From Bacillus sp. 103mf (GTDB lineage: Bacteria > Bacillota > Bacilli > Bacillales > Bacillaceae_G): a stretch of 64,000 bases of DNA. Positions 1 to 64,000 of this stretch are shown in pieces; position 1 is the stretch's first letter, and each line of letters opens with the position of its first letter. The notes under the pieces were generated by a model. That model saw nothing but the letters and a program-made list of their open reading frames with translations. It ran no database searches and had not been told where the DNA came from. A program made the translations under genes and the position numbers. Location of the stretch: assembly GCF_900116295.1 (NCBI RefSeq), contig NZ_FPAF01000004.1, positions 124,001-188,000 of the forward strand, written 5' to 3'.

Positions 1-231
1 ATTACAATGCGGGTCGTAATCTAAAATATTATGGCATTCGTATTCTGCACGAACAAAGTATAATTGCGTAGTTTGTATCGATTTTATTAGCGGTAGGGAC
101 GCCGCGAATTCAAGGCTTTGGACATGAGTCGCTAGGCTTGTGGATGAATTAGCAATAAAAGAGAAAGTCTTTTGACTTTTGAAGCCCCCACTTCAAACAG
201 ACCGTAAGGTCGTTAAGTGGTGGGTAGTTCA
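1..231 (+). mobile_element. 3' end of an IS200/IS605-type (tnpB-only) element
   Basis: The window opens inside the tail of a tnpB reading frame and ends in a structured right end. A GC-rich hairpin with arms CCCCCACTT (185-193) and AAGTGGTGGG (215-224) encloses a second small hairpin with arms GACC and GGTC (200-210). This is the typical right end of this family, where the guide (omega) RNA is transcribed across the end of tnpB. The left part is outside the window. The boundary near 231 is inferred from where the conserved hairpin stops. Confidence 0.6.
3..152 (+). pseudogene. tnpB: TnpB C-terminal remnant with in-frame amber stop
   Basis: Frame 3 reads YNAGRNLKYYGIRI, matching the end of TnpB nucleases (the (D)RDxNAxxN RuvC-III region followed by a glycine/arginine-rich tail). 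The frame meets TAG at 69-71 but continues without a frameshift to a family-like terminus (VGTPRIQGFGHESLGLWMN, stop 150-152). I read this as a tnpB with a premature amber codon near its C-terminus, hence probably degenerate. The catalytic Asp preceding NAG would lie just outside the window, so activity cannot be judged. Confidence 0.5.
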
Positions 232-441
232 CTAGTATTCTGACCTATATTCTTTTGGGCTATATTGTAAGCCCGACATAAATTTTTCTTGAATGATTTT
301 TTCAAATCCATATTCAGTAAGTAAATGGATTTGACGATCCAGTAGGAAATAATGGTCTGAGTTCCAGCGTGTTCGTGAAGAGATTACAGCAAGCATTAAG
401 TATTTTGCCGAAATAGGAAAATAGAAATTGATATAAAACAT
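232..441 (-). CDS. Short hypothetical ORF abutting the IS end
   Basis: A 69-codon ATG frame whose stop codon (232-234) sits exactly at the inferred end of the IS element, so its C-terminus may be created by the insertion. I recognise no family. The upstream sequence has no convincing Shine-Dalgarno. It could be the remnant of a gene interrupted by the IS, or chance. Confidence 0.2.
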   Translation of the reverse strand: MFYINFYFPISAKYLMLAVISSRTRWNSDHYFLLDRQIHLLTEYGFEKIIQEKFMSGLQYSPKEYRSEY

Positions 442-452
442 AATGTTAAAAG

Positions 453-487
453 AAACTTCCTATCACCATGAGGAAGTCTCTTTTTAT
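453..487. terminator. Hairpin terminator
   Basis: Arms ACTTCC (455-460) and GGAAGT (472-477) with a 10-11 base loop, followed by CTCTTTTT on the plus strand. A weaker T-run exists on the minus strand. Confidence 0.5.
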
Positions 488-671
488 TTGAAAATAAAAT
501 AGCATCAGTTACCTTTGAAATGGATTGTGAAATATATTCTTCATATTGACGAATAGCTGGCCATTAAGCATAGTTATGATTTTAGTCTATTTTTCATAAA
601 AATGGGAAAATGCATCTTTACAGCGTAACAGTGTTATGTTACATTGAATAAAAAGAAGGGAGAGCAAAATT

Positions 672-1295
672 TTGAGTCAGGACTTAATTTCGAAAAAAGA
701 TTTGCTAGATCTTACTGGAATCTCCTATGGTCAGCTATATAGGTGGAAAAGAAAAAACCTAATACCAGAAGATTGGTTTGTGCGAAAATCCACGTTTACA
801 GGGCAGGAGACGTTTTTTCCTAAAGAAAAGATTTTAGATAGAATCGAAAAAATTCAAACGATGAAAGAAAATTTATCTCTTGATGATTTGGCGGATATGT
901 TTTCACCAAATGTGAATGAGGTTTGTTTAACAAAGGAAGAAATTATACAACGTGGGATTGCTTCAGAATCAGTGGTCCGTGTTTTTATAGAGCAAAATCA
1001 AGAAATGAATGAATTTCGTTTTGCAAAAATCCTTTTTATTTATATTTTAGAAAAAGTACTTCAGTCTGGAGAGATTAGCCTTGAAGAAGGAAAAATGGTT
1101 TTACATGTTTTAAATGAGCACTATGAAATGATGAAGAACAAACATGGTGAGCTTATTTTTATTCGAAAGTTAGGTATTTCAACATGTTTCTTACTTTCGA
1201 GTGTAGAGGATTTATATTTTGATCAGGGTACTAAAATTGTTATACGTTTACCTTTAATGATTTGTACAGAAGAATTAAAAACAAAGTTGTTATGA
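672..1295 (+). CDS. yhbD: YhbD-like DUF4004 protein
   Basis: 207 residues from a TTG start preceded by GAAGGGAGAGC. The N-terminus (LISKKDLLDLTGISYGQLYRW) reads as a MerR/excisionase-like helix-turn-helix followed by a conserved KSTFTGQETFFPKEKI block that I recognise from B. subtilis YhbD (DUF4004). The rest is helical. It lies 13 bp upstream of two bactofilin genes, the same order as yhbD-yhbE-yhbF in B. subtilis, where the yhbEF products are bactofilins linked to motility. A DNA-binding or assembly role here is inference. Confidence 0.85.
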   Translation: MSQDLISKKDLLDLTGISYGQLYRWKRKNLIPEDWFVRKSTFTGQETFFPKEKILDRIEKIQTMKENLSLDDLADMFSPNVNEVCLTKEEIIQRGIASESVVRVFIEQNQEMNEFRFAKILFIYILEKVLQSGEISLEEGKMVLHVLNEHYEMMKNKHGELIFIRKLGISTCFLLSSVEDLYFDQGTKIVIRLPLMICTEELKTKLL

Positions 1296-1308
1296 TGGAG
1301 GGAAAGTA

Positions 1309-2019
1309 GTGAAAACAGATGACTTATTAATTAATGGACATGGAATGTCGAACGGAGGGCAGTTTCGCAATGTACAATTAAACGGAAGAGGGACAGTAAA
1401 TGGGGATTTAGAATGTGTGGATTTCGAATGTAACGGTTCTGGTCATGTAAATGGAGATATAAAAGCTGAGACAGTAAAAATAAGTGGTTCCGGAAAGATA
1501 AATGGAAAAATAGATGCCATGCAAATGAGCATTGAAGGCAGCGGCAGTATACAACAGGATGCGGTTGTAAAGAAAATAAAAATTTCCGGTAAAGGAACAG
1601 TCGGAGGAAATGTATCTGGTGAGGACATGAATATTCGCGGTAAAGCAATTATTGATGGGAATTGTGAAGTAGATACATTCAATTCAGAAGGACAATTTAT
1701 CGTGGGTGGCTTATTGAGTGCAGATGATATTTTTATTGATATGCACGGAGAATGTAAAGCAAAAGAAATAGGCGGTCAAACGATTAATATAAAATATAAG
1801 AAATCCGCTTTAAGTTGGCTCTTCGAAACAATGTTTACTCCTCGAATGGAAACAGAGTTAATAGAAGGGGACAATATTATAGTTGAGTATACAAACACGA
1901 ACACAATTCGAGGTAACAATGTTACGATTGGACCAAATTGTGAAATTAATCTTATTGAATATACAGGGGTTTGTACAATCGATAAAAACGCTAACGTAAA
2001 AGAAAGTCGAAAAATTTAA
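1309..2019 (+). CDS. Bactofilin (polymer-forming cytoskeletal protein), YhbE-like
   Basis: 236 residues, GTG start behind GATGGAGGGAAAG. The central region is a run of short beta-strand repeats with the pattern GxGxVxGxI (NGRGTVNGDLE, GSGHVNGDIKAE, GSGKINGKIDA), the right-handed beta-helix signature of bactofilins. A C-terminal extension from about residue 160 ends with RGNNVTIGPNCEINLIEYTG, which is nearly repeated in the next gene. Paralogous tandem bactofilins of this type form the yhbEF (bacEF) pair in bacilli. Expected to self-assemble into filaments, probably at the membrane. Confidence 0.9.
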   Translation: MKTDDLLINGHGMSNGGQFRNVQLNGRGTVNGDLECVDFECNGSGHVNGDIKAETVKISGSGKINGKIDAMQMSIEGSGSIQQDAVVKKIKISGKGTVGGNVSGEDMNIRGKAIIDGNCEVDTFNSEGQFIVGGLLSADDIFIDMHGECKAKEIGGQTINIKYKKSALSWLFETMFTPRMETELIEGDNIIVEYTNTNTIRGNNVTIGPNCEINLIEYTGVCTIDKNANVKESRKI

Positions 2020-2045
2020 ATTTTTAATAGAAAGGGAAAGATAGC

Positions 2046-2753
2046 ATGAAAGAACAGTATAACCTTAGTTTAAATGGTTCTGGTAATTCATCAGGCGGTA
2101 CCTACAAAAATGTCAAAATTCGCGGAGAAGGAACAATTTTGGATGATATTGATTGCGATGCGTTTAAGACGTATGGAGCGAGTGAAGTGCAAGGAAATGT
2201 AAAAGCACACATGGTAACTGTGTTTGGAGAGACGAAAATTCGTGGAGATTTACATTCAGAAAATGTGAAAGTTAACGGTAATCTTGAAGTTAGTGGTCCG
2301 GCAGAAGTGAAACGTACAAAAGTACGAGGGATGTTTGACATTGGTGAAAATTTTACTGGTGAAGAGATCGATATAACAGGTGGAATAAATGTGAAAGGAA
2401 ACTTAGAAGCAGAGGATTTTACATTAAATGGAGGCTTTACGATTACAGATATGCTGAATGCGGGAAATATTAATATCATTCTAAGATATGAGCACAGCAA
2501 TGTAAAAGAAATAGGCGGCGAGAAAATTACAGTTCAAAAAAAATCATCGTTTTTTCCTTTCTCAAAACACGGAGGATATCTTCATGCCAATATAATCGAA
2601 GGGGATGAGATTTATCTTGAATACACAAAAGCTGATGTTGTTCGAGGTAACAATGTTACGATTGGTCCAGAGTGTGAAATCGGTGTGGTAGAATATCACG
2701 AAAGTTACAAAAATGCAGATCAATCAATTGTGAAAGAATATAAACAAATATAG
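2046..2753 (+). CDS. Bactofilin, YhbF-like
   Basis: 235 residues, ATG behind AGAAAGGGAAAG. Paralogue of the preceding gene: the same GxGxIxGDI beta-helix repeats (GSGNSSGGTYKNVKIRGEG, EVQGNVKAH, KIRGDLHSE) and the same end block RGNNVTIGPECEIGVVEY. 26 bp separates the two genes, so they are one operon with yhbD. A terminator follows at 2838. The repeated pair suggests heteropolymer formation, as proposed for the B. subtilis homologues. Confidence 0.9.
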   Translation: MKEQYNLSLNGSGNSSGGTYKNVKIRGEGTILDDIDCDAFKTYGASEVQGNVKAHMVTVFGETKIRGDLHSENVKVNGNLEVSGPAEVKRTKVRGMFDIGENFTGEEIDITGGINVKGNLEAEDFTLNGGFTITDMLNAGNINIILRYEHSNVKEIGGEKITVQKKSSFFPFSKHGGYLHANIIEGDEIYLEYTKADVVRGNNVTIGPECEIGVVEYHESYKNADQSIVKEYKQI

Positions 2754-2837
2754 CGGGAGTACTGAAAAACATGATTTAAGAGCTATTTTATTCCGTGTTT
2801 AACCTCAAGATTTAGAGAAAAGTTTAAGTAAATTGAA

Positions 2838-2877
2838 TAAAAGCACTCCCTTCATATGAAGAGAGTGCTTTTATTTT
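2838..2877. terminator. Bidirectional terminator
   Basis: Arms AAAAGCACTC and GAGTGCTTTT with T-rich flanks on both strands. It serves the bactofilin operon and the convergent small gene at 2904. Confidence 0.8.
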
Positions 2878-2903
2878 AATGATTCAGAAACCACAAACTG
2901 GAA

Positions 2904-3224
2904 TTATTCTTCAATAATTTCGTATTCTTCATCTGCTAATAATAAAATTTGTAATTTCTTACCCTTATTATGTATTTCAATTACATCATACGTTCCTAAA
3001 TTTTTTACTTTATTTGCTGAAGCATTTACCATTCCTTCAACAGAGTCGATTAAAATATCTTCTTCGATGTAAGATTCAGGTAAAGACATATCTTCAGTTT
3101 CTAATACACATGCATATAAATTTTGTAAATCAGTAGCTGATGGGTTTAATTCCTCAACATCAATTATATTTTTTACTGCATCTACATGCTCTTCTTTTGG
3201 TTGATATACTTTAATTTTAGCCAT
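2904..3224 (-). CDS. Conserved-looking hypothetical protein, 106 aa
   Basis: ATG frame preceded on the minus strand by AAAGGAGAATAGA, a good ribosome binding site. The product is acidic, starts MAKIKVYQPKEEHV and has no signal peptide or membrane segment. The first ten residues and the acidic C-terminus (LLADEEYEIIEE) look like a small cytosolic alpha/beta protein. I do not recognise the family. Convergent with the bactofilin operon and separated from it by a shared terminator. Confidence 0.7.
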   Translation of the reverse strand: MAKIKVYQPKEEHVDAVKNIIDVEELNPSATDLQNLYACVLETEDMSLPESYIEEDILIDSVEGMVNASANKVKNLGTYDVIEIHNKGKKLQILLLADEEYEIIEE

Positions 3225-3356
3225 ATTCTATTCTCCTTTATTTCTTAATCTAAGAGGCTATATATTATTATAACGTTTTTTATGAAAAACATGAAACAGT
3301 AACATAGCTATAAATAAAAAGTAATACAATTCTATAAACTTTTATCGATTTTTTAT

Positions 3357-3410
3357 TTATCCCGCTATTCGTGGGCAGTAAAACCCCCACTGATGGAAGT
3401 TTCACTTTAT
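3357..3410 (-). repeat. Short (internally deleted) copy of a cereus-group intergenic repeat
   Basis: Read on the minus strand it begins ATAAAGTGAAACTTCCATC and ends TACTGCCCACGAATAGCGGG. The fuller copy at 17653-17806 has the same two ends with about 100 additional internal bases, so this copy has lost the interior. Confidence 0.65.
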
Positions 3411-3558
3411 GTATACAAGTTAAAAAATGACATACCCTCTTTCTTTTTAAGGGGAGCATCTGGCTGTGCATAGAAACGGTCTTACCACATACAAGGTTTA
3501 AAACAAAAAGAAAAAACGAGTATAGGTTATGTTGTATTCTGCATAGCAACGACTTATA
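3410..3558 (+). repeat. bcr-like repeat, copy 1
   Basis: One of nine copies in the window sharing, in order, an AT-rich start, GAGCATCTGG-like core, TGCATAGAAgCGGTC, CCACATgCAAGgTTTAAAACAAA, AGAAAgCaAGTA and GTATTCTGCATAGcAgCGA. This copy is slightly degenerate. The B. cereus group is known to carry bcr repeats of about 155 bp. Which bcr class this is, I cannot verify without a search. Confidence 0.7.
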
Positions 3559-3722
3559 AAGAAAAGCGGAAGCGGCTCGCTCAGAACAAGAGGGGGATGG
3601 AGCTTCTGACATAGAGGCGCTTTTTGCCTCGGCGGAAGACGCGAAGCCACCGACTGTTCTAGCCGCTGGAGCTGGATCATAAAGAAAAGCGGAGCCGACT
3701 AGAAGGTAGAGCTAGACAAAGA
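3555..3722. repeat. GC-rich Bacillus intergenic repeat
   Basis: Contains TAAAGAAAAGCGGA twice (3556 and about 3680), flanking a GC-rich segment with AGAGGCGCTTTTTGCCTC, CGGCGGAAGACGCGAAG and CCACCGACTGTTCTAGCCG. Composition is clearly different from the AT-rich surroundings. I recognise this as a dispersed Bacillus intergenic repeat of unknown function. The two flanking direct repeats suggest repeat-mediated spread. Confidence 0.6.
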
Positions 3723-3909
3723 TGTCGGAAAATTAAAATGGATATATATTTTAGAAAAAATTCATTGTTGCTTCCGTGTGTGAATACAATATAGTAGAAA
3801 TGTTATATATATAATTTTTCCCTTTCTTAATTTTTGTATTGCATATATAATTTAGAGGAGACGAATCGGACTGTTATGTATTTATAAAAGAATTGAGGTT
3901 TAACGAACA

Positions 3910-4767
3910 ATGACAATAAAAATTATTACAGATAGTGCGGCGGACTTACCGAAAGAACTGCTTCATACTTATGATATAGAGGTTATCCCTCTTCGTGTAT
4001 ATGATGAACAAGAAAATGAATTTTTTGACGGGATAACACTAGATCCGATTGACTTACTTCGAAATATGAGAGAAGGAAAAGTATATAAAACATCATTACC
4101 TTCTTTAGAAAAAATTCAAGAAGTATTTACTACATACGCAAAACAAGATGCTACCTGTATTTATTTAGCTTTTTCTTCCGAGCTTTCTGGCACATATCAA
4201 TCTTCTGTTCTTGTAAAAGAGGAAGTAAAAGAAACATACCCTAATTTTTCTTTAGATATTATTGATACAAAATGTGTATCAATTGGTCAAGGATTAGTTG
4301 TATTAGAAGCTGCCAAACTGGCACAAAGCGGAGCAACAAAAGAAGAAGTATTAAATCGTATTGCATTTATGACTAAGCATATGGAACACATAGTTACTGT
4401 TGCAGATTTACAATATTTAGTTCGTGGTGGACGATTAAGTAAAGTAGCAGGGTTTATAGGTGGTTTATTAAATATTAAGCCTATTTTAAACATAGAAGAG
4501 GGAAAACTTATTCCGCTAGAAAAAATACGCGGCCGGAAGAAAGTATTTCAACATATAATAGATATGATGGAAACAAGGGGTAAGGACCTTGAAAATCAAA
4601 CAATTGGAATTTCACACGGTGATGATTTAGAAAGTGTTAACATATTAGCAGAAATGATTACTGAAAAATTTGGATGCAAAGTATTTGTAGTAAATTCAAT
4701 TGGTGCGGCTGTAGGAGCCCATGCTGGTCCGGGAACATTAGCTATCTTTTTCTTAAATGAACTATAA
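3910..4767 (+). CDS. DegV family fatty-acid-binding protein
   Basis: 285 residues, full length for DegV proteins. The N-terminus IITDSAADLPKEL is the family hallmark. Further family blocks are SGTYQS (about residue 98), VADLQYLVRGGRLSK and IGAAVGAHAGPGTLAI near the C-terminus. Members bind a fatty acid in a deep cleft and, in Gram-positives, can act as FakB-type partners of a fatty acid kinase. No kinase gene is adjacent. It is a single-gene unit between repeats and a terminator. The start has a weak GAGGT ribosome site. Confidence 0.92.
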   Translation: MTIKIITDSAADLPKELLHTYDIEVIPLRVYDEQENEFFDGITLDPIDLLRNMREGKVYKTSLPSLEKIQEVFTTYAKQDATCIYLAFSSELSGTYQSSVLVKEEVKETYPNFSLDIIDTKCVSIGQGLVVLEAAKLAQSGATKEEVLNRIAFMTKHMEHIVTVADLQYLVRGGRLSKVAGFIGGLLNIKPILNIEEGKLIPLEKIRGRKKVFQHIIDMMETRGKDLENQTIGISHGDDLESVNILAEMITEKFGCKVFVVNSIGAAVGAHAGPGTLAIFFLNEL

Positions 4768-4771
4768 GAAG

Positions 4772-4812
4772 GAAAAAGTCTCTTGAAAATAAGGGGCTTT
4801 TTCTTTTTTATT
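4772..4812 (+). terminator. Terminator after degV-like gene
   Basis: AAAAAGTCTCTT and AAGGGGCTTTTT arms with a T-rich tail, immediately after the stop codon. Confidence 0.65.
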
Positions 4813-4914
4813 TGTCACTTTGCTGTAACAAACACTAATTATAATCATAAATGGAAATAGCAGAAATGAGAGAGTATATTAGTAAAATATATGTATTGTA
4901 TACGGGGGAATAAT

Positions 4915-5562
4915 ATGAGGATATTAATTGCTGATGATGAACAAGATATGTTGAAAATTTTAAAAGCTTATTTTGAAAAGGAAGGCTTTCAAGTTTTTTT
5001 AGCTAAAGATGGAGAGGAAGCTTTACATACCTTCTATCATGAGAAAATAGATTTAGCAATTTTAGATTGGATGATGCCGAAAATAAATGGCTTATCTGTT
5101 TGTAAAGAAATGAAGAAAAATTCCAGTATAAAAGTTTTAATGCTCACAGCAAAAAGTGAAAATGATGATGAATTAACAGCACTAAATTGCGGAGCAGATG
5201 AATATGTAAAAAAACCATTTCATCCAGGAATTTTAATTACGCGAGCAAAGAAACTTCTCAATAAAGGCGAAGTTGTTCGAATCAAAAATATAAAAATTGA
5301 TTTGAATAAGTATAAAATATATAAAGATGAAGAAGAACTTGATGTAACAAAAACAGAATTTGAGCTAATTAAATGCTTCTTATATCATAAAGGAAGTATT
5401 TTAACACGAAAGAAATTACTAGATATGGCATGGGGATTCGATTATTTTGGAGAAGAAAGAACGGTTGATACTCATATTAGAAGATTACGCAAAAAAATAG
5501 GAGAAGGTATTATAAAAACACATCGAGGTTTAGGATATAGTTTGGAGGAACATAGTGAATAA
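4915..5562 (+). CDS. OmpR-family response regulator
   Basis: 215 residues from ATG 4915, chosen because GGGGGAA lies 7 bp upstream. An in-frame upstream start at 4891 lacks a site. Receiver domain: DD acidic pair at ILIADDEQ, phosphoacceptor Asp in LAILDWMMPK, Thr in MLTAKS and Lys in VKKPFHP. C-terminal winged helix ends VDTHIRRLRKKIGEG and THRGLGYSLEE. It overlaps the downstream histidine kinase by 8 bp, so the two are translationally coupled. Target genes are unknown. No transporter gene is adjacent to hint at the signal. Confidence 0.93.
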   Translation: MRILIADDEQDMLKILKAYFEKEGFQVFLAKDGEEALHTFYHEKIDLAILDWMMPKINGLSVCKEMKKNSSIKVLMLTAKSENDDELTALNCGADEYVKKPFHPGILITRAKKLLNKGEVVRIKNIKIDLNKYKIYKDEEELDVTKTEFELIKCFLYHKGSILTRKKLLDMAWGFDYFGEERTVDTHIRRLRKKIGEGIIKTHRGLGYSLEEHSE

Positions 5563-6934
5563 ACTTGGTAAAAAACTATTCATTAGTATATCGATTGCAA
5601 TTTTTTTAATTTTCACCATTTCACTACTTTTAACGAATTATTTCTTACCAAAGTATAATTTATACAAAACGAAAGAACAAATAAATAAAGTTACAGCTCA
5701 AATAAAACAGCAGTCAAAAGAAGAATTTATAAATGATATTTCAAGAATAGAACAGCAGTACAATATATCTATTGTGTATGTGCCAATTAATAGTACAGCA
5801 GATGATATAAATTGGTCTTTACGTGAACGACTATCAAAAAAACAAATTACACTAAGTAAATTTTGGATTGTAAAAGAAGATTTAAAACATGTAAAAGAGG
5901 GAGGGAAAGTAAATACATTATATGATCAAGAAAAATTGAAAGCCAGCTTCTTTGCTAGTTTTATTGCTAAAGACGACATGCTTGTTTTAGTAGGTGTTTC
6001 TATTGCACATTCTAATGAAATTATACAAATGATCAATCAATTTAACCTATATATATTTGGTTTTTCAATTGTTCTTGTGATTGTATTAGTATGGGTACTA
6101 TCTAAAAATATAACAAGGCCGCTAAAAGAATTAAGTGATGTTGCAAAAGATATTTCAAATCTAAACTTTAAAAAAACAAACATTAAAACAAATGATGAAA
6201 TTGAAGATTTAGCAGTGAGTATTAATGTAATGAGCAATAAATTAAATAAGGCTCATCAAGATTTAACACAGAAAAATGAAAATTTAAAAGTATTTATGGC
6301 AAATATTACACATGAATTAAAAACACCTATATCGTTAGTAAAAGCTTATTCTTTAGGAATAAAAGATGGATTAGACGATGGAACGTATGTAGATACGATT
6401 ATAAAACAAACAGATAATATTTCAAATTTGATAGAAGAATTGTTGCGGTTTTCTAAAATAGAACGAGATGCTATTAGTAGGGAAACATTTAATGTGGTCA
6501 CGCTTTTTTATTCTATATTACAAAAGTATGAAATCGAAATACAGTCTAAAAATATAAAAATAGATATTGAAGCGAATCAAAGTGAGATGTTTATTACTGC
6601 TGATAAAGATCAGATGGAAAGGGTTTTCAACAATCTCATAACAAATGCTATTAAATACACAACGAACTACAAAATTATCGTGGAATTTAAAGAGTTAGAA
6701 GAACAAGTATTATTTAATATTAGAAATGGTGCAGATCAACTACACATAAAAGATATTGAAAAGATTTGGGAGCCTTTCTTTGTTTTAGAATCATCTAGAA
6801 GTAAAGAAATATCTGGGACAGGATTAGGTTTAGCTATTGTAAAAGGAATACTTGAGCGACATGGCTTTCAATATGGTGTGCGTACTTTTGAAAAGGAAAT
6901 TCAATTTTATATGTATATGGAAAAGAGCTTATAG
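5555..6934 (+). CDS. Membrane sensor histidine kinase
   Basis: 459 residues, GTG start with TTGGAGGAA upstream, overlapping the regulator gene. Transmembrane segment at about 7-29, extracytoplasmic domain of about 130 residues, second segment at about 163-182, HAMP, then HisKA with phosphoacceptor His in NITHELKTPISLVKAY. The ATPase domain has an N box (NNLITNAIKYT) and G box (GTGLGLAIVKG). Partner of the regulator immediately upstream. The extracellular domain is not one I recognise. Confidence 0.93.
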   Translation: MNKLGKKLFISISIAIFLIFTISLLLTNYFLPKYNLYKTKEQINKVTAQIKQQSKEEFINDISRIEQQYNISIVYVPINSTADDINWSLRERLSKKQITLSKFWIVKEDLKHVKEGGKVNTLYDQEKLKASFFASFIAKDDMLVLVGVSIAHSNEIIQMINQFNLYIFGFSIVLVIVLVWVLSKNITRPLKELSDVAKDISNLNFKKTNIKTNDEIEDLAVSINVMSNKLNKAHQDLTQKNENLKVFMANITHELKTPISLVKAYSLGIKDGLDDGTYVDTIIKQTDNISNLIEELLRFSKIERDAISRETFNVVTLFYSILQKYEIEIQSKNIKIDIEANQSEMFITADKDQMERVFNNLITNAIKYTTNYKIIVEFKELEEQVLFNIRNGADQLHIKDIEKIWEPFFVLESSRSKEISGTGLGLAIVKGILERHGFQYGVRTFEKEIQFYMYMEKSL

Positions 6935-6949
6935 TATAGGCTCTTTTTT
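6920..6949 (+). terminator. Terminator overlapping the kinase stop codon
   Basis: Arms AAAAGAGC and GCTCTTTTTTT around TTATAGTATAG. The stop codon lies in the stem-loop. Confidence 0.7.
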
Positions 6950-7075
6950 TGTTTTAACATAAAAGTATATACTGTGAGATAATTATTAAGACAAAATAGA
7001 GATTTTATTATATAATTTTCACATAATAAATATTAAAATTTAAACGTTTAAAAATTTTTTCAAGGAGATTTGTGC

Positions 7076-7306
7076 GTGAAAAACATTGATTTTATTCTTG
7101 AAAGTGATGAACTATTAAAGCCGTCAGAACGACTTATTTTATTATTATTAGAAAAACATAGAATACTATATACAAATGATTTACTCGTTTTATCAAATTT
7201 ATCGTATAAAACATTAGTAGATTCTTTAGCAACACTTATTATGAAATCTTATATAATAAAAGAAACTGGAAAAGGCCGCAAACAAAACAGATATAGTTTA
7301 ATATAA
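7076..7306 (+). CDS. Small winged-helix DNA-binding protein
   Basis: About 76 residues. GTG 7076 is preferred because CAAGGAG ends about 9 bp upstream. TTG 7070 is too close. Predicted helices carry a helix-turn-helix (YTNDLLVLSNLSYKTLVDSLATL) and a wing ending GRKQNRYSL, resembling MarR- or plasmid replication-type winged helices. It sits alone between the two-component system and a tyrosine recombinase, with its own terminator. Target unknown. Confidence 0.7.
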   Translation: MKNIDFILESDELLKPSERLILLLLEKHRILYTNDLLVLSNLSYKTLVDSLATLIMKSYIIKETGKGRKQNRYSLI

Positions 7307-7330
7307 TTTAATTATTGTAAACTAAAAAGA

Positions 7331-7362
7331 GGAAGAGCTTATTTGATAGCTCTTCCTCCCTT
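7331..7362 (+). terminator. Terminator
   Basis: Strong stem: GAGGAAGAGCT and AGCTCTTCCTC with loop TATTTGAT, then CCTTTGTTTT. Confidence 0.7.
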
Positions 7363-7485
7363 TGTTTTAAAACTCGCATGTGGCAGGAAAAAGCCCTGAC
7401 CGCTTCTATGCACGGCCAGCTGCTCTCATCCTCCCCTAAAAAGAAAGAGATTTTTATGCTGTTTTTTTAACTTGTATATATAAAG
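7362..7485 (-). repeat. bcr-like repeat, copy 2 (short)
   Basis: Minus-strand copy: TTGTTTTAAAA, GCATGTGGCAGGAAAAAGCC, CTGACCGCTTCTATGCACGG and the terminal GTATATATAAAG are the reverse complement of the shared blocks. The distal block with TATTCTGCATAG is missing. Confidence 0.7.
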
Positions 7486-7489
7486 AGAA

Positions 7490-8650
7490 TTAAAACTCAT
7501 CCTCGTGAATTAAAGTACCAGCGTCATGATCTTTCATTAATCGTTGCTTCAAATAATTCTCTTTCGTTGTTCTATCATCTTTATGACCAACAGTTGCTGC
7601 GATGATATGTGGAGGTAATTTCTTGTAATCGTATAAATATTGAACATAAAAATGCCGAAAGAAGTGCGGGGTTATTTTTTCATTCCTTGTAAACGATAAA
7701 CCTGTTTCTTTTATAATTTTGGTGATATATTGTGAAAGATAATTTTCTTTATATGCTTTGTGATTTTTTGTCTGAAAAATTGTGCCGCCATGCTGGACTC
7801 CTAACTCAATTGGCAAGCGGCGGCGTATTCGGAAAGCAATAATTCGTTCAAATACAGCTTTATTAATAGGTACAATTCGTTCAGAATTCCCCTTTGTATT
7901 TACATAAAGATAATAACGATCGCGTAATGCATCAAATTCTAAGTCTTCCCATCTTGCATGTGCAACCTCCGCAACACGTAATCCAGTTGTTGCTAATATG
8001 GAAAGCAGGGCATAATTGATAGGATTATTTTTATAATAGGAAAGCAATTGTTTTACTTCTTCATAAGATAACTCTCTTCTTGGCTTATGTTTTTTTGTTA
8101 TCGTTGTACTTAGTATATCAATGTACAAAGGTTCTTTAATGTATTCAATTTCATATAACCACTTTAAAAAAGAACGTATAATCCGTAACTTTCTACTTAT
8201 TGTTGCTGGCTTATAAGTTTCATTTGATTGATAGGAAATAGCTTCTTCAGCAAGCCACTTTTGATAATTACGAATATGTCGTTTTCGTAAATTTATCCAA
8301 ACTTTACCTTCTATGAAATGTTTCACATCCATTTGTAAAAATTCCGTATGTTCTTTAATAAAAAAATAAAATTGTGATAAATCTCTAGAATAGAGAAGAC
8401 GTGAAGTATCTTTCACTCGTTTTTCTTTATCAAAATGCGTTTGGCGATTTAAATAATAGTACAAAATTTCTTCATCGGAAAAACCTTCATATGAATATGT
8501 ATGTTGACGTTCATTTTGTTCTTTTCGATCTTCAGCTTCCTTTAAAAAATCTTCGTTCCAAATCGCAATCGTATTTGCGAATTTTTCTTTATTATTTTTA
8601 CTATGTAATAACGAATATTGATTATGAATTGGTATTAAATTAAATTTCAT
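7490..8650 (-). CDS. Tyrosine recombinase / integrase
   Basis: 386 residues. An N-terminal SAM-like core-binding domain (about 60-180) is followed by the catalytic domain. The catalytic residues are visible: first Arg in TTGLRVAEVAH, Lys in YVNTKGNSERI, the HxxR pair in PHFFRHFYV, His in VGHKDDRTT and the nucleophile Tyr in KENYLKQRL. Divergent from the HTH protein at 9002, with a 350-bp AT-rich region between. No phage genes accompany it and no attachment site was found, so it may be a domesticated recombinase or the relic of an integrated element. Confidence 0.9.
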   Translation of the reverse strand: MKFNLIPIHNQYSLLHSKNNKEKFANTIAIWNEDFLKEAEDRKEQNERQHTYSYEGFSDEEILYYYLNRQTHFDKEKRVKDTSRLLYSRDLSQFYFFIKEHTEFLQMDVKHFIEGKVWINLRKRHIRNYQKWLAEEAISYQSNETYKPATISRKLRIIRSFLKWLYEIEYIKEPLYIDILSTTITKKHKPRRELSYEEVKQLLSYYKNNPINYALLSILATTGLRVAEVAHARWEDLEFDALRDRYYLYVNTKGNSERIVPINKAVFERIIAFRIRRRLPIELGVQHGGTIFQTKNHKAYKENYLSQYITKIIKETGLSFTRNEKITPHFFRHFYVQYLYDYKKLPPHIIAATVGHKDDRTTKENYLKQRLMKDHDAGTLIHEDEF

Positions 8651-9001
8651 GTTATATCAAATCCTTATTTATTTCTTTTATAGTATGAATGAAAGAAAAT
8701 AAAATATATCTATTATTTATTTTAAAATGAGTTTATATAAAATACAATATTTATTCTAAATCATAGAAAATCACACATTTTCTATAGTTTAAAATTCATT
8801 TGTAAAATTTATATTTTGTAAGTTGAATTAAAATAATATAAAATTTAATTTAAAAACAAAAAGAAATTAAGTATGTTTGTAATATACTTATAGTTTCGTA
8901 TTTACATGTGATATAATAAATTTATACTGTATAACATTTATCTTTTAAGTTCTATTTTCATATAAATTATATTTAGTTTTGATTAGAAAGGATTTATTTT
9001 T
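8651..9001. other. AT-rich divergent intergenic region
   Basis: About 350 bp between the recombinase and the HTH gene. It is extremely AT-rich with several A/T-only runs and must hold both promoters. GAAAGGA at 8989 is the ribosome site of the downstream gene. I see no clear operator or core-site inverted repeat. Confidence 0.5.
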
Positions 9002-9985
9002 ATGTACGATCAAACATACGAACAATATATGGATACAAATGAGGTAAAAGAATATTTACGTATTTCAAATTTCACATTTAAGAAATTAATGAAGGAACAT
9101 AAATTAACGCCAATTAATAAAGCTACGTGGCGATTGGATGGAAGTTTTTTGTTTCGAAAAAATGAGGTTACTGCATTACAACCTCAATTATGTATAGAAG
9201 GAATGACATTAAACCAAGCAAGTAAACAGTTTCATATTAGTATGTATCAATTATGGAAATGGATTGAAGAAGAGAAGTTGTCCTATACAATTCAAATGCA
9301 TAGAAATAAAGAAACAAAGTTTGTACAAGAAGAAGATGTAAAGAATCTGGCTGAAAAATTAGATGATACCAATAGTCTTTATACATATTCTCGAAAATAT
9401 AATGTTGTTTTATTTCAAAAGTTTATACAAGGGAATACAATTGCCCGTATAACCTCCATTCCAAAACGGGGAGATATTATTGTAACAGATGAATTTGGAA
9501 ATGAAATGACATTGCAGCAGGCAAAAGAAGGGGGCTTTTTTGCAGCATATCAATTATCAGACAAGCCAAGAAGCCACCATCAAAAATTCATTAAGTTTCG
9601 CTTTTTGAAAACACATAATTTACGAAACGATATTTTTCAGCGAATAGATTTCTTATTGCAATATGTTTCGCCACGAAACCTTCGAATTTCAGAAGAACAC
9701 AATTTTTGGATCGTTGAAATTCGCCAATCGCTTATTCAAGTTCCTATACAAATTCAACAAGAGTGGATCGATTCTCTTATACCATATATAATAGAAGGAA
9801 AATTAGCAAAACGCCCCAATAATAGTATTTACTTAGATAGCAATAGTGTCACGAAAAGCATTGTACTATCTTCATCAGAGTATCAATCTATCTCAAATAT
9901 TGTAAATGAAGAAAAGATTTCAATAGAGGATTTTATTACTTCAGCAATCCGTGAAAAATTAGATCGGTACATGATGAAAAACTAA
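9002..9985 (+). CDS. HTH-domain protein divergent from recombinase
   Basis: 327 residues, ATG behind GAAAGGATT. Two successive excisionase/MerR-like helix-turn-helix units: residues about 10-50 (MDTNEVKEYLRISNFTFKKL) and about 75-115 (MTLNQASKQFHISMYQLWKW). The remainder is of unknown fold. The tandem HTH arrangement beside a recombinase suggests a directionality or regulatory partner, but this is inference. I do not recognise a named family. Confidence 0.75.
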   Translation: MYDQTYEQYMDTNEVKEYLRISNFTFKKLMKEHKLTPINKATWRLDGSFLFRKNEVTALQPQLCIEGMTLNQASKQFHISMYQLWKWIEEEKLSYTIQMHRNKETKFVQEEDVKNLAEKLDDTNSLYTYSRKYNVVLFQKFIQGNTIARITSIPKRGDIIVTDEFGNEMTLQQAKEGGFFAAYQLSDKPRSHHQKFIKFRFLKTHNLRNDIFQRIDFLLQYVSPRNLRISEEHNFWIVEIRQSLIQVPIQIQQEWIDSLIPYIIEGKLAKRPNNSIYLDSNSVTKSIVLSSSEYQSISNIVNEEKISIEDFITSAIREKLDRYMMKN

Positions 9986-10017
9986 AAGGCTTATCATATT
10001 GTTGATAAGCCTTTTTA
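9985..10017 (+). terminator. Terminator
   Basis: Arms AAAAGGCTTATC and GATAAGCCTTTTT, loop about 7 bases, directly after the HTH gene stop. Confidence 0.85.
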
Positions 10018-10252
10018 TATACAAAAATATCCAATTATTATTAAAAATGACCTTTCAGATTCGTTTTTAAGAGGAAATGAAGTGGAAAGTAATACGATAA
10101 GGTTTAATTTCTATAAAATTCTTTAAAGGGCCTTATAGGAGTCTTAAATTAATTTTGTCCTGTTTAAACCCGCAAATAGTTTACATAATAATTTTATGAA
10201 GCAGAATATTATATAAAATAGCGAAGAATAGATAACATTTTCTTATACCTCT

Positions 10253-10264
10253 TGATAATGATAA
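10253..10264 (+). promoter_or_regulatory. Possible Fur-type half sites before the PfpI gene
   Basis: GATAATGATAAT matches the first 12 positions of the classic 19-bp Fur box, but the 3' third (ATTATGT) matches poorly. It lies about 60 bp before the start at 10325. The rest of the 10018-10320 gap shows nothing else recognisable. Confidence 0.3.
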
Positions 10265-10324
10265 TATTATGTAATTATTTTGCAAACTCATTTATCATGG
10301 ATGCTATAAATGGGGGGGATAATA

Positions 10325-10927
10325 ATGAATATTCAAATCGTATTATTTGATGGATTTGACGAATTAGATGCGATAGGACCATATGAAGTATTGAAACGTG
10401 CAAATGAATTTGGAGCAAATTTCGATGTAAAAATGGTTTCATTACATTTGAATTCGGTGACTGGATTTTATGGTTTAATAGTGGAAGTCAATGATTTTCT
10501 TAGCGAAGACAATTGTCCGGATATTTTAATTGTACCAGGAGGCGGATGGAACCATAAAGGTGAGAAAGGAGCACGAATAGAAGCAGATAAAGGTGTGTTA
10601 CCTGAATATATTGCTAAGTTTTATAAGCAAGGTGCTATTATCGCTGGTGTTTGTACAGGTGGAATGTTAATGGCTGTTTCAGGAATTACAGCAGGACACA
10701 AAACTACAACGCATTATCTTGCGCAAAAAGAAATGGAATCATACGGTTGCAAGGTATTAGGGGATAGAGTTGTAGATGATCATGAAATTATAACAGCAAG
10801 AGGAGTAACATCCGGCATCGATTTAGCTCTATGGATTATTGAACGTTTTGTAAGTTCTGAAATAGCGGATTCCGTTGAAAGAAGACTGGAATATGAAAAA
10901 AGAGGTACGGTATGGAGAAGAACATAA
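10325..10927 (+). CDS. DJ-1/PfpI family protein
   Basis: 200 residues. ATG 10325 is preferred: a GGGGGGG site lies 6 bp upstream, and ATG 10310 overlaps it. The class-I glutamine amidotransferase-like fold is evident from ILIVPGGGW, the nucleophile elbow AGVCTGGMLMA (Cys) and a following His in TTTHYLA. Members include intracellular proteases, glyoxalases and isonitrile hydratase-like enzymes. The substrate cannot be told here. A terminator follows. Confidence 0.88.
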   Translation: MNIQIVLFDGFDELDAIGPYEVLKRANEFGANFDVKMVSLHLNSVTGFYGLIVEVNDFLSEDNCPDILIVPGGGWNHKGEKGARIEADKGVLPEYIAKFYKQGAIIAGVCTGGMLMAVSGITAGHKTTTHYLAQKEMESYGCKVLGDRVVDDHEIITARGVTSGIDLALWIIERFVSSEIADSVERRLEYEKRGTVWRRT

Positions 10928-10965
10928 TTTTAATTTGCAGAAGAAATAAGTAAATTTTTAGAGGG

Positions 10966-10998
10966 AATCAGTACTTTATAATGAAGTGCTGATTTTTT
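10966..10998 (+). terminator. Terminator after PfpI gene
   Basis: Arms AATCAGTACTT and AAGTGCTGATT with ATAATG-type loop, followed by TTTTTATTT. Confidence 0.75.
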
Positions 10999-11020
10999 AT
11001 TTATCCCGCTATTCATTGGC
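10998..11020 (-). repeat. Terminal fragment of a cereus-group repeat
   Basis: TTATCCCGCTATTC is identical to the end of the repeat at 3357-3410. The rest of the element is absent. Confidence 0.4.
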
Positions 11021-11083
11021 TACAAAAAAGTGAAAAAAATATCTTTACTAATGAAAATATAGATTTCTATACATGAGAATAAA

Positions 11084-11125
11084 TGATATAATTTCAATTA
11101 AGGTGTAATATTACACCTTAATTGA
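11084..11125 (+). promoter_or_regulatory. Extended -10 promoter overlapped by a 32-bp perfect palindrome
   Basis: TGATATAAT (11084-11092) is an extended -10 box. From 11094 to 11125 the sequence is a perfect inverted repeat without spacer: half-site TCAATTAAGGTGTAAT. The predicted transcription start lies inside its 5' half and the ribosome binding site directly follows. This is where a repressor operator would sit. It drives the broken FAD-oxidase gene at 11140. Confidence 0.7.
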
Positions 11126-11139
11126 AGGGGGAGGATATA

Positions 11140-11655
11140 TTGAAAAGCACTAAGCTGATAATTTCTCTAGTGATATATACAAGTTTACTAACTGTATCTA
11201 TACATACATATACAAAACAACTAGCGCAACCTGTTATAGCAGATGCCGGACGGCTACTTCCGACAAAGGTTAAGAGAATAGAGAGTGTTGAAGATGAAAA
11301 GAAATTACAACAATTTGTTCGGTATGCAAATGCTTCAAATGAAAAACTCTCTATTGCGGGGATGCAGCATACGCAAGGTGGTCATACATACTATCCAAAT
11401 GGCACTGTTTTAGATATGAAAAGTTACAATAAAATATTGGGGTTTAATCCAGAGCAAAAAAGAATAAAAGTACAGAGCGGTGCAACGTGGAATGACATTC
11501 AAAAAGTAATTAATCCATATGGTCTTGCGATTCAAGTTATGCAATCACAAAATATCTTCACGATTGGAACGATTTTTTATGTCGCTTCTATTCTATATAT
11601 GATAAGTGGAATCGTACTATGGCTCACTAACAACGAAACAACATATAACCGATAA
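11140..11655 (+). pseudogene. FAD-binding oxidoreductase, truncated by internal deletion and fused to a membrane tail
   Basis: TTG start with GGGGGAGGAT upstream, then a signal/anchor segment (LIISLVIYTSLLTVSIH) and the beginning of a PCMH-type FAD-binding domain: LSIAGMQHTQGGHTYYPNG and VQSGATWNDIQKVI. Full-length family members exceed 400 residues. Here the frame leaves the family after NIFTIG (about residue 145) and continues into a hydrophobic tail (FYVASILYMISGIVLWL) that looks like the C-terminus of a different membrane protein. An internal deletion joining two genes is the simplest explanation. Oxidase activity is very unlikely. Confidence 0.75.
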
Positions 11656-11682
11656 CATTTGTTTTCGGTTATATGTTGTTTG
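11636..11682. terminator. Long hairpin terminator
   Basis: Arms AACAACATATAACCGA and TCGGTTATATGTTGTT. It spans the stop codon of the FAD remnant and lies between convergent genes. Confidence 0.75.
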
Positions 11683-11689
11683 CGAACGT

Positions 11690-12451
11690 TTAATTCACAT
11701 TTAAGTGTTGTAAAAACAACGTAGCTGATACGTAGCGCTTTGCTAATTTTTGTACATAAGCAGTATGAACAGATAACGTTGCAATAACAATTGCATTTCG
11801 AATTGCTTCGCGTTGTTCCTTGTTTATATGCTCAATTTTAGCTGCCAACTGATCAGCATTTTCTTTAATAGTTTGTTCAATGGTATAAATTGTATTCGTT
11901 GTATTGAATTGAATGAAACCTCGTTGATTTAATTTTTCAAATAGAGAAGAGTAAAAAACATATAATTGAATCGGGTTAATTAAATCGTCATTACGATCGG
12001 CAGGGTCATTCACAATAAGCTTTAACAACTTTCGAATGGAGTCAAAATCGAGCGCTGTTTTTAAATCTTCTACAATAAATAATAAGGCCGCTTGTTCAAT
12101 TGAATATTTTTTTCCTTTTTGCGGAGAACCAATCATTTCTTTTATATCGCGTTTCACCCAATTTTGCAGTGCGGTAACAGAAAAGTTAGTATTTTCAATT
12201 TGATTCCCAAGAGCTACAATTTCATTTAAAGAGAATCCAATATCCGTTTCTTCTATTTTAATAAGCTTTTCGAAAATAGGTGCTAGTGCAGTTGTAATAA
12301 TGGCTGTAAAACTTTGACCGTTCTCAATATCTTCTTTATGTGACTTTGCCCAGGCTTCTTGTAAAATTGCAAGAGGCTTTTTTGTATCCCATCCTCTAAG
12401 AGAAAGAAGGAGCATCGCCATTTCGTTTCGTGTGAGATGAAATGTTTCCAT
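11690..12451 (-). CDS. DUF1836 domain protein
   Basis: 253 residues, ATG with TTGGAGGTG upstream. The mid-region (FSVTALQNWVKRDIKEMI, KKYSIEQAALLFIVEDLK) is the MerR-like helix-turn-helix of DUF1836 proteins. A helical C-terminal half ends VQKLAKRYVSATLFLQHLNVN. Proteins of this family are presumed regulators. The divergent region carries a paired inverted motif (GTTCTTATGAAC), a candidate autoregulatory site. A divergent membrane-protein operon begins at 12714. Confidence 0.85.
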   Translation of the reverse strand: METFHLTRNEMAMLLLSLRGWDTKKPLAILQEAWAKSHKEDIENGQSFTAIITTALAPIFEKLIKIEETDIGFSLNEIVALGNQIENTNFSVTALQNWVKRDIKEMIGSPQKGKKYSIEQAALLFIVEDLKTALDFDSIRKLLKLIVNDPADRNDDLINPIQLYVFYSSLFEKLNQRGFIQFNTTNTIYTIEQTIKENADQLAAKIEHINKEQREAIRNAIVIATLSVHTAYVQKLAKRYVSATLFLQHLNVN

Positions 12452-12475
12452 CTTTTCACCTCCAATAATATAAAA

Positions 12476-12619
12476 GTTCTTATGAACTTATATTATGCAT
12501 TGCTATATGTAAAGTCAATTGTATTTTTATAATTTCTCTTATAGTTGAACAAATTAACAATCATAAAAATTTACTCTTGATTATTATAGAAAAAGTTCAT
12601 ATAATAAGTTCATAAGAAC
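12476..12619. promoter_or_regulatory. Pair of inverted GTTC-N4-GAAC motifs in divergent promoter region
   Basis: GTTCTTATGAAC at 12476-12487 and GTTCATAAGAAC at 12608-12619 are exact reverse complements of each other and each is a near-palindrome. The matching extends outward (ACTTATATTAT against ATAATAAGT). They flank the AT-rich space between DUF1836 and the 12714 operon, as expected of operators that can be looped together. Confidence 0.5.
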
Positions 12620-12713
12620 CTCTTGAAACACCTTAAAAACAATCTATCTTTTCATAATTTAAGAGAATGATAGATGTTATATACATTTATAGTAGAAGGA
12701 GAATGAATCGTAT

Positions 12714-13166
12714 ATGTTAAAGAAAATCGTTACAATATTGACAGCGTTTATGTTTGTCTTTGCTGCTAGTAGTTTCGTATCAGTAGATAGTGCTTACGCA
12801 AAAAGCTACAAATCTGGTAAAAAATCATTTACTCCAAGTTCAGGTCAAACACAAAAATCAAAAGTAGATTTGAACAAAAAAGATTCTAATGTAAATGCAA
12901 ATAAAACAACAGATTCAAAAACAAAAGCAACAAATACAGCACCAAAAAGTAATAAAGGAAGCTTTATGAAAGGTCTTTTACTTGGTGGTCTTGGTGGTTT
13001 ATTAATGGGAAGCTTATTTGCTAACATGGGAGCTCTTGGTTCTGTATTAGCATTTATGGTGAATATGCTAGTAATGGCTGGTATTATAATGCTAGCGGTT
13101 CGCGCATTCAAATATTTTAAAAATCAACGTAAGAAACAGGTGGAAGAAGCTGCATGGAAACGATAA
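12714..13166 (+). CDS. Exported membrane protein, YxcD-partner
   Basis: 150 residues, ATG behind AGAAGGAGAATG. A signal peptide ends at SAYA-KSYKSG (about residue 29). Next comes a Lys/Ser/Thr/Asn-rich linker, then a glycine-rich membrane segment (GLLLGGLGGLLMGSLFANMG) and a second one (VLAFMVNMLVMAGIIMLAV), with a basic cytosolic tail. The layout resembles Tim44-like small membrane proteins of bacilli. It overlaps the YxcD gene by 13 bp, so the two are coupled. Function unknown. Confidence 0.8.
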   Translation: MLKKIVTILTAFMFVFAASSFVSVDSAYAKSYKSGKKSFTPSSGQTQKSKVDLNKKDSNVNANKTTDSKTKATNTAPKSNKGSFMKGLLLGGLGGLLMGSLFANMGALGSVLAFMVNMLVMAGIIMLAVRAFKYFKNQRKKQVEEAAWKR

Positions 13167-13462
13167 AAATCTCTGAACAAGAGCTAATCAATGCACTCTG
13201 TGTATATATTGCCCAAAAACGTCAAGTTGCCCCGGAACAAGTCCTGGTGGAATTGATGTACGATGATGATTACGGTTTCTCAGCTGAAGTAGAAGTAAAC
13301 GGCCGTCAGCAAATTTTAATTCAGGCAAATTTAATCGAAGCACTTCGCTTATGGCTTGATATGGAATATAACATTAATCCGTTTGCTGCAAGACTACAGC
13401 TTGAGTTACATGATGAAGAAGGTATTATTGCGTTTGCGAATTTAAATAATTCTTATGAGTAA
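13154..13462 (+). CDS. yxcD: YxcD family (DUF2653) protein
   Basis: 102 residues, ATG inside the end of the previous gene with a GGTGGAAG site. The acidic product begins METIKISEQELINALCVYIA, contains VELMYDDDYGFSAEVEVNGR and ends ELHDEEGIIAFANLNN, a layout I recognise from YxcD (DUF2653). No membrane segment. Likely a soluble partner of the membrane protein encoded just upstream. The molecular role is unknown. Confidence 0.85.
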   Translation: METIKISEQELINALCVYIAQKRQVAPEQVLVELMYDDDYGFSAEVEVNGRQQILIQANLIEALRLWLDMEYNINPFAARLQLELHDEEGIIAFANLNNSYE

Positions 13463-13465
13463 TAA

Positions 13466-13508
13466 AAAAACAGCTGTTGAGATGTAACAATCTCAGCAGC
13501 TGTTTTTA
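13466..13508 (+). terminator. Terminator after yxcD
   Basis: AAACAGCTGTTGAGAT and ATCTCAGCAGCTGTTT arms, then TTTATG. The ATG of the small peptide ORF at 13508 directly follows. Confidence 0.8.
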
Positions 13509-13636
13509 TGTTTGTAAAAGAGTATAAAGGTTGCATTGATCAAGGGTGCTCTGATAAGGAGCTCTTAAAAGTTTGCGGCGTTGCAGCAGCGTTTGCTGGC
13601 GGAGCTGCGATGAGTCAAGCTGTTACACTTGTGTAA
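13508..13636 (+). CDS. Candidate 42-aa peptide
   Basis: A short ATG frame not otherwise accounted for. The N-terminal half is charged with two Cys (MFVKEYKGCIDQGCSDKELL) and the C-terminal half is a Gly/Ala-rich hydrophobic stretch (VCGVAAAFAGGAAMSQAVT). Codon composition is more GC-rich than the neighbours. It lies between two strong terminators and has no obvious Shine-Dalgarno, so expression is doubtful. The architecture resembles small bacteriocin or membrane-active peptides, but there is no processing or immunity gene beside it. Confidence 0.3.
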   Translation: MFVKEYKGCIDQGCSDKELLKVCGVAAAFAGGAAMSQAVTLV

Positions 13637-13669
13637 CAATGCATGGAAGAATTGCGTTAACAAACATGT

Positions 13670-13704
13670 TAATAAAACACCTTCATCAAGAAGGTGTTTT
13701 ATTA
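13670..13704. terminator. Terminator of the alpha/beta hydrolase gene
   Basis: AATAAAACACCTTC and GAAGGTGTTTTATT arms. It overlaps the last codons of the minus-strand hydrolase. Confidence 0.75.
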
Positions 13705-14510
13705 CTATCTATAGATTGAATAAAGGTATCTACCATTTTATTAAAACGGTCCGCTTCTTCTAAAAATGGACAATGGCAGCTATCTTCAAAAATGATAAGT
13801 TGAGAATTTTTGAGGTGCTTGTGTAAATGCTCGCCTGCTGCAACAGGAATGAGCTTTTCTTCTCTACCAAAACAAAGTAAAGTAGGAATCGTAATTTGAG
13901 CTAGGTAGTCTCGATAATCCACAACAGACTGGTCGAACAAAATAGCACTTGCAATAGACTCTGGAATTGTAGTTACTTCTTTTAATATCCACTCAAAATC
14001 ATCTTCAGAAAGAGGATGTTTGAACATTAATGATATAAATTCTTGTAGGAAGCCGATTCGATTCATTTGCATTTCTCGCATAATATGAATAAGGGCAGGG
14101 AAATCAAAAGCTCCAATAGGAAAATCATCCCATTTAAAATCAGAGGCTAATTCATCTACAATAACAGAGGCTTTCACATTGCTTTCACCAAATTGTTTTA
14201 CATATTCCCAAACAACAAATGCCCCCATAGACCAACCAACTAATACAACGTTCTCAAGAGATAATTTTTTGATAAATGCATGTAGATCGCAAGCATAGTT
14301 TGCAATAGTATGCCCAGATTGAACATGTGAAGAACGGCCATGACTTCGTAAATCCAGTGAAATCGCGCGGTGGTTTTCACTAAAATACGGTAGTTGTTTA
14401 TGAAAAAAGCGACTGCTCATCCAAACTCCGTGTACGAATATAATTGGGGTTCCCTGGCCTTGGTCTTCATAATATATATTCACGTCATTATCAAGTTTGA
14501 TATAAGGCAT
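13686..14510 (-). CDS. Alpha/beta hydrolase
   Basis: 274 residues from ATG 14510, chosen because AAAAGGAGG lies 9 bp upstream. A 7-codon longer frame would cover that site. Fold markers: oxyanion region FVHGVWMSS, LDLRSHGRS, nucleophile elbow VGWSMGAFV (Ser), late Asp region in CFGREEKLIP and catalytic His in DSCHCPFLEE. A soluble esterase, peroxidase-like or lactonase-type enzyme. The substrate cannot be inferred from its neighbours, which are unrelated. Confidence 0.9.
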   Translation of the reverse strand: MPYIKLDNDVNIYYEDQGQGTPIIFVHGVWMSSRFFHKQLPYFSENHRAISLDLRSHGRSSHVQSGHTIANYACDLHAFIKKLSLENVVLVGWSMGAFVVWEYVKQFGESNVKASVIVDELASDFKWDDFPIGAFDFPALIHIMREMQMNRIGFLQEFISLMFKHPLSEDDFEWILKEVTTIPESIASAILFDQSVVDYRDYLAQITIPTLLCFGREEKLIPVAAGEHLHKHLKNSQLIIFEDSCHCPFLEEADRFNKMVDTFIQSIDSNKTPS

Positions 14511-14758
14511 GTTCGTGAACCTCCTTTTCACAGAAAAAATAAGTTTATATATTCGAAAATATGCTTTATTGCAGTTATGTATTCAAAGCTTTAAAAAAAA
14601 TACCATCGACTTTCTTTGCGAAATAGTCTTATACATCGGTACAGAATCTCCATTTTTTACGTAATTTTAAAAGAAACCTCGATTATTTCTAAAAAAATTC
14701 GCCTAAAATATTGTCATATCCTGTCCTTTAAGATATCCTTTTGTAGAGAGGTGAAATC

Positions 14759-15691
14759 ATGGAAAAAATACTTATTTTCGGGCATAAAAACCCAGATACA
14801 GATGCAATTTGTTCTGCAATTGCATATGCAGAGCTAAAGAAAGAATTAGGAATGGATGCTGAGCCTGTTCGTTTAGGTGAAATCAGCGGTGAAACACAAT
14901 TTGCTTTAGATTATTTTAAAGTAGAAGGACCACGTTTTGTTGAAACAGTAGCAAACGAAGTGGACAATGTTATTTTAGTTGATCATAACGAACGTCAACA
15001 AAGTGCGAATGATATCGAATCTGTTCGTGTATTAGAAGTAATCGATCACCATCGTATTGCTAACTTTGAAACAAGCGATCCTTTATACTATCGTTGTGAG
15101 CCTGTTGGTTGTACAGCTACAATTTTAAATAAAATGTACAAAGAAAACGGCGTTGCAATTCGTAAAGAAGTTGCAGGATTAATGTTATCTGCAATCATTT
15201 CCGATTCTTTACTATTTAAATCTCCAACTTGCACAGAACAAGATGTAGCAGCAGCTCGTGAATTAGCAGAAATCGCTGGTGTAGATGCGGAAAGCTACGG
15301 ATTAGAAATGTTAAAAGCTGGCGCAGATTTAAGCGGTAAAACAATGGAACAATTAATTTCCCTTGACGCAAAAGAATTCCAAATGGGCGATGCTAAAGTT
15401 GAAATTGCACAAGTAAACGCTGTTGATACAAATGACGTTCTTGTACATCAAGCAGAATTAGAAAAAGTAATCTCTGCAGTAGTAGAAGAAAAAGGTTTAG
15501 ATCTATTCTTATTTGTTGTTACAGATATTTTAACAAACGATTCTGTGGGCCTTGCAATCGGTAAAGCAACACAAGTTGTTGAAAAAGCATACAATGTAAC
15601 ATTAGAAAACAATACAGCTACTTTAAAAGGTGTTGTATCTCGTAAAAAACAAATTGTTCCTGTATTAACAGAAACATTCCAAACTCTATAA
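14759..15691 (+). CDS. ppaC: Manganese-dependent inorganic pyrophosphatase
   Basis: 310 residues, normal for family II (DHH) pyrophosphatases. Metal-binding motifs in order: [21 protein letters not shown], the DHH signature in [10 protein letters not shown] and, at the C-terminus, SRKKQIVP, which binds pyrophosphate. Hydrolyses PPi to two phosphates, driving biosynthesis. A single gene with GAGAGGTG as ribosome site and its own terminator at 15711. Codon use (uniform, A/T-ending and strongly biased) suggests high expression. Confidence 0.97.
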
Positions 15692-15710
15692 GAGCAGCTT
15701 TGGACGAAAA

Positions 15711-15752
15711 GGAAAGAACAAGCAGATATACAGTCTACTTGTTCTTTTTTTG
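15711..15752 (+). terminator. ppaC terminator
   Basis: AAAGAACAAGCAGA and TCTACTTGTTCTTT arms with a long T-run. Confidence 0.8.
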
Positions 15753-15887
15753 TTTTTAGGAAGCATAAAATTTCGGATATTAAAGTCTGTTATTTTAATG
15801 TTCGTATAGGAAAGATGGAAATTGGTTAGGGAGAAAAGAAAAACCTGATATTTTTATCTGTGAATGAAAAATGCTATGATTTTATTG

Positions 15888-16080
15888 CTATATAAATCAA
15901 ATTAAAAAACCGACATAAAACCATTCTTTTTCGGTGGGCGAGAGCATCTGGTCATGCATAGAAGCGATCAGTAACTTTTCCTGCCACATGCAAATTAAAA
16001 TAAAGGGAGAAAGCAAGTGCAGACTCCTTTTGTTCTGAATATCCGCAATCTTATATGTCAAAAAATAAAATAGATCCATA
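15888..16080 (+). repeat. bcr-like repeat, copy 3
   Basis: CTATATAAATCAAATTAAAA, GGGCGAGAGCATCTGGTCAT, GCATAGAAGCGATCAG, CCTGCCACATGCAAATTAA and GGGAGAAAGCAAGT follow in the family order. The distal segment has diverged. Confidence 0.75.
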
Positions 16081-16169
16081 TAATTACTTATGTTATTTCT
16101 TAAAAGTAATAATGAAAAAATAAAGCAATTTATATAGGATTGAGAGAGAAAAGAGGTAAGAAAATACCA

Positions 16170-16622
16170 ATGAAAAGACTATGCATAATTCCATGTGGGA
16201 AAAAGAAGATTTGGGATAAGTGTCCTGATATAGGGCCGACAGAAGCGAGAGAAGTGTACATTAGTCCATTCGGAAAAGCTTGTCAAGCGTATGCTTCTCA
16301 ATTTTTTACACACTGGGTTATTTTATCCGCAAAGCATGGATTTCTACTGCCAACCGATATAGTGAAAGAAAACTATGATCTTGCTTTTCATTCGAAAAGT
16401 AGTGAGATTATTCATATAGAACAACTAAAAAAACAGGTGATGGATAAAAACTTGCTAGACTTTGATGAAATTGTTCTGCTTGCAGGCAAGAAGCATAAAA
16501 AAGTAGTGACAAAGTTATATCCAAAAGAGATTATTTCTTATCCATTAGAAGGCTGTAAAGGGATTGGATATATGTTGCAGAGGCTGAAGAGGGCAGTTGA
16601 AAATCATAAGGAGATTCAGTAA
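16170..16622 (+). CDS. DUF6884-like protein
   Basis: 150 residues from ATG 16170 with AAGAGGTAAG upstream. The N-terminus LCIIPCGKKKIWDK, then YISPFGKACQAYA and VILSAKHGFLLP, form a Rossmann-like nucleoside-processing pattern that I associate with DUF6884, a family distantly related to YaaA/DNA glycosylase-like proteins. The conserved Cys-Gly-Lys-Lys-Lys and Ser-Ala-Lys-His motifs are intact. Followed 75 bp later by an SMI1/KNR4 gene. Activity unknown. Confidence 0.75.
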   Translation: MKRLCIIPCGKKKIWDKCPDIGPTEAREVYISPFGKACQAYASQFFTHWVILSAKHGFLLPTDIVKENYDLAFHSKSSEIIHIEQLKKQVMDKNLLDFDEIVLLAGKKHKKVVTKLYPKEIISYPLEGCKGIGYMLQRLKRAVENHKEIQ

Positions 16623-16697
16623 AGGTGTAATAAAGGTGTTGTGTATTGTTAGAAATATAGGCTGATAAGGCGAAAAACTAGATGAGGAGATAGTAAA

Positions 16698-17078
16698 ATG
16701 TCCTACAAAAATGAAATTGATAAATTGCTATGTATGCTCGAGCGGTTAGAAACTCATGAGGTAGAAATATTAGATATTACAGAAGAAATGATGCCTGTTT
16801 ATATATTTTCTAGAGATGAGTTTGAAGAAGGACAATTAGGTTATAGTGTAGGATTAGAGAATGAATCTCTTATTGGAAACGAAAAAGGAGATTGGAAAGA
16901 AAGCTGGTTTGTTATCGGATACGAGGAGTTAATGGGTGATCCATTTTTTGTTGATGTAAAAGATGTTAATTTCCCGGTGTATACAGCTGAACATGGAATG
17001 GGGGAGTGGGAGCCGCTTTTATATAGTAATTCACTAGAAGAATTTTTAGCTGAATTAACATATCGAGAGGAAGATTAA
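16698..17078 (+). CDS. SMI1/KNR4 (SUKH) family protein
   Basis: 126 residues, ATG behind GATGAGGAGAT. The second half carries the SUKH signature: SWFVIGYEELMGDPFFVDV, then FPVYTAEHGMGEWEP and the closing SLEEFLAEL. Such proteins commonly act as immunity proteins to secreted or contact-delivered toxins. No toxin gene is adjacent, so this is an orphan immunity-type gene or serves another function. Confidence 0.75.
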   Translation: MSYKNEIDKLLCMLERLETHEVEILDITEEMMPVYIFSRDEFEEGQLGYSVGLENESLIGNEKGDWKESWFVIGYEELMGDPFFVDVKDVNFPVYTAEHGMGEWEPLLYSNSLEEFLAELTYREED

Positions 17079-17117
17079 TAATTATATAAATCCATTTTAA
17101 TGTTCCAACACATATGT

Positions 17118-17271
17118 CACTGCTATACAAAACACAATATGCCCGCTACTGACTTGCTCCTTTTGTTTAAAACATGGCATGTGGCAGAAGGCCCTGACCA
17201 CTTCTATGCACGGCCAGTCGCCCACGCCCTCCCATAAGAAGGAGAGCGGTTTTATATTTTGTATATATAAA
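17118..17271 (-). repeat. bcr-like repeat, copy 4
   Basis: Reverse-oriented copy: TTTGTTTAAAACATGGCATG, TGGCAGAAGGCCCTGACCA, CTTCTATGCACGGCCAG and terminal TTTGTATATATAAAT. The target-proximal segment ACACAATATGCCCGCTACT replaces the usual TATTCTGCATAG. Confidence 0.75.
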
Positions 17272-17273
17272 TG

Positions 17274-17633
17274 TTAGTAATAGTTTATCACTCGCTCCAT
17301 AAGATTTCTTATCTCTTTAACGGGTGGTTTTTTATCGTATATATCAATATATGAAGAGTAATAATTTAAATTTCTAACAAGGCCTTTTCCGATTTTTTCT
17401 TTTAGGAAAGGGAATATTTGTCCAGTGTAGTCTTCGAGAGATTTACAATAGTATTTTTCATCCAAATAAATGCTATATTTACATGTTAGCTCTACTAGTG
17501 GGTTACCTTCAGAATCATATACATCTTTCGATTCAATAATGTCTATTAGTGCAAATCGATCATTAAGATAAACTTTTTTCTTCTTTTCAGGCTTATTAGA
17601 AAGAATAAAAGCGATACCTATTGCGTTAATCAA
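17274..17633 (-). CDS. Hypothetical protein, 119 aa
   Basis: ATG with AGGAGGCAAC upstream. A hydrophobic start (MINAIGIAFILSN) may be a short membrane anchor. The rest is charged and Tyr-rich (LTCKYSIYLDEKYYCKSLEDY, VINYY at the end). No family recognised. It sits between two intergenic repeats, with the start only about 20 bp from the repeat at 17653, so its promoter may lie inside that repeat. Confidence 0.6.
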   Translation of the reverse strand: MINAIGIAFILSNKPEKKKKVYLNDRFALIDIIESKDVYDSEGNPLVELTCKYSIYLDEKYYCKSLEDYTGQIFPFLKEKIGKGLVRNLNYYSSYIDIYDKKPPVKEIRNLMERVINYY

Positions 17634-17652
17634 TATGTTGCCTCCTATAAAT

Positions 17653-17806
17653 ATAAAGTGAAACTTCCATCAGTGGAGGGGCTTCATCCCCCACTGATGG
17701 TTAGTGGAACCAATCGGGCTTTTACGGGCAGCACATCTCCCAACTAATTCCTTTGCCTTTGCTGAATTTTGAGGTGGGGGTCTTACTGCCTATTAATACG
17801 GTATAA
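17653..17806 (+). repeat. Cereus-group intergenic repeat, full copy
   Basis: Begins ATAAAGTGAAACTTCCATC and contains two CCACTGATGG-type arms that can pair (CCATCAGTGG and CCACTGATGG). The interior has CAATCGGGCTTTTACGGGC and GAGGTGGGGGTCTTACTGCC. It ends near AATACGGTATA. Shortened relatives are at 3357-3410 and 10998-11020. Confidence 0.7.
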
Positions 17807-18170
17807 AAAAAGATACTAATAAAATATATCGATATATGTTAAATGTAAAGGGGTAAAGTGGATTTGGAGAAGAATCTGTTCATTATGTTGGAGAAGCAAA
17901 TAGTATATACATGTAATTTGTTTTCAAAAATTATGTTTATTACTTAGATAGCAATGGAAATAATCATAGCAAATAGCGAATGATTATTTTGATATTAATC
18001 ATTTTTTCATTAATGTTATTGCTAAAAGTGATTTTCTCTAGCTTTACATGAGTTGTTAATAATTATTCATAAGCATGCGAAGTGTTGGAGTGAAGTAGTG
18101 AGTACAATGACTTTTGACTAATGGTATAATATTAATAGATGAAAGACTAAGAAAAGCAGGTGAATCTTTT
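17807..18170. other. Intergenic region before recQ
   Basis: AT-rich. A -10 box TATAAT at 18125-18130 lies 41 bp before the chosen recQ start. Nothing else recognisable. Confidence 0.4.
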
Positions 18171-20288
18171 TTGTTTACAAAAGCACAAGAACTTTTAGCT
18201 TCTTATTTTGGCTACTCGTCATTCCGTAGAGGGCAGGATGAAACAATTAAAAATATATTGGATGGGAAAGATACCGTTTGCATTATGCCAACAGGCGGCG
18301 GGAAATCTTTATGCTATCAAATTCCAGCGTTAGTATTAGAGGGAACGACATTGGTTATTTCTCCACTTATTTCCCTTATGAAAGATCAAGTTGATACCTT
18401 AACACAAAATGGTATTCCAGCAACATATATTAACAGTTCTATTTCAATTACGGAAGCAAATCAGCGCATTCAGCTAGCGAAACAAGGACATTATAAATTG
18501 TTATATATTGCGCCGGAGCGCCTTGATTCGATTGATTTTGTTGATCAACTTATCGATATGAAAATCCCGTTAATTGCAATTGATGAAGCACACTGTATTT
18601 CACAGTGGGGACATGATTTTCGTCCGAGTTATTTACATATTCATCGTGTACTTGATTATCTTCCAGTTCAGCCAATCGTACTCGCATTGACGGCAACGGC
18701 AACGCCGCAAGTCCGACAAGATATTTGTAGTGCTTTAGACATAGCAGAACAGAATACAATTATGACAACTTTTGAACGAGAAAATTTATCGTTTTCTGTT
18801 GTGAAGGGACAGGACCGTGATGCTTTTTTATCAGGGTATATTCGCCAGAACAAAAAAGAAGCGGGAATTATTTATGCAGCAACGCGTAAAGTTGTCGATG
18901 GGCTGTATGAAAAATTAAATAAAGAAGACGTTTCTGTCGCACGTTATCATGCTGGTATGAATGATAACGACCGAAATGAACAGCAAGAACGTTTTTTACG
19001 AGACGAAGTAAATGTAATGATTGCGACATCTGCATTTGGGATGGGAATAGACAAGTCGAACATTCGATACGTGATTCATTATCAACTTCCAAAAAATATG
19101 GAAAGTTATTATCAAGAAGCAGGACGTGCTGGACGTGATGGGTTAGATAGTGAATGTATCTTGCTGTATTCACCGCAAGATGTGCAAGTACAGAGATATT
19201 TAATTGACCAGTCAACAGGAACGTCTCGATTTTCTAATGAACTAGAAAAATTGCAGCATATGACAGATTATTGCCATACAGAGAATTGTTTACAATCATT
19301 CATTCTACAATATTTTGGTGAAGAGCCAAAACAAGATTGTGGTCGCTGCGGCAATTGTACTGACGATCGAAATAGTGTCAATGTTACAAAAGAAGCACAA
19401 ATGGTACTATCATGTATGATTCGAACAAATCAACGTTTCGGTAAGCAAATGATTGCACAAGTATTAACAGGATCAAAAAATAAAAAGGTAATGGAATTTA
19501 ATTTTCATACATTACCAACGTACGGGCTTCTATCAAATCAAAGTGTAAAAGAGGTTAGTGAGTTCATTGAGTTTTTAATCTCAGAGGAACTTATTGCAGT
19601 TGAACATGGCACGTATCCGACATTAAAAGTAACAACAAAAGGAAAAGATGTTTTACTTGGGGACCAACTTATTTTCCAGAAAGAAAGAGTAGAAACAAAA
19701 CAAATAGTGAAAGATCATCCATTATTCGAAGAGTTACGTCATGTGCGTAAAGAAATTGCCCAAGGAGAAGGGGTACCACCATTTGTTATTTTTTCTGACC
19801 AAACATTGCAAGATATGTGTGCAAAACTACCGAAAACACTAGAGGAAATGCTAGGAGTAAAAGGAATTGGGGATCATAAACTTGATAAATATGGAAATGT
19901 ATTTTTACAAGTTATCACAAATTTTCTCGAACAGCATCCCGATATAGATGCGATGATTACAACCGAAGTTATAACAGAACGAAAGCAGTCAAAAAAGGCA
20001 ATGAAAAATTCTCATCATGCTACATATGAAATGTATAAACAAGGGAAAGAACTTTCTCATATTGCCGATGCACGAGAACTGTCTTTGCAAACTGTAGAAA
20101 ATCATTTAATTCGTTGTTTTGAGGAAGGAATGGAAGTAGATTGGTCAAGTTTTGTTCCGAAAGAATATGAGTCTATGATTGGGGCCGCTATAGAGCAAGC
20201 TGAGGGTGGATTGAAGGCCATTAAGGAACAACTTCCTGATTGTATTAGCTATTTTATGATTCGTGCTTACTTACAAATGAATAAATAG
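18171..20288 (+). CDS. recQ: RecQ-family ATP-dependent DNA helicase
   Basis: 705 residues from TTG 18171. AGGTGA lies 7 bp upstream, and the frame's earlier start at 18114 would cover the promoter -10. Motifs: Walker A PTGGGKSLCYQIP, DEAH box AIDEAHCISQWGHDFRP, SAT motif ALTATATP, helicase motif VI GRAGRDG, and RecQ zinc-binding cysteines (CHTENCLQ and CGRCGNC). An HRDC domain follows (VRKEIAQGEGVPPFVIFSD), then a C-terminal HTH_40-type domain (LSHIADARELSLQTVENHLIR). Unwinds recombination intermediates 3' to 5'. Confidence 0.95.
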   Translation: MFTKAQELLASYFGYSSFRRGQDETIKNILDGKDTVCIMPTGGGKSLCYQIPALVLEGTTLVISPLISLMKDQVDTLTQNGIPATYINSSISITEANQRIQLAKQGHYKLLYIAPERLDSIDFVDQLIDMKIPLIAIDEAHCISQWGHDFRPSYLHIHRVLDYLPVQPIVLALTATATPQVRQDICSALDIAEQNTIMTTFERENLSFSVVKGQDRDAFLSGYIRQNKKEAGIIYAATRKVVDGLYEKLNKEDVSVARYHAGMNDNDRNEQQERFLRDEVNVMIATSAFGMGIDKSNIRYVIHYQLPKNMESYYQEAGRAGRDGLDSECILLYSPQDVQVQRYLIDQSTGTSRFSNELEKLQHMTDYCHTENCLQSFILQYFGEEPKQDCGRCGNCTDDRNSVNVTKEAQMVLSCMIRTNQRFGKQMIAQVLTGSKNKKVMEFNFHTLPTYGLLSNQSVKEVSEFIEFLISEELIAVEHGTYPTLKVTTKGKDVLLGDQLIFQKERVETKQIVKDHPLFEELRHVRKEIAQGEGVPPFVIFSDQTLQDMCAKLPKTLEEMLGVKGIGDHKLDKYGNVFLQVITNFLEQHPDIDAMITTEVITERKQSKKAMKNSHHATYEMYKQGKELSHIADARELSLQTVENHLIRCFEEGMEVDWSSFVPKEYESMIGAAIEQAEGGLKAIKEQLPDCISYFMIRAYLQMNK

Positions 20289-20450
20289 TAGTGTGCTAGT
20301 AAGGGCTAATAACATGTATGAAACCATTTTTCTTTACAAGTAATGATGGATTTGTAAAAAGTAGAATCAATATTTATTTTATGTGTCTTCTAATGTACCT
20401 AGATTTTTCATATATTAAGGAATGAAGGAAATTTGAAAGGGGAGTAAGGT

Positions 20451-20921
20451 ATGGATAAACTAGTATTTAAACACCTTAAGATAACAAGAGGTTATTTTAT
20501 TAAAAATGTGGAATCACTTTCGAAGGAAATAGTAAATGTGCAGCCAGACGGTTTTAACAACACGATCCAATGGCATATCGGCCATGTATTAACGGTTGCT
20601 GAACAGTTTATGCTTGGCTTTCCGCATAAAACGACCCATCTTCCCGCAAATTATATCGAATTATTTGGAAACGGCACAAAGCCGGCTGATTGGAAAGAAG
20701 ATGTCCCTACCGTAGATAAACTCATTATAGAGTTGAAAGATCAGTTAGTTCGTCTTCAACAAATTCCTGCTGAACGGTTAAATGAAAAGCTGGAAAAACC
20801 ACTTATGGGACTTGAAACCTTTGGAGAATTAGCAGGTCTTACATTAATGCATGAAGCAAATCATTTAGGACAAATTCAAGCGATGAAGCGCATCATTGAA
20901 CAGACAGGAGTAAAGAATTAG
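20451..20921 (+). CDS. DinB family protein
   Basis: 156 residues, ATG behind AAAGGGGAGTAAGG. Four-helix DinB fold with the metal-binding histidines in QWHIGHVLTVAEQ and LMHEANHLGQIQAM. The family includes bacillithiol S-transferases and mycothiol-dependent enzymes, many damage-inducible. One of three DinB proteins in the window (others at 32917 and 33549). Single gene with a terminator at 20952. Confidence 0.9.
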   Translation: MDKLVFKHLKITRGYFIKNVESLSKEIVNVQPDGFNNTIQWHIGHVLTVAEQFMLGFPHKTTHLPANYIELFGNGTKPADWKEDVPTVDKLIIELKDQLVRLQQIPAERLNEKLEKPLMGLETFGELAGLTLMHEANHLGQIQAMKRIIEQTGVKN

Positions 20922-20951
20922 TAAACTCCCGAAAAATAACTTAGTGACTTT

Positions 20952-20989
20952 CAAAAGGGGCTATTCTCAGAGAGATAGCTCCTTTTGAT
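20952..20989 (+). terminator. Terminator
   Basis: AAAAGGGGCTAT and ATAGCTCCTTTT arms around TCTCAGAGAG. Confidence 0.65.
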
Positions 20990-21062
20990 TATGGATTTTA
21001 GTTTGTTGAGACTGAAGAAGGGATGCCTAATGGGTACGGGTGTGTACCTTATTAGTCTTGGC

Positions 21063-21749
21063 TTAATGACCTGGATTCTTATAACTACAATCTTTTACGG
21101 GTTTAATAGCATGTCCATTTGAATCTGTACACCAAGATTGAGATTGGAATGCTAAAAATATTCCTACCCATCTATTCTCTTCTTCAAAGTGAATTAGAAT
21201 GCCGCCATCTTGCCAGATTCCGTCGTCAGATTTCCATCTAGCGATATTCCCTTGATTCATATGAATGTCATGTATACCGCTACCAGGGACAAAATTAAAA
21301 TATTTATCTGGCTCATTTTCCTCTGGTCCCCATGCTTCACCGAAAGCATATAAAGTTGCATTTTTGTTCATGGCTTCATCCATATAGCCTTCTATTTTTT
21401 CTTTTAAATCGTTATTAGCTCCTGGCTTATCATGAGGAAGAGGAATCATTTTCGTATGGTCAAATAACTTTCCTCTAACATAATCTAAAGCAATATCCCT
21501 ATTGTCGCTAGTTATTGAAGTAAATCCAGAATTTAATTGTGGTAATTTTGTGATTTGTTCTGAGTTGAAATTCTCACTAGCAAAATAAAGAACTTCCGAT
21601 GGACGGGATCCGGACTCAATGTTAACAGCAATTCTGTAATCATGTTTTTGGTCATCTTTAATATGAATTTCGAAATGTGGTTTTCCTGACTTGGCTATGT
21701 CCGTATCAACTACTTTTCCTTTTAAAACTGTATAATTTCTTAATGGCAT
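21063..21749 (-). CDS. DUF2278 (YukJ-like) protein
   Basis: 228 residues from ATG 21749 with TTGGAGG 8 bp upstream. The start MPLRNYTVLKGKVVD and the blocks HFEIHIKD, DYRIAVNIESG and FNFVPGSGIHDIHMNQGN are the DUF2278 layout. The late block DGIWQDGGILIHF with IFLAFQSQSWCTD completes it. Cytosolic; no known activity. A lone gene. Confidence 0.85.
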   Translation of the reverse strand: MPLRNYTVLKGKVVDTDIAKSGKPHFEIHIKDDQKHDYRIAVNIESGSRPSEVLYFASENFNSEQITKLPQLNSGFTSITSDNRDIALDYVRGKLFDHTKMIPLPHDKPGANNDLKEKIEGYMDEAMNKNATLYAFGEAWGPEENEPDKYFNFVPGSGIHDIHMNQGNIARWKSDDGIWQDGGILIHFEEENRWVGIFLAFQSQSWCTDSNGHAIKPVKDCSYKNPGH

Positions 21750-22071
21750 ATGTATATCCTCCAAATCGAATTATTTTGTAACATCAATAGAATTTGCAGT
21801 TAGTACAGTAATATTCAAAAAAAGCTCCTTTATATTCTGGTTTGTTTGCAAAAAAATAGCGCGTATAATACACGTGGTATAAAAAATGTTAACAAACTTG
21901 CTAATACCTATACAAAAAAGATATAAAATGTTGTTGATATATCACTTATAAATAGTATAGTTATTCGTTTTTCCTCTGAAAATTCCTTCTAAACACTTGA
22001 CTTATAGGTTTCCTTTTTAATAAAATTAATCTTCGACTGAAAATTTCAACGAATGGGAGGGAATTACGAAG
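21750..22071. other. Intergenic region, DUF2278 to helD
   Basis: AT-rich, holds both divergent promoters. GGGAGGGAAT near 22056 is the ribosome site of helD. No other signal seen. Confidence 0.4.
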
Positions 22072-24180
22072 ATGAAAGACATTTATGAACTAGAGTTAGA
22101 GAAATTAAATCATACGCTTTCGCAAATTAATCATCAATTGAATAAGCTAGAGAGTATCCCAGTTTATCATGGAGAAAATTTTACAGAACAAGTGCTTGAA
22201 ACTATGCGAGAATCTAGTCGTCAAAAACTACGCATTGCCAACGAGGAACCTTATTTTGGACGATTGGATTTTCAGGAAGAAGGGCATGCACAGCCAGCGC
22301 CTATTTATATTGGTAAAGTTGGTGCTTCTGATGAAGAAACGCAGCAACCAATCGTTGTCGACTGGCGGGCGCCTGTTGCCAGTATGTTTTATTCATTTAC
22401 AGGAGGAGAAGATGAAGCTTTTTATGATTCTCCAGAAGGAATCGTTGAAGGAATTGTTCACTTAAAACGCAATATTGCTGTTAGAAAGCAAACACTTGAA
22501 CGTGTTGTAGATACATATGTAAGGGGAAGTGAGGATCTGTCACTAGCAGATGATTTTCTTCTCTATCGCTTAGGGGAAAATAAAGATAATAAATTAAAAG
22601 ATATTGTTTCAACAATTCAAGCGGAACAAAATGATATTATCCGTGCTGAAAAAAATGTTCCTCTTATTATTCAAGGTGTTGCAGGTAGTGGAAAAACAAC
22701 GATTGCTCTGCATCGTCTTGCTTTTTTAATTTATCAATACCATGAGCAGCTCAAGGCTGAGAAAATGATTGTTTTTGCACCTAACAGTATATTTCTCGAT
22801 TATATTTCCAGTGTCTTACCAGAACTTGGTGTTGGTGATATTCATCAAACTACGTTTCAAGACTGGGCATTACATACTTTAGAAAATAGTATTTTTGTAA
22901 AGAATACTGATGCACAACTACAACAAGCATTCTCCATTCATAAAAACAAGCATGAGATTATGGCTGGTAAATTAAAAGGATCAATCGAGTTTCAACTCTT
23001 TATTAAGCAAAGTCTATCGTGCTATGAGAAAGACATAGTGCCAACGAAAGATTTTGAAGCTTGGGATGGTTCAGTATTACAAGGAAACGTAATTCAGCAA
23101 TGGTTTGAAGCGGAATATAAACACTATCCAGTTGGAAAGCGAAGAGAGCGAATTGTAGCTCGTATGAAGCGTTGGATTGAGATGGAACTCAAGATGATTT
23201 CAGACACAAATAAAAAGAAACAACTGAAAAAACAAGCAACACAAAGACTGAATGGTTATTTAAAATGTTGGCCGAAGATGACCGCACTATCCTTTTACAG
23301 TATGCTAATGAAACAGGATGATATTTTAAGTATGTTGCCAGCTGAACTTGTCCAAGAAACAGCAAAAAACTGCCGAAAAAAAGAAGTGGCACTAGAAGAT
23401 TTAGCACCGCTCATTTATATTCATCACTATATAGAGGGCATAAAACTTGGGCAAAAATTTCATCATGTCGTAATTGATGAAGCGCAAGATTTCTCACCAT
23501 TTCAACTTTCCATTTTAAAAGAAATAACACTTGGTAATTCGTTTACTATTTTAGGTGATTTATCACAAGCTATCCATGAGTATCAAGGTATCGATGATTG
23601 GAAACAGTTTCAAGATGTATTTAATCAAAATGCACAGTACTATGAATTAACAAGAAGTTATCGCTCAACAAAAGAAATTATTTATTTTGCAAATGAAGTG
23701 ATTCAAACAGCAAATATTCCAGTAGATCTTGCTAATCCTGTGTTTCGCAGCGGTGAAAGTGTAAAAGTCGTCTCAACAAAAGATCAATTTCAATCTATTT
23801 TATCTACTATAAAAACTATGCAAGAACAAAATGTAAAAACGATTGCGATTATCGGACGAACAGAGGAAGAATGCCGTGAGATATATGGAAAACTCATAGA
23901 AGCTGGTATTTCTACAAATATAATAGAAGCTAATCAAAGCAAATATGAAGGTGGTATTTCAGTCGTTCCTGTTTATTTAGCAAAAGGATTAGAATTCGAC
24001 GCAGTACTACTTATCGATGTAGATGCAACTCACTATAAACAAACAAAACAAGATGCCAAATTGTTATATGTCGGATGTACTCGCTCCCTACATGACTTAT
24101 GGATTTTTTATTCAGGAATATGTTCACCTTTAATTCAACAAATTCCAAAAGAGTTATACGAAGAAAGGATAGATGTTTAA
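22072..24180 (+). CDS. helD: RNA polymerase recycling motor HelD
   Basis: 702 residues. A coiled-coil N-terminus (residues 1-40) is followed by the HelD-type segment VDWRAPVASMFYSF. Walker A GVAGSGKTTIALHRLAF and Walker B VIDEAQDFSPFQL are intact, as are UvrD-like motifs (SYRSTKEI, AKGLEFDAVLL, VGCTRS). HelD binds core RNA polymerase and strips it from nucleic acid, and is encoded by UvrD-like genes of this size in bacilli. A long hairpin follows. Confidence 0.93.
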   Translation: MKDIYELELEKLNHTLSQINHQLNKLESIPVYHGENFTEQVLETMRESSRQKLRIANEEPYFGRLDFQEEGHAQPAPIYIGKVGASDEETQQPIVVDWRAPVASMFYSFTGGEDEAFYDSPEGIVEGIVHLKRNIAVRKQTLERVVDTYVRGSEDLSLADDFLLYRLGENKDNKLKDIVSTIQAEQNDIIRAEKNVPLIIQGVAGSGKTTIALHRLAFLIYQYHEQLKAEKMIVFAPNSIFLDYISSVLPELGVGDIHQTTFQDWALHTLENSIFVKNTDAQLQQAFSIHKNKHEIMAGKLKGSIEFQLFIKQSLSCYEKDIVPTKDFEAWDGSVLQGNVIQQWFEAEYKHYPVGKRRERIVARMKRWIEMELKMISDTNKKKQLKKQATQRLNGYLKCWPKMTALSFYSMLMKQDDILSMLPAELVQETAKNCRKKEVALEDLAPLIYIHHYIEGIKLGQKFHHVVIDEAQDFSPFQLSILKEITLGNSFTILGDLSQAIHEYQGIDDWKQFQDVFNQNAQYYELTRSYRSTKEIIYFANEVIQTANIPVDLANPVFRSGESVKVVSTKDQFQSILSTIKTMQEQNVKTIAIIGRTEEECREIYGKLIEAGISTNIIEANQSKYEGGISVVPVYLAKGLEFDAVLLIDVDATHYKQTKQDAKLLYVGCTRSLHDLWIFYSGICSPLIQQIPKELYEERIDV

Positions 24181-24198
24181 TTAAGAAGGAAATGAATT

Positions 24199-24257
24199 TA
24201 GAAGCTATAACTCTAAAAGCATGTTATGTACAATGTTACTTTTAGAGTTATAGCTAT
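24199..24257 (+). terminator. Long stem-loop after helD
   Basis: Arms AGCTATAACTCTAAAAG and CTTTTAGAGTTATAGCT, a 17-bp perfect stem with a 19-21 base loop. No strong T-run, so termination is weaker than the stem suggests. Confidence 0.55.
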
Positions 24258-24455
24258 ATACATACAAATTAAAAAGCCGACATAAAAACCCGCTTTCTTT
24301 TTAGGCGGGCGAGAGCATTTGGCCATGCATGGAAGCGGTCAGGGCTTTTTTCTGCCACATGCAAAGTTTAAAACAAAAGGAGAAAACAAGTAGCGATTAC
24401 GTTGGATTCTGCGTAGCAGCGATTTATATGCCGAAAAATTAAAATGGATATATTT
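24255..24455 (+). repeat. bcr-like repeat, copy 5
   Basis: CATACAAATTAAAAAGCCG, GGCGGGCGAGAGCATTTGG, CATGGAAGCGGTCAGGG, CTGCCACATGCAAAGTTTAA and GGATTCTGCGTAGCAGCGAT. Same orientation as copy 6, which starts only about 45 bp later. Confidence 0.8.
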
Positions 24456-24500
24456 TTTTCGTGAGTTGTTTCTTCTGAGAATGAAGTTTATAATGCGTTT

Positions 24501-24695
24501 ACTATATAAATACAAATTGAAAAAATGGCATAAAAACCCCTTTCTTTTTTTATGTGGACGAGAGCATCTGGTCGTGCATAGAAGCGGTCAGGTCCTTTTC
24601 CTGCCACATGCAAGGTTTAAAACAAAGGGAGAAAGCAAGTAGTGGTCATATTGTATTCTGCATAGTAGCGACTTACATATTGAAAAATTATATAG
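24501..24695 (+). repeat. bcr-like repeat, copy 6
   Basis: ACTATATAAATACAAATTG, GACGAGAGCATCTGGTCGT, GCATAGAAGCGGTCAGG, CCTGCCACATGCAAGGTTTA and GTATTCTGCATAGTAGCGAC. It forms a direct tandem with copy 5 and ends exactly at the ferredoxin gene 3' end. Confidence 0.8.
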
Positions 24696-25019
24696 TTAAT
24701 CTTCAACTGGTCTTGGTCCAGCGTTCATTCCTGATGTCTCTACTGTTAAAATAGGACGCACTGTCATATCTGCATTTACGTATACTTGACATGAGAGACG
24801 TAAATGATCTTCTACACCTTTTTCAGCACATGCAGACTTTTCAATCTTATCAGGTTCACAAAAGTCACCTTCTAAAATTTCCACACGGCAAGTTGTACAT
24901 TTTACTTTCCCGCCGCAGCGATGAAGAATGTTCACACCATTATCTTCTAGCGCCAATACTAATTTTGTTCCTGCTTCCACTTCAAAAGTTCCTTTTCCTG
25001 GAACGGTTATTTTTGGCAT
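24696..25019 (-). CDS. 2Fe-2S ferredoxin
   Basis: 107 residues, ATG with AAGGAGAGTG upstream. Plant/adrenodoxin-type fold with four cluster cysteines in the arrangement RCGGKVKCTTCRV plus a distal Cys in LSCQVYV. An acidic surface patch (ILEGDF, EPDKIE) fits an electron-transfer partner. No oxidoreductase gene is adjacent. The C-terminal tail GMNAGPRPVED is longer than in short ferredoxins. Confidence 0.92.
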   Translation of the reverse strand: MPKITVPGKGTFEVEAGTKLVLALEDNGVNILHRCGGKVKCTTCRVEILEGDFCEPDKIEKSACAEKGVEDHLRLSCQVYVNADMTVRPILTVETSGMNAGPRPVED

Positions 25020-25199
25020 TTTACACTCTCCTTATATAAAATATGAATAACATAATTATCACCTTACCCTGTAAAAGGTAAACATAAGAGCAGCAATATT
25101 TCCTAGATGAAAAACTTATTAAAAAAATTCATAACTCCCGTAACTTTTTTCTTTATTTAATCGTTTATTAAATAAGCGCGCTTAAAAGGAGTGATCACT

Positions 25200-25895
25200 T
25201 TGAATACGAAAAGAACGATGATTTTACAACCTAATTCAGAAATTCAACAATCAAATAGATCTATTATTATTAAACATTATGCGGAACTAAAGCGTTATTG
25301 TACATTTTTAACGAAAAACATATGGGACGGAGAAGATCTCGCGCAAGAAACGATTTGTAAAGTGTTAAAAAAATATACGGATACGGAATGGAAGCAAAGC
25401 ATTTGTTTAACGTTGCTGTACAAAGTAGCTCGCAATCAATGGCTGGATCAAATGCGGACAAAAGCATATGAAAAAGAAAGTAATAAAGAAGCTTCTTATG
25501 AACCACATGAAAACGTTGCTGAATTATATGCTTTAATCGAAACGATGCTATCTTGTTTAAATGAAATGCAAACTGTTATTTTCTTATTAAAGGATGTGTT
25601 TGAATATAGCTTAGCTGATATCGCGGCCATTACTTCTATGTCAGAAGGAGCAGTAAAAGCTTCCTTGTTTCGAACACGTAACAAACTGAAAACGATCAAA
25701 GAAGAGGAACGTCTTGTATCTTCAAAAGATATGGAAGAAGAAACTGAAATACTCGTAAAAGCAATTCGGCAACAAAGGCCAGAGCTATTAGTAAAACTCA
25801 TACCAACACTGCAATTTTCAAAAATTTCACTACAACAACCGTTACTTTTATTACACAAAAGATCTTCTTATAACTGTTTCTCATGTGCTGCTTAA
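25200..25895 (+). CDS. ECF-type RNA polymerase sigma factor
   Basis: About 232 residues from TTG 25200. AAAGGAG lies 8 bp before it, and GTG 25191 overlaps that site. Region 2: LAQETICKVLKKY with VARNQWLDQMR. Region 4: LNEMQTVIFLLKDVFEYS and a helix-turn-helix SEGAVKASLFRTRNKLK. The C-terminal extension of about 50 residues ends CFSCAA. No anti-sigma gene is adjacent. clpP2 starts 24 bp downstream, which suggests co-transcription and possible regulation by proteolysis. Confidence 0.85.
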   Translation: MNTKRTMILQPNSEIQQSNRSIIIKHYAELKRYCTFLTKNIWDGEDLAQETICKVLKKYTDTEWKQSICLTLLYKVARNQWLDQMRTKAYEKESNKEASYEPHENVAELYALIETMLSCLNEMQTVIFLLKDVFEYSLADIAAITSMSEGAVKASLFRTRNKLKTIKEEERLVSSKDMEEETEILVKAIRQQRPELLVKLIPTLQFSKISLQQPLLLLHKRSSYNCFSCAA

Positions 25896-25919
25896 ACTAA
25901 AATGGTGGAGGGATTTTTC

Positions 25920-26495
25920 ATGAATGCGATTCCTTATGTGATAGAACAAACGAAACTTGGAGAACGTTCGTATGATATTTATTCTAGGTTACTAAAGGAT
26001 AGAATTATTATGATTGGTCAAGAGATTAATGATCAAGTTGCTAGTAGTGTTGTGGCACAATTATTATTCCTAACGGCAGAAGATGCAGAGAAGGATATAT
26101 CTATTTATATTAACAGTCCTGGTGGTTCAACTTCTGCGGGTTTTGCCATTTTAGATACGATAAATTATATTAAGCCGGATGTGCAAACCATTTGCATTGG
26201 TTTAGCAGCTTCGTTCGGAGCGTTATTGTTATTATCGGGAGCAGAAGGGAAACGCTTCGCTTTGCCAAATAGCGAAATTATGATTCACCAGCCACTCGGC
26301 GGAACGCAAGGGCAAGCAACTGAAATTGAAATTTCTGCAAGACGGATTTTGAAATTAAAAGAACATATCAATCAAATTATTGCCGATAAAACAGGACAGC
26401 CAGTTGAGAAAGTAGCAAACGATACAGAACGGGATTATTTTATGAGCGCAGAAGAGGCGAAAGCATATGGCATTGTAGATGGGATTATCGGTTAA
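25920..26495 (+). CDS. clpP: ATP-dependent Clp protease proteolytic subunit (second ClpP)
   Basis: 191 residues from ATG 25920 behind GGTGGAGGG. The catalytic triad is intact at the usual positions: Ser98 ([10 protein letters not shown]), His123 (IMIHQPLGG) and Asp172 (TERDYFM). The N-terminal axial loop and handle helix are present. Divergence in the nucleophile region ([10 protein letters not shown] rather than AASMGAFLL) fits a second ClpP paralogue. It forms a tetradecameric chamber with a Clp ATPase. Co-located with a sigma factor gene and followed by a terminator. Confidence 0.93.
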
Positions 26496-26503
26496 AGCTG
26501 AAG

Positions 26504-26544
26504 AGAGGTTATTGAACCATATTGTTCAATAACCTCTTTTTTAG
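26504..26544 (+). terminator. clpP terminator
   Basis: AGAGGTTATTGAAC and GTTCAATAACCTCT arms, then TTTTTTAG. Confidence 0.9.
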
Positions 26545-26646
26545 AATGAAAAACAATTGAATTTTCTCAATTTATGGAATAAGATGAAAATATTATATAT
26601 TTCTTCGTATTAATATATAAAATACATATTATTTAAGGGGTCTACA

Positions 26647-27699
26647 ATGCAAAGAAAAAGACTAAGAGATTTAGATATTAATATCGGAAAATTAAAACCA
26701 GGAACATGTAATGCGATTACAGATGTAGAGGGTGTAATCGTCGGTCACAAAACGATTTTAGATAAGGATGTTTGTTCCGGACTTACCGTTATTCTACCTA
26801 ACAACGGAAATCTAGCTGGATCGCATTTTCCAGCAGGCTTTTTTTCTTTTAATGGAACGGGTGAATTCACAGGAAGTCATTGGATTGATGAAACAGGTAC
26901 TTTAGTAACACCGATTGTTTTTACTGGTAGTCATTTACTTGGATTAGCACATCATTTTCTTTCACGTGCTACAAGAAGAATCGAAAATTTAGAACCTTTC
27001 TCAAATGGAATAGTAGCAGAGACGTGGGATGGATGGTTAAGTGATTTAGAAAAAACATCCATGACATATGAAGATTTAGAAGAAGCGATCTTCCATGCCA
27101 AATCTGGTGTAATCGAAGAAGGAAATGTCGGCGGCGGTACAGGAATGATTTGTTTTGAATTTAAAGGCGGTATCGGTACTTCTTCTCGCATTATTGAATG
27201 TGAATCAGGGACTTATACAGTTGGGGCCCTTGTACAAACCAATTTTGGTAGAAGAGAAGATTTTATTATGAATCATAAACCTGTTGGCAGTATCTTAAAT
27301 GAAACGGAAGTACCATTACCATGGAGTACCCCGGAAAATGCTGGATCTCTTCTCGTTACAGTAGCAACGGATGCGCCGTTATTACCTTCACAATGTGAAA
27401 GAATATCAAAAAGAGCATCGCTAGCAATGGCTAAATTAGGTGGTATTGGAGAAGAAGGGAGCGGAGACTTCTTCCTGACTTTTTCAACTGGGAATTGCTA
27501 TTCTTACGATAATGAAACACCTTATCCTATCAATATGTTTCCATCAGAACAGTTAGATTTTATTTTTGAAGCAGCGATTGAATCTGTTCAAGAAGCAATT
27601 GTTAATTCTATGTGTATGGCAGAAACTATAACAGGACAAAAAGGGAGAAAAGTACATGAACTGCCGTTAGAGCGATTGGTAGAAATCTTAAAATCTTAA
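26647..27699 (+). CDS. P1 family peptidase (DmpA-like)
   Basis: 350 residues, ATG behind AAGGGG. Opening block KPGTCNAITDVEGVIVGHKT, then GNVGGGTGMICFEFKGG, followed by a small-residue stretch GIGTSSRI where DmpA-type enzymes self-cleave. The N-terminal nucleophile residue is not certain from sequence alone. D-amino-acid aminopeptidase/L-aminopeptidase D-esterase family. First gene of a closely spaced run (NIPSNAP, HIT, PP2C, GNAT), but these products are not obviously one pathway. Confidence 0.9.
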   Translation: MQRKRLRDLDINIGKLKPGTCNAITDVEGVIVGHKTILDKDVCSGLTVILPNNGNLAGSHFPAGFFSFNGTGEFTGSHWIDETGTLVTPIVFTGSHLLGLAHHFLSRATRRIENLEPFSNGIVAETWDGWLSDLEKTSMTYEDLEEAIFHAKSGVIEEGNVGGGTGMICFEFKGGIGTSSRIIECESGTYTVGALVQTNFGRREDFIMNHKPVGSILNETEVPLPWSTPENAGSLLVTVATDAPLLPSQCERISKRASLAMAKLGGIGEEGSGDFFLTFSTGNCYSYDNETPYPINMFPSEQLDFIFEAAIESVQEAIVNSMCMAETITGQKGRKVHELPLERLVEILKS

Positions 27700-27734
27700 A
27701 TTGGCAATGTATTATCACCGACAAGGGGGACTTT

Positions 27735-28082
27735 ATGTTTTATAGACGAAAGTTTTATATTGTAAAAAGCGAGTTTGTCGAGATTTTTAACAGGCATTTT
27801 AATGAAACCAATTTACCGAATCAACTGAAATATGGTTCACGGCTAGTAGGTCGATGGATGAAGGATAATGGAAATGATACCGTTGAAATTTTTGCTATAT
27901 GGGAATATGACAGTTACGAGGATTATGTAGCAATTGAATCCAAAGTTAAAATCGATCAGGCTCATCTGAAACGAATTCATGACTGGTACGAAAAAAACGG
28001 TGGAAGAGAGCATGTGTTGAATGAATTTATACTGGAAATGAGAAACGAGGCTTTAGAATCAACTGTAATGGACGATGAGTGA
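27735..28082 (+). CDS. NIPSNAP family protein
   Basis: 115 residues, ATG behind AAGGGGG. The ferredoxin-like fold pattern RKFYIVKSEFVEIFNRHFNE, followed by GSRLVGRWMKD and EIFAIWEYDSYEDYVAIESKV, matches NIPSNAP proteins, which are small and usually of unknown substrate. 35 bp after the P1 peptidase gene, 53 bp before the chosen HIT start, likely one transcript. Confidence 0.85.
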   Translation: MFYRRKFYIVKSEFVEIFNRHFNETNLPNQLKYGSRLVGRWMKDNGNDTVEIFAIWEYDSYEDYVAIESKVKIDQAHLKRIHDWYEKNGGREHVLNEFILEMRNEALESTVMDDE

Positions 28083-28135
28083 CATATAAACAAGGATGTA
28101 TACGTTTTTCGATTTTAAGAATTGGAGGGGCATGT

Positions 28136-28606
28136 ATGTTTTCTCATGATCAAAACTGCTTTATTTGTCAGAAACATGAAGGAAATATATCCGTACCAGG
28201 CGGTGTCATTTACGAAGATGACTTTGTCTATGTTGGACATGTTTATTGGGAGGAAGAGGAAACATATTTAGGCTATTTAATGATCGATACGAAAAGACAT
28301 ACACCGGGATTAGCCGAATTAAGCGAAAAAGAAGCGCAGGCATTTGGGCTCATTGTTAGCAGAGTGAGTCGTGCCTTAAAAGAATGCGAAGGTGCAGAAC
28401 ATATTTATGCATTTGTATCTGGAAATGGTGTACCGCATATGCATATGCATCTTATTCCGCGATATCCGAACACTCCGAAAGAATTTTGGTCTCCAACAAA
28501 AGTTGCAACTTGGCCAGGGGCGCCTCTAGGAAGAGAAAAAGAAATCGAACAATTATGTGAAAGGATTAAAATGTATTTGGTGAATGAATATGAATATAAT
28601 GGATAA
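28136..28606 (+). CDS. HIT family nucleotide hydrolase
   Basis: 156 residues from ATG 28136, chosen for the GGAGGGG 6 bp upstream. The catalytic histidine triad is visible as PHMHMHLIPRYP. N-terminal Cys pair CFICQ is a possible zinc ligand set. Histidine-triad proteins hydrolyse nucleoside phosphoramidates or dinucleotides. The gene ends inside the start of the next one (23-bp overlap). Confidence 0.9.
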   Translation: MFSHDQNCFICQKHEGNISVPGGVIYEDDFVYVGHVYWEEEETYLGYLMIDTKRHTPGLAELSEKEAQAFGLIVSRVSRALKECEGAEHIYAFVSGNGVPHMHMHLIPRYPNTPKEFWSPTKVATWPGAPLGREKEIEQLCERIKMYLVNEYEYNG

Positions 28607-29423
28607 ACCTCAGCAGTTTTCATGGGTAGGGAATAAAGAGATGTGTATCGATCAAATAAAAATTGATCAATGCAGCAATGTAATCATCGGGAGATATGGC
28701 GGAAACAAAACCGCTGGTGCTAAAAAGAACGAAGACGGAGCATTAGTATGGGCACATAACGACTGGGAACTCGCTATGATTTTAGATGCTCATTATAGCG
28801 CGGAAAGTACAGCATTATTAGTACAAACGATGCAAAATGAGTTTCCTAATCTAAAAGTCTTGTTAGACGAACCGATAGAAACAGTATTTAAATCTGTGGA
28901 AAGACATATATTATCTGTTTTTCAATCTGAATCATTTCAACAATCTTGTCAGCGTATAAAAGGAGAGACGGCTTGTTTAATTTGTGTACGAAAAGCAAAT
29001 TATCTCTGGTGGTTATCCGTTGGGGATTGTTTAGTATATCTTTTGCATGATGAATTACATAAATTAGGTCAGTACACTCTGAATCAACGAAACTTCTATG
29101 AATGGGTTGGCTTTATCAATACATTTTCGTTACCAGTTCCTTGTTATTCATCTGGAGTTCGAGAGTTGCGAACAGGACATAACCGTATTGTAATGGTAAC
29201 AGATGGTCTATTAGAATGCGGGGAACAATATTACGAAAAACCATTTAATTTATATACTGATCTCTATGCAAATAAAGAGAATATCCAGCTAACCGAGTGT
29301 ATTGAAAAAGCATTACAGCATGTACATCACCAGCATGGAAGGGATAGTGCGACTATTATTAGCTGGGATTATATGAATTCTTTGCCATCTACTTATCCAA
29401 GCGATCAAATATTTCAAAAGTAA
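28584..29423 (+). CDS. PP2C-like protein phosphatase
   Basis: 279 residues. Start ambiguous: ATG 28584, 28590 and 28599 are in frame. No strong ribosome site, so translational coupling to the HIT gene is likely. The PP2C-type metal-binding aspartates appear at ALVWAHNDWELAMILDAHYS, with SVGDCLVYLL, VMVTDGLLECG and a late DSATIIS aspartate. The family normally dephosphorylates serine/threonine. The substrate is unknown. Confidence 0.8.
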   Translation: MNMNIMDKPQQFSWVGNKEMCIDQIKIDQCSNVIIGRYGGNKTAGAKKNEDGALVWAHNDWELAMILDAHYSAESTALLVQTMQNEFPNLKVLLDEPIETVFKSVERHILSVFQSESFQQSCQRIKGETACLICVRKANYLWWLSVGDCLVYLLHDELHKLGQYTLNQRNFYEWVGFINTFSLPVPCYSSGVRELRTGHNRIVMVTDGLLECGEQYYEKPFNLYTDLYANKENIQLTECIEKALQHVHHQHGRDSATIISWDYMNSLPSTYPSDQIFQK

Positions 29424-29453
29424 AGCTTAATTCTTATAAAGAAGGGGAGTAAC

Positions 29454-30020
29454 ATGGATTTAGAAATAGTTTTTGAAGAATTTCCGATTTTGGAATCTAC
29501 GAATTTAGTATTAAAGAAGATTGAAGATGTTCATTTACAGGACGTATATGCAATCTATAGTAACGATAAAGTATTTGAATACTGCGGAATTATCCCGAAA
29601 CATAATATGAAGACGGTAAGTAAGATGATTCAACACTTTGAGAGAGACTATAACAAACAGAGTAGAATTAAGTGGGGGATTTTCCAAAAGAATAAAAGCG
29701 ATACATTAGTTGGGATTATTGAAGCGATGGATTTTAATCGAAAGGTAAATATGGTCACAATCGGATACTTTTTAGCTGAAGAATACTGGGGGAAAGGAAT
29801 TGCATCTGAAGCCGTTCATACAGTTGTAAAGTTTTTATTCGAGGATGTCCATATAAATAGAATTCAAGCTGAAGTTATGCCAGCAAATGACATATCAAAA
29901 AAGGTACTTTTAAAGAACGGATTTATAAAGGAAGGATTATTAAGACAAGCTACTTTATGGTCTGGGAAGGGAATTGTTGATTTAGAAATATATAGTGTTC
30001 TGCAAGAAGATTATATATGA
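29454..30020 (+). CDS. GNAT N-acetyltransferase, RimJ/RimL type
   Basis: 188 residues, ATG behind AAGAAGGGGAG. Acetyl-CoA binding block EEYWGKGIASEAVHTVVKF and catalytic-type motifs IQAEVMPANDISKKVLLKNGF are typical of ribosomal-protein N-acetyltransferase relatives. Final gene of the run starting at 26647. The repeat copy 7 starts at the stop codon. Confidence 0.9.
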   Translation: MDLEIVFEEFPILESTNLVLKKIEDVHLQDVYAIYSNDKVFEYCGIIPKHNMKTVSKMIQHFERDYNKQSRIKWGIFQKNKSDTLVGIIEAMDFNRKVNMVTIGYFLAEEYWGKGIASEAVHTVVKFLFEDVHINRIQAEVMPANDISKKVLLKNGFIKEGLLRQATLWSGKGIVDLEIYSVLQEDYI

Positions 30021-30298
30021 TATATAAATCCAAATTAAAAACCTGATATAAACCCCTTTTCTTTTTAGATGGTCGAGAGCATCTGGCCATGCGTAGAAGC
30101 GGTCAGGGCCTTTTCCTGCCACGCGCAAAGTTTGAAAACAAAGAAAGATAGCAAGGTGCAGTGCCATTTTTATCTTCATAGTAGCAATCTATATGATGAA
30201 AAATGAAAATAACTTTCTATAGGTAATAAGAAGCGTATTTTCGCTGGAATCATATTCCTTACCAAACTTCTAAATGAAATGTATGGCTGAGTAGTTAC
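30018..30298 (+). repeat. bcr-like repeat, copy 7, with MITE right end
   Basis: The bcr core runs from 30018 to about 30204 (TATATAAATCCAAATT, TGGTCGAGAGCATCTGGCC, GCGTAGAAGCGGTCAGGG). It continues into GCGTATTTTCGCTGGAAT, CTTCTAAATGAAATGTATGG and the terminal CTGAGTAGTTAC (30287-30298), shared almost exactly with the element at 30917-31160. No matching left terminal repeat is present. Confidence 0.7.
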
Positions 30299-30324
30299 GC
30301 CAAATTTATAATACCTCGGCAAAA

Positions 30325-30361
30325 CAAGAAAAAGATCTTCGTTAATGAAGATCTTTTTCCA
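30325..30361. terminator. Bidirectional hairpin
   Basis: GAAAAAGATCTTC and GAAGATCTTTTTC arms around GTTAAT. Confidence 0.6.
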
Positions 30362-30435
30362 CATTAAATAACAACAATATAAAATTACCCACCACTAGTA
30401 GTTAAGTGTAATGATCCCGTATTATAAATTACCGT

Positions 30436-30760
30436 TTAATCTTTAATTTTCCACCTACATATCATATGAAGTCGCCCTTCTTTTAATTCTGCTTGAAGAG
30501 ACCCACCCATTTTTAGCATTAGAGTTTTCGTAATAGATAAACCTAATCCCGTCCCTTTTTCATATCTAAAGATTCTCTCTTTCAACCTTTATGATGTTAA
30601 ATCTTTTTCCATTTGCTAAATAAACCTCTGCAACTATATGTTGTCTCCTGATAATCGCATCACTTAAATAAATAAATTTTCTTTCGCCACTTCCTTCACA
30701 TCCGGATTTTCTTTTACATATTCTTCTCATACCTAACTTTGGATTTATGAAATATGACAC
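30436..30760 (-). pseudogene. Sensor histidine kinase C-terminal remnant
   Basis: The minus strand reads EKGTGLGLSITKTLMLKMGG then a typical end, RLHMICRWKIKD, with stop at 30436-30438. This is the G2 box and tail of a histidine kinase ATPase domain. Upstream pieces (GKRFNIIKVEREN and VKENPDVKEVAKENLFI) appear in other frames, so at least two frameshifts separate them. No H or N box remains. A leftover of a kinase gene, bracketed by the two related repeat elements. Confidence 0.65.
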
Positions 30761-30784
30761 CTAAGAAAATGCAGAAAAGTAAAA

Positions 30785-30828
30785 AACACCCTCTTACAGA
30801 TATACTACCGAAGAGGGTGTTTTTTATC
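30785..30828. terminator. Terminator-like hairpin in the decayed region
   Basis: AAAAAACACCCTCT and AGAGGGTGTTTTTT arms. Orphan: no intact gene ends here. Confidence 0.6.
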
Positions 30829-30916
30829 AAACTTTATTTCAAAGCTACATGAAACAAACAGCAAACCTAAAAATAATCTTATCCTCAGGGTAAAAATTAT
30901 ATTCTATTCCATTAAC

Positions 30917-31160
30917 GTAACTACTCAGTCACTCTATGAAAACCGATAGAAAAGCATTTTTTTAAGTGGTCAAGAGGGACTGGCCATGTATAGTAGCGGT
31001 CAGTGTCTTTTCCTGCCACGCGCAAAGTTTGAAAACAAAGAAAGATAGCAAGGCGTAGGTCCATTTTTATCTTCATGGCAGCAATTATAGGTAAGCGTAT
31101 TTTCGCTGGAATTATACTCTTTACCAAACTTCTAAATGAAATGTATGGCTGAGTAGTTAC
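30917..31160 (+). mobile_element. MITE-like element with bcr-like core and 8-bp target duplication
   Basis: Terminal inverted repeats GTAACTACTCAG (30917-30928) and CTGAGTAGTTAC (31149-31160). Flanked by CCATTAAC (30909-30916) and CTATTAAC (31161-31168), 7 of 8 bases identical, as expected of a target-site duplication. Inside is bcr-like repeat copy 8 (AGTAGCGGTCAGTGTC, CCTGCCACGCGCAAAGTTTG) plus the block GCGTATTTTCGCTGGAAT. 244 bp, no gene, so non-autonomous. The 8-bp duplication is typical of IS66-type transposition; that assignment is inference. Confidence 0.7.
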
Positions 31161-31262
31161 CTATTAACTTAATAACGATAATAATAAGAAACAGTCATCA
31201 TTTATTCTCAGTGTTCGTAATAAAATGATACAAGAACATTCGTGTTAACGGGAGGAAGAAGA

Positions 31263-32453
31263 ATGCACCAAAACGATCGGAAAAAGAAATGGAACGACTT
31301 TTCCAAAACAATTCCGCATTCTCTTTTAGATGTAAAAAATGAACTAAAGAAAAAATGCGAACAAAAACAACTTCCCGTTAAAACATGGAAGTTAACAGAA
31401 CAAGAAACAATGCTAATTCATAAAATTAAAGAACAAACAAGTGGGCACAACAAAAATAATGTGACGCGAACACATGCTTATTATCGTTTTTACCGCCGAT
31501 ACCCAGAAATACAATGGGCATTACTTGGGCATATGGTATCGCGTAATGGTGGTTGGAATATGACCGATTTAAGAGGGGAGTTATATACTAGACTATTGTC
31601 AGAAAAAGATCAATTCACCTTCTTTTCTTTTTTAGAACGAGGGAACTGGTTAATCTTCCAGGATGTATATCCGCAATTTTTGTTGTACGAACAAAGTGTA
31701 AAAAGATCAAAAAATTTGTTCTATCTTCTACCTTTTTTTCATGTATCAACGTTTATGGAAACGATATGGAACTATTTTTGGAGCACAGGTGACCGCTATA
31801 CATTAGCCATTGCCACCGTTATTAATGAACAAAGCTATTTAGAAAAAAGGGTTATTCAAAATGAATATTTTAAAAAAACTGTACTGAATAGTATTGCATT
31901 CAAACTTTACGATTTTTTTCGCTTTAATCATATTCTTCTTCCATTCTATAAAGATGAGACTAAACAAAAAACATTGCTATTCGGTGAGACGATGAAACAT
32001 TTTACTTCCCTCCATGAACGAATTCTACTCGGAAAACGATTATACTCACTATTATTTCGCCGCGAGAACATCTTACAAAGGGTAATAAACTGGACTCATG
32101 ATCATCCACATACTGGTTCAAGAAAAGACTACTGGCCGCATTTGTTTTATGATGTAAACGAATCATTTTCCCGTGCATTTTATGAACGCCGTATAAAAAA
32201 CTGTAAATTAAGAAAAGGTGCGAATCGCTTATATAGCCCGCGATTAATATACGCATGGAAAGACCGTAATCATGAAGAAGCGGAAAGTCAAGACTGGTTT
32301 GAAGATTGGCGCATTATGGATTATTTAATCGATAAGGGAGAAAGTACAGATGGAAAGATTTATAACGAATACTGCAAAACGCTTGAAAAAATTGAGCTTG
32401 CCATCTTGGTCAAAAAAAATGTCTTGCTCCGAGAAGAAGCAGAGGAAGAATAA
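31263..32453 (+). CDS. DUF2515 family protein
   Basis: 396 residues from ATG 31263 with GGGAGGAAG upstream. Basic, aromatic-rich protein. The central blocks RTHAYYRFYRRYPEIQWALL, VSRNGGWNMTDLRGELY and LERGNWLIFQDVYPQFLLYE are typical of DUF2515. No signal peptide. Its final 104 bp overlap, in another frame, the gene at 32350, which starts behind a good ribosome site inside it. Function unknown. Confidence 0.88.
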   Translation: MHQNDRKKKWNDFSKTIPHSLLDVKNELKKKCEQKQLPVKTWKLTEQETMLIHKIKEQTSGHNKNNVTRTHAYYRFYRRYPEIQWALLGHMVSRNGGWNMTDLRGELYTRLLSEKDQFTFFSFLERGNWLIFQDVYPQFLLYEQSVKRSKNLFYLLPFFHVSTFMETIWNYFWSTGDRYTLAIATVINEQSYLEKRVIQNEYFKKTVLNSIAFKLYDFFRFNHILLPFYKDETKQKTLLFGETMKHFTSLHERILLGKRLYSLLFRRENILQRVINWTHDHPHTGSRKDYWPHLFYDVNESFSRAFYERRIKNCKLRKGANRLYSPRLIYAWKDRNHEEAESQDWFEDWRIMDYLIDKGESTDGKIYNEYCKTLEKIELAILVKKNVLLREEAEEE

Positions 32454-32826
32454 CTATAAAGCTATTGTAGCCACGATCCTTCTTTCTTGTTTAATCGGAA
32501 CATATTTAGACTTATTGTTTGTCAGTAAACAAATGTACGCCTTTCCCATGAGGCCATTCCCGCATATATTTACAATTAATATCGCATTTACGTTATTCAT
32601 ATTACCTATTTCCACTGCTCTTTTTGTGTGGATTATGAAAATGTTACCTACATTTTCAAAAATCATATTTATCATTTTGATTGGACTTTGTATGAGTATT
32701 TCTGAACGATTTGCGGAACAGCTAGGATGGTTCACTCATAACGAATCATGGCATCATTTTTATTCCATTTTTGGATACATGATTTTCCTGCTTTTTATAT
32801 GGAAGTTCTATCGTTGGTTTCAATAA
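32350..32826 (+). CDS. CBO0543-like membrane protein
   Basis: 158 residues. Start ATG 32350 is kept because AAGGGAG lies 9 bp upstream. An alternative, ATG 32419, has no such site. Basic N-terminus, then about four membrane segments: AIVATILLSCLIGTYLDLLF, FTINIAFTLFILPISTALF, IIFIILIGLCMSI and FYSIFGYMIFLLFIW. The layout and the ERFAEQLGWFTHNESWHH segment match CBO0543-type small membrane proteins. Translationally coupled to DUF2515 by overlap. Confidence 0.75.
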   Translation: MERFITNTAKRLKKLSLPSWSKKMSCSEKKQRKNNYKAIVATILLSCLIGTYLDLLFVSKQMYAFPMRPFPHIFTINIAFTLFILPISTALFVWIMKMLPTFSKIIFIILIGLCMSISERFAEQLGWFTHNESWHHFYSIFGYMIFLLFIWKFYRWFQ

Positions 32827-32916
32827 GATTTAATTTAACGGATTATACAAAGGCGAAAAGGAATAAGTTATTTAGATAAGGAATATTAAGGAGAGGGACG
32901 ATAAGGGGGCGATTGT

Positions 32917-33438
32917 ATAGCTAATCATGTAGAAAGTCTATATAACTATCATGTATGGGCAAATCAACGGATTTTTAATCATCTTAAGACACTTTCTCCT
33001 GAGAAATATCAAGAAGAAATAAAAAGTGTCTTTTCCTCTATCTCAAAGGTTTTGTCTCATATCTATTTGTCAGAATATCTATGGCTTAATATCCTTGAAG
33101 GTCATAGTATGAATGAGGCGATGCAATTATCACTTCAACTTCAAGAAAAGATTGAGAAACTATCCATCGAAGATTTAGAAACAGAATTTCACACTTTAAC
33201 AACTCGTTTTATTTCCTTTTTGAACAGACAGGAAGATATAGAAAAGAGAATTATGCTGGATAATCCATATGCAAGAGTAAGAGAAACAAGTCTATCTGAA
33301 ATGGTCTTACACGTTGTGAATCATGGAACCTATCATAGGGGGAATATTTCAGCTATGTTGCATCAGTTGGATGCTTCTTCCGTTATGACTGATTATGCTT
33401 TTTATTGGTATTCAGAAGATGCTATTCATCAAAAATAG
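32917..33438 (+). CDS. DinB family protein lacking a normal start codon
   Basis: The DinB frame is open from 32902 (stop at 32899-32901) and the protein begins ANHVESLYNYHVWANQRIF. The only codon at the right place is ATA 32917-32919, about 7 bp after AGGGGGC. The first ATG/GTG/TTG in frame is TTG 33052, which would delete the first helix of the fold. Histidines typical of DinB are present (YHVWANQRIFNHL, VNHGTYHRGNISAM). Either ATA initiation or a start-codon mutation making this a pseudogene. Confidence 0.6.
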   Translation: MANHVESLYNYHVWANQRIFNHLKTLSPEKYQEEIKSVFSSISKVLSHIYLSEYLWLNILEGHSMNEAMQLSLQLQEKIEKLSIEDLETEFHTLTTRFISFLNRQEDIEKRIMLDNPYARVRETSLSEMVLHVVNHGTYHRGNISAMLHQLDASSVMTDYAFYWYSEDAIHQK

Positions 33439-33474
33439 GCTTTGTTAAGTAGTATTGTTGTTTTTCAGGTATAA

Positions 33475-33510
33475 AATACGGGAACGTCCGATTTGGACGT
33501 TCCCTTCTTA
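33475..33510. terminator. Terminator
   Basis: GGGAACGTCC and GGACGTTCCC arms with GATTT loop and TTCTTATT tail. Confidence 0.8.
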
Positions 33511-33548
33511 TTCCATTAAAGCCCCCTGTAATGGAACTGTAAAGCTTT

Positions 33549-34040
33549 TTAAAAGCTGCGTTTCCCTGCCCAAGCTCCTTGCATTTTACTTAGGAATACA
33601 ATTTGCCCAATATGATATGCGTCGTGCAATGCTAAACTCTTCAGTTCAAGCACTAATGATCTTTCTCCAGGGATGTGTCTATACAAATCTTCATGTTCTG
33701 ATTTTGCTAGTATTTTTTCAAGTTCACGATGAACATAAAAGTATTCTTGTTTTGTTTTCTTCCAATTTTGAAACGTCTCAGTTGGTAATCGAAATGTAGA
33801 TTCATTATCTTCTGCCTGGGGTTCATTCGCTGTTTCACCAAGAAATCGCATCAGAAGTCTCTTTTTATAGAAAAGTAAATGACAAACTAATTCCCAAATG
33901 GAATTCATTTTCCCCTCAACTGGCTTCCGAATTGCCTGTTCAAAAGTAATCTCCTCTAGCACTTTTTCAAGTGGTGGAAACCAGTCTTCTTCATCTAAGC
34001 AGCTTGCCCATTGTTGTAACAAAAGTGTCTTTACATCCAT
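33549..34040 (-). CDS. DinB family protein
   Basis: 163 residues, ATG with TTGGAGGGAA upstream. Metal-site histidines in the DinB arrangement: ELVCHLLFYKKRLL and LALHDAYHIGQIVFL. Convergent with the DinB gene at 32917; the two are not close paralogues (different helix 1). Putative thiol-dependent transferase fold; substrate unknown. Confidence 0.88.
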   Translation of the reverse strand: MDVKTLLLQQWASCLDEEDWFPPLEKVLEEITFEQAIRKPVEGKMNSIWELVCHLLFYKKRLLMRFLGETANEPQAEDNESTFRLPTETFQNWKKTKQEYFYVHRELEKILAKSEHEDLYRHIPGERSLVLELKSLALHDAYHIGQIVFLSKMQGAWAGKRSF

Positions 34041-34533
34041 TTTCTATTCCCTCCAATTTAATCCCTTTACTAGATAATCCCTTTGGTCAAAATTCATATG
34101 CGTCGTGTTGTAGATAGCTCACTAATTAAGGTGTCATGCCAATTCCTTGTTCAATTAAACTGACCCTTTAACGGAACAATGAACGTTTTGTTATTTTGAA
34201 AATTCTGATAATGTCAGTTTATCATAAGTTGTGTTAACTGAGAAAGAACAACTGTCTAAAACCATTTTAGTTATCGTAAAGTTATCTTTTATATGTTTGA
34301 TGGTGTCTTTATTATGGAGATCTTTTTGAATACTTAAATGCTTAAATTGCCGGTTTGAAACAAAGATGCACCGTTTGTAAGAAAGTCGTCCCGTTTATAA
34401 AAAAGATGAACTGAAATAATTTATCTAAGTGGCGAAGGGATTTCATCTTTTTTATTTAACCGTTACTCCTTCTACCACTAATAACAGGGTTATTGATGTA
34501 GTCTGCCATATCTAAAAATCCAAATGGTATTTA
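34041..34533. other. Gene-free region with orphan terminator
   Basis: About 490 bp without a plausible gene. A hairpin with arms AAAAAAGATGAA and TTCATCTTTTTT (34403-34452) looks like a terminator whose gene is gone. The rest shows nothing I can name. Confidence 0.4.
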
Positions 34534-34562
34534 TTGTATTTTTTGAACGGTTGTGCTAAAAT
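34534..34562 (+). promoter_or_regulatory. TetR gene promoter placing transcription start at the ATG
   Basis: -35 TTGTAT (34534-34539), 17-bp spacer, extended -10 TGCTAAAAT (34554-34562). Start of transcription, 7 bp after the -10, coincides with the A of ATG 34569, and no Shine-Dalgarno precedes that ATG. The mRNA should be leaderless. Confidence 0.55.
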
Positions 34563-34568
34563 ATAACC

Positions 34569-35198
34569 ATGAGTATAAAAAATAAAACAAACGAGCAAAA
34601 AGAAATGTCATTTATCGGAAAAGCCCGTAGAGCTCAAATTGTGGAATGTGTGATTGAGACAATCACTGAAGTTGGTTATGCACAAGCTTCTTTGGGACAA
34701 ATTGCTAAACGCGCAAAAATAAGTAAGGGGGTTATTTCTTATTACTTTACAAACAAAGAAGAACTTCTCGAGCAAGTTGTAACTGATTACTATATAGCTT
34801 GCCAGTCCTTTATTTGGCCGCAAATCGAAGCTCAAACGTCCCCAAAAGGAATGCTTCAAACGTATATTGAATCCAATCTGAAATTTATAGATGAAAATCG
34901 AAAGCATGTATTCGCTGTTATAGAAATTGTTTCGAATGAAAGAACAGATGAAGGGAAACTTCGGTTTGCAGCGAAACATGATGATACTATTTTTCTTCCC
35001 ATTGAAAATATTCTACGTTTAGGTATGCAAGAAGGAGTATTTCGAGAGTTTTTCGCAATGTCCTTAAGGGTAATGGCGTTAACAATCAGGCATGCTATCG
35101 ACGGGTTTAGCCTGGAGCTAATGAGAAACCCGGATCTTAATGTTAAAGATTACACTAAAGAACTTATCACGATCTTTGAGCGGGCAACTCAAAAGTAA
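34569..35198 (+). CDS. TetR/AcrR family regulator
   Basis: 209 residues. N-terminal HTH: RRAQIVECVIETITEVGYAQ, LGQIAKRAKISKGVISYYF. The C-terminal ligand domain is all-helical and divergent, as is usual. The predicted transcription start coincides with the start codon, so translation is probably leaderless. The next open frames downstream are a small zinc-ribbon protein and a LysE exporter (35639), which may be its regulated target. Confidence 0.9.
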   Translation: MSIKNKTNEQKEMSFIGKARRAQIVECVIETITEVGYAQASLGQIAKRAKISKGVISYYFTNKEELLEQVVTDYYIACQSFIWPQIEAQTSPKGMLQTYIESNLKFIDENRKHVFAVIEIVSNERTDEGKLRFAAKHDDTIFLPIENILRLGMQEGVFREFFAMSLRVMALTIRHAIDGFSLELMRNPDLNVKDYTKELITIFERATQK

Positions 35199-35223
35199 CG
35201 TATCACCCTAAAGGGGGAAGTAC

Positions 35224-35388
35224 ATGATATTTTATGAGGTTATTTGTTTTTGTTGTAAAAATGTATTTCGGGTATATGAAGGAACTAAAAAATATAAGCA
35301 ATTCAAAAAAAATCCGAAAGGGAAATATTGCTGTGACGAATGTAGTCATAAAATACAACTTGAAGCAATAAAACATTTTTTTAGATAG
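35224..35388 (+). CDS. Small zinc-ribbon protein, DUF2197-like
   Basis: 54 residues, ATG preceded by AAAGGGGGAAG. Two cysteine knuckles, ICFCCKNVF and KYCCDECSHKI, about 25 residues apart, form a CxxC...CxxC zinc ribbon resembling the YlaI/DUF2197 family. 25 bp after the TetR gene, so probably co-transcribed. Function unknown. Confidence 0.6.
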   Translation: MIFYEVICFCCKNVFRVYEGTKKYKQFKKNPKGKYCCDECSHKIQLEAIKHFFR

Positions 35389-35441
35389 TGGTAATATTTA
35401 CCAGTTCTCACCATAGATTGCCATCAACTTAAGAAAACAGA

Positions 35442-35606
35442 TTGACCCTTATAAGAAAAATTGAGTCAGAACGCTCATATAAAGATATGATTTTAGCTCT
35501 GGAGAAAATGGATGAAACAGATGTTCAATCATTAATTCGATACGGAAGAAATAAAATGAAATGTAAAAACTTGTTGTTTTCATACAATTTTTTATATTAT
35601 GAATAA
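35442..35606 (+). pseudogene. Gene fragment with regulator-like C-terminus
   Basis: A 54-codon frame (RKIESERSYKDMILALEKMD, TDVQSLIRYGRNKMKCKN) opening at a TTG with no ribosome site. The sequence looks like the tail of a larger helical protein. It follows the string GCCATCAACTTAAGAA, which recurs near the end of the window (63939) and may mark a mobile-element edge. Confidence 0.3.
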
Positions 35607-35638
35607 GGGCGCCGCAAAAATAAAAAAGAGGTGTCAAA

Positions 35639-36271
35639 ATGTATGGAATCATAAATTATGAGGTGTTTTTAGTCACGGGAATTCTTTTAAATTTAATACC
35701 TGGTGCAGACACAATGTATATAGTAGGGAGAAGTATTTCACAAGGTAGAAAAGCTGGTGTTTATTCTGTTTTTGGTATTATTACTGGTTCCCTCGTTCAT
35801 ACATTATTAGTTGCTTTCGGCTTATCAATCATACTTACAAAATCTATTATTCTATTTAATACGATTAAAATTATTGGTGTGATCTATTTAGTCTATTTAG
35901 GAATTAGAATGATGATTGATAAAACAAATGTCAATTTTCAAGCTAGTGCACCTAACAAACTGAACCTTAGAAAAATATATGTACAAGGACTTTTAACAAG
36001 TATTACGAATCCAAAAGTTGCTTTATTTTTCATTGCATTTCTCCCGCAATTCATAGATACAAAGGTTTCTAGTCCTGTATCCTTTATCATTTTAGGACTT
36101 ACATTTACAATTACTGGATTATTTTGGTGTCTATTTATTGCTTATTTTTCTTCCCATGTTACAAAAAAACTAAGAGGAAATGAAAAAGTGGGAATGGTGC
36201 TAAATAAAATAACAGGAATAATTTTTATCGGTATGGGGTTGAAGTTGCTTCAAGCAAAAGCTCCTCAATAA
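35639..36271 (+). CDS. LysE/RhtB family exporter
   Basis: 210 residues, ATG behind AAAAGAGGTGTC. Six membrane segments expected. The family signature is LLNLIPGADTMYIVGRS near residue 20, then IKIIGVIYLVYLGIRM and GLLTSITNPKVALFFIAFLPQF. Exports amino acids or similar metabolites. Located downstream of a TetR gene that could control it. Confidence 0.93.
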   Translation: MYGIINYEVFLVTGILLNLIPGADTMYIVGRSISQGRKAGVYSVFGIITGSLVHTLLVAFGLSIILTKSIILFNTIKIIGVIYLVYLGIRMMIDKTNVNFQASAPNKLNLRKIYVQGLLTSITNPKVALFFIAFLPQFIDTKVSSPVSFIILGLTFTITGLFWCLFIAYFSSHVTKKLRGNEKVGMVLNKITGIIFIGMGLKLLQAKAPQ

Positions 36272-36308
36272 ACCTGAACTTTAAAGAAATGCCCCCTTGT
36301 AGGAGAAA

Positions 36309-36348
36309 GAAAAAGCCTCTTTAGTTGAACTTTAAAGAGGCTTTTTCT
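36309..36348 (+). terminator. Terminator after lysE-like gene
   Basis: AAAAAGCCTCTTTA and TAAAGAGGCTTTTT arms around GTTGAACTT. Confidence 0.85.
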
Positions 36349-36429
36349 TTGAAGATATTGTAACTAAAACATTTATTTTACTACTTCTTAAGTATAATAA
36401 TCATACATTTTATACCTAAGTATTGGATT

Positions 36430-37155
36430 TTATAACTTAACTCGCTCTACAAGATTTTGAATTTGTTCTTTCGCATTATCCTTATATACGCCTCCGTGAT
36501 AACAAATGACTGATTCAATATCAAAATCTAAATATTTCTCTAAAGAAGCAAGGGCTGTATTCATGTCTAACGTTGTTCTCTGAACAGGTCCTTGTAAAGA
36601 ACCATCTACACATATCATCGCATCACCGGCAACAAGGGTTTTGCTTTTCTTTACATACAGGCTAACATGTCCCGGAGTATGTCCGGGTGTATGAATCACT
36701 TGAATACCTCCGCAATACGGAAGTTCTTGTCCGTTTTCTAAAATCTGATTTACATTACATTTAGGAGGGTTCGTATATAACAATTGCATTTCTTTCGGAA
36801 GCGATGCCCATGCTTCTTTGTTCATACGTTCAGGATCTGTTTTTATAAGTGGGAATTTCCCCTCGATATATGGTTTATCAAGCTCGTGTGCATACACATT
36901 GATTTGATTAGTGGCTGCTTGTAGTAGTTCTGGAAGGCTTCCGATATGGTCAATATCTTGATGTGATACAATGACTGCCTTTAATTTTTCAATAGGAACC
37001 CCTAGATCATTCATCGCAGTACGTATTTGTTCCAATTGACCAGGCATACCAGAATCAATCAAAACAGCTTCTTCATCATCCCAGATAAGCGTTGGATGTA
37101 AGGTGAAACCTTGTATGTTTAATTCAAGTGCAGCAACTCCATTTGAAATCTTCAT
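36430..37155 (-). CDS. MBL-fold metallo-hydrolase
   Basis: 241 residues. HxHxDH-type zinc motif present in altered form, VSHQDIDHIGSLPE; downstream metal ligands in IHTPGHTPGHVSLYV and GDAMICVDG. The final His region is in CYHGGVYKD. The first His of the canonical HxHxDH is replaced by Gln (HQDIDH), so one zinc ligand may differ. Divergent from the HAD gene, with a long palindrome between. Confidence 0.88.
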   Translation of the reverse strand: MKISNGVAALELNIQGFTLHPTLIWDDEEAVLIDSGMPGQLEQIRTAMNDLGVPIEKLKAVIVSHQDIDHIGSLPELLQAATNQINVYAHELDKPYIEGKFPLIKTDPERMNKEAWASLPKEMQLLYTNPPKCNVNQILENGQELPYCGGIQVIHTPGHTPGHVSLYVKKSKTLVAGDAMICVDGSLQGPVQRTTLDMNTALASLEKYLDFDIESVICYHGGVYKDNAKEQIQNLVERVKL

Positions 37156-37250
37156 TGATTAAGCCCTCCTTAGTAGGTGTGTTTGTATAGTAGTTAACTA
37201 CTACATAGGTTAATTTATCACGCCTCGTGACATTAATCAATGTATAAATT

Positions 37251-37305
37251 TTAATCATAACACAATCAAAAACTTTTGTCAAGTTTTTGATTGTGTTATG
37301 ATTAA
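37251..37305. promoter_or_regulatory. 25-bp perfect inverted repeat, 5-base loop
   Basis: Left arm 37251-37275 (TTAATCATAACACAATC then AAAAACTT), loop TTGTC, right arm 37281-37305. It lies between the divergent MBL and HAD genes. It is symmetric, so the TATGAT sequence it contains (37297-37302) appears on both strands and could serve as a -10 in either direction. Candidate divergent operator, or a transcribed hairpin. Confidence 0.6.
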
Positions 37306-37377
37306 GTTTAAATAAAGAGGATTTCCAAACCATATATAGAATATGAAAAAGATATTTTCATACAAGGAGATGTTCAC

Positions 37378-38184
37378 ATGGATCTTATATCAAACGTTAA
37401 AGGGATTGTTTTAGACTTAGATGGTACGTTATTAAACTCACAAAAAGAAGTGTCGAAAAGAAACTTACAAGCTATCCTCGCATGTTATAGAAAAGGAATA
37501 ACTGTTATTTTTGCGACTGCAAGACCCCCGCGTTCAGTAAAAGCCTTTCTTCCTCAGGAACTTCAAGACATGGCAGCGATTGTGTATTATAACGGCGCCT
37601 TAATCATCGATAATACATCAGAGTACAGACAACATTATCCAGTTGAATCAGCTATTACAGATGAAATTTTTGAATATGTAATTACTCATCATTCAGATGC
37701 TTGTCTTTCTATCGAATCTGAAGATACATGGTATAGCAACAAGACGCTAGATTATAGTAAAGCTATGAATGCAATTGTAAATCCAATTGTAGTTTCGTTA
37801 GATGAATTGAAAGAAATTAAGGCTTCAAAATTATTAATCACACAATATCCGTATTACGAGAAATTACAAAAGCAATTTGAACATAAGGTAAACACTGTAT
37901 GTACCGATTCGGGAACTTTAATTCAAATTATGGCCAAAGGTGTTTCTAAGAAACAAGCCGTAATGGATCTTTGCATTCAAAGTCAAATACCTATGAACAA
38001 TATAATGGCATTTGGTGATGATTGGAACGATTTAGATCTTTTTCATGCGTGCGGTTTTCCGGTCGCTATGGAAAATGCAATACAAGAATTAAAAGAAGTG
38101 GCATATGTCGTTACGAGATCCAATGATGAAGATGGTGTAGCGGAAGTGTTAGAGAAGTTAATTTGTACTGTTAGTAAGGGTTAA
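37378..38184 (+). CDS. Cof-type HAD family phosphatase
   Basis: 268 residues, ATG behind AAGGAGATG. Catalytic motif I is GIVLDLDGTLLNS (both Asp present); motif II lies near residue 42 (IFATARPPRS), Lys in GVSKKQAVMDLC, and motif IV in AFGDDWNDLDLF. Phosphatase of sugar phosphates or nucleotides; exact substrate unknown. Followed 30 bp later by an HD-domain phosphohydrolase gene. Confidence 0.92.
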   Translation: MDLISNVKGIVLDLDGTLLNSQKEVSKRNLQAILACYRKGITVIFATARPPRSVKAFLPQELQDMAAIVYYNGALIIDNTSEYRQHYPVESAITDEIFEYVITHHSDACLSIESEDTWYSNKTLDYSKAMNAIVNPIVVSLDELKEIKASKLLITQYPYYEKLQKQFEHKVNTVCTDSGTLIQIMAKGVSKKQAVMDLCIQSQIPMNNIMAFGDDWNDLDLFHACGFPVAMENAIQELKEVAYVVTRSNDEDGVAEVLEKLICTVSKG

Positions 38185-38214
38185 AAATGTATTGGAAGAA
38201 GGGAATTAGCAAGT

Positions 38215-38814
38215 GTGGAAAAGAGAATTGAACAAATAATAGAGTTTTTACGGATAATAGATCAGTTCAAATCGATTGAAAGAAAAACAAAAGTTTCTCA
38301 TACTAATCGTCATGAAAATGATGCAGAACATACATGGCATATGTGTATGTTTGCTCTTTTATTACATAAAGAAATAGAAGAGGAGATTAATTTTGAACGA
38401 ATTTTAAAATTAATATTAATACACGATCTTGGTGAAATATATGCTGGTGACACTTATGCGCATGATTCTTTTGCTCGAATAAATAAGAAAGAACGAGAAA
38501 CGGAAGCGATCCAAAAGTTGTTAAATGAGTTGCCAAATGATCTAAAAGTTGAATTTCACGAACTTTGGAATGAATACGAAGCAAACGAAACGCAGGAAGC
38601 ACAGTTTGTTCAAGCGATAGATAAAATGCAGGCATTTACACAAAACGTACATACAAACGGGGAGGTATGGAAGGAAAATAAGGTAACCTCTAATAAAATC
38701 ATTAAATTTAATGAGAATTGGACAAAACAAAATAAGACATTTGAAGATTTGTTTGGTTATCTTTGGAAAGTTGCTGAGAGTAAAAAAATGTTTTATACAA
38801 AAAAAGAGGATTGA
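38215..38814 (+). CDS. HD-domain phosphohydrolase (YfbR-like nucleotidase)
   Basis: 199 residues from GTG 38215 behind GAAGGGAAT. HD motif: HENDAEHTWHMCMFAL (His), ILIHDLGEIYAGDTYAH (His-Asp) and a distal Asp in QAIDKMQAFTQ. The best match is to 5'-nucleotidase YfbR-like proteins. With the HAD gene just upstream this pair may form a nucleotide-salvage or house-cleaning unit, which is inference. Confidence 0.85.
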   Translation: MEKRIEQIIEFLRIIDQFKSIERKTKVSHTNRHENDAEHTWHMCMFALLLHKEIEEEINFERILKLILIHDLGEIYAGDTYAHDSFARINKKERETEAIQKLLNELPNDLKVEFHELWNEYEANETQEAQFVQAIDKMQAFTQNVHTNGEVWKENKVTSNKIIKFNENWTKQNKTFEDLFGYLWKVAESKKMFYTKKED

Positions 38815-38902
38815 GTCTTTTGAATAAAACTATTGGTGTAATGCTTATTTAATATTATAGAGCACTTTTAAAAATTTTGTTCTATGTAAAACAAAAATTA
38901 AG

Positions 38903-38949
38903 AGGATTTGATTCAAAAGAAATCTAGCTGTCTTTTGAATCAAATCCTT
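38903..38949 (+). terminator. Terminator
   Basis: AGGATTTGATTCAAAAGA and TCTTTTGAATCAAATCCT arms, 18 bp each; long loop; T-rich start of the tail. Confidence 0.8.
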
Positions 38950-38961
38950 CTTATATGTTCA

Positions 38962-39040
38962 CTGATATATCGGCGATTTTTCAAATATATCGACCATTTT
39001 TCTCAATATATCAGCGACTTTTTCGATATATCGGCGATTC
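38962..39040. repeat. Four degenerate units of a 21-bp tandem repeat
   Basis: Successive units read ATATATCGGCGATTTTTCA, ATATATCGACCATTTTTC, ATATATCAGCGACTTTTTC and ATATATCGGCGATTC. Period about 21-22 bp, i.e. two helical turns. Intergenic between convergent genes. It contains no frame and no promoter that I recognise. Confidence 0.75.
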
Positions 39041-39140
39041 GACAGAAGATAAAGACACTTCGACAACGTTCGACATTCCAAAGGTACCAGTAGGAGCTGA
39101 CAGTAGTCCATTTTCGAGTCAGTTCTCTTATTTTTTCACA

Positions 39141-39980
39141 CTATTTAAAACGCCTTAAAACAAGAAATTCCCACCATTTCCACGGTAGTATGTTCTTTAT
39201 GAGCATCATTAATTTTACACCTTTTCCAATTGGATAACGTAAAGTTGGATGCTGTGATTGTGCAATACTTACTATTTTCTCGGCAACATCTTGCGGGTCT
39301 CCAAAACTCTCATTCCCGTTTTGAATATGTTGTTCAATTTTTTTCATGTAATCTTTATAAGATGAATGAGATTCGGAAGAGGTTTCCGCAAGTTTTTGTC
39401 CGATTTCCCATATGTTTGTGTTATATGATCCTGGCTCAATTAATGAAACATCGATTCCGAATGGTTTAACTTCTAGACGAAGGGACTCACTCCAGCCTTC
39501 AAGGGCATATTTAGATGCAACGTAAGGGGAGAGGCCGGGGAATCCAATTTTTCCGCTGATGCTACTAACATTAATGATTTTTCCATGTTTTTGTTTTCTC
39601 ATTATTGGAAGAATAGCTTGTGTTACGGAGATGGCCCCGAATACGTTTGTCTCAAATTGTTTCTGATACTCTTCAAGTGGAATTTCCTCGACAAACCCAC
39701 CGCTTGCATAGCCAGCATTATTCACAAGTATATCTATTCGTTCAAGAGTGTTTATAAAAGATGTAAAATTCTCAATAGACTTTCGGGAAGTGACATCAAG
39801 TTGTTGAATTTTTATATTACTCTCTATATGTAACGTCGCTGCCTGTTCAAGCAATTTTGTTTGTTTTTTAACATTCCGCATCGTAGCGATGACAAGATAG
39901 CCTTTTTTAGCAAACTCTAATGATGTAAGAAGCCCAAATCCGCTTGATGAACCTGTGATAATCGCAATTTTTTCTGTCAT
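39141..39980 (-). CDS. SDR family oxidoreductase
   Basis: 279 residues, ATG with GAAAGTGAG upstream. NAD(P)-binding TGSSSGFGLLTSLEFA, catalytic block NNAGYASGG, the Ser in NVSSISGKIGFPG and the YxxxK motif YVASKYALEGWSESLR are all intact. It is the first gene left of the kynUBA regulator but points away from the operon. A classical short-chain dehydrogenase of unknown substrate. Confidence 0.93.
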   Translation of the reverse strand: MTEKIAIITGSSSGFGLLTSLEFAKKGYLVIATMRNVKKQTKLLEQAATLHIESNIKIQQLDVTSRKSIENFTSFINTLERIDILVNNAGYASGGFVEEIPLEEYQKQFETNVFGAISVTQAILPIMRKQKHGKIINVSSISGKIGFPGLSPYVASKYALEGWSESLRLEVKPFGIDVSLIEPGSYNTNIWEIGQKLAETSSESHSSYKDYMKKIEQHIQNGNESFGDPQDVAEKIVSIAQSQHPTLRYPIGKGVKLMMLIKNILPWKWWEFLVLRRFK

Positions 39981-40247
39981 TTGTTTCTCACTTTCTATTG
40001 AATTTCAGTTTGATTTCATCATATCGAAAGAAGGAAGGGGGATTCAATAGATTATTTCATAGACGTATTTATATTCTTATATAAAAAAGTAGATTTATAG
40101 GGAAATTCCCTTTTATCTGTCAGAATATGCGCTTACCAGGGAAATAAAAGGGAAATGCTATTTCCAATAGATAACCTAGAAATACGAGAAATGAAAGTGT
40201 ACGGTATAGAATATACACTTTAAAAGGCCTGTTTTATACGGTACATT

Positions 40248-40859
40248 TTAAGAATAAAGACCGCCCATATACATTTCCGTTAATGTATGTACAATGTCTT
40301 CGAGAGAAAAGTCTCGTTCATTTCGTACAATTTCCCATAAAAACATTTCATTCGCAAAGAACCAACTTCTTGCTGCTAAAAAACAATTTAAATCTTTACG
40401 TGCTAAACCGCTTCTTTGTGAATATGTAATATCTTGAACAATTCGTTCAATAAATCGTTCTCGAATAGCATCCCATTTGTTTCGAACTTCTTTAGAAGTA
40501 CCGATTGCTTCTTCAACAACTTGTAATAGTTGTCTTTCTGTTTCTGCCATTTGTAAAAATGCATGAACTTGCTTTTGAATCATACTGTGAGCTGCTTGCT
40601 TTGTTACCGGATGAAAGACACGTTCTGCAATTGTATAAAACTGGTTCATCACATCGTCCATTAAAACAATGAGCAAATCATCCTTATTTTTAAAGTATAC
40701 GTAAGCTGTTCCATATCCTGTTTCTGCTTTTTTTATAATTTGGGAAATTGTTGTTTTTTGAAATCCTTGTTCTATAAATACTTCACGACCAGCTGATAAT
40801 AATTTCTTTTTTGTTTCTAGCGAACGGCGTTGTCTTGCCGAAAAAGTATCTTTAGTCAT
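40248..40859 (-). CDS. TetR family regulator of the kyn operon (proposed)
   Basis: 203 residues from ATG 40859. AAAGGTG lies 9 bp upstream; GTG 40868 would overlap it. N-terminal HTH: AGREVFIEQGFQKTTISQII, GYGTAYVYFKNKDDLL. The C-terminal domain is a typical TetR ligand-binding bundle. Divergent from kynU, with two palindromic operators in the space between. Likely a repressor relieved by a tryptophan metabolite; kynurenine-type ligands are inference. Confidence 0.85.
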   Translation of the reverse strand: MTKDTFSARQRRSLETKKKLLSAGREVFIEQGFQKTTISQIIKKAETGYGTAYVYFKNKDDLLIVLMDDVMNQFYTIAERVFHPVTKQAAHSMIQKQVHAFLQMAETERQLLQVVEEAIGTSKEVRNKWDAIRERFIERIVQDITYSQRSGLARKDLNCFLAARSWFFANEMFLWEIVRNERDFSLEDIVHTLTEMYMGGLYS

Positions 40860-40933
40860 ATGTACCACACCTTTATGCTGAAATATCAGAAAAATTAACT
40901 TTATTGTAGGGGAAATAGTAATATACTGTCAAC

Positions 40934-40976
40934 TGACATTATGTCATTGACGTTATGTCAGTTTTGATGATATATT
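40934..40976. promoter_or_regulatory. Twin TGACnTTATGTCA operators over the kynU promoter
   Basis: TGACATTATGTCA (40934-40946, perfect palindrome) and TGACGTTATGTCA (40948-40960, one mismatch), spaced 14 bp centre to centre. A -35 (TTGACG, 40947-40952) lies between and inside them, with -10 TATATT at 40971-40976, 18 bp later. Occupancy would block RNA polymerase, as expected for TetR. Confidence 0.75.
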
Positions 40977-41020
40977 TTAACTAATTAGAATTAAGGGAAA
41001 ATTCAAAGGAAGGTGACAGA

Positions 41021-42307
41021 ATGTACGCAAAACCATTTGAACCATCTTATGAGTATGCTTGTCAATGTAATCGTTATGATGAGCTTGCATCGTTTCAACA
41101 TGAATTCTATAAAAAAGACGGAATCATTTATTTAGATGGAAATTCGCTTGGACTTTTATCAAAACGAGCTGAGAAGTCTTTATTAACATTGCTAGATTCA
41201 TGGAAACAATCTGGCATTGATGGCTGGACAGAAGGACAGTATCCTTGGTATTTCTTATCTGAACAATTAGGAGAATTAAGTGCTCCTCTTATTGGCGCCA
41301 CGCCCGAAGAAGTAATTGTAACTGGTTCTACGACGGCAAATTTACATCAAGTTGTTGCTACGTTCTACGAACCGAAAGAAGGAAAAACAAAAATCCTTGC
41401 TGATGAATTAACATTTCCATCTGATATTTATGCTTTGCAAAGCCAAATTCGTTTAAAAGGATTGGACCCTGCACAGCATCTCGTTCAAGTGAAAAGCAGG
41501 GATGGAAGAACGTTAAATGAAGAAGATATCATTGCAGCGATGACGGAAGATATTGCACTCATAGTACTTCCAGCCGTGTTATATCGAAGCGGACAAATTT
41601 TAAATATGAAACTTCTTACGGAAGAAGCACATAAACGCGGGATCCATATTGGCTTTGATCTTTGCCATTCAATCGGTTCCATTCCGCACCATTTCGAAGA
41701 ATGGGACGTCGATTTTGCAGTTTGGTGTAATTATAAATATTTAAATGCTGGTCCAGGCGGTGTTGGCGGCTTGTACGTAAATAAAAAGCATTTCAATCGT
41801 CTACCAGGATTAGCAGGTTGGTTTGGCTCTCGAAAAGATAAACAGTTTGATATGGAGCACGAACTTACACCAGCTGAACATGCCGGCGCCTATCAGATTG
41901 GAACACCGCACGTATTAAGCGTTGCACCACTGATTGGTTCTTTAGAGATATTTAAAGAAGCGGGCATTGATCGACTACGACAAAAGTCTTTGCATATTAC
42001 ACGTTATATGATAAACCTCATAAATTATGAATTAAAAGATATGGACTTTACACTTGGTAATCCATTAGAAGATGAAAAACGAGGCGGACATATTTATTTA
42101 GAACATAAAGAAGCAGCACGTATTTGCAAAGCATTAAAGGCAAATGGAGTTATTCCTGATTTCCGCGCACCAAATGGAATTCGTTTAGCTCCTGTTGCTT
42201 TATACAATACGTATGAAGAAGTGTGGAATGCTGTCCGAATTTTAAAGAAAATTATGGTGGAAGAGGAGTATAAACAATTTGAAAATAAACGAGAGGTTGT
42301 GGCGTAA
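41021..42307 (+). CDS. kynU: Kynureninase
   Basis: 428 residues, ATG behind AAAGGAAGGTG. PLP-binding Lys in [14 protein letters not shown], cofactor Asp in [10 protein letters not shown] and the substrate-binding block [13 protein letters not shown] near the start are intact. Converts kynurenine to anthranilate plus alanine. First gene of kynU-kynB-kynA, 2 bp before kynB. Controlled by the operator upstream. Confidence 0.96.
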
Positions 42308-42309
42308 AG

Positions 42310-42939
42310 ATGAAAGAAAACAAGTGGATTGATATTTCTCAACCTCTAAACAATGATATTGCCACTTGGCCTGGTGATACACCTTTTTCCTATGAAGTTT
42401 TATGGACAAAAGAGCAAAGCGGCTCTGTTAATGTTGGTAAAGTTTCGATGAGTATTCACACCGGCACACATATTGATGCTCCGTTTCACTTCGATAGCGA
42501 CGGTAAAAGAGTAAGTGATTTAGACATTAACGTCTACATTGGCCCTGCTCGAATTATAGATGTAACAGGTCACGAAAGCATCGGAGCAAAAGAACTTAAA
42601 GCCCATGATTTAGAGGGGGTTAGTAGATTATTATTGCGGACCTCATCAAAAATAAATCCACATGTATTTCCTGAAACGATTCCATATTTACGTGCGGATC
42701 TTGCACCTTTTCTTTATGAAAAGGGAATATGTTTAATTGGTGTTGATGTTCCGTCTGTGGACCCACTTGATGATAAAGAACTAGCAGCACATCATGAGTT
42801 ATTTAAACGCGGTATTCATATTTTAGAGAATGTTGTGTTAGAAAATGTACCAGACGGAGACTACGAACTTATTGCCCTGCCGCTTTCGCTAACAGATGCA
42901 GACGGTAGTCCAGTGCGTGCCGTACTAAAACCATTATAA
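42310..42939 (+). CDS. kynB: Kynurenine formamidase
   Basis: 209 residues, ATG 2 bp after the kynU stop. The metal-binding signature HTGTHIDAPFHFD is clear, and it begins IDISQPLNNDIATWPGDTPF like KynB cyclases. Hydrolyses N-formylkynurenine to kynurenine, the second step of tryptophan degradation. Confidence 0.96.
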   Translation: MKENKWIDISQPLNNDIATWPGDTPFSYEVLWTKEQSGSVNVGKVSMSIHTGTHIDAPFHFDSDGKRVSDLDINVYIGPARIIDVTGHESIGAKELKAHDLEGVSRLLLRTSSKINPHVFPETIPYLRADLAPFLYEKGICLIGVDVPSVDPLDDKELAAHHELFKRGIHILENVVLENVPDGDYELIALPLSLTDADGSPVRAVLKPL

Positions 42940-42975
42940 AAATAAGTATATACTGCATAGAGAGGATGTACACGC

Positions 42976-43815
42976 ATGAATGAAAATGAAAAAGTGATTA
43001 TGGAGAAGGGGATTCATACAGATTTTCGTAATAACATGACATACGGGGAATATTTACAACTCGATAGTTTACTATCGAGTCAAAAGCGGCTGTCTAATCA
43101 TCATGATGAAATGTTATTCATTGTGATTCACCAAGCAAGTGAACTTTGGATGAAATTAATTTTGCATGAATTAGAAGCAGCTATTGAATCCATTAAAAAT
43201 GATAATCTTGCTCCTGCTTTTAAAATGCTTGCACGTGTTTCAAAAATTCAATCGCAAATTATTCAGTCGTGGGATATTCTTGCTACGCTCACACCGTCTG
43301 AATATATTGAATTCCGTGATTCACTTGGTCAAGCATCTGGATTTCAATCTTATCAATATCGCATGATTGAATTTGCACTCGGTTATAAAACACCACATGT
43401 TCTTAAAATCTATGAAAAAGATGCAGAGTTGCACGCTCGTCTACATAAGGCACTTCATACACCGAGCCTATATGACGTTGCGATTCAATCACTTGCAAAA
43501 GAAGGCTTTCCAATTAACAAAAGCGTTCTTCAAAGGGATATTACACAACCATATGAGGCGGATGCAACAGTAGAAGCAGCATGGTTAGAAGTGTACTCAG
43601 ATGTGAAGAAATACTGGGATTTATATCAATTAGCTGAGAAGCTAATCGATATTGAAGATTGGCTGCAGCAGTGGCGATTCCGTCATATGAAAACGGTAGA
43701 ACGTATTATTGGGAATAAGATGGGCACTGGCGGATCTTCAGGCGTTTCGTATTTAAAACGTGTACTTGATCAATCATTTTTCCCAGAACTTTGGGCTATT
43801 CGGACAAAACTATAA
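42976..43815 (+). CDS. kynA: Tryptophan 2,3-dioxygenase
   Basis: 279 residues, ATG behind AGAGAGGATG. Begins [20 protein letters not shown] then [19 protein letters not shown], the haem/substrate-binding start of KynA. Ends [20 protein letters not shown]. Oxidises L-tryptophan to N-formylkynurenine. Third gene of the operon, followed by a terminator. Confidence 0.97.
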
Positions 43816-43825
43816 ACGATTAAAC

Positions 43826-43874
43826 AATAAGCATAAAAGTTTTCTTTATGAAAAAAGCTTTTATGCTTATTTGC
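43826..43874 (+). terminator. kyn operon terminator
   Basis: AATAAGCATAAAAG and CTTTTATGCTTATT arms. Confidence 0.85.
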
Positions 43875-43938
43875 ATATTTTTAAATTGAAATTATGTATT
43901 ATAGTATTGTTATACGAAATAAAGTAGGTGAAAAAATT

Positions 43939-44763
43939 ATGTTTAGTAAGCAAAATTTCTTTAAAAAGACATTCATAACATTTTCTGCAATAGGGGTATC
44001 TTTTGGAATCCTTTCATCAAATGTTGAAGCAGCTCCCAATCCATCGGCTTATTTAGCAACACTTCAATTTGATGGAACAGATTGGATGGATACAGGGGAA
44101 AAAAATTTCCCTCACGCTTTTCGTTTCCAGTCTTATGATAACGATATTGAACATAATAAAGAAAATGAAATTCGTTTCAAAATTGGAAATGCCGTAACAG
44201 GAATAGGATCAACAGGGTTAACAAATCGTGGTCCAAATAATCAACAACCAGCTGTCTATTTTCATATCGCTAAAAAAGGAGAATATGAAATATATGAGTA
44301 TTGGCTTTATTATGCCGATAATGATTGGATTAACAACCATGAACACGATTGGGAAAAGTATTTTGTTTACTTGAAAAATGGCGTTCCAACACATTTGCTT
44401 ATATCGAGTCACAATGGTTATAAAATAAAGCCATGGGCAGAAGTTTCAAAAGATGATGGGCATCCCTTAATTGGTGTTGATGGAGGAGCTCATGCGATGA
44501 AATGGGATAAAGAAGATGGAGTCCAAATTCGTTATAATGGAGATATTACAAAAAATAATGGACGTCTTGATGAAGGGGATCAAACGAATCAACCATGGAT
44601 TCTCTATAGCAATGATCCAATTGATGGTGTAACAAAATATGTAGCTGCTCCTGATACGTTTTATTACGGTGATCCAGCTTATCTTCTCTATTCAAACGAA
44701 CATAGCGACTCTCGCCAAGCACCTTGGAAACGCGAAGAATGGGATAATCCGCCGTTCCCTTAA
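43939..44763 (+). CDS. Secreted NPP1/NLP-like (or Vps62-like) protein
   Basis: 274 residues from ATG 43939 with AGGTGA upstream. Signal peptide ends VEAAPNPSA (about residue 32). The block WINNHEHDWEKYFVYL resembles the GHRHDWE heptapeptide of necrosis-inducing NLPs, followed as in that family by LISSHNGYK and HPLIGVDGGAHAM. Overall similarity is weak and it could instead be Vps62-like. Cytolytic activity is not established. A single-gene unit with its own terminator. Confidence 0.5.
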   Translation: MFSKQNFFKKTFITFSAIGVSFGILSSNVEAAPNPSAYLATLQFDGTDWMDTGEKNFPHAFRFQSYDNDIEHNKENEIRFKIGNAVTGIGSTGLTNRGPNNQQPAVYFHIAKKGEYEIYEYWLYYADNDWINNHEHDWEKYFVYLKNGVPTHLLISSHNGYKIKPWAEVSKDDGHPLIGVDGGAHAMKWDKEDGVQIRYNGDITKNNGRLDEGDQTNQPWILYSNDPIDGVTKYVAAPDTFYYGDPAYLLYSNEHSDSRQAPWKREEWDNPPFP

Positions 44764-44786
44764 ACATAACGCTCATATGAATACAT

Positions 44787-44820
44787 ATAAAAAGAGTAGA
44801 AAAAATCTACTCTTTTTTGT
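44787..44820 (+). terminator. Terminator
   Basis: AAAAAGAGTAGA and TCTACTCTTTTTT arms around AAAAAA. Confidence 0.8.
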
Positions 44821-44884
44821 TTCTCATTTCAAAATTCGTTATAATAAGTCAAATTAGTGCTAAGTAGTAATGGAGGAATGTATA

Positions 44885-45793
44885 TTGAACTTATCAGAAT
44901 TGGAACATACATTTAAAAAGAAAAAAGTAAATGCTTTCCTCGTCTATCAAAAAGGAGAAATCGTTACAGAATATTATAAAACAGAGAAATGTGCACAAAA
45001 CGTATATAAAATTAATTCGATAACGAAAAGTATTATCTCTATTCTAATTGGCATTGCACTTGAAAAAGGGTATATCCATAGTATTCATACACCTATTGTA
45101 GAGTGGATTTCAAATATGCCAAAAGAAAAACAGCTACTAACGATGTATCATTTATTAACGATGACAACGGGAGAAGACTGGAAAGAGTTTGGTGACGGTG
45201 TTATTTTCCCAAATGATTTCGTAGAGTCACAAAACTGGATTGACTATATTCTTAATAAACCGATCACCAAGCAACCGGGTACAAAAATGAACTATAATTC
45301 TGGTTCTTCACATATATTAAGTTACATTTTGCAACTTGCGACAGGAATGACAACAGCAGCGTTTGTTGATAAATATTTATTTGAACCGTTACACATTACG
45401 AGCTATCAATGGCAACAAGATCCACAAGGAATTTTTGTTGGCGGTTTTGGTATGAAAATGAAACCAAAAGATATGCTGAAAATCGGTCAATTATGTCTAC
45501 AAAACGGCTATTGGAACGGACAGCAACTCGTGTCTTCAAACTGGATTGAACAATCGCATCAAAAGAGATTTACAACGTATGAACGTGTTGGAGCATACGG
45601 ATATCACTGGTGGATCCTAGATAGAGAGACATGCAACGTGCCATATCATACATATTTTGCGATGGGATACGGCGGACAGTATATTTTAATTGTACCTCAA
45701 TTAGAACTCACCGCAGTCATTAGCAGTCAAATGCCTAAACGAGGTTTAGTACCACTCAAACTGTTTGTGAAATATTTACAAGAAATGTACTAA
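44885..45793 (+). CDS. Serine hydrolase of the class C beta-lactamase fold
   Basis: 302 residues from TTG 44885. TGGAGGA lies 7 bp before it; the ATG at 44870 covers that site. Serine motif SxxK in INSITKSIISIL, Tyr motif in KMNYNSGSSHIL and a third motif near the C-terminus (MGYGGQYIL). No signal peptide. EstB/PBP4-type esterases share this pattern. Function not specified by neighbours. Confidence 0.85.
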   Translation: MNLSELEHTFKKKKVNAFLVYQKGEIVTEYYKTEKCAQNVYKINSITKSIISILIGIALEKGYIHSIHTPIVEWISNMPKEKQLLTMYHLLTMTTGEDWKEFGDGVIFPNDFVESQNWIDYILNKPITKQPGTKMNYNSGSSHILSYILQLATGMTTAAFVDKYLFEPLHITSYQWQQDPQGIFVGGFGMKMKPKDMLKIGQLCLQNGYWNGQQLVSSNWIEQSHQKRFTTYERVGAYGYHWWILDRETCNVPYHTYFAMGYGGQYILIVPQLELTAVISSQMPKRGLVPLKLFVKYLQEMY

Positions 45794-45998
45794 AAAACAG
45801 ACTTTGTTTGTCCAAACATATTGTAATGCAACAAAACCGCTCACTGAATTTGTTGCGATGCTTACATACGATTTTAAAGCCATGATTTCCATACTTACGT
45901 ACTACCAGAATATAAACTCCTTTAATGGAATAGAGTTCACCTTATATAATATTTACCATGAAAATAGCTTCTTCTTTTGGCATGGCATGTCGCTTTTC

Positions 45999-46334
45999 TT
46001 ATCTTGGAGTTTCTTTGAAAGAAATGCTAATAAATTTTTCTGTTTTTGCGTCAAATTCTACATCAACAAATACTCCAAATTCTTTTCCGTTTTTCTCCCG
46101 CAACCACAATTTAAATTTTTCAACTGATATATTTACTGTTTTTGGTCTTCTTCCAATATGAAGATAATCGATAATATCAGCTTGCGGGTATTTTTCTTTC
46201 GTCTTTTGCACCGCAATCTTTCCCCATTTCGCATATGGAGGCTGCGCATGAACAGCAGGAAAAGGTTTATAAATAAATAAAACAATTGCAACAAGGCCGA
46301 TGCATATAAATAAACGAGTATATAAACGAGTCAT
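45999..46334 (-). CDS. DUF3889 secreted protein
   Basis: 111 residues, ATG with AAAGGAGCTT upstream. N-terminal signal peptide or anchor (LFICIGLVAIVLFIYKPFPAVHA). Mature part YAKWGKIAVQKTKEKYPQAD, then VSVEKFKLWL-type region and a Phe-rich tail. The length and layout match DUF3889. Points away from sleB, sharing the upstream region. Confidence 0.85.
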   Translation of the reverse strand: MTRLYTRLFICIGLVAIVLFIYKPFPAVHAQPPYAKWGKIAVQKTKEKYPQADIIDYLHIGRRPKTVNISVEKFKLWLREKNGKEFGVFVDVEFDAKTEKFISISFKETPR

Positions 46335-46479
46335 ATTAAGCTCCTTTATAGCATTTTTTATAGTATTTACATTTAGGCATATTCATATGAATGTGCTTTT
46401 TTTGGTCTTCATTACATAAAATCGCATTATTTACAAAAAATAACCTTGAAATCATCGTCAAATTCAAGGAGGTTGAACT

Positions 46480-47247
46480 ATGCAGTGTAAAGCTTTCTTC
46501 AAAGTACCGCTTCTACTCATTACGGTGGCGATTACTTTGTTGGTAAGTAGTGTTCATGAGAAGCAGGTAGGTGCTTTTTCCAATCAAGTCATCCAAAAGG
46601 GAGCTTCTGGAGAAGATGTAATCGAACTACAATCAAGACTCAAGTACATTGGATTTTACAACGGGAAAGTAGATGGTGTCTTTGGGTGGGGTACATATTG
46701 GGCACTTCGGAATTTTCAGCAAAAATTCGGATTAAAGGTTGACGGACTTGTTGGTACAGCGACAAAACAAAAGCTCGTTAAAGCTACAAAATACGAAAAA
46801 CAATCAAGTAACATAGCAAACAACCAAAAGAATAAACCAGCACAAAATAATAAACCGGCACAAAACAAAGGCACAAATGTTCCGAATGGATACTCGCAAA
46901 ATGACATTAAAATTTTGGCAAATGCTGTATACGGAGAATCGCGCGGTGAACCTTATATCGGACAAGTTGCCGTCGCAGCTGTTATTTTAAATCGCGTTAG
47001 CAGTCCATCTTTTCCAAACACAGTCGCAGGAGTTATTTATGAGCCGCGCGCCTTTACTGCTGTTGCAGACGGCCAAATTAATTTAACACCAAATGAAACA
47101 GCAAAAAAAGCCGTGCTTGATGCAATTAACGGATGGGATCCTTCTGGAGGAGCAATTTATTATTTTAATCCAAATACTGCAACAAGTAAGTGGATTTGGG
47201 GCCGCCCGCAAATTAAGAAAATTGGAAGACACATTTTTTGTAACTAG
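46480..47247 (+). CDS. sleB: Spore cortex-lytic enzyme
   Basis: 255 residues, ATG behind AAGGAGGTTG. Signal peptide, a peptidoglycan-binding domain (about 40-110; GASGEDVIELQSRLKYIGFY, FQQKFGLKVDGLVG), an Asn/Lys/Pro/Gln linker (KNKPAQNNKPAQNKG), then a lytic transglycosylase-type hydrolase domain (ILANAVYGESRGEPYIGQVAVAA). Cleaves spore cortex muramic-lactam peptidoglycan at germination. Operon with ypeB. Confidence 0.97.
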   Translation: MQCKAFFKVPLLLITVAITLLVSSVHEKQVGAFSNQVIQKGASGEDVIELQSRLKYIGFYNGKVDGVFGWGTYWALRNFQQKFGLKVDGLVGTATKQKLVKATKYEKQSSNIANNQKNKPAQNNKPAQNKGTNVPNGYSQNDIKILANAVYGESRGEPYIGQVAVAAVILNRVSSPSFPNTVAGVIYEPRAFTAVADGQINLTPNETAKKAVLDAINGWDPSGGAIYYFNPNTATSKWIWGRPQIKKIGRHIFCN

Positions 47248-47265
47248 TTAGGAGGTGGATGAGAT

Positions 47266-48606
47266 ATGTTTAGAGGTTTAATTATTGTTTTATTAACAAT
47301 CGGAGTTGTAGGCACAGGATATTGGGGATATAAAGAGCACCAAGAAAAAAATGCGGTATTAATTCACGCTGAAAATAACTACCAGCGTGCTTTCCATGAT
47401 TTAGCCTATCAAGTTGATTTATTACATGACAAAATTGGGACAACATTAGCAATGAATTCACGAACATCATTATCACCTGCATTAGCCGAAGTGTGGCGCA
47501 TCACATCTCAGGCACATTCTGATATTGGTCAATTACCACTTACGTTACTCCCGTTTAATAAAACAGAAGAATTTCTATCAAATATTGGAGAATTTAGTTA
47601 CCGTACAGCTATACGTGATTTAGATAAAACACCATTGAATGACCAAGAATATAATACACTCCAGCAACTATATAATAATGCTGCAAATATTCAAGATGAA
47701 CTGCGTAAAGTACAACATCTTGCTCTAAAAAACAATTTACGTTGGATGGATGTTGAATTAGCGCTTGCTTCTAATAAAAACCCAGCCGATAACACGATTA
47801 TAGACGGGTTTAAAACAGTAGAAAAAAACAGTAACGCTTATTCAGAAAAGCGTTTTGGACCAACGTTTACAAGTTTGCAAACAGAAAAAAAAGGTGAGAC
47901 GCACATATCTGGTCCAAAAATTTCAAAAGACCAAGCAATAAATATCGCAAAATCTTTCCTTAGCTTAAAGGGATCTGAAACGATTTCTGCTGAAAAAAGC
48001 AGCAAGGGAGCAAAAGAAAAATTTTATAGCATTACAGTAAAAGATCCTAAGACGAATAGTGAAACGAATATGGACATTACTGAACAAGGTGGCTATCCAA
48101 TTTGGGTGATGAACAGCCGTGAAGTCAAAGAACAAAAGATTAGCTTAAATGAAGCAGGAGAAAAGGGACTTTCCTTTTTAAAACAAAATAAATTCAAAGA
48201 TATGGAGTTATATGAAAGTTCACAATACGACTCTATCGGTGTTTTCACATTCGTAACGAATCGGGACAACGTGCGTATATATCCAGAATCCATTCAAATG
48301 AAAATAGCGCTTGATGACGGTTCGATTGTTGGCTTCTCTTCTAAAGACTATTTAGCAGCTCGGAAAGATATAAAAATCCCAAAACCAACACTATCGGTTT
48401 CGGATGCGCGGAAGAAAATTAATCCTAATTTAAAAGTTATGGAAGAGCGTCAGGCAATCGTTGTAAATGACTTGCATAAAGAGGTACTATGTTATGAATT
48501 TTTAGGAACACTTGGGAAAGACACCTATCAAATCTTTATTAATGCCAATAGTGGTACTGAAGAAAAAGTGAAAAAATTGCAAAGTGTAGAACAAATTTTT
48601 GATTAA
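47266..48606 (+). CDS. ypeB: Germination protein YpeB
   Basis: 446 residues, ATG behind AGGAGGTG. Membrane anchor at 4-23 (GLIIVLLTIGVVGTGYWGY), N-terminal helical domain, then three PepSY-like units (SKDQAINIAKSFLSLKGSE, LNEAGEKGLSFLKQN, and VSDARKKINPNL onward). Needed for SleB localisation and stability in the spore. 18 bp after sleB. Confidence 0.97.
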   Translation: MFRGLIIVLLTIGVVGTGYWGYKEHQEKNAVLIHAENNYQRAFHDLAYQVDLLHDKIGTTLAMNSRTSLSPALAEVWRITSQAHSDIGQLPLTLLPFNKTEEFLSNIGEFSYRTAIRDLDKTPLNDQEYNTLQQLYNNAANIQDELRKVQHLALKNNLRWMDVELALASNKNPADNTIIDGFKTVEKNSNAYSEKRFGPTFTSLQTEKKGETHISGPKISKDQAINIAKSFLSLKGSETISAEKSSKGAKEKFYSITVKDPKTNSETNMDITEQGGYPIWVMNSREVKEQKISLNEAGEKGLSFLKQNKFKDMELYESSQYDSIGVFTFVTNRDNVRIYPESIQMKIALDDGSIVGFSSKDYLAARKDIKIPKPTLSVSDARKKINPNLKVMEERQAIVVNDLHKEVLCYEFLGTLGKDTYQIFINANSGTEEKVKKLQSVEQIFD

Positions 48607-48624
48607 TGAATAGGAGTGACACCT

Positions 48625-49230
48625 TTGAGGAAAACCTTATATTTTTGTATCTGTTTACTTCTATTAGCAAGTTGCAGTACAAAAAAGAATGATAATGCAG
48701 CTAATCCAAAACCAACTTCAAATATAAATCAATATACAACAAGAAATGTAACAAATAAAGAAAATACTCGCAAATCAGATGAAACAAAAGCTGATCATCT
48801 TGCGAGCATTGCTTCTAGTATACCTGGTGTAAGAGATGCAACGGCTGTTGTTCTTGGTAAGTATTCCATTGTCGGCATTGATGTAGGTGCTAAGTTAGAT
48901 CGTACAAGAGTAGAAACAATAAAATATTCCGTTGCAGAGAGCTTAAAACATGATCCACAAGGTTCAAACGCAGTTGTTGTGGCCGATTTAGATACGTACG
49001 AGCGCTTAAAAGAAATTGGAAAACGTATTCAAGAAGGAAAAGCTGGTGAAGGAATTCTCGATGAACTTGCGGCAATTGTAGGGCGTGCAATGCCGCAAGT
49101 TCCAAATGATTTATTAGAAACAAAACAGAACAATCCAGTTAAAGAAAACAATCAACAATTACAAAAAGGTGAACAAAATGAATTAAAACAAGAACAAGTT
49201 GACCAATCGAATCAACAATTAAAACGATAA
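48625..49230 (+). CDS. ylaJ: YhcN/YlaJ family sporulation lipoprotein
   Basis: 201 residues from TTG 48625 with AGGAG upstream. Signal peptide with lipobox LLLLASC (Cys about residue 18), a low-complexity linker, a compact YhcN domain (ASSIPGVRDATAVVLGKYSI, VVVADLDTYERLKEIGKRI) and a Gln/Asn/Lys-rich tail. Third gene behind sleB-ypeB; in B. cereus relatives these three form one sporulation operon. Confidence 0.9.
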   Translation: MRKTLYFCICLLLLASCSTKKNDNAANPKPTSNINQYTTRNVTNKENTRKSDETKADHLASIASSIPGVRDATAVVLGKYSIVGIDVGAKLDRTRVETIKYSVAESLKHDPQGSNAVVVADLDTYERLKEIGKRIQEGKAGEGILDELAAIVGRAMPQVPNDLLETKQNNPVKENNQQLQKGEQNELKQEQVDQSNQQLKR

Positions 49231-49272
49231 AACAATCCCCGTGTTATGTAGCACGGGGATTGTTTTATCGTT
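49228..49272 (+). terminator. Strong terminator after ylaJ
   Basis: AAAACAATCCCCGTG and CACGGGGATTGTTTT arms. Confidence 0.9.
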
Positions 49273-49364
49273 TTTAAGACTGAAAATTTCATTTATTCCT
49301 AAAAATATTGTATGATTTTGTATGGAAGGAAACATATGTTTTTAGAACTGGGGGATTAAAAGTA

Positions 49365-49856
49365 ATGAAAATGAATCAATCTATTCAACTTGTTCCATAT
49401 ACAGAGGAATATAAAGAAGCGTTACAAACCTTTACTTTACCAGAAGAACAAGTACAATTCACAGCTCATCCAATGGAACTTTTAGACAAAGCACAGCAGG
49501 ATCCAACTCGAAATCCTATTGTTATTTTAGCTGATGACAAGCCAGTTGGTATTTTTGCGTTGCAATCAGGAAGTCGTGTGCAAGAATATACAAACAAAGA
49601 AAACTCTTTGTTACTTACTTCATTTTCAATCAATTACACTGAACAAGGAAGAGGATATGCAAAGCGAGCATTGCATCTGCTACCAAATTATGTAGATGTA
49701 TACTTTCCAAACATAGAAGAAATTGTATTAGCCGTCAATGAAAGAAATATTCCTGCACAAAAATTATACATAACAGTCGGATTTGAAGACAGAGGACAAC
49801 GCCGAATAGGACCAATTGGACCGCAACTTGTTTTATATTTACCTGTCAAAAAATAA
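49365..49856 (+). CDS. GNAT N-acetyltransferase
   Basis: 163 residues from ATG 49365; GGGGGA is 9 bp upstream. Acetyl-CoA loop TEQGRGYAKRALHLL and the C-terminal block NERNIPAQKLYITVGFEDRG are typical. Ends 26 bp before the homoserine dehydrogenase gene, so likely co-transcribed. Confidence 0.88.
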   Translation: MKMNQSIQLVPYTEEYKEALQTFTLPEEQVQFTAHPMELLDKAQQDPTRNPIVILADDKPVGIFALQSGSRVQEYTNKENSLLLTSFSINYTEQGRGYAKRALHLLPNYVDVYFPNIEEIVLAVNERNIPAQKLYITVGFEDRGQRRIGPIGPQLVLYLPVKK

Positions 49857-49882
49857 ACATTCAAAAGTTAGCGGAGGATCTT

Positions 49883-50905
49883 ATGCAAATCAAATTAATA
49901 CTTGCCGGTTATGGCAACGTTGGAAAAGAATTTGTAAAACTTATTCACGAGAAAGCGTCATGTATTCAAAAAGAATATGGTTTAGAGTTACTCCTTGCTG
50001 GAATTATTGGACGTGATGTGAAGCTATATCGCCCAGAGGGGCTTTATACCGATACTTTACTTGCATTAGGCGACGGATCAGCAGCTTTACATAGATATAT
50101 AGAACAACATCCGGTGTATAACGAAAACATGGAGGGGCACGTTTTAATTGAATCTACACCAACCAATATTGAAAGTGGGGAACCAGGAAAACAATATATA
50201 TTACAAGCGATTGAAAATGGAATGGATATTGTTTCTATTTCCAAAGGCGCACTTGTAACATCGTGGAAAGAAATAAGCGAAGCAGCTCGAGTCGCAAATG
50301 TAAGCATCCGCTATAGCGGTGCAACAGCTGCTGCACTACCTACATTAGATATCGGTCAATTTAGCTTAGCGGGGTGCAAAATTAAACGCATTGAAGGAAT
50401 TTTAAATGGGACAACCAATTATATTTTAACAAAAATGTATGAAGACAACACTTCATATGAAGAAGCATTGCAACAAGCGCAAAGCAAAGGAATTGCTGAA
50501 ACAAATCCTGTATTAGATGTAAGCGGAATGGATAGCGCATGTAAATTATTATTGTTATCAAATAGTTTATTACATACAGAATATACACTTGAAGATATGA
50601 GTATGAAAGGAATAGAAAACGTATCAAAACAAGATATACAAAAAGCAAAAAAGCAAGGAAAACAAATCAAACTACTAGCAAGAGCATCTACAGACGATGA
50701 CGGAAAAGTGCGGCTTGAAGTACAACCATTTGCAGTAGACTTGAACCACTCACTAGCAGGTGTTACAGGAACCGAAAAAGGAATTACTTTTTATACAGAC
50801 ACGATGGGATCAGTCACTTCCATTGGCGGAGCTTCTAATCCAAGAGGAGCGGCAGCCGCAGCTTTAAAAGATGTGATCAATTTGTATCGAAAAGATAGGA
50901 TATAG
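49883..50905 (+). CDS. Homoserine dehydrogenase
   Basis: 340 residues, ATG behind AGCGGAGGATC. NAD-binding LAGYGNVGKEFVK, catalytic-domain block KRIEGILNGTTNYILTKM and AGVTGTEKGITFYTD. Lacks the C-terminal ACT domain seen in B. subtilis Hom, so it should be insensitive to that type of allosteric control. Acts in aspartate-family amino acid synthesis. Confidence 0.9.
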   Translation: MQIKLILAGYGNVGKEFVKLIHEKASCIQKEYGLELLLAGIIGRDVKLYRPEGLYTDTLLALGDGSAALHRYIEQHPVYNENMEGHVLIESTPTNIESGEPGKQYILQAIENGMDIVSISKGALVTSWKEISEAARVANVSIRYSGATAAALPTLDIGQFSLAGCKIKRIEGILNGTTNYILTKMYEDNTSYEEALQQAQSKGIAETNPVLDVSGMDSACKLLLLSNSLLHTEYTLEDMSMKGIENVSKQDIQKAKKQGKQIKLLARASTDDDGKVRLEVQPFAVDLNHSLAGVTGTEKGITFYTDTMGSVTSIGGASNPRGAAAAALKDVINLYRKDRI

Positions 50906-50926
50906 CCTTACATACGCTGATGTGAG

Positions 50927-50960
50927 AATCCCGCTTATTTGGAAGAAGCGGGATTTGTCA
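50927..50960 (+). terminator. Terminator
   Basis: AATCCCGCTT and AAGCGGGATT arms. Confidence 0.8.
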
Positions 50961-51130
50961 TTCTTTTGTATAAAAGTAGTACTCTATTGTCAATTATCGT
51001 TATGTTTTTTTATTTACTTTTTATCATCAGTAGGATTAAGATATTTTTTAAGTATGTTATTTTTACATATACAAAACAGAAAAATACTATTATGCTATAG
51101 AGGTTAGAAAACTGAAAGGGATTGAGAATT

Positions 51131-51889
51131 GTGAAAAAACTTGATGTACTGTTAATGGTGCTCAGCGTCCTGTTCCCAGTTACAGGTATAATGAAACAAA
51201 TGCCGCTACAATTATCATTATATATAGGCGGGTTATTGTTTTTAACTAGTTTTGGGAGTTATCATGCAAAACGAATGCATTCACGAATATTTAGTTGGGT
51301 AGCATACGCAGCATTTATCACACTCTTGCTGGCAATTTGGAATCAATACATAACAGTCGATTCTTTAATTGCAAACGCAAAAATCGCTGCATGTATTGCT
51401 GTAATCCCGTTTTTATTCCGATTCCGTACATATGCCATTACGCTAGGATTACTCGCATTATGGGGCGCAATGCTTTGGGATGTAAAACAAATTCAATCAT
51501 TAGCAGTTCTTCAGCGAATGATGAACCTACTCACATCAGAAAAATTGTATTTAGTCATTTTAGTGGCAGGTTTCTTAGTCGGTGGATTACTTGCAAACGC
51601 GCTGCATCGTGATAACAATAAGCAAGAAAAAACAAACATATTTAAACAAAAAAAGAAGCGAATGAGACCTACATTCAAAATTCGCATTCCAAGTTTACCG
51701 AGATTAAAATTTAAAATGCTCAAATTCGGTAAAAAATCTTCTAAACAAAGAGACACTCGTCCATATGAACGAAACTATGAAGAGCAAACACCAACTTACA
51801 GTACAACGCAAACAGAGCAACATAATGAAACTGGAACAGTGCAAGGACAGACGAGAATGGAACGAAGAAAAAATCGTTTTAACGCATAG
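51131..51889 (+). CDS. Membrane protein of unknown function
   Basis: 252 residues from GTG 51131 with AAAGGGA 9 bp upstream. Five membrane segments in the first 160 residues (e.g. LGLLALWGAMLW, YLVILVAGFLVGGLLANAL), then a very basic cytosolic tail of about 90 residues (KQKKKRMRPTFKIRIPSL, LKFKMLKFGKKSSKQRD). The charged tail may bind nucleic acid or phospholipid. I do not recognise the family. Confidence 0.75.
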   Translation: MKKLDVLLMVLSVLFPVTGIMKQMPLQLSLYIGGLLFLTSFGSYHAKRMHSRIFSWVAYAAFITLLLAIWNQYITVDSLIANAKIAACIAVIPFLFRFRTYAITLGLLALWGAMLWDVKQIQSLAVLQRMMNLLTSEKLYLVILVAGFLVGGLLANALHRDNNKQEKTNIFKQKKKRMRPTFKIRIPSLPRLKFKMLKFGKKSSKQRDTRPYERNYEEQTPTYSTTQTEQHNETGTVQGQTRMERRKNRFNA

Positions 51890-51968
51890 GGAATAATAAA
51901 AGTCAAAGAAAACGGGTGTTATTTATATCGTGCAATTGATTGAGAAGGATCATGCCTATATAAACGGA

Positions 51969-51996
51969 GACGAAGTCTTTAAATAGACTTCGTCTT
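51969..51996 (+). terminator. Terminator
   Basis: GACGAAGTCT and AGACTTCGTC arms around TTAAAT. Confidence 0.75.
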
Positions 51997-52079
51997 TTCG
52001 ATGTACAATGAATCATAACAATTACTAGCGGCTGCATAGTATTTAGTCATACACGTTGTTGACCTATGTCTATCTCTTG

Positions 52080-52101
52080 TGAAATTTTGCAACAGAACCC
52101 T
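52080..52101. repeat. Terminal-repeat-like relic of an IS6/IS257-type element
   Basis: Minus-strand reading GGGTTCTGTTGCAAAATTTC closely matches the IS257/IS431-type terminal inverted repeat (GGTTCTGTTGCAAAGTT). Only one end is visible, 5 bp from the stop of the exosporium gene. The assignment is from memory of IS6 ends. Confidence 0.4.
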
Positions 52102-52105
52102 ATTA

Positions 52106-52735
52106 TCAAACTATAGTAATAGTGACGGGGTCACTGCTTCCTCCCAAAGCAGTAGCGGTAATCATTACTGCCCCAGCTCCATCACTGATTGTAAAAATGG
52201 CAGTAAAGTTGCCCAATGCGTCTGTAAAAGCAGGATTAGGAGATATAGTACCAAGAGCAGCATTATTCACTGAAAAATTGACCGGTGTACCTGCTGGAGG
52301 GGGACTTCCATTCACCAATACTTGACCAGTAAGAGTTGAGGTAAATCCTATTCCTAGAATAATAGTAGTTGGATTAGCGTTCAGGGTAATCGTTGTTGTG
52401 GATGGAGGAGGAGTAGGAGAAATAGTCTCTAATAGATCCAGAACATTTTCAAATTTGAATTCAAGCAGCATTTCCTTCTTGATGACGTCACGAAGAGTTC
52501 TTTGCACGCTCGAGTCGATAGCAAGAAGATTGGATATCGTAACCACCGGAGGAGAAAGTGTCGTTCTTCCTGGTGGTAATGTTCCCAGAACAAATTGAAT
52601 TTTCTCTGCCTCAGCATTTACAATGTGAGCCAGGGCTAATTCTTCTAGGGCAATAGAGCTTAAAAGCAACGGAATCGTCTGTGCAGTCGTAACAGAAATA
52701 GTGGGAGTAATATTAGGGATGTTAGGAAAAGACAA
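52106..52735 (-). CDS. Exosporium-type surface protein with bacterial Ig-like domain
   Basis: 209 residues from TTG 52735, with GAAAGGA 8 bp upstream. This start gives MSFPNIPNITPTISV, aligned with [15 protein letters not shown] of the gene at 62589. Residues 1-105 are homologous to that protein's N-terminus (ALEELALAHIVNAEAEKIQF against [19 protein letters not shown]). Residues about 115-209 form a Big_1-type Ig-like domain (PPPAGTPVNFSVNNAALGTI, TDALGNFTAIFTIS). A spore-surface role is inferred from the partner's BclB-like domain. Confidence 0.75.
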   Translation of the reverse strand: MSFPNIPNITPTISVTTAQTIPLLLSSIALEELALAHIVNAEAEKIQFVLGTLPPGRTTLSPPVVTISNLLAIDSSVQRTLRDVIKKEMLLEFKFENVLDLLETISPTPPPSTTTITLNANPTTIILGIGFTSTLTGQVLVNGSPPPAGTPVNFSVNNAALGTISPNPAFTDALGNFTAIFTISDGAGAVMITATALGGSSDPVTITIV

Positions 52736-53067
52736 TATATATGCATCCTTTCTAGAAAACCTTCGAATCATCTGATTCTGTACATCGGTCTCCCTTGTTT
52801 TTATTTTTACATTATATTTAATTCAAATGGACAAATGTTGGTAACGGGCAACTACCCTGGGATAGGAGTCTGTTTTGGCGTAAAGGGGATGTTTTCTTTT
52901 TGTATATCGTATACATTTGAAGTTAACATAACATGACATTATCAGAACTTGCGAACATATGGATGCATAAACACTTTGTACTGAATCTGACCTTCTTCAT
53001 GAGACTGCCTTAAATAATTGATATTGGCTCCCCTTTCAGCAATATCATGGCTAGACCTTCTCGTTAA
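52736..53067. other. Gene-free region with no clear feature
   Basis: About 330 bp upstream of the exosporium gene. Nothing I can identify beyond its ribosome site at the left edge. GGGATAGGAGTCTGTTTTGG near 52860 has no recognisable context. Confidence 0.3.
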
Positions 53068-53433
53068 TTACGCTTCACCATATGTATAGAAGTCAATTTT
53101 TAAATCAAATAAATCGGGATTAATAAATGTGACACTCATTCCTTCTACAATCGTCACTTTGTTTTTTGAAGAAATCACCTCTCCTTGCTTTATATACTTT
53201 TAGGCGGTAATGGCGACCGAAGTAAGAAAATTTCTCTCCGCTTACAAATTCTTTTTGTATAGGATCTTCAATTTCATTGATTTCACGTAGTTTTTTCGCA
53301 ATCCAAGGTGCTTTTCCTTTAATATAGGAAGTAGCTGCTCGTCAGTAATTCCTTCAGGGGCTAATACTTGTACACCTTTCATCCACTCGACTGTTATGTC
53401 AATTGTTGTTGTACCATATAGGATTACCGGCAT
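53068..53433 (-). pseudogene. YgjP-like (DUF45/M48) metalloprotease remnant
   Basis: The ATG frame from 53433 begins MPVILYGTTTIDITVEWMKG and reads KEKHLGLRKNYVK after a frameshift near 53310. The true continuation in another frame is APWIAKKLREINEIEDPIQK then FSYFGRHYRLKVYK. After a second shift it becomes GEVISSKNKVTIVEGMSVTF, ending NPDLFDLKIDFYTYGEA. The HExxH active site is missing. A decayed, truncated gene. Confidence 0.65.
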
Positions 53434-53600
53434 AATTAGCTAATCCTCCTTTTTAAGCATGAAGATAATGTATAATTGATATGAGAAACAATCAAATTTG
53501 CTAGAACATAAAAACAGATGCTAATAAATTTTTGTGAAAAATCTTGGTATATGAATACAAGAAGAAGGTTTTTTACAAAAATTAAATAATATAAACTACA

Positions 53601-53777
53601 ATGTTTGCAAAATTAGTAGATTTATGTGAGGAAGATGAGGCCTATTATACACCCTATGCTGAGAGATTATCTAACCTTTTAAGTAATAGTATGGAAATCG
53701 CTTGGGGATTTCCTGAAGAATTAAGTGAGTTATATTATTGTATCCCTTGGCTGGAAGAGGAAGAGGAAGAGGAATAA
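53601..53777 (+). CDS. Acidic hypothetical protein, 58 aa
   Basis: ATG frame with no ribosome site; 58 codons. MFAKLVDLCEEDEAYYTPYA, then YYCIPWLEEEEEEE with seven consecutive glutamates. It may be the tail of a larger lost gene. No family recognised. Confidence 0.3.
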   Translation: MFAKLVDLCEEDEAYYTPYAERLSNLLSNSMEIAWGFPEELSELYYCIPWLEEEEEEE

Positions 53778-53835
53778 CATATAGGTTCTACCGATTCAAT
53801 TACATGCCTAATAAAAAAACGTTCATAGAGGAGAA

Positions 53836-54870
53836 ATGATGCTAAAACACTTACAAAAAGCAGTCAATCATTTAAATGAAGGAGAAGCAAAAGAACTACT
53901 TTTCAAGACACTTGCACAACTTCATTCACTAGAAACAAAACTTAATAAGGAAGAGTTATTCTCACTTACAAATACACCGAAAGAACTGATTGAACAGTAC
54001 ATACAAAAAACTGATATCACGAAAAGTAAACATGTTCATATCGTTTTTGGTGACTCAGCAGCAGGATCGTTAAAATACGCTTTAAAAGAAGCGAATATTC
54101 AAGAAGAGCATGTTTTATTATTTTCTGATACGTTTTCTGTTGGACCTCTTTTTCATTTAGATGACGAAGCAGGGCAAGTAGCGCGTCAGCAATGGCTTCA
54201 GGAAAAACTACCAATAGAAGGTTACTGTTACGAAGAATATTTACCAGAAATGAAGGCCGCTTTAGAAAAATTACAAGCAATCCCATCTCATGTTCCGATT
54301 ACAATTTGGACAGGAAATAATGCGTATGAACATGTAGGGCTTATTTTTGTTTTATATTTATTAAAAGATACAACTCATAATATATATGTTATAAATACAG
54401 CTGATGGCTTCGATAAGTTGTTCCGCAAACCAAACTTAGATTACACTGTGCGCCATACTGGAGAAATTGTTCCTGAAAAGTTAATAGCAATACGCGGGGC
54501 ATATAAAGAGCAAAATCCTTTAACAAAAGAAGAGCGACAAGCACTCGAAAATGAATGGGAAACATTACGAGAAGAGCACACCGTTTTACGTATTTGGAAG
54601 AATAATCGTGTTGTATCTGTTTCAGAAGATTACATCGACCATTTTATCGTACAATGTGCTAGAAGTTTAGAAACTGATGGATTTACAGATCAATTTTATA
54701 AGGCTGCTCGATTAGTCGGAGAAGTTTTAGGACATTTTGAACAATGTGTAGGAGATTCTTTTATTGAATATCGTTTAAAAACATTAATACAAAAAGGGAT
54801 TTTTCATATGACAGGATCTTTGCATGCTATGAGATTTTATAGCGTACGATTAGCACAGACAGAAAAATGA
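53836..54870 (+). CDS. DUF1835/DUF3658 protein
   Basis: 344 residues, ATG behind AGAGGAGAAA. The DUF1835 core is HVHIVFGDSAAGSLKYAL with LLFSDTFSVGPLFHLDDE; the second half has the DUF3658 layout (VSVSEDYIDHFIVQCARSLE). Cytosolic. Function unknown. Terminated by a hairpin around 54874-54921. Confidence 0.88.
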   Translation: MMLKHLQKAVNHLNEGEAKELLFKTLAQLHSLETKLNKEELFSLTNTPKELIEQYIQKTDITKSKHVHIVFGDSAAGSLKYALKEANIQEEHVLLFSDTFSVGPLFHLDDEAGQVARQQWLQEKLPIEGYCYEEYLPEMKAALEKLQAIPSHVPITIWTGNNAYEHVGLIFVLYLLKDTTHNIYVINTADGFDKLFRKPNLDYTVRHTGEIVPEKLIAIRGAYKEQNPLTKEERQALENEWETLREEHTVLRIWKNNRVVSVSEDYIDHFIVQCARSLETDGFTDQFYKAARLVGEVLGHFEQCVGDSFIEYRLKTLIQKGIFHMTGSLHAMRFYSVRLAQTEK

Positions 54871-54873
54871 TAG

Positions 54874-54921
54874 AGGACAAAAGGAACTGTATATGACAAC
54901 ATCTCCTTTTGTTCTTTTTTT
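54874..54921 (+). terminator. Terminator after DUF1835 gene
   Basis: GGACAAAAGGA and TCCTTTTGTTC arms with a T-run. Confidence 0.7.
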
Positions 54922-54924
54922 ATA

Positions 54925-55015
54925 AAAAGTAATATATAATTGCAACTTTCTAAACTTTTATAAAACCAAATGCGATATAATTATTAAACGCTTCGATTAC
55001 CAAATATTTCTGAAT
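54925..55015 (+). promoter_or_regulatory. Duplicated leader A, upstream of the DUF817 gene
   Basis: Homologous to 56522-56616: shared blocks GTAATRTWWA, AACTTTTATAAAA, AATGCG, TATAAT and ACCAAATATTTCT, in the same order and spacing. TATAAT at 54976-54981 is a plausible -10. The conserved ACCAAATATTTCT lies just after the start of transcription. Confidence 0.6.
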
Positions 55016-55100
55016 TTAAAGATTGTAGAGAAAACTTTAAAAGGGAAATGAATGGTATATTTAGATCAAACAATTGATATACGCTTTAAGGAGAGTAACA

Positions 55101-55877
55101 ATGGTATATTTACGGCAGCTATTTTATTTTGCTTATCAACAAGCCCTTTCTTGCATTTTTCCTGTACTAATCTTTTTGACACTTGCTCTTTCAAAGGTGA
55201 TTCATATTCCAGGTCTATACCGTTATGATTTCATTTTACTCGTCTGCCTTCTCATTCAATATGGCATGTATAAAAGCGGACTCGAAACAAAAGACGAGCT
55301 CAAAGTGATTACTGTTTTCCATCTTATTGGATTGGCATTAGAACTATATAAAGTACACCAAGGTTCTTGGTCTTATCCGGAGCAGGCGTGGACAAAAGTG
55401 ATGGGAGTGCCGTTTTATAGCGGCTTCATGTATGCGAGTGTTGCAAGTTATATATGTCAGGCATGGCGCAGACTTCATTTGCAAATAGAAGGATGGCCAA
55501 ATGCGATATGGACGATTCCACTGGGAACAATGATTTATTTTAATTTTTTCACACATCACTTTATGTATGATTTCCGCTGGGTTTTAACGGCCTTATTATT
55601 TGTAGTGTTTTTTCGTACTTATGTACATTTCTCTTTACAAGAAATTACATACAAAATGCCGCTTGTTCTTTCGTTTTTTTTGATTGGTTTTTTCATTTGG
55701 ATTGCAGAAAATATCGCAACCTTCTTTGGAGCGTGGCAATATCCAAATCAACATGGAACGTGGAAACTCGTTCACATTGGAAAAATTAGTTCATGGTTTT
55801 TACTCGTTGTCATTAGCATAATGATTGTGGGACAATTAAAACAACTTAAAATTAAAAAAAGCAAAAATTCCTATTAA
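55101..55877 (+). CDS. DUF817 integral membrane protein
   Basis: 258 residues from ATG 55101 with AAGGAG 7 bp upstream. About seven membrane segments. The signature block GVPFYSGFMYASVASYICQA, HHFMYDFRWVLTALLFVVFF and GAWQYPNQHGTWKLVHIGK are all intact. Function unknown in the family. Followed 40 bp later by a small anchored protein gene. Confidence 0.88.
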   Translation: MVYLRQLFYFAYQQALSCIFPVLIFLTLALSKVIHIPGLYRYDFILLVCLLIQYGMYKSGLETKDELKVITVFHLIGLALELYKVHQGSWSYPEQAWTKVMGVPFYSGFMYASVASYICQAWRRLHLQIEGWPNAIWTIPLGTMIYFNFFTHHFMYDFRWVLTALLFVVFFRTYVHFSLQEITYKMPLVLSFFLIGFFIWIAENIATFFGAWQYPNQHGTWKLVHIGKISSWFLLVVISIMIVGQLKQLKIKKSKNSY

Positions 55878-55917
55878 TATAATTGTCTTCATTCTATAGA
55901 AAAGAGGGCGATCTGTT

Positions 55918-56271
55918 TTGAAGAAAAAAAGAAGAATAGCCTTTTTTGTATGTATTGTAATAGTTATTTTTGGAATAGGGGTTGCTGTATATAATAAAAT
56001 AAGTCATGAAAATAATCTAGATTGTAGGGCGAGTGCTGTTCAAATCAAAGCTGTTGCGGTAGATCATACGGATCAACCGCTATCTGATGTAAAAGTGTAT
56101 GAAGATTCAATTACCAATAAAGAACGAGCTGTCACAAATGCAAAAGGAGAGTTTCAATTTTACTCCGGTGTTTGCGGTAAAATTACTTTAGTATTTGTTA
56201 CTCCTGATGGAAATACATACACCAAAGAATATGACAGAGAAAACGTGCCTAATATAATAAAATTAGAGTAG
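55918..56271 (+). CDS. Membrane-anchored carboxypeptidase-regulatory-like protein
   Basis: 117 residues, TTG start with AGAGGGCGA upstream. N-terminal membrane anchor (IAFFVCIVIVIFGIGVAVY), then a single beta-sandwich domain: VAVDHTDQPLSDVKVYEDS, AVTNAKGEFQFYSGVCGKI, LVFVTPDGNTYTKEY. Two Cys (DCRASAV and VCGK) could be disulfide bonded outside the cell. Probably co-transcribed with the DUF817 gene. Confidence 0.75.
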   Translation: MKKKRRIAFFVCIVIVIFGIGVAVYNKISHENNLDCRASAVQIKAVAVDHTDQPLSDVKVYEDSITNKERAVTNAKGEFQFYSGVCGKITLVFVTPDGNTYTKEYDRENVPNIIKLE

Positions 56272-56277
56272 TAAGTC

Positions 56278-56475
56278 ATATATAAATTGAAAAACCAACA
56301 TAAAAACCCTTTTTATTAAAAGAGGGCGGGAACATCTGTCCGTGCGTAGAAGCGGTCAGGGCCTATTCCTTCCACATGCAAGGTTTAAAACAAAGGGAGA
56401 AAGCAAGTAGCGGTTATGTTGTATTCGGCATATTAGCGAACTTATATGCCAAAAAAATTTAAGTGAATTTATATT
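56278..56475 (+). repeat. bcr-like repeat, copy 9
   Basis: TATATAAATTGAAAAACC, AGGGCGGGAACATCTGTCC, GTGCGTAGAAGCGGTCAGG, CCACATGCAAGGTTTAAAA and GTATTCGGCATATTAGCGA. It starts just after the previous gene's stop. Confidence 0.8.
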
Positions 56476-56521
56476 GAAAAAAAGAGGTGTACATCTGAAC
56501 ATCTCTTTTTGGTTTCAATAT

Positions 56522-56616
56522 AAAAGGTAATGTTAAGTTGGAATTTTCTCAACTTTTATAAAATTCAATGCGTTATAATGGTCATTAGGTGCTATGGTCA
56601 CCAAATATTTCTAAAG
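56522..56616 (+). promoter_or_regulatory. Duplicated leader B, upstream of the P450 gene
   Basis: Matches leader A at 54925. TATAAT at 56574-56579 is the likely -10. A small hairpin GGTG-CTATGGT-CACC follows and ends at the conserved ACCAAATATTTCT. Confidence 0.6.
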
Positions 56617-56631
56617 ACGGAGGTTAGCGGT

Positions 56632-57855
56632 ATGTCTTCAAATAACGAAATGAATCGTAACACATTACCTGAGATCCAATTAACTTCGGCCGCGTTTAAA
56701 CATGAAGCATATGACATTTACAAAGAGTTACGTGCATCTCATCCTGTTTATCCGGTATATCCTAACGCCTGGCTTATTACAAGATATGAAGATGCAGTAA
56801 GTTTATTAAAAGATACACGTTTACTGAAGGATGATAAAAATGTATTTAGTAAAGAAGAGTTTGAGGCCTATTTTACACTAGAAAATGGAGAGTATTTGAG
56901 AAAACATATGTTGAGATCTGATCCCCCTGACCATAGTCGCCTACGATCCCTTGTTCAAAAAGCGTTTACCCCGCAGATGATTTTACAGCTGAAAGATAAA
57001 ATTCAATCCATTGCTGATACTTTATTAGACAAAATAGAACATCAGCACACTATAAACCTCGTAAATGATTATGCTTTCCCACTTCCAATTATTGTGATTA
57101 GCGAGATGCTTGGTATCCCTCAAGAAGACCGAGATAAATTTAGAATTTGGTCACATGCGGTTATTGATTCTCCAGATACACCAGAAGCTATTCGAGAAAC
57201 TGATAAAAAGTTAGGTGAATTCATTGACTATTTACGAGATTTAGTAGATAAAAAACGAGAAAATCCTTCAGACGATTTAGTGAGTGCATTGATACAAGCA
57301 GAAAGTGAAAGAACAAAATTAAGTGCCCCGGAATTAAATTCAATGATTATGTTGCTTATCGTTGCTGGACACGAAACCACTGTCAATTTAATCACCAATA
57401 TGACTCTAGCATTGCTTGAACATCCTGATCAATTGCTACTTCTACGTCAAAATCCAGATTTGATTGACTCAGCAATTGAGGAGTCATTACGATTTTACAG
57501 TCCTGTTGAAATATCGACTATGCGCTGGGCATCAGAATCATTTACATTACATGGTCAAAATATTCAGCCAAAAGATACGGTTATTATTTCCATAGCTTCT
57601 GCTAACCGTGATGAAAAGATATTTCCAAATGCTGATATTTTTGATATTACAAGAAATAATAACCGTCATATTGCCTTTGGTCATGGCATTCATTTCTGCC
57701 TTGGTGCACCGCTTGCTCGTTTAGAAGCGAAAATTGCAATTCCTACCTTATTACATCGCATGCCTGATCTTGAAATAAAAGGAAGAAGAGAAGACATAAA
57801 ATGGAGTGGTAATTATTTAATGCGATCATTAGAAGAATTACCATTATCTTTCTAG
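56632..57855 (+). CDS. Cytochrome P450
   Basis: 407 residues from ATG 56632 behind CGGAGGTTAG. I-helix LIVAGHETTVNLI, ExxR in EESLRFYSP, haem-binding loop FGHGIHFCLGAPLARLEA with the axial Cys. Soluble CYP107-type bacterial P450. No ferredoxin gene is adjacent; the 24696 ferredoxin could in principle donate electrons. Shares its upstream leader with the DUF817 gene. Confidence 0.95.
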   Translation: MSSNNEMNRNTLPEIQLTSAAFKHEAYDIYKELRASHPVYPVYPNAWLITRYEDAVSLLKDTRLLKDDKNVFSKEEFEAYFTLENGEYLRKHMLRSDPPDHSRLRSLVQKAFTPQMILQLKDKIQSIADTLLDKIEHQHTINLVNDYAFPLPIIVISEMLGIPQEDRDKFRIWSHAVIDSPDTPEAIRETDKKLGEFIDYLRDLVDKKRENPSDDLVSALIQAESERTKLSAPELNSMIMLLIVAGHETTVNLITNMTLALLEHPDQLLLLRQNPDLIDSAIEESLRFYSPVEISTMRWASESFTLHGQNIQPKDTVIISIASANRDEKIFPNADIFDITRNNNRHIAFGHGIHFCLGAPLARLEAKIAIPTLLHRMPDLEIKGRREDIKWSGNYLMRSLEELPLSF

Positions 57856-57926
57856 GCGAATGGGTACGAAATAGTATGGCACCTCTTAATACTGTTCATA
57901 CTAAACAAAAAAGGAGGTGTCATACT

Positions 57927-58082
57927 ATGGCTCAAGATGTTCTTTGTGAAGTAAATAATTGCCAATATTGGGGAAATGGAAATAAGTGCAATGCTGAATC
58001 TATTTATGTAGTAAGTCATACAGGGAAACAAGCATCTGATAGTAAAGAAACAGATTGCAAAACATTTATACCAGAAGTTTAA
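57927..58082 (+). CDS. DUF1540 protein
   Basis: 51 residues from ATG 57927 with AAAGGAGGTG upstream. A single small cysteine motif: CEVNNCQYWGNGNKCNAESI with a final Cys in ETDCKTF. DUF1540 domains are probably metal-binding. Followed by a terminator. Confidence 0.85.
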   Translation: MAQDVLCEVNNCQYWGNGNKCNAESIYVVSHTGKQASDSKETDCKTFIPEV

Positions 58083-58087
58083 GTCTC

Positions 58088-58118
58088 TAAGGGTAGCCCA
58101 ATGTGGTTACCCTTGTTT
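58088..58118 (+). terminator. Terminator
   Basis: AAGGGTAGCC and GGTTACCCTT arms. Confidence 0.7.
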
Positions 58119-58131
58119 TATGTATATTATT

Positions 58132-58150
58132 GATAATAACAATCATTTTC
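58132..58150 (+). promoter_or_regulatory. Fur box
   Basis: GATAATAACAATCATTTTC matches the classic 19-bp Fur consensus (GATAATGATAATCATTATC) at 16 positions. No iron-uptake gene follows; the 225 bp after it hold only a short frame resembling nothing I know. Probably the surviving promoter of a deleted Fur-controlled gene. Confidence 0.6.
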
Positions 58151-58376
58151 ATACTTTTTTTACATATAAAGAAAACAAAAATTTTTTCTGTAATAAGGAG
58201 TTCAGCCGAGATACGTGTAAAACTAGGTTATATCGATACATTTTTCACTAATATGTGTAGCATAAATGTTCGTTTTTGTTACGTTTTGAATTTGAAAATA
58301 TGAAACGTCTTAACCGTTTAAGCTGTAAGGACACACTATATCATTTCGGGAGTTTTGTACGTTATTCAATGTTCAA

Positions 58377-58673
58377 TTAATAGTTGGACTTTATCTTTCT
58401 GAACATATGATAATTCTTGAAAAACACTGTGACAGTAAGGTTTTTAGTCCTTAGCAGTGATCCCTTGTAGTTAATTCCTTTTGCGTTTAAATCGTTTACA
58501 ATTTGAATCAAATGTTGCATGTTCCGGCCAAGCCGATCTAACCGCCAAACCACTAATGTATCTCCTGGCCTAACAAACCTGAGTGCTTCCTCTAATCCAA
58601 CACGTTTATCTTTCACGCCACTTACTTTATCTGTAAATATCTCTTCACATTCATATTGCTGTAAAGCATCCAT
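58377..58673 (-). pseudogene. Serine recombinase (resolvase) remnant
   Basis: The ATG frame starts at ALQQYECEEIFTDKVSGVKD and lacks the catalytic N-terminus with the active Ser (family start YARVSTxxQ). Conserved blocks RPGDTLVVWRLDRLGRN and IVNDLNAKGINYKG remain. After that the frame leaves the family; the true sequence continues in another frame across an in-frame stop (ITAKD-stop-KPYCHSVFQELS). A truncated and frameshifted resolvase, likely from a lost Tn3-type element. Confidence 0.7.
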
Positions 58674-59078
58674 TTACAAATTTAAATTCTGAACCGTGCA
58701 TATCCCATTTCTATATTTCCCCACTATTTCTCACCATATAATTGTTTCATAACTTGAGGAAAGAGATAATAACTGAACATAATTTTTGTTATGAGTTTTT
58801 GAACATATTTTCCCTTGAAAATTGTACAAATAACTATCTATCATTGTGTGTTCAAAAAATAGTGACTTTCTGGACAACACTGATGTTTATTCATAATTCA
58901 TTGTAATCATTTTTAACCTTAACTTTCATTTATACATTTATGGTGATGCAAATAATGAGACATACTAATACGATTAAACTAAAAAGACGTTTAATCAAAT
59001 TGTCCTTTTTAGCAAGGTGCTTATATCCATTTTGGAATTTTTGTACAAAAACTTTGTAATATTGTTTTTAATGGGAAA
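58674..59078. other. Gene-free region before the ECF operon
   Basis: AT-rich. A weak hairpin CTAAAAAGAC and GTCCTTTTTAG lies around 58978-59011. Nothing else recognisable. Confidence 0.3.
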
Positions 59079-59107
59079 TGGAACAAATGGAGCTGTTACC
59101 GTGTCTA
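59079..59107 (+). promoter_or_regulatory. ECF-type promoter of the sigma gene
   Basis: TGGAAC (59079-59084), then CGTGTC (59100-59105) 15 bp later, the spacing and shape of ECF sigma promoters (GGAAC...CGTC). Suggests autoregulation. Confidence 0.5.
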
Positions 59108-59176
59108 TATAGTAGATCAATTATAAAAAGTGAGGAAAATTTTTTATGTTTATTCAAATGAGCTTGAGGTACCAAG

Positions 59177-59710
59177 ATGGAACATAGGGGTATTCAAAAT
59201 TGTAATCATGATGAATTTGATTATGTTATAAAAGAACATTGGCAAGATGTATGGAATTATTCATTTATTATTTCGAAAGACACACATTTATCTGATGATA
59301 TAACGCAAGATGTATTTATAAAAGCATTTAAAAATTGGCATTCATTTCGGAATGAATCATCTGTTAAAACGTGGCTATTAAAAATTACAAGGAATACAGC
59401 GTTAAATCATTTGAAGTCTTCCTACTTTAAGAGAATTTCTTTAGTGAGTTTTTTTAGAGACGATAAGGAGTATTTATCAGCAGAGCAAGAATTTTTTAAC
59501 AAAGAGGAAGTCGATGAAATTTGGAACATAGTATTAAATTTACCAAAGAAATATCGTGAAATATTAATACTAGATGCAAAATATGAATTATCCTATGATG
59601 AAATGGCCGAAACATTAGGAGTGTCCATTGGAACTGTGAAATCCAGGTTACACCGAGCTCGTGCACGGATTTCAAAGATATTAGAGGAGGATAAAAGGTA
59701 TGAACAGTAA
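59177..59710 (+). CDS. ECF RNA polymerase sigma factor
   Basis: 177 residues, ATG with TTGAGGTACC upstream. Region 2 DDITQDVFIKAFKNWHSFRN with SVKTWLLKITRNTALNHLK; region 4 LPKKYREILILDAKYELSYD then MAETLGVSIGTVKSRLHRAR. Overlaps the anti-sigma gene by 11 bp. An ECF-type promoter precedes it, so autoregulated. Typical signal: cell-envelope stress. Confidence 0.93.
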   Translation: MEHRGIQNCNHDEFDYVIKEHWQDVWNYSFIISKDTHLSDDITQDVFIKAFKNWHSFRNESSVKTWLLKITRNTALNHLKSSYFKRISLVSFFRDDKEYLSAEQEFFNKEEVDEIWNIVLNLPKKYREILILDAKYELSYDEMAETLGVSIGTVKSRLHRARARISKILEEDKRYEQ

Positions 59711-60527
59711 CAAAAAGCCAGATTGGTATAAAGAATTAAAAAGTGGACCAATGAGACAGCTTCAGGACGAGGAGGAATTCATTTATAAGATAAAACAATC
59801 TGTATACCAAGATAGGGAGAGCAATCAATTTAAATATAGCCGAATATTTCGTAAAAGGGTACTAGCTGTAGCAGTTGTTTTTATTTTTACAGTTGTACTG
59901 TTTAACTCTCAACAATTTTTCTTTGGAAAAAACGAACCTCCTGTACAGAGTAGCACCCAAATTGAAGTGAAGATGAAAGATGAATCGAATCAAGATCAAT
60001 TACTAAAACAATTTATAAATCAATTAAATACAATAACGAGTGTAAAAAGTGAGAATGATTTATACGGAGCTCTGGATGAAGAATTTGTTTTTAAAGGAGA
60101 AAAGTATAATAAAAATGAGTGGAGGTTTGATGAAGATATCTTTCATGATTTACAGGTAGCCCTTGCAATGGGGGGAGAATTTGTGAATGATACGAAAACA
60201 TTATATAAAATACCTAGTGGGTTGGCAGAAAGTAATCAAACAAAGCAAGAACATTATGTATATGCAACAGTCATTGGTGAAGGGACAAAAATTTTCGCTA
60301 AGCCAAAACCTGATTCACAGGTTTTAAATCAGGTGTCTAATGAAATGGTAAAAGCTTGGATTTCGGACAAAACGAATAATGATGGATATATAAAAATAAC
60401 TACAATGAGTGGTTATACAGGTTATGTGAAGAAAGATTATATTTCAATTGATATTAAGTATTCTTTTGTTTTTGAAAAACAAAATGATGGTACGTGGAAA
60501 ATAAAGAGTATAAATTCTATATGGTAA
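59700..60527 (+). CDS. Anti-sigma-type membrane protein with SH3 domain
   Basis: 275 residues, ATG inside the end of the sigma gene, behind TTAGAGGAGG. N-terminal cytosolic domain (about 1-45), one membrane segment (VLAVAVVFIFTVVLFN), extracytoplasmic part with an SH3-like module at about 185-245 (IGEGTKIFAKPKPDSQVLNQ, SGYTGYVKKDYISI). A zinc-type anti-sigma HxxxCxxC motif is absent. Likely sequesters the sigma factor; the SH3 module may sense cell wall. Confidence 0.75.
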   Translation: MNSNKKPDWYKELKSGPMRQLQDEEEFIYKIKQSVYQDRESNQFKYSRIFRKRVLAVAVVFIFTVVLFNSQQFFFGKNEPPVQSSTQIEVKMKDESNQDQLLKQFINQLNTITSVKSENDLYGALDEEFVFKGEKYNKNEWRFDEDIFHDLQVALAMGGEFVNDTKTLYKIPSGLAESNQTKQEHYVYATVIGEGTKIFAKPKPDSQVLNQVSNEMVKAWISDKTNNDGYIKITTMSGYTGYVKKDYISIDIKYSFVFEKQNDGTWKIKSINSIW

Positions 60528-60528
60528 A

Positions 60529-60572
60529 AGAAAAAAGGTTCACTTCATTGAACCTTTTTTCTTTATTTTTTA
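60529..60572. terminator. Terminator between convergent genes
   Basis: AAGAAAAAAGGTTCA and TGAACCTTTTTTCTT arms. Confidence 0.85.
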
Positions 60573-62084
60573 TTCTCCTTTTGAAGTACATCCCAATTGT
60601 ATAAAATCTTAGATGCAACAAGAGCAGCATGATTTGTTCCAGAATCTCCACCAGGAATCATGACAGAAATAGCGACTCGAGGATTTCTGGTAGGAGCATA
60701 TGCGATAAAAAGAGAATGATTTATAATTTTTCCTTTTTCATTTGGCGAACCTGATATTCCTGTTTTACCTACAACATCAAAGGGTAAGTTTTCAATTTCT
60801 TGTATATTGTGACTCATTCCATCTTGTAAGACACTCTAAAAATGCGAAGGATAATGATTTGAGCTTTCTAGAATTGGTTTAAGCTTTTTTGTTCCTTTAC
60901 CATCATTATTAATGATAGTATTTGTGATTTGAGGTTTATATTTATCACCTTTATTTGCAAGGGTTGCTGCATATTGAGCAAGTTGAATAGGAGTATGTAC
61001 CTCGTTTCCTCCCCAAGAAGCGTTTAACAAAGCAGAAATTCCACTTTCAAACTTACTAGATGCATGCAATTGATATTGTCCGTCTTCTTCAAAGGGTAGA
61101 TCAACCCCAGTTTTAGAACGGAGACCGAATTGTTTTAAATAGTTTGTCCAAATGTTTGCTACTTTTTCTAAATTTCCGTTATTTTGGTTAAATAGCGGAA
61201 TCGCTACTTTTGCTGTCATAAATGTATTGGATGAATTAATAATCGCTTGACTCGGTGTAATTTCACCAGTTGGAGTTCCAGCTGCATTCGTAATATTATG
61301 TTGATCATCATATCGAAAATCACCTGTATCTAAATATGTATCTGCAGGTTGAAAAAGCTTTTCATTTAATCCGATTAAAATCGTAAGGGGCTTTATTGTA
61401 GACGCCATATTTACATAGGATTCACCATACTTTATTTTTTGAATTGTTTTATTTTGAGAAAGTACTTTTATCTTTTCTTTTTCTGGCGATGATACATGTG
61501 TACTAAGTACGTTTGGATCAAACGCTGGCGAGTTAGCCATAGTTAATATTTTTCCTGTTTTTACATCGATTACTACAGCAGAACCACCGTTAGCATCAGG
61601 TATTTGTTTGACTTGATCCCTTAAAGCTTCTTCGGTTTTTTGCTGAAGTTTAACATCTAGCGTTAGTTGAATATCTTTTCCCTTTTGAGGATCTTGCATG
61701 TTCCATAAGAATTTTTTATTTTTAATTTTAAATATGAAAGTTTTTTCTGGTATTCCTTTTAAATCATTTTCATATTGAAGCTCAATCCCATTTTCACCGG
61801 CAAGAGCATAATTAGAATAAGAGTTGTTGTTTGCAGGTTCTACATATCCAATTACTTGTGAAGCGATTTCGTGCTGTGGATACACACGTATCCATTCATT
61901 TTTTACTGTTACATTTTTAGGTTTGTTTTCGTTTATAAATATGAATTCATTATCCTGTATGTCTGAGTATAACAGTATTTCACCTTTATCATGATGTTTA
62001 CAAGAGTTTTGTAATTGCTGCTTTATGTCATCCACTGAAATGTCATGACTATGATTCTACAGAAAGAATAGCGTATTTTTTCAT
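60563..62084 (-). pseudogene. Penicillin-binding transpeptidase, broken
   Basis: Two frames make one protein. The larger (from 62035) has a dimerisation region (IRVYPQHEIASQVIGYVEPA), SxxK active site in MASTIKPLTILIG and SxN in INSSNTFMTAK. It ends at an in-frame TAG (60836-60838), and the same frame continues as SVLQDGMSHNIQEIENLPFD with the KTG box FDVVGKTGISGS. The N-terminal membrane anchor is also lost: a short MKKYAILSV start (62084) is out of frame and closed by a stop. A class B PBP pseudogene. Confidence 0.8.
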
Positions 62085-62588
62085 TTTAGGGGGTATTTTG
62101 TTTTATTAGCTTGATAGCGATGTGGTGGTACCCCTTTAAGATCGGATTACCCTTTTACTAATATCGGAGTGTAACTTAATGCAGTCCTTGATTATGCAAG
62201 ATCACTCTCTACCAAACAACTCCTAATGGTCCGAAAATGGTTAGTAAACAGTTTGAAGTAGGGGTCCCGCCCTGAAAGTGCGGATTTACAACGCTAAGCA
62301 GCTTGTGACGTTAAAAACGGAAGATTCCACAACGATAAGATTTTTGAGACAAGTCATATGAGACATCAGAAAGCCTAATTTTATAAGAAATCGATTAAGT
62401 CTCAGTAGATTAGACTCTACCTATTCTTTTGATAAAAGGGCTTTGTTTTATCTTCTTTATTAAAAATATAAGAGGCATTTAGCTAGTCCCCTTTCTCCTT
62501 ACCTTGAATATATTATAGATAGAACAACCCTTGTTTTATCATTTGCGATATACTGGATTGTTCAAAATGATTATAAAGGAGAATTCGA
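62085..62588. other. Gene-free region before the collagen-like gene
   Basis: About 500 bp. I find no intact frame or clear promoter box. The 62260-62350 part (GTCCCGCCCTGAAAGTGCGG, CTAAGCAGCTTGTGACG) is GC-richer than its flanks, suggesting foreign or degenerate coding DNA. AAAGGAG at 62575 is the ribosome site of the next gene. Confidence 0.3.
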
Positions 62589-63530
62589 ATGTCTCAACCA
62601 AATATCCCTAATATTTCTCCCATCATTTCAATTACGAGGGAAGATGCGATTAACCTACTCCTAGCTTCCGTTGCAATGGAAGAGTTGGGACTAGCTCATA
62701 TCATTAATGCCGAAGGGGAAAAACTACAATATGCACTCGGCACGTTACCTGGCTTGATCTCACCAGCTACGTTAAACGATATCTTACAGGTAAATAAAAG
62801 CGTGCGAGATACGCTCGCAATGACAATACAAAAGGAAATGCTGTTAGATAATAAATTAGAGCAAGTGACTCAGATCACTTCGAATGGAGTGACTGGACCT
62901 GCAGGACCTCCAGGACCACAAGGAGTTCCAGGACCACAAGGAGTCCCAGGACCACAAGGAGTTCCAGGACCACAAGGACCTGCTGGAGCAGGAGGATTAA
63001 TTCCATTTTCAACGGGTATCATCCTCAGTGGTGCTACAGTAGTATCAGCTGCTCCAATTTTAATGGGTTTTGGTAATCACACGGTTGAAGTTATTGACGG
63101 TTCTGGAGAATCAACTATGCCTCCCGAAGCAGGTGGTTTTGCTTTCCCAATTCCCTTTGCGGGAACCGTTCAAAATTTACAAATAAGCGCAGATTTATTG
63201 GTTGCTTCAGTGGCTCATATAAATACTGTCGGTCTTATATATGATTTTACAGTATTCCTTGCACCGTCAGTTCCTAATAATGGGATTGATCATCTTTCTT
63301 CACCTTACTTGACAACTCCGCTGACTAGTTCGGTTACATTCGGATTTCCGAATACGACCATTACAGCCGGTACTTTCCATACAGCAACCAATATAAATGT
63401 CGGATCATTACCAGTCGCAGCGGGTGATCGTATTGGTATTCGTGTAAGGACGCGTGTATCGACGGATCCCTCAGCAGCTGATATCACCCAACTCTCATTT
63501 AGCGCCAGTCTATCTTATACTCCTTCTTAA
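62589..63530 (+). CDS. Exosporium collagen-like glycoprotein, BclB-related
   Basis: 313 residues, ATG behind AAAGGAG. Residues 1-100 are a domain shared with the 52106 gene. Residues 103-136 are collagen triplets (GPAGPPGPQ then three GPQGVP units); nucleotide units of 18 bp repeat almost exactly. Residues 140-313 form a beta-rich C-terminal domain like BclB-type exosporium proteins ([37 protein letters not shown]). Expected in the exosporium of mature spores; no clear SigK promoter could be pointed to. Confidence 0.85.
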
Positions 63531-63622
63531 TAAGCCTCCAGCATTGTAATCCGCCATTTGTTTCATGGGTAGGCGAACGATTCAGGAAATGAACCGCCAC
63601 ATCTGAAAACATTTCCAATTAA

Positions 63623-63844
63623 GGAATTTATCGTGATGAAATAGAGGAAAGATTACTAGTTTATGGAGTAGTTTATAAAAATAAGAATAAGACGGATTAT
63701 CAATCTGAAATAGCAAAACAGTTTTGTGTTTTTTGTAATTTAGAAGATGAATTATTATTAAATCTTGCTGCTTCAATAGAATTTATTTCATTTTTTAAAA
63801 GAATATTAAATATTCTTGAAATTAGACAAGAAGATGTTGGATAA
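63623..63844 (+). pseudogene. Gene fragment without start codon
   Basis: Open for 73 codons: YRDEIEERLLVYGVVYKNKN, SEIAKQFCVFCNLEDELLLN, FFKRILNILEIRQEDVG. No ATG/GTG/TTG opens it and a stop lies just before. It looks like the C-terminal part of a helical protein. Family unknown. Confidence 0.35.
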
Positions 63845-63851
63845 ATTGTTG

Positions 63852-63887
63852 TACCATTTCTACTACTATTTAGGAATGGTTTTTTTA
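63852..63887 (+). terminator. Terminator
   Basis: ACCATTTC and GGAATGGT arms (one G-T wobble) and TTTTTTT tail. Confidence 0.7.
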
Positions 63888-64000
63888 TGTTTTTTGAGGT
63901 AATAGTCCCGTGGATGTTCTTTTAGGGGTCACTATACATGCCCATCAACTTAAGAATTTTATAACACCCCAAAACAAAAAAATTGTACATTTTCACATGA

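Follow-up and report, generated by a model that had tools for sequence, protein, structure and literature searches.

Positions 30917–31160 of the window (the whole 64-kb stretch of DNA that was analysed) hold a non-coding element of 244 bases, which is quite probably a non-autonomous MITE of the ISBst12 group (IS66) that carries a captured bcr1-like core and was moved in trans. The parts of the element and its flanks are as follows.

30909–30916, no strand: left flank CCATTAAC, left copy of the 8-bp target duplication, 7/8 identical to 31161–31168
30917–30931, plus strand: left terminal inverted repeat, 12 bp perfect, 14/15 when extended
30932–30938, plus strand: short stretch leading from the left terminal repeat to the bcr1-like core
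30939–31091, plus strand: bcr1-like core (HMM, 4.7e-38), without the usual left boundary and most of the right end
31092–31145, plus strand: right interior, for which no credible match was found elsewhere
31146–31160, minus strand: right terminal inverted repeat, 15 nt identical to the transposase-side IS end in locus L146, an identity that holds by construction as L146 was fetched by the 15-base pattern of this end
31161–31168, no strand: right flank CTATTAAC, right copy of the target duplication

The perfect 12-bp inverted ends described in the initial annotation were borne out (12/12), with GTAACTACTCAG at 30917–30928 and CTGAGTAGTTAC at 31149–31160, and 14 of 15 positions agree when the repeats are extended to 15 bp. 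The element has no ORF of ≥80 aa, and its 244 bp are too short for a transposase of ~480 aa; no IS66 gene was seen among the window ORFs of ≥170 aa (list read by eye). Chance expectation was taken from 200 dinucleotide shuffles of the window, considering pairs up to 600 bp only. Perfect 12-bp inverted pairs with a span of 60–600 bp numbered 15 in the window against a shuffle mean of 8.2, so the ends by themselves are unremarkable. The flanks are what single this pair out. The near-perfect 8-bp duplication claimed for it was confirmed at 7/8 positions, 30917/31160 was the only one of the 15 pairs whose flanks matched at ≥7/8, and any such case occurred in just 1 of the 200 shuffles. Without regard to ends, flank agreement of ≥7/8 at the same spacing was seen at 87 of 63,692 window positions. 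The motif CYATTAAC followed by the end (≤3 mismatches) occurred once in the window, against an average of 0.01 in shuffles. Taken together, ends and 8-bp duplication thus exceed chance.

The 8-bp duplication had earlier led to a tentative assignment to IS66. The ends and the 8-bp duplications of complete elements support this assignment and restrict it to the ISBst12 group of single-gene IS66 elements. Seven complete ISBst12-type elements, each about 1.55–1.9 kb long and with a transposase gene, had ends differing from the 12-mer at 0–3 positions, and six of them, all except L146, were flanked by exact 8-bp duplications. Four were fetched by protein, giving evidence independent of the motif, and were our choice among the 60 matches listed: ISGka4 (pHTA426), ISGst1 (pGS18) and elements on a Planococcus lenghuensis plasmid and an Anoxybacillus plasmid. 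Their ends lay 1–3 mismatches from the 12-mer, and all four had exact 8-bp duplications. The motif-fetched element of G002:C40 and the inner element of L213 likewise had ends with 0–3 mismatches and exact 8-bp duplications, that of the inner L213 element being AATTCAAA. Agreement in the motif bases is by construction at the motif-fetched loci (L146, L177, L179, L181 and L213). Loci L214, L215 and L217, each with a single end at ≤2 mismatches, were left out of the complete-element count. The 12-mer also adjoins IS66 transposases in three loci from Ectobacillus-family genomes (L177, L179 and L181). For ISDge4, another member of the ISBst12 group, the available text of PMC12898284 gives ends GTGACTACTCAGCA and GTAACTGCTCAGCA, an 8-bp repeat and a report of transposition.

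The left end of the element could be followed somewhat further. Its first 15 nt are identical to the outer ISBst12-like end in L213, an identity of which only bases 13–15 are independent as this locus was fetched by the 12-mer, and 30917–30938 as a whole is alike to that outer end at 19 of 22 positions (counted by eye). At 1349–3495 of L213, from a Bacillales genome, an ISBst12-type element lies beside the outer end of another and seems nested in its remains. Full IS elements with ends like those of the element (0–3 mismatches), the existence of which had been raised as a check, were found in seven cases, but no full-length IS with its subterminal sequences was found. When the right 76 bp was compared with 397 Bacillales genomes, scoring at most two candidates per genome among the matches listed, weak matches were returned in 20 genomes (best E 5.9e-4). 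Neither an IS66 match nor an end (≤2 mismatches) at locus positions 1300–1800 was found at 15 loci from this search.

We also surveyed how specific the end is. The exact 12-mer occurred at 48 places in 46 of the 397 Bacillales genomes; 31 of these 48 loci were examined, of which 4 had an IS66 match and 27 had none. An inverted 12-mer pair closer than 600 bp was absent from all 48 places. A control search for PF03050 at large, across 101 Bacillales genomes, returned 78 matches, and none of the 30 loci examined had a credible pair of the element's end. The only loose pair, in L338, had 6 mismatches and flanks matching at 3/8, and in four of the 30 loci exact 8-bp duplications accompanied ends of the GTAAGC type or GTAACCG/GTAAGCG. 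Because the pair was absent from the 30 loci and four of them had other ends, the motif appears to mark the ISBst12 group and not IS66 at large; many of the 30 loci are fragments, which makes this a modest control.

A pattern scan of viral contigs for the 15-base form of the end returned 93 stretches, of which one (L146) had an IS66 match and the other 92 had none. L146 contains a 1,621-bp ISBst12-type element (5732–7352) with both ends present and a 494-aa frame, the transposase matching Pfam PF03050 (2.7e-53) and NCBIfam NF033517 (5.9e-101). Searching other viral contigs for relatives of this transposase recovered only L146's own contig. The L146 element has no target duplication; a frame at 4492–5748 runs into its end and the sequence on its other side is different, for which an IS-mediated rearrangement would be our guess.

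Two copies in the 64-kb window carry ISBst12-type ends, one two-ended (30917–31160) and one one-ended (30020–30298). The earlier statement that the other eight window copies lack these ends did not hold for the latter, which has the exact right end at 30287–30298. It is made up of two parts.

30020–30224, plus strand: bcr1-like repeat with its own left boundary intact (HMM, 7.7e-56)
30225–30298, plus strand: right part of the second copy, with the ISBst12-type end at 30287–30298

No left ISBst12-type end was found on this copy. Positions 31095–31160 of the element match the end of the 30020 copy at 63 of 66 positions (3 mismatches) and the two share the same core subtype. Given this common core subtype and right part, both copies probably descend from one composite ancestor. 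Near the right junction, 29 bp and 6 bp of the 30020 copy are missing from the element. The 30020 copy may have lost its left end, or may represent the state before the left end was joined. A perfect 12-bp inverted pair, 104 bp apart, occupies 30303–30430 and starts 5 bp past the last base of the one-ended copy. Between the two composite copies, a hairpin at 30780–30826 has a perfect stem of 16 bp, a 15-nt loop and a T-rich arm and is terminator-like by eye; the terminator scan did not call it.

The interior of the element had been described as akin to eight other dispersed copies in the window. This held up, both in a single-sequence search with the element core, which finds the other window copies, and in an HMM built from all nine copies, element included. 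The HMM describes a repeat unit of ~200 bp with its own AT-rich boundaries. Judged by eye from the alignment, the left boundary (TATATAAAT-like) is present in eight of the nine window copies and absent from the element only. We regard this dispersed repeat as putatively bcr1. The ~200-bp unit fits the printed account of bcr repeats, which in the available text of PMC6542083 are 100–400 bp long with mobility linked to a TTTAT motif.

Available portions of PMC6542083 and PMC8725734 give bcr repeats as confined to the Bacillus cereus group, and the initial annotation had also treated the repeat as group-specific. This was contradicted by a census of Ectobacillus panaciterrae (G001), which gave 34 bcr1-like hits at E ≤ 1e-4 in 393,870 bp, equivalent to 1.4% of that DNA, using an HMM of the window copies plus two E. 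panaciterrae copies. Two queries against the same genome returned at least 46 and at least 49 matches at E ≤ 0.01, the best 40 of 353 and of 413 first-look candidates being scored. The bcr1-like repeats of G001 (L081, L178, L218–L247, L248, L250–L277 and L305–L324) fall into at least two subfamilies, and some are in tandem. Full-length Ectobacillus copies had sharp boundaries (65 rows after the full-length filter, of which at least two are the same places twice and three have a cut or missing left flank). In the 30-bp flanks of these full-length copies no ISBst12-type end was found except in L218, which is the same place as L178. At this place (L178, site 1299–1512), a bcr1-like repeat at 1299–1497 is separated by 3 bp from a lone GTAACTACTCAG facing away from it. 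This lone copy is the only exact GTAACTACTCAG in G001 and is similar to the end that an ISBst12 remnant has at another place in that genome; a second ISBst12 remnant there has no repeat beside it.

Outside G001 the repeat was hardly seen, with weak or short matches in G002, G012, G232 and G303. Locus L082 (G002) holds a divergent, partial bcr1-like match at 1469–1552 (HMM, 6.3e-8). The element itself, compared with 19 Ectobacillus-family genomes, gave three short matches of 50–73 bp in two genomes. A full window copy compared with the 397 Bacillales genomes, taking the best two candidates per genome among the matches listed, was matched in three at E 1e-4, namely G001 and two genomes with 34–43-bp matches. 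Plasmids and phages gave no match to the element, plasmids gave none to a bcr1-like window copy, and exact patterns of the right end, core and right interior had 0 occurrences in viral contigs. Within titles and abstract openings, the literature searched showed no ISBst12-type or IS66-type MITE in Bacillus and no bcr1 in Ectobacillus. The dense Ectobacillus repeats are a more surprising by-product than the element itself. As far as the bcr1 identification holds, they contradict the printed restriction to the B. cereus group and make E. panaciterrae a second lineage in which to seek the mobiliser of the bcr1-like repeat.

Several other explanations of these data were weighed. A chance origin of the ends and the 8-bp match, with an ordinary bcr1-like copy lying in AT-rich DNA, is hardly credible; perfect 12-bp inverted pairs are indeed common in the window (15 against 8.2), but pair and flank match coincided in just 1/200 shuffles, and an IS group that makes 8-bp duplications has ends of the type of this 12-mer. 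The end at 30287 and that at 30917 could instead be the outer ends of a larger element, of which the 244-bp unit is a part, and 30284–30299 and 30916–30931 do form an inverted pair (94% over 16). However, these ends face outward when seen from the intervening DNA, the 8 bases that lie beyond each (ATGTATGG and TCACTCTA) do not match, and the duplication belongs to the pair 30917/31160 (pairs up to 600 bp tested), which renders a larger element highly improbable. It is unlikely, though a good deal less far-fetched, that the element is a copy of a described bcr family (bcr2 or bcr3) and so not new, which would be compatible with the MITE reading; bcr1–bcr3 are called MITE-like in the available text of PMC3446304 and placed in group A in that of PMC6542083.

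The initial annotation had also posed a choice between capture of the repeat by a transposon end-pair and decay of a once complete element. If the repeat had begun as a complete element bounded by GTAACTACTCAG and the remaining copies had since decayed and lost these ends, then the right end retained by the 30020–30298 copy and the proximity, at 3 bp, of the Ectobacillus repeat at L178 1299–1497 to GTAACTACTCAG would be readily accommodated. Decay is nevertheless very improbable. The common AT-rich left boundary occurs in eight of the nine window copies and not in the element (by eye), full-length Ectobacillus copies are sharply bounded and lack an end in their 30-bp flanks except at the L178 place (L218), and the L178 end faces away from its repeat. 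The boundaries of the window and Ectobacillus copies largely refute decay, and because the element has neither the left boundary of the other eight window copies nor the sharp boundaries of the Ectobacillus copies, capture is the favoured alternative on the sequence comparisons made here. The repeat is most plausibly an independent element, whose union with ISBst12-type ends is secondary.

With capture as the favoured origin, a bcr1-like repeat would have inserted into a defective ISBst12-type element or MITE and so come to lie between two ends, and internal deletions would then have shortened the composite. A transposase acting in trans, from a full-length ISBst12-group element, would have inserted this composite here, making the 8-bp duplication, one base of which would have changed since. 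bcr1-like repeats in general would have spread by a route of their own. Counting against the MITE reading, the duplication is 7/8 rather than 8/8 and one copy only has both ends.

It is doubtful, and on balance quite improbable, that bcr1-like repeats and ISBst12-type ends are found together above chance level. The basis for such an association is the two window copies together with G001's only exact GTAACTACTCAG, 3 bp from a repeat; with one repeat per ~11.6 kb, the chance of a repeat within 5 bp outside an end is ~0.001 by after-the-fact arithmetic. The second G001 remnant, which is not beside a repeat, and the full-length Ectobacillus repeats, which are otherwise without ends, argue against it. 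If true, ISBst12-group transposition would have contributed to the spread of the bcr1 family from one lineage to another, which would explain the abundance of the repeat in both the window's lineage and Ectobacillus.

The insertion site, between an acetyltransferase gene (29454–30020) and a DUF2515 gene (from 31242/31263), has the look of worn intergenic DNA. The product of the DUF2515 gene, the first one downstream, matches PF10720, and its closest relative among 80 related loci is 86% identical and comes from E. panaciterrae. Plasmid records from Priestia and Peribacillus, five in all, were the only matches to a 16-kb stretch of the window, and neither these nor the 80 loci included a close relative. 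When the joined flanks were compared with the 80 related loci, the right flank aligned and the left gave only a stray 28-bp match in L015, far from the site. Just right of the element and upstream of the DUF2515 gene, a 44-bp stretch (31186–31229) matches 34 of the 80 loci. In L014 this stretch falls within the 5′ start of a squalene-hopene cyclase gene that is divergent, so it looks like a remnant here. On the minus strand, 30445–30576 resembles the C-terminal part of a histidine kinase ATPase domain (PF02518, 2.7e-4, below the Pfam cut-off). A scan for promoters and terminators around the insertion was uninformative (3 promoter-like sites against 1.8 expected, 0 terminator-like), and there is no indication that the insertion affects the gene downstream. 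When three copies were folded as RNA, one of them on both strands, z-scores ranged from 0.04 to −1.00 with no unusual structure, and Rfam gave 0 matches at the gathering score.

One bcr1-like copy now has a named, testable mobilising system, setting the element apart from the rest of the bcr1-like family, for which no mobiliser was identified. The members of the ISBst12 group considered here (ISGka4, ISGst1 and ISDge4; ISBst12 itself was compared by name only) have terminal repeats 0–3 mismatches from the element's GTAACTACTCAG and, like the element, 8-bp target duplications. However, complete members are about 1.55–1.9 kb with a transposase gene, whereas the element is 244 bp and without one. 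Classical IS66 elements have the transposase family and the 8-bp duplication in common with the ISBst12 group, but their ends begin with GTAAGC or similar (the pair being found in 4/30 loci), unlike those of the element. In common with bcr1 of the B. cereus group, with which it is putatively identified, the core belongs to a dispersed ~200-bp family; the copy in the element differs in having lost the family's own boundaries and in sitting between transposon ends. Finally, MITEPsy1, as described in the available text of PMC3189936, resembles the element in being short and non-coding, with IS-type ends and a target duplication. It differs in its length of 100 nt, its ISPsy2-like ends (possibly of the IS5 family), its 4-nt duplication and the fact that its movement was observed. 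MITEPsy1 and the element were both probably moved by the enzyme of another element, and MITEPsy1 provides, according to that text, a precedent for a bacterial MITE moving in this way.
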